In this document: one piece after another, positions 1 through 33,046 of the stretch
How positions within the stretch are numbered: position 1 is the first letter of the stretch
How the letters are laid out: the number at the start of each line of letters is the position of its first letter
DNA from: Clostridia bacterium
GTDB taxonomy: Bacteria > Bacillota > Peptococcia > Peptococcales > BICA1-8
Assembly: GCA_030154225.1 (NCBI GenBank)
Contig: JASKKI010000025.1
Coordinates: 1-33,046, forward strand
DNA length: 33,046 nt
Direction: 5' to 3'
Program-made: the position numbers and the translations under genes
Notes under the pieces: model-generated
The model's database searches: none
What the model was told of the DNA's origin: nothing
The model's input: only the letters and a program-made list of their open reading frames with translations

Positions 1-35
1 TTCGTCGGTCTTTCAGAACCTACAGTAGCTACAGT
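1..35. repeat. Dispersed 35-bp intergenic repeat, copy 1
   Basis: This stretch matches 25783-25817 at 33 of 35 positions (differences at positions 4 and 28). It lies about 100 bp downstream of clpX; the other copy ends exactly at the nfo stop codon, so both are in 3' regions of minus-strand genes. The right part repeats CTACAGT-like heptamers (to about position 50). No coding potential is seen and the function is unknown. Confidence 0.75.
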
Positions 36-104
36 GCTACCGTGCTACAGGAAATAAAAGATTAAGATTGAAGGTTAGCCCAAAAGTTATACTTTCTTTA
101 AAGT

Positions 105-133
105 TTAAAAAACCCTGAGCTCTACTCAGGGTT
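105..133 (-). terminator. Intrinsic terminator of the tig-clpP-clpX operon
   Basis: A perfect 9-bp stem (AACCCTGAG / CTCAGGGTT, 111-119 and 125-133) with a 5-nt loop is followed on the minus strand by a run of six T. It begins two bases after the clpX stop codon, so lon-type genes that sometimes follow clpX are probably not cotranscribed. Confidence 0.88.
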
Positions 134-135
134 CT

Positions 136-1398
136 TTACGCACTTTCTTCTTTCTTTTTCTTCTTTTTTTCCCCGGTTACTATTAAAGGTTCTTCTTTAT
201 TTAATACAACGTCTTTAGTTACGATTACCTTACTAATATCTTCCCGAGAAGGAATTTCATACATTACTTCCATCATAATATCTTCCACTATAGATCTTAA
301 TCCCCGGGCGCCGGTATTACGGCGTAAGGCTTCTTCTGCAATGGCTTCCAAAGCATCTTGTTTAATTTCCAGACTAACTTGATCTAATTCAAATAGCTTC
401 TGATATTGTTTTACTAGTGCATTCTTTGGCTCATTTAAGATTTTAATCAAAGCTTCTTTATCTAAAGCTTCTAGAGTAACAACTACTGGCAATCTTCCAA
501 CAAACTCAGGAATCAAACCATATTTTAATAAATCTTCCGGTAAAATATGTTTTAATACCTCACCTATATTTATATCTTTCTTAGATTTAACATCGGCATT
601 AAAACCCATCACTTTTTTACCAATTCGATTCTGGATAATTTTTTCAATACCATCAAATGCTCCACCACAAATAAATAGAATATTAGTAGTATCAAGTTGA
701 ATAAACTCTTGATGAGGGTGCTTTCTTCCCCCTTGTGGCGGAACACTAGCGACCGTACCTTCTAAAATTTTTAAGAGTGCCTGTTGTACTCCTTCACCCG
801 AGACATCACGGGTTATGGATGGATTTTCCGATTTTCTAGCAATTTTATCTATCTCATCTATATAAATAATACCTTTTTCAGCCTTTTCTACATCATAATC
901 GGCAGCTTGAATAAGTTTTAATAAAATATTTTCAACATCTTCGCCAACATAACCGGCTTCCGTCAAAGAAGTTGCATCAGCAATTGCAAAAGGTACATTT
1001 AATATCCTGGCTAAAGTTTGAGCTAACAAAGTTTTCCCGCTTCCAGTGGGCCCCAGCATACAAATATTACTTTTCTGGAGTTCTACATCTTCAATTTTCA
1101 TACCTAAATTAACACGTTTGTAGTGATTATATACTGCTACAGAAAGAGATTTCTTAGCAGCTTCCTGGCCAATTACATATTGATCTAAGATAGCTTTTAT
1201 TTCTTTTGGCTTTGGAATATCCCCTAGTTCGAAACTTGTTTCTTCACTTAGTTCTTCTTCTATTATTTCGTTACAAAGTTCAATACACTCATCACAGATA
1301 TATACTCCTGGTCCCGCCACAAGCTTTTTAACTTGATCTTGTACTTTACCACAAAAGGAGCATTTTAATTGGCCTTTGTCATCCCCAAACTTATACAT
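136..1398 (-). CDS. clpX: ATP-dependent Clp protease ATP-binding subunit ClpX
   Basis: ClpX is the cytoplasmic AAA+ unfoldase that recognises tagged or damaged proteins and threads them into ClpP. The 420-residue protein has the N-terminal C4 zinc-binding domain (CSFC at 13-16 and CDEC at 35-38), then the AAA+ module with Walker A GPTGSGKT near residue 115 and Walker B IIYIDEID near 175, and the ClpX C-terminal domain. The extreme C-terminus is an unusual lysine tract (six K in a row) followed by EESA. Length is normal for the family. The ATG is preceded by AGAGGTGATAAA. It is the last gene of tig-clpP-clpX, 23 bp after clpP, and ends at an intrinsic terminator. Confidence 0.98.
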
Positions 1399-1421
1399 TT
1401 TATCACCTCTCGTTATCCTTA

Positions 1422-2018
1422 CTAGGATCTAGGGGACCTACGCTCAATAATGGCATCAATCAAACCATATTCTTTGGCTTCCTGTGCTGTCATAAAGCGA
1501 TCACGTTCTGTATCTTCTTCAATTTTTGATTTGGACTGACCTGTTCTTTCTGAAAGTATAGTATTTATCCTTTCTTTCATTTGAACAATTCGTCTGGCAT
1601 GGATTTCTATATCAGTTGCTTGACCTTGAGTTCCCCCCATTGGCTGGTGAATCATTATTTCACTATTTGGTAAAGCAAATCTTTTTCCTTTTTGACCTGC
1701 AGCCAATAAGAATGCTCCCATGCTTGCAGCCATACCTACACAGATTGTAGATACATTAGGTTTGATATATTGCATAGTATCAAAAATAGCCATACCCGCA
1801 GTTATTGATCCACCCGGACTATTAATATAAAGTTGAATATCTTTATCAGGGTCTTCAGCCTCCAAGAAAAGCATCTGGGCAATAATCAAATTAGCAACAT
1901 GGTCATCAATAGCATCACCTAAAAAGATTATACGATCCTTTAAGAGACGGGAATAAATATCATATGATCTTTCACCACGGTTTGTCTGTTCAACTACTAT
2001 TGGTACTAAAGGACTCAT
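1422..2018 (-). CDS. clpP: ATP-dependent Clp protease proteolytic subunit ClpP
   Basis: This is the serine peptidase that forms the tetradecameric chamber served by ClpX. From the chosen start the protein is 198 residues, the usual size, and begins [12 protein letters not shown] like other ClpP. The catalytic triad is visible: Ser99 in GMAASMGAF, His124 in MIHQP, Asp173 in ERDRFM. The reading frame is open 13 codons further upstream, but that would overlap tig; the internal ATG has AGGGGG nine bases before it and starts 16 bp after the tig stop, so it is preferred. Confidence 0.97.
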
Positions 2019-2034
2019 TTCGTCTAACCCCCTA

Positions 2035-3333
2035 TTAGTCAATTTTGGCGTTAGCAATTAAAAACTCAACAGCCTTATCAATAATAATGCTATGTTCAAC
2101 TGCTTCCATCTGTCCTTGTTTTTCTAAAATTTCTTTTACTTTTTCCGGTTCTTGTTTGTAAGCCTCAGATAAACGCGCTATTTCCCGGTCAATATCATCT
2201 TGTTCAACCTTAATATTTTCTGCTTTAGCTATAGCTTCTAAAACCAATTGTTCTTTAACAACTTTTTTAGCATCATCTTGATATTTTTCTCTGATATTTT
2301 CTATACTTTCATCTGAGTATTTTAGGTATTGGTCTAAAGATAATCCCTGCATACGTAAACGATAATCAAAATCTTGTAAGATATTATCTATCTGAGTTTC
2401 AATCATCGCTTGTGGAATATCAACAGACGCATTAGTTGCAGCTTTTTCAATAGCTTGTTGTTTTAAAAGTGCCTTCGCATTTTCTTCTTTCCTGTTTCTC
2501 AGTCTATTCTCCACATCTGCTTTTAATTCCTGCAAAGTTTCAAATTCACTTACATCTTTTGCAAATTCATCATCCAGGTCTGCTAGTTTTTTACGTTTTA
2601 TTTCTTTTAGTTTAATATCAAAAGTAGCTGGTTGGCCTGCTAATTCTTTACTATGATATTCTTCGGGGAATGTAACCTCAATTGTTTTTTCTTCGCCTAG
2701 TTTCATCCCAATTATTTGCTCCTCAAAGCCTGGAATAAAGGAACCGGAACCAATTTCTAAAGTATAATCTTCGGCAGTCCCACCTTCAAAAGGCACGCCA
2801 TCCTTTTTACCTGAAAAGTCTATTACCACCTTGTCCCCATTTTCAACAGGAGTACCTTCAGGCATTACTTCTAACTGGGCATGACGCTGGCGCAAATTTT
2901 CCAATTCTTTAGCAACGTCTTCTTCAGTTACAACAGTATCTAGCTTTTCTAATTCCAGCCCTTTATATTCACCTAATTCTACTTCTGGTTTGATTTCTAC
3001 TTTAGCCTTAAAAATAAAGGGTTTATTAACCTCCAACTGAACTATGTCAATTTCAGGTTTTCCAACAGGTTGAATGCTTTCATCAAGGGTATTTAAAGCC
3101 TCTAAATAAGCTGGGGGCATTATATAGTCAACTGCATCTTCAAATAAAATTTCAACACCAAATCTTTGCTCCAGTATTTTACGAGGCACTTTACCTTTTC
3201 TAAAACCAGGTATGTTTACTTTTTTAACAATTTTTTTATATGCATGTTGTAAACCTTCCTCAAACTTTTTTTCATCAACTTCGATAGTAATTTCTACTTG
3301 CTTTTTGTCTAATCTCTCAGTACTAACTTGCAT
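2035..3333 (-). CDS. tig: Trigger factor (ribosome-associated chaperone and peptidyl-prolyl isomerase)
   Basis: Trigger factor binds the ribosome exit tunnel and assists folding of nascent chains. The 432-residue protein has the N-terminal ribosome-binding domain with the signature GFRKGKVP near residues 43-50, a central FKBP-type isomerase domain (about 150-245, with DKVVIDFSG and [12 protein letters not shown]), and the helical C-terminal chaperone domain rich in K and E. It is the first gene of the clp operon. The Shine-Dalgarno AGGAGG is about 12 bases from the ATG, longish but clear. The arrangement tig-clpP-clpX couples chaperone and protease supply, as is common in Firmicutes. Confidence 0.97.
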
Positions 3334-3396
3334 TTTTATTAAGCTCCTCCTTAAAATATAAATTATATGTAAATGTTTACAAAACTTTACTTCTAA

Positions 3397-3424
3397 ATTA
3401 TACCCATAAAAAATGTCATGTAAA
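3397..3424 (-). promoter_or_regulatory. Predicted sigma-A promoter of tig-clpP-clpX
   Basis: On the minus strand TTTACA (3419-3424) is followed after 16 bases by TATAAT (3397-3402). The start of transcription would lie about 55 bases before the tig ATG. No CtsR or HrcA operator was recognised around it. Confidence 0.55.
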
Positions 3425-3499
3425 AGAAAAAATAAAATAAAATAAGCCCAATAGTTGATAATTAATTAACATTGATAAAATGTTACCTAAAATTGTTAT

Positions 3500-3541
3500 A
3501 AATACAATAACACCTCGACTATTAATGTTAGCCGAGGCTAT
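3500..3541 (-). terminator. Possible weak terminator of the tRNA cluster
   Basis: CCTCGGC at 3537-3531 and GTCGAGG at 3519-3513 (minus strand) form a 7-bp stem with one G-U pair and an 11-nt loop, followed by a moderately T-rich TGTTATT. It lies 15 bp after the last tRNA gene. The T tract is poor, so some read-through into tig is possible. Confidence 0.4.
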
Positions 3542-3551
3542 TCTAAGATTA

Positions 3552-3626
3552 TGGAGCGGAAGACGGGATTCGAACCCGCGGCCCTCGCCTTGGCAAGGCG
3601 ATGCTCTACCACTGAGCCACTTCCGC
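3552..3626 (-). tRNA. tRNA-Gly (anticodon GCC)
   Basis: A full cloverleaf can be drawn. The acceptor stem is GCGGAAG/CTTCCGC, the T arm GGGTTCGAATCCC, the anticodon loop TTGCCAA, and the 3' CCA is encoded. It is the last tRNA of the cluster in the transcription direction. Confidence 0.96.
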
Positions 3627-3629
3627 ATA

Positions 3630-3714
3630 TGGTGCGGGAGAAGGGACTTGAACCCCCACGGTGTGAACCGCCAGATCCTAAGTCTGGTGCGTCTGCCAAT
3701 TCCGCCACTCCCGC
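3630..3714 (-). tRNA. tRNA-Leu (anticodon TAG)
   Basis: This is an 85-nt class II tRNA with a long variable arm. The acceptor stem is GCGGGAG/CTCCCGC, the anticodon stem-loop CCAGA-CTTAGGA-TCTGG, and CCA is encoded. It is separated from tRNA-Gly(GCC) by only three bases. Confidence 0.96.
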
Positions 3715-3760
3715 TAAAAATATCTGAATTTAGTAAATAGAACTTGGATTCAGTTTGAAA

Positions 3761-3807
3761 TCAAAGGTCAGATTTTTACAACATCTAGTTCAATCTCTGA
3801 CCTTTGA
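3761..3807. repeat. Intergenic inverted repeat between tRNA-Leu and tRNA-Lys
   Basis: TCAAAGGTCAG (3761-3771) is repeated in perfect inverted orientation at 3797-3807, with a 25-bp spacer. It belongs to the GGTCAGA/GTCAGAA repeat family seen elsewhere in the window and has no T tract typical of a terminator. Confidence 0.6.
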
Positions 3808-3815
3808 CTTCTTTC

Positions 3816-3891
3816 TGGTGAGCCATCCGCGACTCGAACGCGGGACACCCTGATTAAAAGTCAGGTGCTCTGCCAACTGAGCTAATGGCTC
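3816..3891 (-). tRNA. tRNA-Lys (anticodon TTT)
   Basis: The acceptor stem is GAGCCAT/ATGGCTC, the anticodon stem-loop CCTGA-CTTTTAA-TCAGG, the T loop GTTCGAGTC, and CCA is encoded. It is 76 nt long. Confidence 0.96.
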
Positions 3892-3902
3892 ATAAAAAAT
3901 AA

Positions 3903-3978
3903 TGGCTGGGGCGGCAGGACTCGAACCTACGAATGCGGGAGTCAAAGTCCCGTGCCTTACCAACTTGGCTACGCCCCA
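3903..3978 (-). tRNA. tRNA-Gln (anticodon TTG)
   Basis: The acceptor stem is TGGGGCG/CGCCCCA with a first U-A pair as usual for tRNA-Gln. The anticodon stem-loop is CGGGA-CTTTGAC-TCCCG and CCA is encoded. Confidence 0.95.
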
Positions 3979-4101
3979 TCATTTACCGACGAAAAACATT
4001 ATATCAATTTTTCGCACAGTATGTCAATAGTAAGTTGTTGGAATAAACTTATTTTACCCTTTAAGGAGCTTATTATACCTAATATTTTTATTTAATAATA
4101 A

Positions 4102-4178
4102 TGGGGTGGGTGATGGGACTTGAACCCACGAATGCCGGAGCCACAATCCGGTGCGTTAACCACTTCGCCACACCCACC
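4102..4178 (-). tRNA. tRNA-His (anticodon GTG)
   Basis: The acceptor stem is GTGGGTG/CACCCAC with an extra 5' G (4178) facing the discriminator C, the hallmark of tRNA-His. The anticodon stem-loop is CCGGA-TTGTGGC-TCCGG and CCA is encoded. Confidence 0.95.
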
Positions 4179-4236
4179 ACAAAAAAGATGTTGGATGTCA
4201 GAAAAATCATTTCTCACTGACTTCTAACTTCCTTTA

Positions 4237-4313
<77 letters not shown>

Positions 4314-4317
4314 ATAA

Positions 4318-4391
4318 TGGAGCGGGTGAAGGGAATCGAACCCTCGCAACTGGCTTGGAAGGCCAGGGCTCTACCACTGAGCTACACCCGC
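4318..4391 (-). tRNA. tRNA-Gly (anticodon TCC)
   Basis: The acceptor stem is GCGGGTG/CACCCGC, the anticodon stem-loop CTGGC-CTTCCAA-GCCAG, and CCA is encoded. It is 74 nt long and four bases from tRNA-Arg. Confidence 0.95.
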
Positions 4392-4400
4392 TCAAAAAAA

Positions 4401-4428
4401 AGGTCTGAGGTCGGAAGTCGGAGGTCAG
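4401..4428. repeat. Four tandem heptamers of the type AGGTCNG
   Basis: AGGTCTG, AGGTCGG, AAGTCGG and AGGTCAG follow one another without spacer between tRNA-Gly(TCC) and tRNA-Pro. About 30 bp away (4457-4482) the same kind of unit occurs in the opposite orientation (CAGACTT, CTGACAT, CTGACTA). No gene or terminator explains it. Confidence 0.7.
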
Positions 4429-4492
4429 AGATACACTTCTGCTAGTAGTAACCTAAATCAGACTTCTGACATCTGACTACTTACTTCTATAT

Positions 4493-4569
4493 TGGTCGGG
4501 GCGGAGGGATTCGAACCCCCGGCCCCATGGTCCCAAACCATGTGCGCTACCAAACTGCGCTACGCCCCG
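4493..4569 (-). tRNA. tRNA-Pro (anticodon TGG)
   Basis: The acceptor stem is CGGGGCG/CGCCCCG, the anticodon stem-loop CATGG-TTTGGGA-CCATG, and CCA is encoded. It is the first gene of the tRNA cluster, about 20 bp after the promoter. Confidence 0.95.
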
Positions 4570-4588
4570 ACAAACTGTGACAAGGAGT

Positions 4589-4618
4589 AGTATACAATAT
4601 TTTTTTTTGGTTGTCAAC
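4589..4618 (-). promoter_or_regulatory. Strong sigma-A promoter of the tRNA cluster
   Basis: TTGACA (4613-4618) is followed after 18 bases, ten of them a run of A, by TATACT (4589-4594). The -35 is consensus and the -10 nearly so, as expected of stable RNA genes. The spacing places transcription start close to the tRNA-Pro 5' end. Confidence 0.85.
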
Positions 4619-4707
4619 TATGTTTTATTTACTTTACTATCTATCTTCATACCTTCCTTGACAGCAAAAATAATTATAACACCATAGTTATTGTTAGACA
4701 AGTGGTA

Positions 4708-5184
4708 TTATTTAACTATTTCTTCAATCCTGATCTTCAGTTTAGGTTTTAAATCAATAACTGCGTAACTGGGATTACTATTACCCCGGGGTAAAGTTGG
4801 ACTACCTGGATTAAGAAAATGAACGTTATTTTCTACCAGATATAACGGTATATGAGTATGGCCATAAATCACAATATTGGCACCTATTTCTTGACTTCTA
4901 TAATAAAGACGTTCTAAGCCGAACTTTACTCCATATTGATGCCCATGTGTTAATAATATAATATACCCATCTATATCCAAAAGTTCTTCTTTGGGCTTAT
5001 TTGTAGAATAATCACAATTGCCTGCTACTACTTTTGTTTTAACCTTAAAAACCTCACTTAAAATAATTGCATCTTTATAATGGTCCCCGGCGTGGAACAG
5101 TAAGTCAATTTTTCCCATTTTTTCTAGGGCCACTCTTGCTAAGCTTAAGTCCTTATGGGTATCACTTAGAACCCCAATTCTCAC
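4708..5184 (-). CDS. YfcE/MJ0936-family metallophosphoesterase
   Basis: This is a small cytoplasmic calcineurin-like phosphodiesterase of 158 residues. The metal-binding motifs run in order DTH (near 8-10), GDH (near 37), GNCD (near 61), HGH (near 82) and GHTH (near 106). Family members hydrolyse model phosphodiesters; the physiological substrate is not known. A start at ATG 5193 is possible, but it overlaps the Shine-Dalgarno GAAAGG; the GTG at 5184 has good spacing and gives the usual N-terminus RIGVLSDTH. It is last in the rph-rdgB-yfcE group, the same order as rph-ysnA-ysnB in Bacillus subtilis. Confidence 0.88.
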   Translation of the reverse strand: MRIGVLSDTHKDLSLARVALEKMGKIDLLFHAGDHYKDAIILSEVFKVKTKVVAGNCDYSTNKPKEELLDIDGYIILLTHGHQYGVKFGLERLYYRSQEIGANIVIYGHTHIPLYLVENNVHFLNPGSPTLPRGNSNPSYAVIDLKPKLKIRIEEIVK

Positions 5185-5235
5185 CAGTAACATCCTTTCA
5201 AAAGCAAGTTATTAGTTATTAATTTTAGTAGACTT

Positions 5236-5859
5236 CTATGAACTATGAACTACTTCTGCATTAAATATTTTCGTCAATATTTTTATCGCTTTTTGTGTTG
5301 CCTTACCACGATGACTAATCTTATTTTTAACCTCCAATTCTAATTGGGCAAAGGTTTTAGCATATTCTGGAACGTAAAAGAGCGGATCATATCCAAAACC
5401 ACTACTTCCTTTTTCTTCCTCTAAAATGAAGCCTTCACAACTTCCCTCAACAGTAAATTCTGAACCGTCAGGTTTAACTATGGCGATAACACACTTAAAA
5501 CGGGCTGTACGCTTATCCAGAGGGACACCAGTTAAAAGTTTTAAAAGCTTTTGGTTATTTTTTTGGTCATCACTGGGTTCTCCAGCAAAACGGGCAGAAA
5601 TAACACCCGGTAAACCTTGAAGATAGTCAACCTCTAATCCTGAGTCATCAGCTAAACTTATAATTCCTGCATTTTTAGTAACTTCCCTTGCTTTTATCAA
5701 TGCATTTTCCTCAAAGGTTTCTCCATTTTCGTTTATTTCACCTATCTGGGGAAAATCAGCCAGGGATAAGACTTCAATATTCAACGGATTAAGTAATTTT
5801 TTAAATTCATTTAATTTTCCTATGTTTCTAGTAGCTATAACAAGCTTATTTTGACTCAT
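5236..5859 (-). CDS. rdgB: XTP/dITP diphosphatase (RdgB/HAM1 family)
   Basis: This enzyme removes deaminated purine nucleoside triphosphates (ITP, dITP, XTP) by hydrolysis to the monophosphate and pyrophosphate, protecting DNA and RNA. The 207-residue protein has the family N-terminus VIATRNIGKLNEF, ENGETFEENALIKA, the SLADDSGLEVDYLQGLPG motif near residue 68, SGFGYDPLFY near 155 and SHRGKA near 184. The ATG has GGAGGT six bases upstream. It sits between rph and yfcE, a conserved Firmicutes arrangement. Confidence 0.96.
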   Translation of the reverse strand: MSQNKLVIATRNIGKLNEFKKLLNPLNIEVLSLADFPQIGEINENGETFEENALIKAREVTKNAGIISLADDSGLEVDYLQGLPGVISARFAGEPSDDQKNNQKLLKLLTGVPLDKRTARFKCVIAIVKPDGSEFTVEGSCEGFILEEEKGSSGFGYDPLFYVPEYAKTFAQLELEVKNKISHRGKATQKAIKILTKIFNAEVVHSS

Positions 5860-5875
5860 ATTAAGACCTCCGGAT

Positions 5876-5896
5876 TAGTAACTAGCGACTAGCGAC
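5876..5896. repeat. Tandem heptamers TAGTAAC/TAGCGAC between rph and rdgB
   Basis: The 52-bp gap between rph and rdgB contains units resembling TAGTAAC, TAGCGAC, TAGCGAC with 7-bp period. The class recurs at 7858-7885 and in looser form near 5208-5220, 15490, 20069 and 32979. Confidence 0.6.
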
Positions 5897-5911
5897 CAAA
5901 ATTTGGTATTA

Positions 5912-6637
5912 TTAAAATATTCCTCCTAAAATACTCTTCTGTATTTCTATTAATTTTTTTATTCCTTTTTCACCTAAAGCTAACATTTCATTTAATTCAT
6001 TTCTCGTAAAAGGATATTCCTCTGCAGTTCCTTGAACTTCTACAAATTGGCCTTGGCCTGTCATCACAATATTCATATCTACTTCCGCTGTAGAATCTTC
6101 TGCATAGGATAAATCCAATAGAATTTTTCCATTAACTTTACCTACACTGATGGCTGCTAGCCAATCGGTTACAGGTAATTTTTCAAATACTCCTTCTTGT
6201 TTTAACTTCTTCAGGGCTTCAACTAGGGCTATAAAAGAACCGGTAATTGAAGCTGTTCTAGTACCACCGTCAGCTTGAATTACATCACAATCTAACCAGA
6301 TAGTCCGCTCTCCCAAAGCTTTTAAGTCTACAACTGATCTCAAGGCCCTTCCGATCAAGCGTTGAATTTCATGGGTTCGCCCACCAATTTTCCCTCTGGC
6401 AGATTCCCTCTGATTTCTTTGTTCAGTTGCCCGTGGAAGCATTGAATATTCGGCAGTTATCCAACCTTGTTCTTGTCCTTTAAGCCAGGCCGGAACTTTA
6501 TCTTCTAAAGTGGCATTACATATAACCTTTGTTTCTCCCATCTCAATTAGAATAGAACCTTCAGGATACTTAATAAAATTAGGAGTTATAGTTACTGGAC
6601 GTATTTCATCAACTTTTCTACCATCTGTTCTTTTCAT
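5912..6637 (-). CDS. rph: Ribonuclease PH
   Basis: RNase PH is the phosphate-dependent 3'-5' exoribonuclease that trims tRNA precursors at the 3' end. The 241-residue protein is typical in length: it starts [15 protein letters not shown], has the catalytic-core segments [14 protein letters not shown] near 80 and [20 protein letters not shown] near 100, and [10 protein letters not shown] near 125. GGAGG lies 9 bases before the ATG. It heads the rph-rdgB-yfcE group, which here is directly followed by a tRNA cluster. Confidence 0.97.
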
Positions 6638-6685
6638 TAAAAAACCTCCTATATCAAGCTAAGTATATTTTAAGCTACCAGGAAA

Positions 6686-7435
6686 TTAATCCAGAATAAA
6701 AGTTTTGCCCATTTCCGCCAGGTTCACATTTCCATCAAAGCTAACCTCTGCCTCTCTTTTTAATTGATGTAAATTATATTCCGGCCAAAAATGTGTTAAG
6801 ATTAGCTTTTCAGCATAAACCTTTTGAGCTAACAAGCCCGCTTGTTTTGCAGTCATATGGCCTTTATTAGTATAGGCTATATCGGTATCCCGTAGACTCG
6901 CTTCAGCTAAAATTATTTTACTTCCCATACATTCATCTACCAAGTTATTATTTAAGGCTGTATCAGATGTATATGTAAATACCTTGTCATCCTTAATTAT
7001 TTTCACCCCAAAGGTTGGCATGGGGTGACTGGTTGGAAAAAAATTCAACCTAACTAAACCAAATTTATTTTCTCTATGTATAGCATCTTCTATAGGAATT
7101 GTTATAAATACATCCCGCCAATTATTTATTTCTTCAAAGATTAGAGCAGGTTCGGAAGGTGCATAAACAATTAAAGGGTCAGTACGGGAACCATCTCTTA
7201 AAGCCCCTGAAAAGGCATGTCTTACAGCATGAATATCGGCATAATGGTCAGGATGAAAATGCGTGATTACTAAAGTATGAACATCACGAAAATTAATATA
7301 ACGCTGTAATTGGGCAAAAGCACCATGACCACAATCAACCATAATATTTAAATTATCGCTTTGGATTAAGTAACTATTACACGCCCCTTCTTTGGGTGCA
7401 TAAGGAGCATAACATCCCAGTATTGTTAGTTTCAA
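6686..7435 (-). CDS. Metallo-beta-lactamase-fold hydrolase (RNase Z/YhfI-like)
   Basis: This 249-residue protein has the metallo-beta-lactamase fold with HFHPDHYAD (HxHxDH) near residue 60, the His of TSHPMP near 140, SDTA near 155 and a C-terminal HFWPEY. It most resembles RNase Z-like hydrolases of the Bacillus YhfI kind, whose substrate is unknown. The frame opens with a TTG at 7453, but that TTG overlaps the AGGAGG; the TTG at 7435, nine bases after AGGAGG, is chosen. The gene lies 48 bp before rph and may be cotranscribed with it. Its ribosome-binding site is inside the tail of the MATE pseudogene, so it may have taken over a regulatory region of a lost neighbour. Confidence 0.85.
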   Translation of the reverse strand: MKLTILGCYAPYAPKEGACNSYLIQSDNLNIMVDCGHGAFAQLQRYINFRDVHTLVITHFHPDHYADIHAVRHAFSGALRDGSRTDPLIVYAPSEPALIFEEINNWRDVFITIPIEDAIHRENKFGLVRLNFFPTSHPMPTFGVKIIKDDKVFTYTSDTALNNNLVDECMGSKIILAEASLRDTDIAYTNKGHMTAKQAGLLAQKVYAEKLILTHFWPEYNLHQLKREAEVSFDGNVNLAEMGKTFILD

Positions 7436-7439
7436 TTTA

Positions 7440-7799
7440 TTATCCCTCCTCAAGTTCCAATAGTGTCTCTAAATATATTTTGTAAGTATTATCATTAAAA
7501 TACAGCAATACCACCTTTAATAATCCTGACAAAGGTATTCTTACTAACCATATACCACCAGCCAGTTTTATGACTTCTGCATCATTGGTAAAAAATCCTA
7601 CAAAGCTTTCAGAAAAAAAAATAAAAGAGTATACCCATCATAGACATTATGAACATGGCTATTTTATTTGCTTCATAACCATGGCCACATCTGCAATTCC
7701 AACCATCATTTGTAGGAGAATTTCTATAACTACCGGCCAGGCCAGGATTAATACTTGTTTACGGATTGTTTTGAATTTAAAAATTTCATAAATATCACC
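7440..7799 (-). pseudogene. Remnant of a MATE-family multidrug efflux transporter
   Basis: Three overlapping minus-strand fragments, in two frames, translate to pieces of a MATE (DinF/NorM-like) pump. Fragment one (7799-7659) reads RKQVLILAWPVVIEILLQMM followed by VGIADVAMV, the usual first membrane helix, then a stop. The next frame continues GYEANKIAMFIMSMMGILFY from 7680. After a run of nine T the first frame-type text resumes as SESFVGFFTNDAEVIKLAGG, typical of a later loop and helix of MATE proteins, and stops at 7440. A working pump has about 450 residues; only about 110 remain, with internal deletion and frameshifts. This recognition is from memory of the family, not from a search. Confidence 0.72.
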
Positions 7800-7857
7800 T
7801 GTAATTCTATTTAACTTTAACAGTTTAACATACTTTTTAAAAATCGCCTACGGTAAT

Positions 7858-7885
7858 TAGTGACTAGTGACTGGTTATTAGTTAC
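7858..7885. repeat. Four tandem heptamers of the type TAGTGAC
   Basis: TAGTGAC, TAGTGAC, TGGTTAT and TAGTTAC follow without spacer between the MATE remnant and the amidase terminator. It is the clearest example of the TAG-type 7-bp periodic repeats of this window. Confidence 0.7.
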
Positions 7886-7920
7886 AACAAAAGAGCACCC
7901 TGAAATTTCAGAGTGCTTCT
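7885..7920 (-). terminator. Intrinsic terminator of the amidase gene
   Basis: An almost uninterrupted 24-base inverted repeat (7894-7917, AGCACTCTGAAA paired with TTTCAGGGTGCT on the minus strand) is followed by CTTTTGTT. It lies directly after the amidase stop codon. Confidence 0.8.
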
Positions 7921-7922
7921 TT

Positions 7923-10337
7923 TTAAAGACCTTTAAAATATCTTTCGATACCTTTAAATATCCCCCAGGCCATTTTGGTACGGAACTGGTCCGTTGCTAA
8001 TAGCCTTTCTTCTTCCGGGTTGCTTAAAAAAGCCATTTCTACTAACACGGAAGGAACTTTAGTCTCTCTAATAACTGCAAAGCTTTCTTCCATTATACCC
8101 AAATCAGTACGACCCCCGGCTTTAACTAGCTCATCCTGGATAGACCAAGCCAATCTTTGCCGTAACCATCTTTGAGAAGATAGCTCACTATGCCAGGTTG
8201 GTGCATAATAATAGACTGATGTACCTGAAATAGCCCGGTTATCATTAGAATTTGAGTGAATACTAACAAAAATATCTGCACCTAAATTATTTGCTATATC
8301 AGCCCTACCTGCCAGGCTTAAATAGGTTCGACCTGTTATATGGGTCATAACTACTTTGGCCCCCTGTTGGGTAAGTAGTTGCTGTAGTTTTAAAGCAACA
8401 TCTAAGTTCACATCCCGTTCCATCACTTTTAGTGTTTTACCAATTGCACCTGGGTCAGTCCACCCCCCTGGTTGAACACTGCCATGCCCGGGATCGATTA
8501 CAATTGTTTTGCCAGCAAGTTTTCCTTGGGCTAATTTTGCACCAACAACAATATAATCATCATGTTGAGTAACTTGATATTGAGCACCAGGCACAAATTC
8601 AGCCTCTACCCTAACTACATCAGGTGAAAGCTGCCTAGAAGTTACCTTACGGATAGGCCCAAAGGCAACATTTTGTTCCGCTTCTGACTTAGAAGCTAAC
8701 TGTAAAGAACTTTGTGACAAATCAATTACTAAACGGTTAGGCGCTGCTTCCTGGGTAGTATAATCAATTTTTTTACCGGCTGCAATCTGCACTACAGCCT
8801 GATTTTCCTGAGGATTTAATTTAATTTGTCTAACAGGTATTAATTGTTCTGCCGGATAAGTTATATCCATCTCTAAAGAACGGGAAGAACTATTATATTT
8901 AAATTGATACTTAAAATCTTTGTCAAAAACAATATTTATAGCTTGTCCTGTTACTTTAATTTCTTTTATTCCCCAGTTATCTAAAGGCTGTACCATTTCC
9001 CTCAGATTAAAAGAATTTAATTCTATCACTAACCTGTATCCATCATTTGCTCGTTTTATCAGGTATTGGTTAGCATTAACCCCTGAAAGAGTTACTGCTA
9101 ATTTATCACCTAAATTATTAAAAGCGAGAACCCTTTCATTATCTAAAGTCAGTTTTAATTCATTAACATATGATTTTGGCTGGGGTAATGGTTTAGAATT
9201 TTTATCAACTGTTAACCAACCGGCGATCCAACCTCGTGTCCCGTTAGGTAACTGGACTTTTAACCATTCTCCTTCTTCAGCCAGTACTTGTAATTCTGTA
9301 CCACCGTTAACTTTAGTAATAGTGGGATACTCCAAACTAGCACCTTGTCTAATATTAACTACATTACCCGTAACTATTACTATCTTAATTGGGACATTAA
9401 TTACAGGTGGTTTTGGCGGAGAAGGGATGTATGTACCTTGATTTTGTTTGGGACTACTTTCAAGAGAAACTAACCAATTGGCAATCCATCCAACTTGCCC
9501 GGAGCTGGTTTTTACTTGATACCAATCCTTTTGTTCGCCAATGATTTCAACAATATCTCCCTCTTTTACCTGAGTAATCCTAGAAGACTGTGTTGTCGGC
9601 TGCTGGCGAACATTTACAATAGAACCAGTAACCAGAGCATTACGTGAAATGTTATCACTACCTGGAAAATTAACAAGCCAAGCGGCAACCCACCCCGAAC
9701 CTTGTGTGGTTTCAATAAGATACCAACCATTTTTTTCATTTTTAATTACTACCTGATCACCTTTATTTAATTGAAATAGCAAAGGATATGTAGTACTTGC
9801 TCCCTGGCGGACATTTACAGCTGAACCATTGATGAAGCCAATCTGCGCACCGGCCACCCTATTAACTTCCACCAGCCAGCTAGCAATCCAGCCTTGTGTT
9901 CCATTAGCCAACTGCGCTAAATACCAGTTACTTTCACTTTTTAGAATTGTGAGTTTTTCACCGGCTTTTACCTGTCCTATTTTCATGTAATTAGTACCGG
10001 GACCTTTTCGGATGTTAACTACACTGCCGGTTACAATGGCTGTCTCTATTTCACCATTCAGGTCATCCATTAACCAACGGGCAATCCAGCCAATCTTACC
10101 ATCTGCTAACCTTACTTTAGCCCAATTATCTTTTTCAGTAATGATTGATACAAACTGGCCTTCTGCTACCTTTGCAATACGAGCATATTGAGTACCAGGT
10201 CCTTTTCTTACGTTAACAATACTCCCGGTTATTTTTCCCACCCTTTCCTGGGCTTGTATATTACCGGGAAAAATCGTACCTAAAAATGCTACAATTAATA
10301 ATATACTAAATACTAAAATTATTTTTCTTTTCCCCAA
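7923..10337 (-). CDS. Secreted N-acetylmuramoyl-L-alanine amidase with five SH3 repeats and AMIN domains
   Basis: This 804-residue cell-wall hydrolase would cleave the bond between N-acetylmuramic acid and L-alanine in peptidoglycan. Residues 1-30 form a signal peptide (basic start, hydrophobic core, cleavage near IQAQE). Five bacterial SH3 repeats follow, each beginning with GS(I/V)VNVR-like text, near 35-95, 99-160, 167-228, 235-296 and 318-380. AMIN-like wall-targeting regions span about 395-490 and 500-610. The Amidase_3 domain occupies about 620-804, with zinc ligands visible in DPGHG, MERDVN and SIHSN and the catalytic Glu in LVEMAFLSN. The start is a TTG; AGGAGG lies 14 bases away and a second AGGA four to five bases away. 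It follows the GerM-domain gene on the same strand but after a terminator, so it probably has its own promoter. Confidence 0.93.
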   Translation of the reverse strand: MGKRKIILVFSILLIVAFLGTIFPGNIQAQERVGKITGSIVNVRKGPGTQYARIAKVAEGQFVSIITEKDNWAKVRLADGKIGWIARWLMDDLNGEIETAIVTGSVVNIRKGPGTNYMKIGQVKAGEKLTILKSESNWYLAQLANGTQGWIASWLVEVNRVAGAQIGFINGSAVNVRQGASTTYPLLFQLNKGDQVVIKNEKNGWYLIETTQGSGWVAAWLVNFPGSDNISRNALVTGSIVNVRQQPTTQSSRITQVKEGDIVEIIGEQKDWYQVKTSSGQVGWIANWLVSLESSPKQNQGTYIPSPPKPPVINVPIKIVIVTGNVVNIRQGASLEYPTITKVNGGTELQVLAEEGEWLKVQLPNGTRGWIAGWLTVDKNSKPLPQPKSYVNELKLTLDNERVLAFNNLGDKLAVTLSGVNANQYLIKRANDGYRLVIELNSFNLREMVQPLDNWGIKEIKVTGQAINIVFDKDFKYQFKYNSSSRSLEMDITYPAEQLIPVRQIKLNPQENQAVVQIAAGKKIDYTTQEAAPNRLVIDLSQSSLQLASKSEAEQNVAFGPIRKVTSRQLSPDVVRVEAEFVPGAQYQVTQHDDYIVVGAKLAQGKLAGKTIVIDPGHGSVQPGGWTDPGAIGKTLKVMERDVNLDVALKLQQLLTQQGAKVVMTHITGRTYLSLAGRADIANNLGADIFVSIHSNSNDNRAISGTSVYYYAPTWHSELSSQRWLRQRLAWSIQDELVKAGGRTDLGIMEESFAVIRETKVPSVLVEMAFLSNPEEERLLATDQFRTKMAWGIFKGIERYFKGL

Positions 10338-10656
10338 TTTTTCCTAATTCACCTCCTTTCCACGATCATTTGACTAAATTCGCTTTAAATTAACAAATTC
10401 CTTTCAAAAACTCGTTGGTAATGTTTTACTTAAAAATAATCTCCACTAAACCTACAATTACTTACATAATTCGTTAAATATTTAGATTTTTTGACCTAAA
10501 AAACTCCTCAAGTTAATTTCCATTTCTTACATATGCATGGGAGGGGATAATAAGTGCACAAAAAAAAAGAAGCCCTACAGCTTCGAAATTAATATATGAG
10601 TAATAACTGTTTCTAAATTTACTATCAATACTAGTCATAGCAAGGCCACTCAACTA
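10338..10656. other. Intergenic region between the GerM-domain gene and the amidase gene
   Basis: This 319-bp AT-rich gap contains the GerM-gene terminator (10558-10586) and must contain the amidase promoter, but no convincing -35/-10 pair or sporulation sigma promoter could be chosen. The AGGAGG of the amidase is at its left end. Confidence 0.5.
10558..10586 (-). terminator. Intrinsic terminator of the GerM-domain gene
   Basis: On the minus strand GAAGC-TGTAGG-GCTTC (10584-10569) is followed by nine T (10568-10560). It lies about 70 bases after the stop codon of the GerM-domain gene. Confidence 0.75.
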
Positions 10657-11289
10657 TTAGCGGGAGATGACTAATTTAGCATTGGCCGACACTGCAGGAG
10701 CTAACTTGACATAACCTAGTAAAGTATCAATTTTTTGCCCTTCCATCCGAAACTCAACTCTATCTACAGTTGGGAACTGGGTGAGAGTATTAACAATAGA
10801 ATATACAGTTAATTGTTCGTTAAGTTTGCCACCAGCTAGATTGGATACTAATTCTTTACTAAAATCTACGATACATAACCCATCCTCTTTAACGTTTATA
10901 TCTAATAATTGGGTACCGGCAGGAATAGTTGGTAAAAGACCACTTTGAAAATCAGGACCTTCTATTAAAGCATTAATAGTCTCTCTGGCTATACCTGTAA
11001 CTTTGGGAATATCTTTTTCTACCGCAACCAAATGCTCACCATCAGATGAACCAAAATAAAGTGATACAGTCTTGAATTCAGCAGGTTGATTATCAATTAC
11101 TGGCTCATTAACCTGGGGTGTATCAACTACAATTTCACCCACTTCTTTTTTATTATTGTCATCCTGCTTTTTTTCCTCTTTTTTAAAATCCTCTTTAATT
11201 GACAAAAGTTTATCCAATAAACCACAGCCAGCTAAAGTGAAGGTGAGCAAAGTAATAATTGTAACCAGTATTATTATTTTTTTAGACAA
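10657..11289 (-). CDS. GerM (GerMN-domain) sporulation/germination lipoprotein
   Basis: The 210-residue protein starts with a lipoprotein signal peptide with lipobox LAGC (Cys22), then a short charged linker rich in K, D and E (about 30-65), then one GerMN domain (about 70-200; TVSLYFGSSDGEHLVAVEKD, ALIEGP, IVDFSKEL, VEFRMEGQKI). B. subtilis GerM carries two such domains and participates in sporulation and germination; here only one is present. The start is TTG with GGAGG eight bases upstream. Its neighbourhood with rph, rdgB and yfcE resembles B. subtilis gerM, and the gerA operon next to it fits a role in spore physiology. Confidence 0.85.
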   Translation of the reverse strand: MSKKIIILVTIITLLTFTLAGCGLLDKLLSIKEDFKKEEKKQDDNNKKEVGEIVVDTPQVNEPVIDNQPAEFKTVSLYFGSSDGEHLVAVEKDIPKVTGIARETINALIEGPDFQSGLLPTIPAGTQLLDINVKEDGLCIVDFSKELVSNLAGGKLNEQLTVYSIVNTLTQFPTVDRVEFRMEGQKIDTLLGYVKLAPAVSANAKLVISR

Positions 11290-11405
11290 TTAAAAAGCCT
11301 CCTTTCCTTTCGGTAATTTATCAATAAATCATATCCGAGAAGAAAGGAATTTATTACACAAAATTTTAATCTACCGAGTATAATTTTCGGTCGAACAAAT
11401 ACTTA

Positions 11406-11525
11406 TAGGTTAAAGTTATTGGTCAGAAAAACTTATGAGTAAAACTTTTGCCTCTGACCATCTTCTAGGTTTAGCTTACTTGTCAGACATACTCCTATGG
11501 GAGATTTTGCGTCTGACACGTCCTC
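11406..11525. repeat. Tandem pair of about 60-bp hairpin units
   Basis: Two imperfect direct repeats with 60-bp period share TAGGTT, GTCAGA and TCTGAC at fixed offsets. In unit A GGTCAGA (11421-11427) pairs with TCTGACC (11453-11459); in unit B TGTCAGAC (11481-11488) pairs with GTCTGACA (11511-11518). Both carry a smaller inner hairpin around TATG. They lie between gerAC and the GerM-domain gene and would be transcribed in a gerAC read-through or in a GerM-gene leader. Confidence 0.65.
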
Positions 11526-11534
11526 TTTAACTAT

Positions 11535-11557
11535 TGAAATTTTGACCTTTGGTCAAA
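11535..11557 (-). terminator. Weak hairpin directly after gerAC
   Basis: TTTGACC-AAA-GGTCAAA (11557-11541, minus strand) immediately follows the gerAC stop codon. The stem is 7 bp and only three or four T follow, so termination is uncertain. Confidence 0.4.
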
Positions 11558-12778
11558 TTATTTTCGTCGTTGGGTGGGGGGCATAATAGGTCTAAGGGTC
11601 ATCGCCGCCTCCTGAGTCACCGTTTCCACTTCAACTTTAATATCCATACCTGGAAAAACTTGCGACCACTCCATTTGCTCCCACAATTCAGGGTATTGGG
11701 TTCTCACCTTTTCTCCTATACCAAAAATATCTGTTTCAAATTCCTGGGCCACCTTTATTGCTTTATTTATTTCTTTTTTAATAGACTCACTGGCCTTTTG
11801 GTTTAAGTCCTGAATTAATTCTTCCGTTTCTACACTAACAATTCCAGTGTTTTCTACTAAATTTAGAGAAGCAACTACTTTCATTAATATTTCATTTTTC
11901 CCATTCTCCAAACGGGGAAAGATAAAACTTTTATTTCTTTTGATTTCCAGAGATAAATCTCTATCAGATTCTGCCGGATTTTTAATAACAATAATCCCCC
12001 CTTTTACCTGACCTTTCACCCAGAGATAACCTCTGGTAGTTTCTTCATCCATCCAGGTAACAAATTTATCTTTCTTAAATATCCCTGCTCCTCTCAATTC
12101 TAGAATTTGCTTAGGTTTTTCTTCTCCCTCGTCTTTAGGACCGGCTTTTTCTTCTTTTTTCTGAGGAGGTAGAAAACTTTCCTGATCCAGAGCCTGTATT
12201 TTAGGTAAAACACTCTCAATCCCCGCCGTACTTAATGAAATCAATAAATCGTTTAAGGTTACGACAGGTGCTATAGATTGACCAGTACGATTTTCAATTA
12301 AATTACTGATAAAAATAGCATTAATACTTTCCAGTTTAGGCTCAGCCTCCAATATATCCCTGGCCTTACCTTTAGCCACTACTACATAATTTGACCTCCT
12401 AAGCTCCTGCCCCCTGCTTAAAAGGTCTAGTACAGGTATTAATCCGTTCTTAGCCACTTCTTCACCAATAACTATCACATTCAAATGACCCCAAAAAGGC
12501 CTACGTGCAGACCTGGTATTGACATCTCTAATTGCTTCAAAAATTGTTCTACCTTTACCTCCTACCACCCAAACAGGAGCCTCTTCTCCTCCTCCACCGC
12601 CTTCCAAAAGACTGGGTAGAGCCATTTGAGTTGTAATCTGGTAACCTTCACTATCTTTATCTATTCCCAAACCTACAGCAAAACCAATCCTGTTGATTTC
12701 TTTTCTATCCCAACAACCGGGAAAAAAAAACAATATCCCTATTATTAAACAAGAAAAAACCTTTTTACCGGTGGCCAT
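11558..12778 (-). CDS. gerAC: Spore germination lipoprotein, GerAC family
   Basis: This is the C subunit of a GerA-type germinant receptor, a lipoprotein on the outer face of the spore inner membrane. From the chosen start it has 406 residues: basic N-terminus, hydrophobic segment and lipobox FPGC (Cys about 22) followed by WDRKEINRIG, the typical GerAC start after the lipid cysteine, then the Ger(x)C domains to the end. The frame is open 25 codons further upstream, but the internal ATG has GGGGGG seven bases before it and yields a proper lipoprotein signal. It overlaps gerAB by 14 bp. Confidence 0.92.
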   Translation of the reverse strand: MATGKKVFSCLIIGILFFFPGCWDRKEINRIGFAVGLGIDKDSEGYQITTQMALPSLLEGGGGGEEAPVWVVGGKGRTIFEAIRDVNTRSARRPFWGHLNVIVIGEEVAKNGLIPVLDLLSRGQELRRSNYVVVAKGKARDILEAEPKLESINAIFISNLIENRTGQSIAPVVTLNDLLISLSTAGIESVLPKIQALDQESFLPPQKKEEKAGPKDEGEEKPKQILELRGAGIFKKDKFVTWMDEETTRGYLWVKGQVKGGIIVIKNPAESDRDLSLEIKRNKSFIFPRLENGKNEILMKVVASLNLVENTGIVSVETEELIQDLNQKASESIKKEINKAIKVAQEFETDIFGIGEKVRTQYPELWEQMEWSQVFPGMDIKVEVETVTQEAAMTLRPIMPPTQRRK

Positions 12779-13862
12779 TTTCCGACCCCCCTTTAGAAAA
12801 AAGAGTAAATACAAATAAAAGAAGAGGAATGGCCAAACTGATAAATAAACCATAAGTAAAATTAATCCTGTATAATCCTAAAACAGCTAGTAAATCTTTA
12901 GGCCATAAACTCATACCTAGAAGTAAAAACATCACCGGATAAGTGAGTTTTTGATAATTTTTTATATTAATCAGTTGGGTCCAACCGGAAATAGAACAAA
13001 AAGATAAAACACTCACATTAATAAAGGCAATGCTTAACCAAACCGCTAAAAATAAAGATTCCATCCTTTCTAAAAATTCACCTATTCGCACCATCTTTAC
13101 CAATTCAATTACGGGCCAAGCCATACGACCTGTTTCATAAATACCAAAAGTAGCTACAGTGCCAGCAAACACAGCAACAGTTATAACAATGGCAAATAGT
13201 AGTGCTCCTAAACTGGTCTTAGTTAATTTCTCAGGGGCATTTACATAAGGATAAAGCATCAAAAGTATGATAATGACACCAAAGTAAGAAAGTGTACTAA
13301 TAAATCCTTCTAATAAAGAAATTGGTTCTGTTTTAAGAATGGGCTTTAACCTGATGACCTCCATATATCGTATATCTCCAATTAAAGCCCCAATTAATAA
13401 TAACAAAATAATGGGAGCAAGTAATTCTGTAAACCTAGCAATATCCTCCAATCCATTTTGAATAATCCAGATAATTAACCCGACCAGACCTACAACAACT
13501 ATCCATCTGGGTGTTTCAGCCAATAAAGCGGATTTTAACATTTCTGTAAATATTCTTAAGCTACCAGCAGCCAATAACGTAAAATAAATAGCTAATATTC
13601 CTCCTATGATCTTTCCTAATAACCTACCAACTACTAGTGGCGCAAATTCTATAACTGTTTTTCCAGGAAATTTTATAGAGACCTTATTAATTAAGATGAG
13701 TATAACACCACTCACGAAACCTCCTCCAATTAACACCAGCCAGCCGTCAGTACCAGTTAAAAAAACCATATGTCTGGGCAAGATTAAAATATAGATACCA
13801 GTAAGCAACATAGTTAAAATAAAAAATACCTGCCTAGGCGAAATTGTGCCACGTTTTATCAT
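12765..13862 (-). CDS. gerAB: Spore germination permease-like protein, GerAB family
   Basis: GerAB is the integral membrane B subunit of the germinant receptor, related to amino acid permeases, and is thought to carry the germinant-binding site. The 365-residue protein has about ten hydrophobic segments and begins with ISPRQVFFILTMLLTGIYIL, the usual GerAB start. Its ATG overlaps the gerAA stop (ATGA), so translation is coupled. Polar positions that decide germinant identity cannot be read from sequence alone. Confidence 0.93.
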   Translation of the reverse strand: MIKRGTISPRQVFFILTMLLTGIYILILPRHMVFLTGTDGWLVLIGGGFVSGVILILINKVSIKFPGKTVIEFAPLVVGRLLGKIIGGILAIYFTLLAAGSLRIFTEMLKSALLAETPRWIVVVGLVGLIIWIIQNGLEDIARFTELLAPIILLLLIGALIGDIRYMEVIRLKPILKTEPISLLEGFISTLSYFGVIIILLMLYPYVNAPEKLTKTSLGALLFAIVITVAVFAGTVATFGIYETGRMAWPVIELVKMVRIGEFLERMESLFLAVWLSIAFINVSVLSFCSISGWTQLINIKNYQKLTYPVMFLLLGMSLWPKDLLAVLGLYRINFTYGLFISLAIPLLLFVFTLFSKGGSENGHR

Positions 13863-15454
13863 TTGTTTTTCTCTCCCCCATCTTTAGTGATATAAGGTCT
13901 TTCTAAAAAAGTTCCTGGAGCTTTTTCAGTAGGCTTTCTAAATTGGGGGGCAGTCATCATTTGCCACCTGGGTGCTCTAATTAAGACATCCTTTAACTCA
14001 CTTATTCTTAAAGGAGCCAAAGGTTCGAGATATGGGTATCCAAAAGATTTTAGAGAAATCATATGAACTAGTGTTGCAATCCATCCTAACATTACTCCAT
14101 AAAGACCAAAAATTGCACCTAAAATCATTAATGGAAAGCGAATTAACCTCAAAGGTATGGAAGCAGCAAAACTAGGTAAAGTATAGGACCCTATGGCGGT
14201 TAAAGCCACAACAATAACCATTTGGGGAGCAACCAATTTAGCTTCTACAGCTGCCTGACCTACAATTAAAGCTCCAACTATTCCTAAAGTACTTCCAATT
14301 GCTCCTGGTAATCTTACACTGGCTTCCCGCAAAAGTTCTAAAGAAACTTCCATTGCTAATGCCTCTACAAATGCAGGAAAAGGTACACCTTCCCTAGCTC
14401 CTGAAATACTCAAAGCAAGGTTTGTTGGAATCATTTCCTGGTGGAAAGTTGTCACTGCTATGTATAAAGCAGGTAGGGTTACTGCCGTAAAAACCCCTAT
14501 AAATCTAACCCATCTTAATGCTGTACTCATTAAAATCCGGCTATAATAATCCTCTGGAGATTGTAGAAACTGGATAAATACAGTAGGTACAATCAGACAA
14601 TTAGGAGAACCATCTACCATAATAATTACTCGTCCTTCCAATAAATAGGCCACTACCTTATCCGGTCTTTCCGTATATTGGACCTGGGGAAAGGGAGAAT
14701 AGGGATGATCTTCAATATATTGCTCAATACAACCTGTTTCTAAAATACTATCAACCTCATTAATACTATCTAAGCGTTTATGTACTTTTTTTATAATCTC
14801 CGAATTGACAATCCCGTCCATATATAAGATAGCTACATCGGTTTGAGTATAAGTTCCAATTTTTCTTGCTTCTATTTTAAGTTTATTGGAATGCAATCTC
14901 CTCCTCACCATAGAAGTATTAATACGAATAGTTTCGGTAAAACCTTCTCTAGGCCCTCGGATTACTACTTCAGAATCAGGCTCGGAGATACCCCTACTAG
15001 CCCAGCCTTTAGTTCCTATGACTAAAGCCTTACTCCATCCGTCAATTAAGAGGGTTGTATCTCCGGATAGAAAACCGCTCATTACATCATCCAAATTTTC
15101 TACCTGTTTCTTTTCAGCAATAGACATGGCTGCATTTTCTATCCACTTATAAATATCTTCCCCTTGCAATTCTTCATCAGGTTTGGAAGCCCTGGCTTCT
15201 AAAGTCAAGCTTTTAATAATATAATCATGGATAGACACCTTATCGGCTAAACCATCAACATAAATAAGGGCAGCTTTTATTTGAGTTTTATAGCCGACAA
15301 TGAACTCTCTAAAGATAATATCACTACAATTGGTAAAAACATTTTTTATGTATTCTAGGTTTTTTTCTAGACTTGTACTGATTGGTTGGACATCAGTTTT
15401 TGTTTTATCTTGCTTTTTTAAATCCCGTAACAATTTCCCTGGTTTTTTTACCAT
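13859..15454 (-). CDS. gerAA: Spore germination protein, GerAA family
   Basis: GerAA is the A subunit of the GerA-type receptor of the spore inner membrane. The 531-residue protein has a long hydrophilic N-terminal region (about 1-290, with two halves, including FREFIVGYKTQIKAALIYVD and RPDKVVAYLLEGRVIIMVDG) and a C-terminal membrane region with about five helices (about 300-480) containing the family text PFPAFVEALAMEVSLELLREA and RLPGAIGSTLGIVGALIVGQ. Start ATG has AAGGAAG upstream. It heads gerAA-gerAB-gerAC with overlapping or abutting frames, so the three subunits are made together. Confidence 0.95.
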   Translation of the reverse strand: MVKKPGKLLRDLKKQDKTKTDVQPISTSLEKNLEYIKNVFTNCSDIIFREFIVGYKTQIKAALIYVDGLADKVSIHDYIIKSLTLEARASKPDEELQGEDIYKWIENAAMSIAEKKQVENLDDVMSGFLSGDTTLLIDGWSKALVIGTKGWASRGISEPDSEVVIRGPREGFTETIRINTSMVRRRLHSNKLKIEARKIGTYTQTDVAILYMDGIVNSEIIKKVHKRLDSINEVDSILETGCIEQYIEDHPYSPFPQVQYTERPDKVVAYLLEGRVIIMVDGSPNCLIVPTVFIQFLQSPEDYYSRILMSTALRWVRFIGVFTAVTLPALYIAVTTFHQEMIPTNLALSISGAREGVPFPAFVEALAMEVSLELLREASVRLPGAIGSTLGIVGALIVGQAAVEAKLVAPQMVIVVALTAIGSYTLPSFAASIPLRLIRFPLMILGAIFGLYGVMLGWIATLVHMISLKSFGYPYLEPLAPLRISELKDVLIRAPRWQMMTAPQFRKPTEKAPGTFLERPYITKDGGEKNK

Positions 15455-15480
15455 TACTTCACTTCCTTAAAACATAAGTC

Positions 15481-15510
15481 CATTATGAATTAGTTATTAG
15501 CTGGTATGAA
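15481..15510 (-). promoter_or_regulatory. Candidate forespore (sigma-G type) promoter of the gerA operon
   Basis: On the minus strand TTCATA (15505-15510) is separated by 17 bases from CATAATG (15481-15487). This resembles the sigma-G consensus (TGMATA, about 17 bases, CATACTA) and would give a 5' leader of about 20 bases. gerA operons are normally sigma-G dependent. Confidence 0.4.
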
Positions 15511-15524
15511 AAGAAATATTCATT

Positions 15525-15556
15525 AAAAAAGCTGACCACTATGGGTCAGCTTTTTT
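15525..15556. terminator. Terminator after lgt, symmetric in both directions
   Basis: AAAAAAGCTGACC and GGGTCAGCTTTTTT form a long stem with a 5-6 nt loop. The lgt stop codon (15555-15557) lies in the first bases. It separates lgt from the gerA operon. Confidence 0.9.
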
Positions 15557-16316
15557 AGATAAATATTTTATCTTTATTCTTTTTACGACGATACCAGATA
15601 ATAAATATAGAAATTAAGATGAATACAATACTGATAACCTGCGCTGCTCTCAAAGGTCCTAGCATCAAACTATCTGTCCGAAACCCTTCTACAACAAACC
15701 TACCTAGAGAATAATAAATGAAATAACTTAAATGAACTTCACCTTTTTTAATAAATCTTTGCCTTCTCAACCAAATAAGTAAAAGGAACCCTAGAAAATT
15801 CCAGATAGATTCATATAAAAAGGTGGGATGCCGGTATGCTCCATCTATCCACATGGCCCAGGGCACTTTTTCCGGGTCAACCTCATAACCATAAGCTTCC
15901 TGATTTATAAAATTTCCCCAGCGACCTATGGCTTGACCAATAATTAAACTTGGTGCCACAATATCTCCTAAACGCCAAAAATTCATATTATAATAGCGGA
16001 TCATTAGAAGGCCAGCAGTAAAGGCTCCAATTATACCACCGTGGATGGCTAATCCTCCATGCCAGACAGCGGGAATTTCACTTGGGTATTTACTATAATA
16101 ATCCCAACGAAATATTACATAGTATAATCGTGCTCCTATAAAACCGGCAGGAATGGCAGCAATTAGTATGTTCATAAATTTATCTTCATCAATACCTTGC
16201 CTTTTGATGACCTCCCGCAAGGCTAAAAAAGTACCTACTAAAAGTGCCGTGGACATTAAAATTCCATACCAGCGCACCTGAATAGGACCTATTTCAAAAG
16301 CAATTGGATTAATCAA
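15555..16316 (-). CDS. lgt: Prolipoprotein diacylglyceryl transferase
   Basis: Lgt transfers diacylglycerol from phosphatidylglycerol to the lipobox cysteine of prolipoproteins at the cytoplasmic membrane, the first step of lipoprotein maturation; GerAC and the GerM-domain lipoprotein here would be substrates. From the chosen start it has 253 residues, seven membrane segments, HGGLAIHGG near residue 95 and the family signature GRWGNFINQEAYG near 130. The frame is open to 16409, but those codons run through a hairpin region; TTG at 16316 has GGAGGGG six to eight bases upstream and gives the usual INPIAFEIGP start. Confidence 0.94.
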   Translation of the reverse strand: MINPIAFEIGPIQVRWYGILMSTALLVGTFLALREVIKRQGIDEDKFMNILIAAIPAGFIGARLYYVIFRWDYYSKYPSEIPAVWHGGLAIHGGIIGAFTAGLLMIRYYNMNFWRLGDIVAPSLIIGQAIGRWGNFINQEAYGYEVDPEKVPWAMWIDGAYRHPTFLYESIWNFLGFLLLIWLRRQRFIKKGEVHLSYFIYYSLGRFVVEGFRTDSLMLGPLRAAQVISIVFILISIFIIWYRRKKNKDKIFI

Positions 16317-16407
16317 AAAATTCCCCTCCAATATCAATACAAATTGTTTATAAACTAGCCCAATAATTATTATGAACAAATCGTCCTTCGGGCGACTTGT
16401 AGTGAAC

Positions 16408-16437
16408 AAAACACAGGAAGAATCTCCTGTGTTTTAG
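16408..16437 (-). terminator. Hairpin terminator after the ACT-domain gene
   Basis: AAAACACAGGA pairs with TCCTGTGTTTT (16408-16418 and 16425-16435). On the minus strand the stem ends in TTTTGTT. It is about 70 bp after the ACT gene and 90 bp before the lgt start, so it ends the paaK-ACT transcript. Confidence 0.75.
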
Positions 16438-16504
16438 AGTAACGTAACTGTATATTCTTGTCAAATTATCTTACTCAAATTTTTTATTAAATAATTAAAT
16501 TTAT

Positions 16505-16933
16505 TTATAATGAATAAATTGTCTCACCACTTAAAACTTGCAAACCAATGGAATTCAAAACTTCAATTGCTTTCTTACTATCCTCTACCCTAAAAATTAC
16601 AATAGCATTATCAGATTTTTTGGCCAGAAAGGCATACATATATTCTATATTTATTTCACTTTCGGCGAGAGGCTCTAAAGTAGCAGCCAGGCCGCCGGGT
16701 GTATCGGGTACCTCAATAGCCAGAACATCAGTTTCACTAACTAAAAACCCGGCATTTTTCAATACCACTAAGGCCTGTTCAGGTTTATTAACAATTAATC
16801 TCAAGATACCAAAATCAGCTGTTTCAGCAATTGATAACGCCCTAATATTGATATTATTTTCACCTAAAATTTTTAATACCCGGCCTAGTCTTCCCTCTTT
16901 ATTTTCCAAGAATATAGAGACCTGTTTAATCAT
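16505..16933 (-). CDS. Small protein with two ACT domains
   Basis: The 142-residue protein consists of two ACT domains (about 1-68 and 70-142), starting IKQVSIFLENKEGRLGRVLK and IEVPDTPGGLAATLEPLAES. ACT domains bind amino acids and related small molecules and regulate metabolic enzymes. No catalytic domain is present. Such tandem-ACT proteins are often found beside phenylacetate-CoA ligase genes; the gene begins 14 bp after paaK, so it is probably made from the same T-box-controlled message and may sense phenylalanine or another aromatic amino acid. Confidence 0.85.
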   Translation of the reverse strand: MIKQVSIFLENKEGRLGRVLKILGENNINIRALSIAETADFGILRLIVNKPEQALVVLKNAGFLVSETDVLAIEVPDTPGGLAATLEPLAESEINIEYMYAFLAKKSDNAIVIFRVEDSKKAIEVLNSIGLQVLSGETIYSL

Positions 16934-16947
16934 TAAAAACCCTCCCC

Positions 16948-18246
16948 TTATATTTTTCTATTATCAATAACCCGTACAGCTTTTCCTTCACTGCGGGGAA
17001 TTGTTTTCGGTTCTACCAATTTAACCTTTGCAGAGATATTTAATACTGCTTCGATCCGGTCATGGATGGTTTTCTCCAGATGTTCCAGGCCACCAATTTT
17101 ATCGGAAAACATATTTTCCGAGACTTCTACTAATATTTTTAGTTCATCCAAATTGCCTATCCGGTCTACTATTAACTGATAATGGGGTTCTGTTTCACCA
17201 ATCTCCAGTAAAACACTTTCTACCTGAGATGGAAAAACATTTACACCCCTGATAATAAGCATATCATCAGTACGTCCGGTAATTCTACCCATGCGGATAT
17301 GGGTTCTGCCACAGGCACAGACCTCGGGATATAAAAAAGATATGTCCCTGGTACGATACCTTATTACCGGAATACCCTCTTTGGTAATAGTAGTAAATAC
17401 CAATTCACCGGGTTGGCCGTAAGGTAATGTTTCCTGGGTCACAGGATCGATAATTTCCGGAATAAAATGGTCTTCAAAAATATGCAAACCATTCTTGCAT
17501 TGACATTCAGAAGCTACTCCAGGCCCAATGATTTCCGAGAGGCCGTAAATATCTATAGCAGAAATACCCAGTTGGTCCTCGATCTCTTTACGCATATTCT
17601 CCGACCAGGGCTCCGCTCCAAAAATACCATACTTTAATTTCAGTTCTCCCGGTTCAATATCCATTTCCTTCATTACTTCCGCTAGATATATTGCATAGGA
17701 AGGTGTACAGGCCAGTACAGTAGTTCCAAAATCCTTCATTAACATTATCTGCCTTTTAGTATTCCCACCGGATATGGGAATAACTGAGGCACCAATGCGT
17801 TCTGCACCATAATGAGCACCTAAACCTCCTGTAAATAATCCATAGCCATAAGCAATCTGAATTACCGAATCTTTTGTTGTTCCTCCACAAGTCAAAGTCC
17901 TGGCCATTAATTCGGACCAAGTATTTAAATCTTTTCTTGTATAACCTACTACTGTGGGCTTTCCGGTAGTACCAGAAGAAGCATGAACTCTTACTATTTC
18001 CGACAAGGGAACTGCAAACATACCATATGGATAATTATCCCGTAAATCTTGTTTGGTAGTAAAAGGTAAGTATCTAAGATCATCTAAACTTTTAATATCA
18101 CCAGGTTCCAGCCCTTTATCCTGAAAGGCATGACGATAAAAGGGGACATTGTAATAAACCCTTTCCACCACTGACTTTAGACGTTCTAATTGTAGTTCCG
18201 CTAATTGAGGACGGGGCATACATTCTGCAGCTGGATTCCAATACAT
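16948..18246 (-). CDS. paaK: Phenylacetate-CoA ligase
   Basis: This AMP-forming ligase activates phenylacetate (or a related aryl acetate) to its CoA thioester with ATP. The 432-residue protein has the ATP-binding loop [14 protein letters not shown] near residue 90, [13 protein letters not shown] near 214, [15 protein letters not shown] near 236 and the C-terminal subdomain start [11 protein letters not shown] near 330. Upstream TTG and ATG codons exist, but only the ATG at 18246 has its GGGAG at a useful distance. In anaerobic Clostridia the enzyme works with 2-oxoacid:ferredoxin oxidoreductases in fermentation of aromatic amino acids, or in the reverse direction to make them from aryl acids. 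It lies behind a T-box leader with a Phe-like specifier. Confidence 0.93.
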
Positions 18247-18261
18247 TTTCATCACTCCCAA

Positions 18262-18575
18262 TTTTTTAATAACTATTTTCCAATTAAAAACCTCCCGCCC
18301 CTAAGTAAGGACGAGAGGTTAACCCGCGGTACCACCTTGATTGGTCAAAATTTTGACCCTCTTTAAGGATACGCAACAAAGTCAAATAATACTTTGTTTT
18401 AATATCCCTCTCCAGATAACGGTGAGAAATTCCGGTCTCACCTACTAAACCCTTTCAGTGAGACAACTCCAGAGGGAACTTCATTCTAACCTTTGTTACC
18501 GGTTTCCAGCATCCCGGTTCTCTGTAAACTCCAGCTAAAACTACTTTCCTCTTTCACAGTTTTTAAGTATATTTA
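18262..18575 (-). promoter_or_regulatory. T-box riboswitch leader, probably phenylalanine-specific
   Basis: The minus-strand leader contains the T-box core AGGTGGTACCGCGGGTT (about 18337-18321), whose CCACC-facing side pairs with uncharged tRNA 3' ends in this class. It is followed by a terminator whose arms are AACCTCTCGTCC and GGGCGGGAGGTT (18320-18286) plus a T tract. Upstream is a stem I with base helix AGAGG/CCTCT, AGTA on the 5' side and GAAGTTC on the 3' side; with the usual single base after GAA the specifier reads TTC (Phe). Uncharged tRNA-Phe would stabilise the antiterminator and allow paaK-ACT expression. The class is certain; the specifier is read by eye. Confidence 0.93.
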
Positions 18576-18581
18576 AATAGA

Positions 18582-18611
18582 AGTATAAAATTAATATTAG
18601 CTATTAGTCAA
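18582..18611 (-). promoter_or_regulatory. Sigma-A promoter of the T-box-paaK transcript
   Basis: TTGACT (18606-18611) and TATACT (18582-18587) are separated by 18 bases on the minus strand. The transcript would start near 18575, just before stem I of the T-box. Confidence 0.7.
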
Positions 18612-18677
18612 TGTGTAAAAAAAATTATATTAATAAAAATAATAATTGGAAAACTACTTGTAATGGGCGGTGATTAA

Positions 18678-19511
18678 ATGATATTTCAAAAAATAACCGA
18701 TATCATATTTATTCTTGTGGGCTCACTTTTATATGGATTTGGTATAAATTACTTTATTGTAGCTAATCACCTGGCAGAAGGTGGTTTTACAGGTATAGCC
18801 CTAATCTTACATTATAAATTTGGTTGGCCCGTTGGAACAGTTATTTTTATAGGCAACATACCTTTAATTTTTGTAGGCTGGAGATTATGGGGTTGGGAAT
18901 TTATATCTAAAACTATTTTAGGTGTTGTTGCTACTTCTTTTTTTATAAGCCTAACAGTTAACTTTCAATTGCCTGTTGAGGATTTATTATTAGCTGCTTT
19001 GTATGGAGGTGTACTTACAGGAGCCGGCTTAGGCCTAGTTTTAAGATACGGTGGTACAACAGGTGGGGCAGATATTATTGGTAGACTTTTTCATCACTAC
19101 CTTGGTGTACGAATGGGTAAATTTTATTTAATGTTTGACTTTTTAGTCTTAAGTTCAGTAGCACTATTTTTTGGCTTAAAAATCACTCTATACTCATTGG
19201 TAACCATCTTTGTCTTTAGTAAAGTAACTGATTTTGTATTAGAAGGAATTGATGCTGCTAATCAAGCTTTAATTATTTCCGACCACAGTACAGAAATTGC
19301 AAATGCCATTGACAGAGAATTGGGAAGAGGCTTTACCTATCTAAAAGGTAAAGGAGGCTATTTAGGGCAGGAAAAAGAAATTATCCTTTGTGTAGTAGGT
19401 AAATGGCAGATCTTCAGGTTAAAGAAATTGATTAAAAGTATTGATCCCAAAGCTTTTGTAATAGTAAGTGATGTTTATGAAGCACTGGGAGAAGGTTTTA
19501 AAAGTGAGTGA
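18678..19511 (+). CDS. YitT family membrane protein
   Basis: The 277-residue protein has about five or six membrane helices in residues 1-190 (including GINYFIVANHLAEGGFTGIA and RYGGTTGGADIIGRL) and a C-terminal cytoplasmic DUF2179 domain (about 200-275; ALIISDHSTEIANAIDREL, LKGKGGYLGQEKEIILCVV). The family is widespread in Firmicutes and its transport or signalling function is not established. The ATG is preceded by GGGCGGTGATTAA. It is divergent from the T-box-paaK unit and convergent with the ArsR-type gene. Confidence 0.9.
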   Translation: MIFQKITDIIFILVGSLLYGFGINYFIVANHLAEGGFTGIALILHYKFGWPVGTVIFIGNIPLIFVGWRLWGWEFISKTILGVVATSFFISLTVNFQLPVEDLLLAALYGGVLTGAGLGLVLRYGGTTGGADIIGRLFHHYLGVRMGKFYLMFDFLVLSSVALFFGLKITLYSLVTIFVFSKVTDFVLEGIDAANQALIISDHSTEIANAIDRELGRGFTYLKGKGGYLGQEKEIILCVVGKWQIFRLKKLIKSIDPKAFVIVSDVYEALGEGFKSE

Positions 19512-19574
19512 AGTAGTAATTATATGTAGCACATATCTTAATGGTCAATGGAAAAAAGTTTTTTAAAAAAGAGC

Positions 19575-19605
19575 AAAAGAAAATTAAGGCCCGGAGGACC
19601 TTAAT
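19575..19605 (-). terminator. Intrinsic terminator of the ArsR-type gene
   Basis: ATTAAGGTCC-TCC-GGGCCTTAAT on the minus strand (19605-19583) is a 10-bp stem with one G-U pair, followed by TTTCTTTT. Confidence 0.8.
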
Positions 19606-19616
19606 AGTAATGTGTA

Positions 19617-19901
19617 TCAGCTTATCTTGTAGTTTAACTGATAACTTTTTGCTACAGCACGATAATATTTTTCTAATATACCACCCTTTTCTATTGTTTC
19701 AACTAGTTTAATAAGATTTTGCTTTTCTAATTCTTTAACATGGTAATGCATTTTTGCCGAAGATTGTCCCAATAAATCTGCAATCTGTTTAACAGTAGCC
19801 TGACGTTCAATCAAAATTTTTAAAACTTTAACCCTAAGGGGGTCAGCAACCGATTTGATTTTTTCTAAGTCTTCTAGTAACAAGTTCTCTTCCATTACCA
19901 T
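19617..19901 (-). CDS. ArsR-family winged-helix regulator
   Basis: The 94-residue protein is one winged helix-turn-helix: VADPLRVKVLKILIE (helices 1-2), VKQIADLLGQSSAKMHYHVK (recognition helix) and the wing EKGGILEKYYRAVAKSY. It lacks the CxC metal site of ArsR proper and looks like the HTH_20-type subgroup whose effectors are mostly unknown. The start ATG has GGGGG seven bases upstream. It is a single-gene transcript with its own terminator; its closest neighbour, yitT, is convergent, so its target is not evident. Confidence 0.85.
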   Translation of the reverse strand: MVMEENLLLEDLEKIKSVADPLRVKVLKILIERQATVKQIADLLGQSSAKMHYHVKELEKQNLIKLVETIEKGGILEKYYRAVAKSYQLNYKIS

Positions 19902-20103
19902 AACAACACCCCCTGATACCTAACAGAAATATATTTTTATTAATTATTGTATAACAGAAAAGAAATAAAATCAATATTAATGATTAATAATTCTGAATAC
20001 ATTAAAAAAATTTCAATAAAATAAATTTATAAATGGGAGTGCCCAATATACCAGAGGGAGTAATTTGGTAGTTAGTGACTAGGCGAAGTTTGTTAACGGC
20101 CGC

Positions 20104-20748
20104 TTACTTGTTTTTGTTGAGTTTGAAGAACAGCGTCATCAAACTATCCCCCACATGGATATCTTCAATAATTACATTTTTATTCCCGTGTAACAAAACA
20201 GGTGCAAAATTCCAAATTCCTTTTACACCAGCTGTAATTAAAATATCGGCTATTTCCTGAGCCACCGACGCCGGAGTGGTTATAATTCCAACTTCTACAG
20301 GATTTTTATTTAAGAATTCAGGTAATGTTTTAACATCCAAGACATCCAGTGACCCTAATTTATTACCAATTATCTCAGGGTTATTGTCAAAGATACCGAT
20401 AATCTTTAATCCCCTGCGGGAAAAGCCGGGATATCCTGCAATAGCCTTTCCCATATTCCCGGCACCCACAATTATAGCATTATAGATCTTTTCCAACCCG
20501 ATGATACTGGAAATAGCCTGTTTCAACGTTACTACTTTATAACCATAACCCTGTTGCCCGAACTCACCAAAATAACTTAGATCCTGCCGTAATTGGGAGG
20601 ACGTAATACCCATTAACTGACTTAATTCCCGTGATGATATCCGTTCGGTACCTTGTTCAATTAATTGATTTATAAACCTAAAATACATAGGTAATCTTTT
20701 AATAACAGCTTTTGGTACAGTTACCATCCTAATTGGTTTACTGTCCAT
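20104..20748 (-). CDS. rex: Redox-sensing transcriptional repressor Rex
   Basis: Rex is a dimeric repressor that leaves its operators when the NADH/NAD+ ratio rises. The protein (214 residues from the chosen ATG) has an N-terminal winged helix (about 10-75; VPKAVIKRLPMYFRF, ISSRELSQLMGITSSQLRQD) and a Rossmann domain with IVGAGNMGKAIA near 90, then GIWNFAPVLL near 180. A GTG start at 20760 is possible, but the ATG has TAGGTG nine bases upstream. It is the last gene of the hydrogenase operon, 12 bp after the hydrogenase, and a Rex-like operator lies at the operon promoter, predicting autoregulation. Confidence 0.95.
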   Translation of the reverse strand: MDSKPIRMVTVPKAVIKRLPMYFRFINQLIEQGTERISSRELSQLMGITSSQLRQDLSYFGEFGQQGYGYKVVTLKQAISSIIGLEKIYNAIIVGAGNMGKAIAGYPGFSRRGLKIIGIFDNNPEIIGNKLGSLDVLDVKTLPEFLNKNPVEVGIITTPASVAQEIADILITAGVKGIWNFAPVLLHGNKNVIIEDIHVGDSLMTLFFKLNKNK

Positions 20749-20760
20749 TTTAATAATCAC

Positions 20761-22278
20761 CTACTTTTCCCTGTGTAAGCCTTTGCCTACGTCTTTTCTA
20801 ATTATTTGGGCAGAATTATTATCTTGAGCCGATTGTTTTTCCGATTTCTGGCAGATATTTTGCAGAAAACGCCTGGTAATTTTACCATCCATTAGAGTAC
20901 CTGGCCCTCCTAAACATCCACCCACACAAGCCATACCTTCTAAGAAATTTGCCTCACATTTTCCCTTTCTTAAGCCATTTAATAGTTCTGTACATTCATT
21001 TAACCCTTGAGCATTAATAGGAGTCCAGATTATCTCTTTATTCTCCAGTACCTTTCCTACAGCTTGGGCTACTCCTCCGGCTTGAGCAAAACCTCGCCCT
21101 GCTCCTGAAACATTATTTTCTAATCCTTTTTCTGTTTCTAACTCCATTACATTAATTCCAGCAGCGACTAACATGGCGGTCAATTCTTCAAAAGTTAAAA
21201 CAGCATCAACAATTCCGCTTTCCCATGCTTCTGATTTTTTGGCGATACAAGGTCCAATAAATACTACTTTATAATCCGGATCTTTTTGTTTTAAATACTT
21301 AGCTATTGCTACCATAGGTGATACGGTACTGGACATATGTCTTTCCAATTCGGGATAATGTTTCTTTATTAAATTGACAAAACTAGGACAGCATGAGGAA
21401 GTCATAAACTTCAATTGTTCAGGAACTTTCTCAAAAAATTCTTCCGCTTCTTCCAATGAAACTATATCAGCTCCCAGAGCTACCTCAACAACCTTAGTAA
21501 AACCTAGCTTTTCTAGAGCTCTTAAAACCGGACCCGGGTTATCTTTTTGGCCTAATTGGCCAATAAAAGCAGGAGCTAATATGGCATAAACCTGATTATT
21601 TTTCAAATAATCAATAACCTTAACAATTTGTGATGGATGGGAAATTGCTCCATAAGGACACCCTATTACACAAGCTCCACATTCTACACATTTATTATAA
21701 TCAATTGTGGCTTTGCGGTCAGTATCTGATTTTATGGCACCTATTTGACAGGATGCTTCACAAGGCCTATTTATTTCAACTATGGCATTATAAGGACAAG
21801 ATTTTTTACACAAACCACATTCAATACATCTGTTTTGATCAATATATGCCTGCTCCTGAACAACAGATATAGCATCCCTGGGACAGGCATTTTGGCAAGC
21901 ATGGGCTAAACAATTCTGGCAGGCATTTGTAACAAAAAACTTATTAATAGGACAACCTTCACAGGCTATATCAATTATATTGATTTGATTTTCGCCCAGG
22001 TCAGGATATTCTAAAGCGATTGATAGTAAATCACTAAGCCGTCTCTTTTTATATTCACTTTTTTGAGCTAAACCTAAAGCAAGTTTAATTCTTTCGGCAT
22101 ATATGGCTTTTTCTTTATACTCACAACAACGGTACCGCTGATTACCCATACTAACCAACTTTTCGGGCAAATCATCAACTTCCTGAGTTAACTTACCCGA
22201 CATCGCTAAACGAGCAACCTCGGTTAATACACGACGTCTGATCTTTACCGTTTCGTTTACATATCTAGTACTAACCAC
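20761..22278 (-). CDS. [FeFe] hydrogenase with multiple [4Fe-4S] clusters (group B-like)
   Basis: This protein (about 505 residues) should catalyse reversible H2 formation with ferredoxin-type electron transfer in the cytoplasm. An N-terminal helical region (1-105) carries few recognised features; then come cysteine-rich segments (about 112-135), a ferredoxin pair (CIECGLCKKSCP near 154, CVECGACVIGCP near 200), and the H-cluster domain from about 235 with TSSCCPS (Cys299, Cys300 in the longer frame numbering), GPCIAKKSEA (Cys347) and EGMACVGGC (Cys454, Cys458). The H-cluster cysteines are all present. The start is taken as GTG 22278, because GAGGTG precedes it properly; GTG 22287 lies inside that sequence. 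It is preceded by a [2Fe-2S] protein and followed by rex. There is no NADH-binding (NuoF-like) gene here, so it is not the usual bifurcating trimer. Confidence 0.93.
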   Translation of the reverse strand: MVSTRYVNETVKIRRRVLTEVARLAMSGKLTQEVDDLPEKLVSMGNQRYRCCEYKEKAIYAERIKLALGLAQKSEYKKRRLSDLLSIALEYPDLGENQINIIDIACEGCPINKFFVTNACQNCLAHACQNACPRDAISVVQEQAYIDQNRCIECGLCKKSCPYNAIVEINRPCEASCQIGAIKSDTDRKATIDYNKCVECGACVIGCPYGAISHPSQIVKVIDYLKNNQVYAILAPAFIGQLGQKDNPGPVLRALEKLGFTKVVEVALGADIVSLEEAEEFFEKVPEQLKFMTSSCCPSFVNLIKKHYPELERHMSSTVSPMVAIAKYLKQKDPDYKVVFIGPCIAKKSEAWESGIVDAVLTFEELTAMLVAAGINVMELETEKGLENNVSGAGRGFAQAGGVAQAVGKVLENKEIIWTPINAQGLNECTELLNGLRKGKCEANFLEGMACVGGCLGGPGTLMDGKITRRFLQNICQKSEKQSAQDNNSAQIIRKDVGKGLHREK

Positions 22279-22288
22279 TAGTTTCACC

Positions 22289-22528
22289 TCACTTTTGTGT
22301 TGATTGAATAATCATTTTCTTTAACCTTTCTGGGGTCACCTGAGTATATAAAATACCATTAAATCTAATATTAGGTCCCTCGCCGCACTCACCCAGACAA
22401 GGAATAACGGATATTTCCAAATGTTCTTTATATTGGGGTTTTAGATTATTTACCACTTGATTTAAGTCAAATGAACCCATTAGATGGCAAGAAGTGCCGG
22501 AACATATTTCTAGCTTAACTTTCCTCAT
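22289..22528 (-). CDS. Thioredoxin-like [2Fe-2S] ferredoxin-type protein (NuoE/HydC-like), second copy
   Basis: The 79-residue protein resembles the [2Fe-2S] domain of NuoE-type subunits: CSGTSC near residue 9 and CLGEC near 44 supply four cysteines. The text EIC-G-SCHL-G is shared with the 92-residue protein at the start of the operon, so the two are paralogues. It may pass electrons between the hydrogenase and an unknown partner. The ATG has GGAGG seven bases upstream, and the gene ends 10 bp before the hydrogenase start. Confidence 0.88.
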   Translation of the reverse strand: MRKVKLEICSGTSCHLMGSFDLNQVVNNLKPQYKEHLEISVIPCLGECGEGPNIRFNGILYTQVTPERLKKMIIQSTQK

Positions 22529-22540
22529 ACTAACTCCTCC

Positions 22541-23683
22541 CTAAAACCAGTATATTTCCACAATTTTTCCCCGGGCTATTAGTTGTTCTTTCCATCGTTC
22601 TACAATAGATTTTCTCATTCTAAGAGGCAACGGAAGCTCGGGATTTTGGTGCGCTGGATTAATTTGAGTACCAACCATAAAAGTTATTTTATCACATTCT
22701 AGAAGTTCTTTAACTAGTAAACTAGCACCATCTAAGGAATCAAATTTACTGCAGTTTCTTTCTAATAATTCTAAGCCCTTACTCAGAGTAAGAATACCTT
22801 CAGTAATTAGGTCAACACCTTCCATTTCCGCGATGGGAGGAACTTCCGGATCAATATAAGAAAGGTTAACCTTTAAGGGTTTATTAATTTCCCGAGCCAC
22901 TATTTTAGCGGTAGTACCACCACAAACTATTTTTACATTGGCGGTATTCATGAATTTTTCTACAATTTCAGAATCCCGGGAACTATCTTTAGGAGGTCCG
23001 GTAAAAACAACCGCATCTTTTGCTTTTCTAAGGCGTAATGTGACCACTGATGTATCATCACCTGGCTCTTGGGCATAAAAAGTTTCACACATCTCAATTA
23101 ACTGGTTAGCTATTTCCTGGGCATTACCAGTGATATCAATATTATTTTCCAAATTATGCACAAGGCCATCTATTCCCAATCCTAAAGGTAATATTTCCCC
23201 TAAACCGGCTTGAGTTACTCCATCACTTACTATTACTAATATTTCATTTTCAGCTAGCTTAAAGTATGCTTCCCCAATTTTTTTCCCAAAAATCCTCTTA
23301 GTTGAAGTTGAGATTAATTCAGCTTTTCCCTTGCTAAGTTTTAAAATTGGAGGACTATCATACTCGAACAAATGCACTTCTCCCATTCTATTAACTTTAA
23401 TTATTGTAAAGGTTGAGTAAGCCAATCCTCTAACTTTACAGGTTGGTAATGTTTGCACAATAGTTTCTACTACCTCATTTACCGGAACATTCTGGCACAT
23501 CATATGGGCTGCAATTTTTGTTGTCAAAGTAGATAGAATATTTGCTTTAACACCACTACCCAATCCATCAGATAAAACTATAATAGTACTTTCCGAAGTA
23601 CGGCTAATTTCAACCGCATCTCCGCACAATTCTTCACCTTTCTTTGCTAATTGGGCTACACCGATCTCAGGTACTAATTGCAT
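22541..23683 (-). CDS. SpoIIE-type PP2C serine phosphatase with unassigned C-terminal domain
   Basis: The N-terminal half (about 1-210) is a SpoIIE/PP2C-type phosphatase domain; the metal-binding aspartates are visible in VLSDGLGSGVKA near 35, VSDGVTQAGLG near 150 and PGDDTSVV near 200. Such enzymes dephosphorylate serine or threonine on partner proteins such as anti-anti-sigma factors. The remaining 170 residues (KIVCGGTTAKIVAREINKPL near 251, GVDLITEGILTLSK near 287) do not match any domain I can name. The start codon lies inside the hydS-like gene (10-bp overlap), so translation is coupled and the phosphatase probably acts as output of that sensor. No anti-sigma or kinase gene is near. Confidence 0.88.
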   Translation of the reverse strand: MQLVPEIGVAQLAKKGEELCGDAVEISRTSESTIIVLSDGLGSGVKANILSTLTTKIAAHMMCQNVPVNEVVETIVQTLPTCKVRGLAYSTFTIIKVNRMGEVHLFEYDSPPILKLSKGKAELISTSTKRIFGKKIGEAYFKLAENEILVIVSDGVTQAGLGEILPLGLGIDGLVHNLENNIDITGNAQEIANQLIEMCETFYAQEPGDDTSVVTLRLRKAKDAVVFTGPPKDSSRDSEIVEKFMNTANVKIVCGGTTAKIVAREINKPLKVNLSYIDPEVPPIAEMEGVDLITEGILTLSKGLELLERNCSKFDSLDGASLLVKELLECDKITFMVGTQINPAHQNPELPLPLRMRKSIVERWKEQLIARGKIVEIYWF

Positions 23684-25383
23684 GACCTGTTTCGCTCCGT
23701 TTCTTTATTAAAATGTTTAATTAATTCCAGTAAAGTTGTTTTAGTCTCCGCTGTTGTTTCACCTAAAAGGCCTGCAATTTGCTGTGCTACTAACATTTGA
23801 TTATTAATTACATGTTGTGCTTTACTTAATATTTTTTCTTTAATTTGTTCCATTTCCCGACGTTCTTTTATACTTTCTGTGATATCGGTAATTATAGCCA
23901 TATATAAATTTTCATTGGAATTGGCCATAGGGACAACAATTTGCCTAGTACAAAGGTCTAATTCATCATAACATATAGTGTAATCTTTTATAGATACACC
24001 TGTGTTAATAACTTGTAAAAAATGTTCAGTATTTAAAAAGTCCGCAAGATTATCCCCTACATCCAGCTCATAAAATGCAAAAAAATCCTTGGCAGCCGGA
24101 TTAAGTTCTTTAATTTGTAAATTTTTATCAAAAACTATTATTCCATTTGGAGTAGAGTTAACAATGGTATGGGCTCTAGATTCCGCCTTTGATTTCATAT
24201 AAGACATACACATTTCCAGTTCAGCATGACCTCTATATACTGCCTGAGCCTTTTCCCGGCAGGTTATATAACCGCAACCACCACAGTTTTTTTCATCCTC
24301 GGTACTATATTTTCCAATTTGAGCTAATATTTGTCTAATAGTTTCCTCCGGAACTTCTTCTTCCCGATAGGGTCGTGGTTTAAAATTTCTTGTTAATAAA
24401 GTACCTGTTATAGGATAAAGTTCTTTATCAGGCAAATTTTTAAATTGGTTATAAAAATCTACCACATAACGTTTTCGTTCCGGCAGACTTTTTTTATGGT
24501 CCATTACAGGTCCATCAATACATCCACCTCGACATGCCATTAGTTCAATAAATTTCAAATCCAGTTTACCTTCTTTTATACTAGTTAGTGTGTGCCAACA
24601 ATCTTCTAATCCTGTAACAGTTTCTACCTGTGCATCTTGCAACTGGTTATTTACAAAAGACATAATAGTTCCACCGGGTAATGGAAAGAGTCTGGTTTCT
24701 AATTTAAAACTTTTTTCTAGATATTTTTCTTGTTTTGCTAAAACTTTTTCTTGCTTAAGTAACTCTTCCAGTTGTGCAAAAGTTAAAACAGCGTCAATGC
24801 GACCCTCTTTACCCCTTTCTACCATCTTAGCTATACAGGGCCCAGCAAATACAATCCTGGTATCCCAACCTAACCGTTCTTTTATACTTAGACCATGGGC
24901 AATTGCTGGGGAAGCTACTGGAGCAAGATTAGTAACCAGTTCAGGGAAAAAAATTTCTATAAAATTCACAATAACAGGACAACAGGATGAAATAACAAGT
25001 TGTTCACTTTCCTGGAAAAAGTACTTATAAGCTTCTGCAGTATAATAAGCACCAATAGATGTTTCTTCTACAGCAAAAAATCCTAATGCCCTAAGCCTTG
25101 CAAATAAATTTTTACTATCTGTATTAAAATAGGCAGGAAAGCTAGGAGCAATACTTAAAACTACCTTGGATTGGGAAGATAGGAAGTCTCTTACCTTATA
25201 TACCTCACTTTTTATGAGCTTGGCCTGCTGCGGACATTCCAAAACACATTTGCCGCATAAAATACATTTTTCATCTAGAACTTTTGCTTGCCCATCTTTA
25301 ACACTAATGGCTTTAACCGGACAAACCCTTAGGCAACGATAACAGTCTTTACAGTCTGCACTACGAGTTGTAATGGGATGCAT
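23674..25383 (-). CDS. Sensory-type [FeFe] hydrogenase with PAS domain (HydS-like)
   Basis: The 569-residue protein is built of two N-terminal [4Fe-4S] ferredoxin motifs (CKDCYRCLRVCP at 11-21, CILCGKCVLECP at 40-51), an H-cluster domain (SSCCPV with Cys134/135, GPCIAK Cys183, ELMACRGGC Cys284/288), a [4Fe-4S] segment with Cys367, 370, 375 and 392, a PAS domain (about 402-500, STPNGIIVFDKNLQIKELNP) and a C-terminal helical tail (about 503-560). All H-cluster cysteines are kept, but the neighbouring text differs from catalytic enzymes. This architecture is known as HydS (group C) and is thought to sense H2 or redox state. No histidine-kinase domain is present; the overlapping phosphatase gene is the likely effector. 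The ATG has AGGAGG eight bases upstream. Confidence 0.9.
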   Translation of the reverse strand: MHPITTRSADCKDCYRCLRVCPVKAISVKDGQAKVLDEKCILCGKCVLECPQQAKLIKSEVYKVRDFLSSQSKVVLSIAPSFPAYFNTDSKNLFARLRALGFFAVEETSIGAYYTAEAYKYFFQESEQLVISSCCPVIVNFIEIFFPELVTNLAPVASPAIAHGLSIKERLGWDTRIVFAGPCIAKMVERGKEGRIDAVLTFAQLEELLKQEKVLAKQEKYLEKSFKLETRLFPLPGGTIMSFVNNQLQDAQVETVTGLEDCWHTLTSIKEGKLDLKFIELMACRGGCIDGPVMDHKKSLPERKRYVVDFYNQFKNLPDKELYPITGTLLTRNFKPRPYREEEVPEETIRQILAQIGKYSTEDEKNCGGCGYITCREKAQAVYRGHAELEMCMSYMKSKAESRAHTIVNSTPNGIIVFDKNLQIKELNPAAKDFFAFYELDVGDNLADFLNTEHFLQVINTGVSIKDYTICYDELDLCTRQIVVPMANSNENLYMAIITDITESIKERREMEQIKEKILSKAQHVINNQMLVAQQIAGLLGETTAETKTTLLELIKHFNKETERNRSCN

Positions 25384-25639
25384 CTGATAAACCTCCTAAC
25401 ACCCAGTTATTAAAAATATTATTTACTTTTTCCGGGGTTACATGGTAAAAAACTTGTTCATTGATTTTAACCATAACTCCATCCATACAGTGCCCCTGGC
25501 AAAAACTACCTACTAATTTCAACTTGGCATTAGACTGTAAACCATTTTTCCTTATTTCCTGCTGAAAAGCATTAACCACCTGAGAAGCCCCTTTTAGATG
25601 ACAGGAGCTACCTACACAAATTTCAATTTTTATCATCAT
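25361..25639 (-). CDS. Thioredoxin-like [2Fe-2S] ferredoxin-type protein, first copy
   Basis: The 92-residue protein has CVGSSC near residue 8 and CQGHC near 46-50, the four cysteines of a NuoE/HydC-like [2Fe-2S] cluster. Its last 7 codons overlap the start of the hydS-like gene, so the two are coupled. It is the first gene of the hydrogenase/rex operon. Two consecutive ATG codons begin the frame; the second (25636) is a little better spaced from GGTGGGG. Confidence 0.88.
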   Translation of the reverse strand: MMIKIEICVGSSCHLKGASQVVNAFQQEIRKNGLQSNAKLKLVGSFCQGHCMDGVMVKINEQVFYHVTPEKVNNIFNNWVLGGLSDASHYNS

Positions 25640-25717
25640 TGCACCCCACCTAAGTAAAAACTACTCTGTCCCCTGGGTAAAAAGTTATTATTAAATATTT
25701 AGCCACTATTTCTATAC

Positions 25718-25735
25718 AAGTGAATTTTATCACAA
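25718..25735. promoter_or_regulatory. Predicted Rex operator
   Basis: On the minus strand TTGTGATAAAATTCACTT matches the Rex inverted-repeat consensus (TTGTGA, six bases, TCACAA) at all but two positions. It covers the -10 element of the hydrogenase operon, the position expected for repression. Rex itself is encoded by the last gene of the operon. Confidence 0.7.
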
Positions 25736-25753
25736 ATCAAACAACATTGTCAA
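25724..25753 (-). promoter_or_regulatory. Promoter of the HydS-phosphatase-hydrogenase-rex operon
   Basis: Consensus TTGACA (25748-25753) and TAAAAT (25724-25729) are 18 bases apart. The start would be near 25717, giving a leader of about 78 bases. The -10 is inside the Rex-like operator and the -35 is inside the right-hand palindrome at 25744-25767. Confidence 0.7.
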
Positions 25754-25767
25754 TTTCCTGACAATGT
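25744..25767. promoter_or_regulatory. Perfect 9-bp palindrome over the -35 of the hydrogenase operon
   Basis: ACATTGTCA (25744-25752) and TGACAATGT (25759-25767) form an exact inverted repeat with 6-bp spacer. It may be an operator for a second regulator, or the terminator of nfo, whose stop codon is 50 bp away; only a weak T-rich stretch follows. Confidence 0.55.
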
Positions 25768-25782
25768 TTCAGACTGTACTAC

Positions 25783-25817
25783 TTCATCGGTCTTTCAGAA
25801 CCTACAGTATCTACAGT
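25783..25817. repeat. Dispersed 35-bp intergenic repeat, copy 2
   Basis: This matches 1-35 at 33 of 35 positions, in the same orientation. Its last base is the end of the nfo stop codon. Confidence 0.75.
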
Positions 25818-26662
25818 TAGTCAATTATTCCTGCTTCTTTCCACCAATTTCTTATCATTTTTATCTCTTCACCCCAGCCTGCTAAATCATTAGGGGTTTC
25901 CAAAATTATAGGCATATTTTGAATACTTGGGTGGAGTAAAATTTCTTTAAAACCTTCTACTCCGATTTCTCCCTGCCCAATGGAAGAATGTCTATCTTTT
26001 TTCGACCCTAACGGGAATTTAGAATCATTTAAATGTAAAACCTTTACTTTATTTTTGTCAATCATATTACTTAACTCATGCCAGAAGTTGTCCCATCTTC
26101 TAACATCATAGCCTGCTGCAAATAAGTGACAGGTATCTAAACATACTCCTAACTTTTTATTATCTTCTACCTTGTCCATTATCCTTTGTACTTGTTCCAG
26201 AGAACCTCCCAACTCCGTACCTTGGCCAGCCATGAGTTCTATCAATAAAAACATATTATCCGGACAATGAGGTAAAAGCCTATTTAGACTTTCCACCATT
26301 AATTCTTCTCCTCTTACTTGACCCTGTCCACCATGACTACCGGAATGGATCACTAGAAAACGAGCCCCCATGGTTTTCATTCTTGTAAAGTCTTCGATAA
26401 TTGTATTAATACCAAACTCTCTAATATCAGGTTTTGCTGAACATAAATTAATGGTATATGGGGCATGGGCAACCCATGGTCCGAAATTATTTTCAATTAT
26501 CAATCGTCTACTATCTTCCATATCCTTAATTTCAATTTTCTTAGCCTTTCCTCCCCGGGGATTACGGGTAAATATTTGCATAGTGGTACTATGAATATTT
26601 AAAGCAGCTTCAATTGCTTTACTTAACCCTTTTCCAATAGACATATGTGCTCCTATTAACAT
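25817..26662 (-). CDS. nfo: Endonuclease IV (apurinic/apyrimidinic endonuclease)
   Basis: Nfo cuts DNA 5' of abasic sites and removes 3' blocking groups in base excision repair. The 281-residue protein is a typical zinc TIM-barrel enzyme: GAHMSIGKGL at the start, TRNPR near 33, VAHAPYTINL near 65, IHSGSHGG near 105, LIELMAGQG near 140, GVCLDTCHLFAAGYD near 172, VLHLNDSKFPLGSKKDRH near 209 and PIILETP near 256 hold the metal ligands. AGGAGG is six bases before the ATG. It is divergent from the Crp/Fnr gene and followed by the hydrogenase operon on the same strand. Confidence 0.96.
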   Translation of the reverse strand: MLIGAHMSIGKGLSKAIEAALNIHSTTMQIFTRNPRGGKAKKIEIKDMEDSRRLIIENNFGPWVAHAPYTINLCSAKPDIREFGINTIIEDFTRMKTMGARFLVIHSGSHGGQGQVRGEELMVESLNRLLPHCPDNMFLLIELMAGQGTELGGSLEQVQRIMDKVEDNKKLGVCLDTCHLFAAGYDVRRWDNFWHELSNMIDKNKVKVLHLNDSKFPLGSKKDRHSSIGQGEIGVEGFKEILLHPSIQNMPIILETPNDLAGWGEEIKMIRNWWKEAGIID

Positions 26663-26802
26663 TTTTACCTCCTAATTATATTTATTATTTGTAAACACTT
26701 AATAGCCATTTATTGTTAAAACTAATATTTAAAGATTAAAGTATTAATATAAAATGCCACTAGTAACTAAAGGTTAACTAAAACTATACTTTTTTTGGTT
26801 AA

Positions 26803-26841
26803 AAAAAAGGGTCTATCCTAATAAAATAAAATAGGATAGAC
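26803..26841 (-). terminator. Orphan terminator-like hairpin in the nfo leader region
   Basis: GTCTATCCTA (26811-26820) and TAGGATAGAC (26832-26841) form a perfect 10-bp stem with an 11-nt loop, followed on the minus strand by CC and eight T. No minus-strand gene is recognised between it and the divergent start of the Crp/Fnr gene, so it is either a leader attenuator, the end of a small RNA, or a barrier to antisense transcription. Confidence 0.65.
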
Positions 26842-26862
26842 TTATATGGAGGGTGTAAATAA

Positions 26863-26878
26863 TCTACATATTTGTAGA
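26863..26878. promoter_or_regulatory. Palindrome TCTACA-TATT-TGTAGA upstream of the Crp/Fnr gene
   Basis: A 6-bp perfect inverted repeat with a 4-bp spacer, extended by partly symmetric AATA/TATT flanks. It is centred about 100 bp before the regulator start and may be an operator, possibly autoregulatory. It is not a canonical FNR or CRP site. Confidence 0.4.
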
Positions 26879-26973
26879 CTATTTTAAACTTTATTTTAAA
26901 CCTTTTTTAACATCAATTCAATAAGTCCTTTTACAAAAGTATATAATTGTAGTGGTTGGAGGATTATATAATA

Positions 26974-27657
26974 ATGAAAAATCTATGCACTCTAAAAGAC
27001 GCTGTTTCTCCCTGGCTGCAAACTACTTTTCCCAACATAAAAAAATATATAGAGTATGGAAATAGATCACAAATTAAAAAAGGAACTATATTAATTTCCC
27101 CTGGTGAACGTTCAAATTATTTATATTACATTTTAAGGGGTAACCTTAAAACTTGTATGGTAAGTTATGACGGCCAGGAAAAAATATTTGCTATACTGGG
27201 ATCTAACACTTTAGTCTATGAAGGAACATTATTAAATAATAATATCAGTTCCGTATTAGTAACAGCTCTGGATAACTGTGAAGTGGTTAGTTTTAATGAA
27301 GAACAATTACAATCTATTCTTTCTAATGATCCGGAAGCTACGTTAGATTTATTAAATTACTTACACTTGAAATATAAAATGCTAGTTTCTTTACACCAGG
27401 GTTTACTATTTTGTTCTCCACCCCAAAGACTTTGTCGTTTATTATGTATTTTAGCAGATAACTTTGGCGAAAGGCTTAAAAATAATGTTATTATTCATTT
27501 GCGTCTCACCCAAAATCAATTAGCCGAATTATTAGGTGTCTCACGAGTTACTATATCTCATATTCTAAAAGAAATGAGGCAGCAAGAAATTCTGGAAATA
27601 AAAAATAGAAAAATCATTTTTAATGAAAAGATTTGTACCTATTGTCAGAAGTATTAA
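26974..27657 (+). CDS. Crp/Fnr-family transcriptional regulator
   Basis: The 227-residue protein has an N-terminal cyclic-nucleotide-binding-type beta barrel (about 20-130; IKKGTILISPGERSNYLYYI, LRGNLKTCMV) and a C-terminal Crp-type helix-turn-helix (about 150-220; LTQNQLAELLGVSRVTISHI). Several cysteines (including CTYC near the C-terminus) are present, but the four-cysteine N-terminal FNR cluster motif is not, so the effector is unknown. The frame opens with a TTG that overlaps GGAGG; the ATG 11 bases after GGAGG is preferred. It is convergent with lutBA, with a shared terminator. Control of the lactate genes is plausible but unproven. Confidence 0.88.
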   Translation: MKNLCTLKDAVSPWLQTTFPNIKKYIEYGNRSQIKKGTILISPGERSNYLYYILRGNLKTCMVSYDGQEKIFAILGSNTLVYEGTLLNNNISSVLVTALDNCEVVSFNEEQLQSILSNDPEATLDLLNYLHLKYKMLVSLHQGLLFCSPPQRLCRLLCILADNFGERLKNNVIIHLRLTQNQLAELLGVSRVTISHILKEMRQQEILEIKNRKIIFNEKICTYCQKY

Positions 27658-27690
27658 AAAACAGCTCCTTGCGGAGCTATTTTTTAATAC
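27651..27690. terminator. Bidirectional terminator shared by the Crp/Fnr gene and lutBA
   Basis: A nearly perfect 40-base inverted repeat, with AGCTCC-TTGC-GGAGCT at its core and A/T tracts on both sides, contains both stop codons (27655-27657 and 27684-27686). Each strand sees a GC-rich stem followed by six or more T. Confidence 0.93.
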
Positions 27691-29876
27691 TTCCCATCAA
27701 GTAATTCAGCTGTGTGGAAAACACGTTTGTTGGATTTCTTGGTATCCAGACCTCCCCTTAATGACATCAAACATCCCGGGCAGTCAACAGCTACAATATC
27801 TGCCTGGCTATTTTCGATGTTTTTCAGTTTCCGGTTCAGTAACTCCGTTGAAATCTCGGGAAGCTTGATACAATAAGAACCACCAAAACCACAGCAACGA
27901 TCCGATTCTTCCATTTCTATAAAGTCAAGATGGGCTTGGACTTTCAACATTTCCCTGGGTTCTTCCTTAACTCCTAATTCACGGTTTAAGTGACAGGAAT
28001 CATGGTACGTAACCTTAATTGGTGTTGGGCAAGCCACATCACAAGTAGCTGCAACTTCTTCCCAGACACCACCTTTTTCTTTTTTCAAGGTATGCATTAA
28101 CTTGATAAAGTCTAATGATTTAGCTGCAACTTTATCGGCTTTTTCTTTTGCAACGTGATCATCTTTTAGTACATGACCCCAATTTTCCTTCAAGGCTACG
28201 GTACATGTTGGACAAGCACTAACTATATAATCGAACTCATCATTGGCAAATTGTTCAAGATTCTGCTTGGCAATATCTTGGGCCACATCCTGCCGGCCCA
28301 TATAAACGGCGGGAGCACCACAGCAGGTTTGGTCGGGATAAACGACTTCATATCCTTCCCTATTTAATACTCTAACCAAAGATTCTCCAATCTCTGGATA
28401 AGCATAGTCAATAACACAGCCGCCAAAAAATGCAATTTTACCTTTTTTACCACTAACTTCTTGTTTCATAGATTTAATTTTATCCCTGAAAGGTGTAGTA
28501 GCAAATCCAGGTAAACTACGCCAGTCAGCCAGCTTCTTAAACCCAAAAGGTAAGCTTCTAATATACTTATTTCCATCCTTACCCTTGGAAGTAAAGGGAG
28601 CACTGGCCCAGGATGCTTGCCGTAGACCAAATTCAAACAAACCTTTATTACGCAAGACCGTACCAACTATAAAATTTTGCATTCCTGGAAGGGGAATTTC
28701 CTTTCTAACCCTGTTCCTCATTTCTAATATTAAGTTAGGGATATCTATTTTACCAGGACAAAATTCTCGACATCTTCCACAACCGATACACATCTCTTGT
28801 ACTTTGTCAGTATCTTTCAAAGAGTTAAAAAATGCTGTTAAAAGAGAACCAATACCACCGGCATAAATATGACCAAATACGTGACCACCAACTAGTTGAT
28901 ATACAGGACAAACATTTAAACAGGATGCACAGCGGATACATTGCCCTGCTTCTTTAAATACCGGGTCACTTAATAGTTCTCTACGGCCATTATCCAGTAA
29001 TATAACATGTAGTTCTTTATCAACAATCTCGGGGCCAACTTTATCTTTTAAAGTTTCAGCTGGCCCACTGATCATAGTCACATAACTGGTTAGGGTTTGG
29101 GCTGTTGCACTTTTAGGTAATGCTTTGGCAATAGGTGCAATATCTTTAAACTTTTCGGCAAGCTTTTCATAACCTACAAGTACTACATGAACAGGAGGCA
29201 TGGTAGCTGTTAAACGGGCATTACCCTCATTAGTGAAGATTACCATTGTACCTGTTTCAGCAACTGCTATGTTACAGCCTGAAATTCCAACATCTGCATT
29301 CATAAAATGCTCCCGTAATGTTTTTCTAGCCAATCTAACCATTGTAGGAATATCAGGTTCTACTTCATAGCCTAAAGCCTGGGAAAAAATTTCTGCACAT
29401 TTTTCTTTACTCAAATGAATAGCAGGCATAACCATATGAGATGGTTTTTCATTTATTTGCTGGATAATCCATTCACCTAAGTCTGTTTCAACCATTTGCA
29501 TTGTATCTTCTAAATGGTGATTTAGATGAATTTCTTCAGAAGCCATAGATTTGGATTTAACACAAACCTTAGCATTTCTAGCCTTGGCAATTTCTTTTAA
29601 AATTTGATATACATCATTACCGTCTTTAGCCCTGTGAACTTTTCCACCTCTTTTAACAACGTTTTCTACAAACTGATTAGCTAACGCTTCCACATTTGCT
29701 GCCGCGTTAGCTTTATTCTGGGCAATTATCCCTCTTAATTCTTCAAAATCTATACCTTTATAGACATTAGCCCTAGCTTCCGGGAAAATATCACCAAATT
29801 TTCCCAAAGCACCCCGTAAATTAGGATCATTAAGGGCTTTATTTATTTTAACCTTAAAGGCACTATCTATTGGCAT
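27684..29876 (-). CDS. Fused lactate oxidation complex subunit LutB-LutA (LldF-LldE)
   Basis: This 730-residue protein joins two parts that are separate in Bacillus LutABC. Residues 1-400 are LutB/LldF-like: a LUD domain and two [4Fe-4S] ferredoxin motifs (CIRCASCLNVCP near 316, CIGCGRCREFCP near 366). The C-terminal 250 residues are LutA/LldE-like with two cysteine-rich CCG domains (CCGAPAVYMG and CCGFGGSYC). With LutC it should oxidise L-lactate to pyruvate, passing electrons to a membrane or flavin acceptor. Start ATG 29876 has AAAGGGG nine bases upstream; an upstream TTG (29885) is less likely. It follows lutC by 24 bp. The fusion of B and A is common in Clostridia but the electron acceptor is not. 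Confidence 0.88.
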   Translation of the reverse strand: MPIDSAFKVKINKALNDPNLRGALGKFGDIFPEARANVYKGIDFEELRGIIAQNKANAAANVEALANQFVENVVKRGGKVHRAKDGNDVYQILKEIAKARNAKVCVKSKSMASEEIHLNHHLEDTMQMVETDLGEWIIQQINEKPSHMVMPAIHLSKEKCAEIFSQALGYEVEPDIPTMVRLARKTLREHFMNADVGISGCNIAVAETGTMVIFTNEGNARLTATMPPVHVVLVGYEKLAEKFKDIAPIAKALPKSATAQTLTSYVTMISGPAETLKDKVGPEIVDKELHVILLDNGRRELLSDPVFKEAGQCIRCASCLNVCPVYQLVGGHVFGHIYAGGIGSLLTAFFNSLKDTDKVQEMCIGCGRCREFCPGKIDIPNLILEMRNRVRKEIPLPGMQNFIVGTVLRNKGLFEFGLRQASWASAPFTSKGKDGNKYIRSLPFGFKKLADWRSLPGFATTPFRDKIKSMKQEVSGKKGKIAFFGGCVIDYAYPEIGESLVRVLNREGYEVVYPDQTCCGAPAVYMGRQDVAQDIAKQNLEQFANDEFDYIVSACPTCTVALKENWGHVLKDDHVAKEKADKVAAKSLDFIKLMHTLKKEKGGVWEEVAATCDVACPTPIKVTYHDSCHLNRELGVKEEPREMLKVQAHLDFIEMEESDRCCGFGGSYCIKLPEISTELLNRKLKNIENSQADIVAVDCPGCLMSLRGGLDTKKSNKRVFHTAELLDGKY

Positions 29877-29900
29877 ATTTTTCAACCCCTTTAAATTTAA

Positions 29901-30503
29901 TTAATCTACACAAACTACGATTAACCGTCCAGGTCCATGGACACCGATAGTTAATACCCGTTCAATATCTGCTGTCTTACTAGGACCTGTAACAAAAGCA
30001 AGAAAATTAGAAGGATTACCATTATATACTTTTTCAATAACTTCCAAAGAATCAGCAAATGTCTCTACAATAGTTTTAGTAGATATAACCGCTAAATGGG
30101 TTGGTGGCAACATAGATACCAATCTTTTATGAACACTATTGGCATCTTGAACAATAGTACCTAATTCCGCAATTCCCAAGTCAAATTCGGAAATACCAAA
30201 TTCCGCTTGCTCAATAAAATCTCTGTCAAGCTCTAAAGAAAACTTAATTTTTTCTCTTTCTAAAGCTTCTTTAATAGCCTGGACATCTACCAACGTCATG
30301 GGAACTCCTACAGCTTTTTTAATCTTTAGTTCCTTCATTTCAGCAACAATGGCTTTTTCAGCCTCTTCCTTTGATGATGCCCTGATAACTTTAACTGTCA
30401 GTGCCTCGGCTTTTTCTTTAAATGATTTATAAAGCTCTTCGGCACCGGCGCCTTGTGGTAGATGGGCTTTCCAGTCCACAATTTGTGCAGCTTGTGCACT
30501 CAT
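29901..30503 (-). CDS. lutC: Lactate utilisation protein LutC (LldG)
   Basis: The 200-residue protein is one LUD domain (about 60-200; GVPMTLVDVQAIKEALE, GISEFDLGIAELGTIVQDA, SMLPPTHLAVISTKTIV, FVTGPSKTADIERVLTIGVHGP). It is the LutC/LldG subunit of the non-flavin L-lactate dehydrogenase complex. The ATG at 30503 has GAGGAG eight bases before it; GTG 30512 would lie within that sequence. It is the first gene of lutC-lutBA. Confidence 0.92.
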   Translation of the reverse strand: MSAQAAQIVDWKAHLPQGAGAEELYKSFKEKAEALTVKVIRASSKEEAEKAIVAEMKELKIKKAVGVPMTLVDVQAIKEALEREKIKFSLELDRDFIEQAEFGISEFDLGIAELGTIVQDANSVHKRLVSMLPPTHLAVISTKTIVETFADSLEVIEKVYNGNPSNFLAFVTGPSKTADIERVLTIGVHGPGRLIVVCVD

Positions 30504-30528
30504 TATCCTCACTCCTCACTCAAAAATT

Positions 30529-30544
30529 TGACTAAAAATAGTCA
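30529..30544. promoter_or_regulatory. Palindrome TGACTA-AAAA-TAGTCA before lutC
   Basis: A perfect 6-bp inverted repeat with 4-bp spacer ends 26 bp from the lutC ATG, where an operator for a lactate or redox regulator would block or read transcription. No regulator can be assigned; it is unlike the palindrome near the Crp/Fnr gene. Confidence 0.4.
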
Positions 30545-30671
30545 CACCATATCAATTAATATTTCTTTGTTATATGAATTTTTCCTTCATTAAAACTGAA
30601 ATTTGTACTCTTTAAACAATTTTATGAAAAATTCAAACAATTAAGCTGAGAAGCGTTTTTCAACAGCCATT

Positions 30672-31559
30672 TTATTTAATTTTTGATTTGGCCAAAAGAG
30701 TAAAATGTTCCCTTTCCCTTAATCTATATCTTAAATCAGACCACTTAATGATAATATCATCATCCATCTCATTTATTGAATACCAGGGAAACCTGGCAAA
30801 ATCTAAAAAAACCTGAACCTCCGGGTTATCTTTAGTAGCTAAAACAAATTTGCATTCTTTTCCCTTACATAATTTTTCTTTAATGTCCACAGTTCCGTTA
30901 TAGGCATCAACCTGCCCTAAATAGAATATTTCTTCCTGCTGAACAATAAAATTCCATTTCCGCCAACCTAAAAGAGGAGGTAATAGACCCACATTTTTAT
31001 AACTGCTAAATATCTTTAAAAGGTATCGTTTAGCTTTAAAACGAAAATTTATCATACTCAGTATATATAGCCCCAAAAAAGGATAAAGGGAGAATAATAA
31101 CCCTTTTTGATTTTGCCAGATATATAAACCTAATCCTAAAGAAAAAATTAAAATAATTAACGGGTCTATTATCATTAAAATATCCCAGGCATATCTTCGA
31201 TTGGAAAATGGCCATAAAAGCTTAGTACCATAGGCATTTAAAAGGTCAAAAAATAAATGAAGGCCAAGGGATAATAGGCTAACTAGAAATAAAAGCCTAA
31301 AATTATTTTGAGGGGTAAAAAAATTAACACTGAGAGCTGTTAAAAAAGCAAAAACAGGGGCCAATAGTAATGAATGGCTAAACCCTCTATGATATTTTAA
31401 ATAAGCGGTTTTACTCCTGCTCCCTAAAATTACATCTAAATCAGGAAGCTGGGAAGATATAAGGGCACAAGCCACCAAACCAGACTGGGGAGTTTTAATC
31501 AATTCTTGAGTTATATACGCTATTCCTACTCCAGTTATTCCATGAGTTAAATTATCCAC
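30672..31559 (-). CDS. YfhP-like membrane-bound metal-dependent hydrolase (YdjM/DUF457 family)
   Basis: The 295-residue protein has about four to five membrane helices and family motifs NLTHGITG (residues 3-10), SQLPDLDV near 36, YHRGFSHSLLLAP near 56, HLFFDLLNAYGTKLLWPFS near 101 and DPLIILI near 132. The His and Asp residues suggest a metal site. B. subtilis YfhP is the nearest relative by pattern; the substrate is unknown. Start GTG with AGGTG seven bases upstream. It follows the DUF362 gene by 4 bp, so they are cotranscribed. Confidence 0.85.
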   Translation of the reverse strand: MDNLTHGITGVGIAYITQELIKTPQSGLVACALISSQLPDLDVILGSRSKTAYLKYHRGFSHSLLLAPVFAFLTALSVNFFTPQNNFRLLFLVSLLSLGLHLFFDLLNAYGTKLLWPFSNRRYAWDILMIIDPLIILIFSLGLGLYIWQNQKGLLFSLYPFLGLYILSMINFRFKAKRYLLKIFSSYKNVGLLPPLLGWRKWNFIVQQEEIFYLGQVDAYNGTVDIKEKLCKGKECKFVLATKDNPEVQVFLDFARFPWYSINEMDDDIIIKWSDLRYRLREREHFTLLAKSKIK

Positions 31560-31563
31560 TATT

Positions 31564-32685
31564 TCACCTGCTTAATAGTTTACTCAAGAAACTCCTTTTA
31601 ATCTCTACAGCTTTATGGGGACAAAGTTCTTGACAGCAGAAACACCTGATACATTCCTGTAAATTAAGATCAGGAAAATTGTTTCTTATCTTTATAGCTT
31701 TAGGTGGACAATGCTGGGCACATTGGCCACAACCAATACATACCTCAGGACTAAACATCGGTTTAGGTCTTAAATAATCACTTATAAACTTCGGCAGCGG
31801 AAATTTTACTTCACCGGATATTTCAGGAGCATTAAAGGGTGGATTAATCGTTTCTATTTTATCCCCTATAAAATCTCCATTATCAGGGCCATGATAAATA
31901 TTTCTTTTAGCTGCCAGGGAAACTGTAGGTATAGTTTTGGGCCTGATACCTACTACATGTAATGCTACCCAATCCAAGGCAAAAGGATTGGTACTCAAAA
32001 ACAGCTTACCCACCTGGCGGGGATTTCCCGCCGAAGGACCGTGTCCTTCCATCCCTACAATCCCATCCATAATATGTAGGACAGGATTAACACATAAAGC
32101 TAAATCTATCAACATATTAGAAAAATCATTTATATTTGGCATTTTTAAATGGTATTCTGCCTTATTAAGCCCTGGAATAGCACCGAACAAAACCTTAACT
32201 GCTCCTGTAAATTTAGTCATCTGATGAGTCTTAAGTTTGGATATAGAGATAATTTTATCTGCTTCCACCATAGCTTTACATAAATGAAATTTCTTTATTA
32301 TTTTACCTTCCGGAAATCTTACGTCAAGTCCTTCCACATTAAAGTTTAACTCTGCCCCGGTTTTTTCAGCCACTTCTTGAATACCGGTAGCTTTATATAT
32401 GTTCTGAAGAGCCCTAACAGTAAATGGCCCTCCAGGACTATCACCTATTATTACTCTGGCACCTAATGCCAAAAGTTCTTTAGTGACAGCTTCCACTACT
32501 ACAGGATGGGTTGTAACAGCCTCTTCCGGGCGTTTTTTCATTAATAAATTTAATTTTAAAAAAACTTTATCTCCTGGTTTTATATATTGCTGCCAGCCAC
32601 CTAATAAAGAAATACCTCTTTTAAATTCCATAGATACTTTATCAAATTCATATTCAGTGCAGTTTATAACTGCAACTTTAGACAT
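31564..32685 (-). CDS. DUF362 protein with C-terminal two-[4Fe-4S] ferredoxin
   Basis: The 373-residue protein has the DUF362 domain (about 1-310; KPGDKVFLKLNLL, THPVVVEAVTKELLALGA, ISKLKTHQMTKFTGAVK, DGIVGMEGHGPSAGNP) and a C-terminal ferredoxin with CIGCGQCAQHCP and CIRCFCCQELCP. The function of DUF362-ferredoxins is not established. The frame is open 18 codons upstream, but those codons cross a perfect terminator palindrome; ATG 32685 with GGGGAGG 12 bases upstream is taken. It is translated just before the YfhP-like gene. Confidence 0.88.
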   Translation of the reverse strand: MSKVAVINCTEYEFDKVSMEFKRGISLLGGWQQYIKPGDKVFLKLNLLMKKRPEEAVTTHPVVVEAVTKELLALGARVIIGDSPGGPFTVRALQNIYKATGIQEVAEKTGAELNFNVEGLDVRFPEGKIIKKFHLCKAMVEADKIISISKLKTHQMTKFTGAVKVLFGAIPGLNKAEYHLKMPNINDFSNMLIDLALCVNPVLHIMDGIVGMEGHGPSAGNPRQVGKLFLSTNPFALDWVALHVVGIRPKTIPTVSLAAKRNIYHGPDNGDFIGDKIETINPPFNAPEISGEVKFPLPKFISDYLRPKPMFSPEVCIGCGQCAQHCPPKAIKIRNNFPDLNLQECIRCFCCQELCPHKAVEIKRSFLSKLLSR

Positions 32686-32709
32686 TTTTTGTTCTTGCCT
32701 CCCCTGTTT

Positions 32710-32731
32710 AAAAGCCGGGTAATTACCCGGC
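32710..32731 (-). terminator. Terminator after the 73-residue gene
   Basis: The 18-base palindrome GCCGGGTAATTACCCGGC (32714-32731) is followed on the minus strand by TTTT. It lies 8 bp after the stop codon of the 73-residue gene, and supports the internal start of the DUF362 gene. Confidence 0.6.
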
Positions 32732-32739
32732 AACTTCAT

Positions 32740-32961
32740 TTATCTATTTTCTTCGTGTCTGTCAGGTGGTAATCTTTTATAACTACCTATTTTAACTCCA
32801 TCGGGAAACTTTTCTCTATCAGCAGAAATGCCTGTATGTCTTTGAGCTACATTACGAACAAACTCTTGCCTTTTTTGTTCGACTTCTTCGTTGGCATTTT
32901 CTGCTATCTCAAACCAGTATTTAGTACTTTTAGGATTTCTTTTTCCTTTTTCCTCAACCAA
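32740..32961 (-). CDS. Hypothetical 73-residue hydrophilic protein
   Basis: I do not recognise this protein. It is very hydrophilic (Lys, Glu, Arg rich), has no cysteine and no membrane segment, and is probably helical at 15-45 (YWFEIAENANEEVEQKRQEF). The TTG start has AGGGGG nine bases upstream, and a palindromic terminator follows its stop, which makes a real small gene likely. The window ends 85 bp beyond its start, so its promoter lies among the repeats there. Confidence 0.6.
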   Translation of the reverse strand: MVEEKGKRNPKSTKYWFEIAENANEEVEQKRQEFVRNVAQRHTGISADREKFPDGVKIGSYKRLPPDRHEENR

Positions 32962-32978
32962 TGAAACTAACCCCCTTC

Positions 32979-33046
32979 TATTTAGTTAGGGTTAGTGTTT
33001 GCAATAGGCTACAGGGCTATACAATCAGTTAAGGTTGAGGTTAAGG
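32979..33046. repeat. Repetitive intergenic sequence at the window end
   Basis: Short direct repeats of TAGTTAG/GGTTAGT, then GTTAAGG-TTGAGG-TTAAGG, resembling the 7-bp periodic repeats elsewhere. No gene is seen. Confidence 0.4.

Follow-up and report, generated by a model that had tools for sequence, protein, structure and literature searches.

A T-box leader precedes a paaK-like gene and a double-ACT gene

The window analysed in this study, a 33,046-nt stretch of DNA from a member of the Clostridia (assembly GCA_030154225.1, contig JASKKI010000025.1), contains according to Rfam a single T-box leader, which lies on the minus strand at 18566-18304 and comprises Stem I, the Stem II/III region and the antiterminator. 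The match covers the RF00230 model over its full length (1-219 of 219) with 142.8 bits (E 3.6e-32), above the gathering score of 93 bits, and so bears out the T-box that the initial annotation had placed at this site. Just upstream of Stem I, on the same strand, a consensus scan (10/12) identified a promoter-like site of the sigma-70 type, defined by consensus only, with TTGACT at 18611-18606, an 18-nt spacer and TATACT at 18587-18582. The host is an anaerobic spore-forming bacterium.

The 3′ part of the leader can adopt two structures. One is an intrinsic terminator (18289-18320, minus strand) found by folding and scanning, a 14-bp stem followed by a U run, whose folding energy of -21.6 kcal/mol was equalled by none of 200 shuffled sequences. 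The other is the antiterminator AAGG-[UGGUACC]-GCGGG...CUCGU-CCUU (18307-18338, minus strand), which is supported by the Rfam alignment, by covariation in 14 aligned leaders and by the complementarity of its UGGU bulge to the ACCA 3′ end of tRNA-Phe. When the 3′ half of the terminator is removed, the remaining stretch folds into the antiterminator, though no better than shuffled sequences do. The terminator overlaps the 3′ strand of the antiterminator, and the two structures are mutually exclusive, as indicated by the folds, the scan and the pair covariation in the 14 leaders. The analysis thus confirmed that the leader is a canonical transcriptional T-box located before a gene for a paaK-like ligase and a gene for a double-ACT protein.

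The first of these genes (16948-18252, minus strand) encodes an AMP-forming ligase of the aryl-acetate-CoA ligase type. Its start codon is more likely the ATG at 18252, which follows the ribosome-binding stretch GGGAGTG, or the ATG at 18246, than the TTG at 18261 given in the ORF list. The protein carries both domains of PaaK-type AMP-forming ligases (PF00501 and PF14535) and is strongly similar (436-467 bits) to solved phenylacetate-CoA ligases (PDB relatives 2y4o, 2y27 and 4r1l). It matches TIGR02155 end to end with 606.9 bits, below the curated cut-off of 646.3; for this reason, we call it PaaK-like only, claim no membership of the PaaK equivalog and consider its substrate uncertain. The second gene (16505-16933, minus strand) encodes a double-ACT-domain protein that matches the ACT_8 'ACT domain pair' family end to end (PF19571, 110 bits versus a gathering score of 23.5; PDB 2f06, 107 bits). 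A PGGL motif is conserved across 92 paaK-linked ACT proteins. In most loci paaK is followed by the ACT gene, whether a T-box is present or not, so that this gene goes with PaaK and is not a feature of the T-box arrangement. The suggestion that this protein provides a second check on the amino acid is plausible, but such a check would not be specific to the T-box loci.

The specifier codon is UUC

The covariance-model alignment that the initial annotation had called for to fix the specifier places UUC (Phe) at 18478-18476 of the minus strand, within the loop GAA-G-UUC-C. In order to calibrate the register internally, we used the T-boxes of the same genome, which number 20. When the codon is read as the triplet separated from the 3′ stem by a single base, 14 other T-boxes of the genome yield their cognate amino acid unambiguously. 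The reads, with gene names taken from the translated starts by reading and not from a family search, are leuA CUC, trpS UGG, leuS CUC, ileS AUC, thrS ACC, tyrS UAC, valS GUA, glyQS GGC, cysE-cysS UGC, trpE UGG, alaS GCC, pheST UUC and metG AUG, together with UAC (Tyr) in the second box of a symporter leader, whose cognate is less certain. Thus, the pheST leader of this genome carries the same codon as the leader of the window, and the alaS specifier GCC has, like the UUC of the window, a C as next base. The genome encodes two identical copies of tRNA-Phe with anticodon GAA and 3′ end ACCA, the former fitting the specifier UUC and the latter the UGGU bulge.

Could a shift of register make this a leader for a different amino acid, such as Val (GUU) or Ser (UCC)? 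The loop GAAGUUCC can be read in neighbouring registers, and the two Ser-type leaders of the genome have a specifier loop that is one base longer (e.g. L008). Against this, the register was calibrated on 14 cognate leaders, GAAGUUC is kept in 14 aligned leaders while the next base may be A, C, G or U and the flanking stem covaries, and UGGU calls for A as the discriminator, in contrast to the UGGC of the Ser-type leaders. We consider a different amino acid extremely improbable. The Phe specifier proposed from the letters alone is upheld by the covariance alignment, by the register of the 14 leaders and by the tRNA, and the non-aromatic specifier named at that time as grounds for rejection is not what the leader reads.

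The Phe T-box is recurrent among paaK loci of Bacillota

Two sets of relatives' paaK loci were surveyed, one of 80 loci and another of 60 genomes. In 13 other genomes, paaK is immediately preceded by a T-box (loci L023, L034, L043, L045, L048, L049, L055, L056, L065, L078, L131, L151 and L157; L146 and L147, as duplicates of L048 and L045, respectively, were not counted), which makes 14 with that of the window and agrees with the placement upstream of the paaK-ACT pair that had been described. Twelve of the 13 leaders score above the Rfam gathering score, the exception being L045 (82.1 bits, E 1.1e-16), and all 14 T-box-paaK genomes have GAAGUUC in the specifier loop. We aligned 13 of the 14 paaK leaders, leaving out L045, together with the genome's own symporter leader. 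In this alignment GAAGUUC is invariant and the next base variable. Covariation is seen in both antiterminator helices and in the stem beneath the specifier, with 97.8% of cells paired. The covariation score was 0.467, compared with 0.256 for shuffles, a comparison that kinship inflates, and at most 0.200 for slid controls, which retain the relatedness.

Among 70 Bacillota paaK loci for which 450 nt or more of upstream sequence was available, a set picked by PaaK similarity that does not amount to a census, 14 have the T-box. Mapped on a PaaK tree with 68 rows from Bacillota, the presence or absence of the T-box changes seven times (6-7 in the bootstrap; at least four changes are forced by supported branches), which implies that the T-box was gained or lost repeatedly, always with a Phe codon. 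At L168, from a different family of the order, the arrangement rex-arsR-yitT-[T-box]-paaK-ACT-lgt matches the neighbourhood found in the window. Rfam detected no T-box at 20 other relatives' paaK loci, many of them with yitT and lgt neighbours, so that the absence at those loci is no artefact of the pattern search.

The leader of the window also has relatives within its own genome. A Phe-type and a Tyr-type T-box stand in tandem before one sodium/solute symporter gene (L001 1501-1752, G000:C40:12120-12371, and L006 1501-1752, G000:C40:12681-12932), and the leader is 87% identical to the former and 76% to the latter. At L034, a Phe-type leader heads paaK-ACT followed by a different sodium/solute symporter (30% identical). 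As a guess, the cargo of the symporter might be an aromatic amino acid or an aryl-acetate.

Pathway context in this genome and in its relatives

In relatives, the paaK-ACT pair is repeatedly found with genes for indolepyruvate-type ferredoxin oxidoreductase (IOR) and for aromatic amino acid synthesis. The iorA gene is near the pair in 14 relatives' loci, and iorAB precedes it in Clostridia such as Acetivibrio, Pseudobacteroides and Caldicoprobacter. A hisC-type aminotransferase gene follows it in 19 loci, one of which (L023) is under a Phe T-box; the L023 enzyme, the one tested, scores above the TIGR01141 cut-off. In six Bacteroidota loci the pair is followed by pheA and in one Desulfamplus genome by aroF and pheA, while some Desulfobacterota loci adjoin enoyl-CoA hydratase genes or Liv-type ABC transporters. 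Regarding T-boxes on the IOR side, none was found upstream of iorA by pattern in ten paaK-linked ior operons or by Rfam in seven of them, and the surroundings of IorA in the T-box-paaK genomes likewise showed no T-box core.

A strong IorA match is present in eight of ten T-box-paaK genomes, the two others being draft genomes, and prephenate dehydratase (PheA) in nine of ten. The genome of the window has pheA, clustered with DAHP synthase-, tyrA-, aroA- and aroE-like genes (all but pheA named from translations). Its top-scoring IorA match reaches 641.4, slightly short of the cut-off of 650.9, and has an IorB-like neighbour. This pair is unlinked to paaK and has no detected T-box; it sits in a long, same-strand cluster (L115, G000:C89:946-15112) in which, by reading the translations, we recognised a glycolate-oxidase-like FAD protein, a 4-hydroxybutyryl-CoA dehydratase-like protein, an acyl-CoA dehydrogenase and Etf subunits. 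The cluster looks catabolic and is possibly a fermentation island. As for degradation of aromatic compounds, two catabolic markers were searched, the aerobic ring-oxygenase subunit PaaA and benzoyl-CoA reductase C, and neither had a match in the genome; other anaerobic aryl-acetate routes may be present.

Discussion

T-boxes turn genes on when their amino acid runs short. The reading that we regard as probable is that the locus supports a Phe-starvation-induced salvage of aryl-acetates by activation, reductive carboxylation and transamination, of which we infer the response in vivo, the substrate, the direction and the function of the ACT protein. Once Phe becomes short, the GAA anticodon of uncharged tRNA-Phe would pair with the UUC specifier, and the UGGU bulge with the ACCA end of the tRNA; the antiterminator, whose structure is seen in the leader, would then form, and paaK and the ACT gene would be transcribed. 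PaaK would convert phenylacetate or related aryl-acetates to aryl-acetyl-CoA, an IOR encoded elsewhere would reductively carboxylate this to the aryl-pyruvate, and an aminotransferase step would yield Phe. Such salvage would supplement the chorismate-prephenate pathway that the genome also encodes. Judging by the conserved gene pair and the fold, the double-ACT protein is most likely a modulator of PaaK with an aromatic amino acid as its ligand.

The anabolic direction assumed in the initial annotation is favoured by the T-box logic, by the relatives' neighbours (iorAB, the hisC-type aminotransferase, pheA and aroF) and by the two marker searches that gave no match, and falls short of proof in that the IOR-like pair is unlinked, lacks a detected T-box and belongs to a catabolic-looking cluster. 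Several observations count against salvage. The IOR-like pair is sub-cut-off and lies amid acyl-CoA dehydrogenase and Etf genes, two of the ten T-box-paaK genomes have no strong IorA and just 14 of the 70 loci carry the T-box. Also, the occurrence of PheA in this genome and in nine of the ten implies that salvage is not needed for prototrophy. The ligase score below the curated value and the Phe-to-phenylacetate direction reported for the IOR of Bacteroides thetaiotaomicron (cited in PMC13285125) weigh on the same side.

One may ask whether the Phe-specific T-box instead drives breakdown or scavenging, with Phe starvation acting as a signal of general amino-acid depletion and with aryl-acetates, or other aryl or acyl acids, being activated as carbon and energy source through the acyl-CoA dehydrogenase/Etf machinery. 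The surroundings of the IOR-like pair, the enoyl-CoA hydratase and Liv-type transporter genes beside some Desulfobacterota loci and the report that the IOR of Bacteroides thetaiotaomicron acts from Phe to phenylacetate (cited in PMC13285125) would all suit such a role. However, the other T-boxes of the genome are found on genes for tRNA ligases, biosynthesis or transport and on a few enzymes compatible with biosynthesis, neither PaaA nor benzoyl-CoA reductase C has a match, and the neighbours in relatives include the biosynthetic pheA, hisC and aroF; we therefore consider this reading as a whole unlikely. The score below the TIGR02155 cut-off raises the further question of whether PaaK is a misnomer, the ligase taking a different aryl or acyl acid whose product feeds another Phe-linked need, such as a cell-envelope or cofactor precursor. 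Here the similarity to solved phenylacetate-CoA ligases and the recurrent linkage to iorAB, a family acting on aryl-pyruvates (PMC13285125), point the other way, which leaves a different substrate only a slim chance. With regard to aryl-acetate salvage, the presence of the same switch in 13 related genomes suggests that the enzyme helps to make Phe rather than to degrade it.

How does this locus compare with known systems? The leader itself is a textbook T-box, sharing with the Phe-type T-boxes of pheST and of aromatic amino-acid transporters the full consensus, the Stem I specifier loop, the T-box sequence, the antiterminator/terminator switch and the discriminator match. The novelty lies in its target, here an aryl-acetate-CoA ligase together with a double-ACT protein. 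The main text of two T-box surveys (PMC2494555, PMC3766115) names no ligase/double-ACT target, and a text search of the open literature found no paper linking a T-box with this ligase, although a listing in the supplementary tables of the surveys is possible. An anabolic role for ligase and IOR has already been proposed. In Bacteroides, the ligase adjoining IOR was assayed as an aryl-acetate-CoA ligase and a biosynthetic role was suggested by analogy with methanogens (2026; PMC13285125), and Phe synthesis from phenylacetate is cited for rumen cultures (PMC7356843). The enzyme families are the same here, and in some Bacillota and Bacteroidota relatives iorAB is beside or near paaK-ACT; the genome of the window differs in having an unlinked IOR-like pair, a ligase under a Phe-sensing RNA and, in addition, the prephenate branch. 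From the PaaK of aerobic phenylacetate catabolism (TIGR02155), with which it shares the AMP-forming ligase fold and an end-to-end match, the ligase differs in its sub-cut-off score, in the lack of a PaaA match in the genome and in the Phe-sensing leader in front. The PaaK of that pathway is not known to have such a leader.

Routine annotation assigns genes named paaK to phenylacetate degradation. The conserved Phe T-box provides regulatory evidence for amino-acid synthesis by the paaK-ACT pair in many anaerobes, offers a means to pick likely anabolic copies among paaK genes and makes the aryl-acid route testable in Clostridia. More tentatively, with somewhat less than an even chance of being right in all its parts, we propose that Clostridia possess a second Phe route induced by Phe starvation, in which the Phe T-box would control the ligase, phenylacetate would be reductively carboxylated to phenylpyruvate, the double-ACT protein would exert feedback on the ligase and the T-box would have been recruited several times independently.

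Additional observations on T-boxes of the same genome

In what follows, genes were named by reading the translations for L008, L011 and L007. The two Ser-type T-boxes (UCC, UGGC) precede a FAD-binding glycolate-oxidase-like protein (L008, G000:C91:44537-44760) and a serine-glyoxylate-type aminotransferase with a serA-like gene (L011, G000:C6:23505-23727), suggesting that serine synthesis is tied to glycolate/glyoxylate. Another T-box (L007 1501-1722, G000:C27:70463-70684), with the apparent Ala specifier GCC, stands before an Lrp/AsnC-type regulator and an aminotransferase. The hisS leader (L014, G000:C14:9509-9716) has overlapping AAC/CAC in its specifier loop and is possibly a two-codon T-box.

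In the leuS leader (L005; leader 8591-8957), Stem III and the antiterminator are separated by an entire tRNA-Ala (GGC) gene (L005 1744-1816, G000:C90:8834-8906, plus strand) that has a TATAAT box just before it. A blastn search found no second close copy of this tRNA in the genome. At the same site, the leuS leaders of two genomes of the same family (G013 and G014) have a short hairpin without tRNA. Processing of the tRNA-Ala would split the leuS leader in two.
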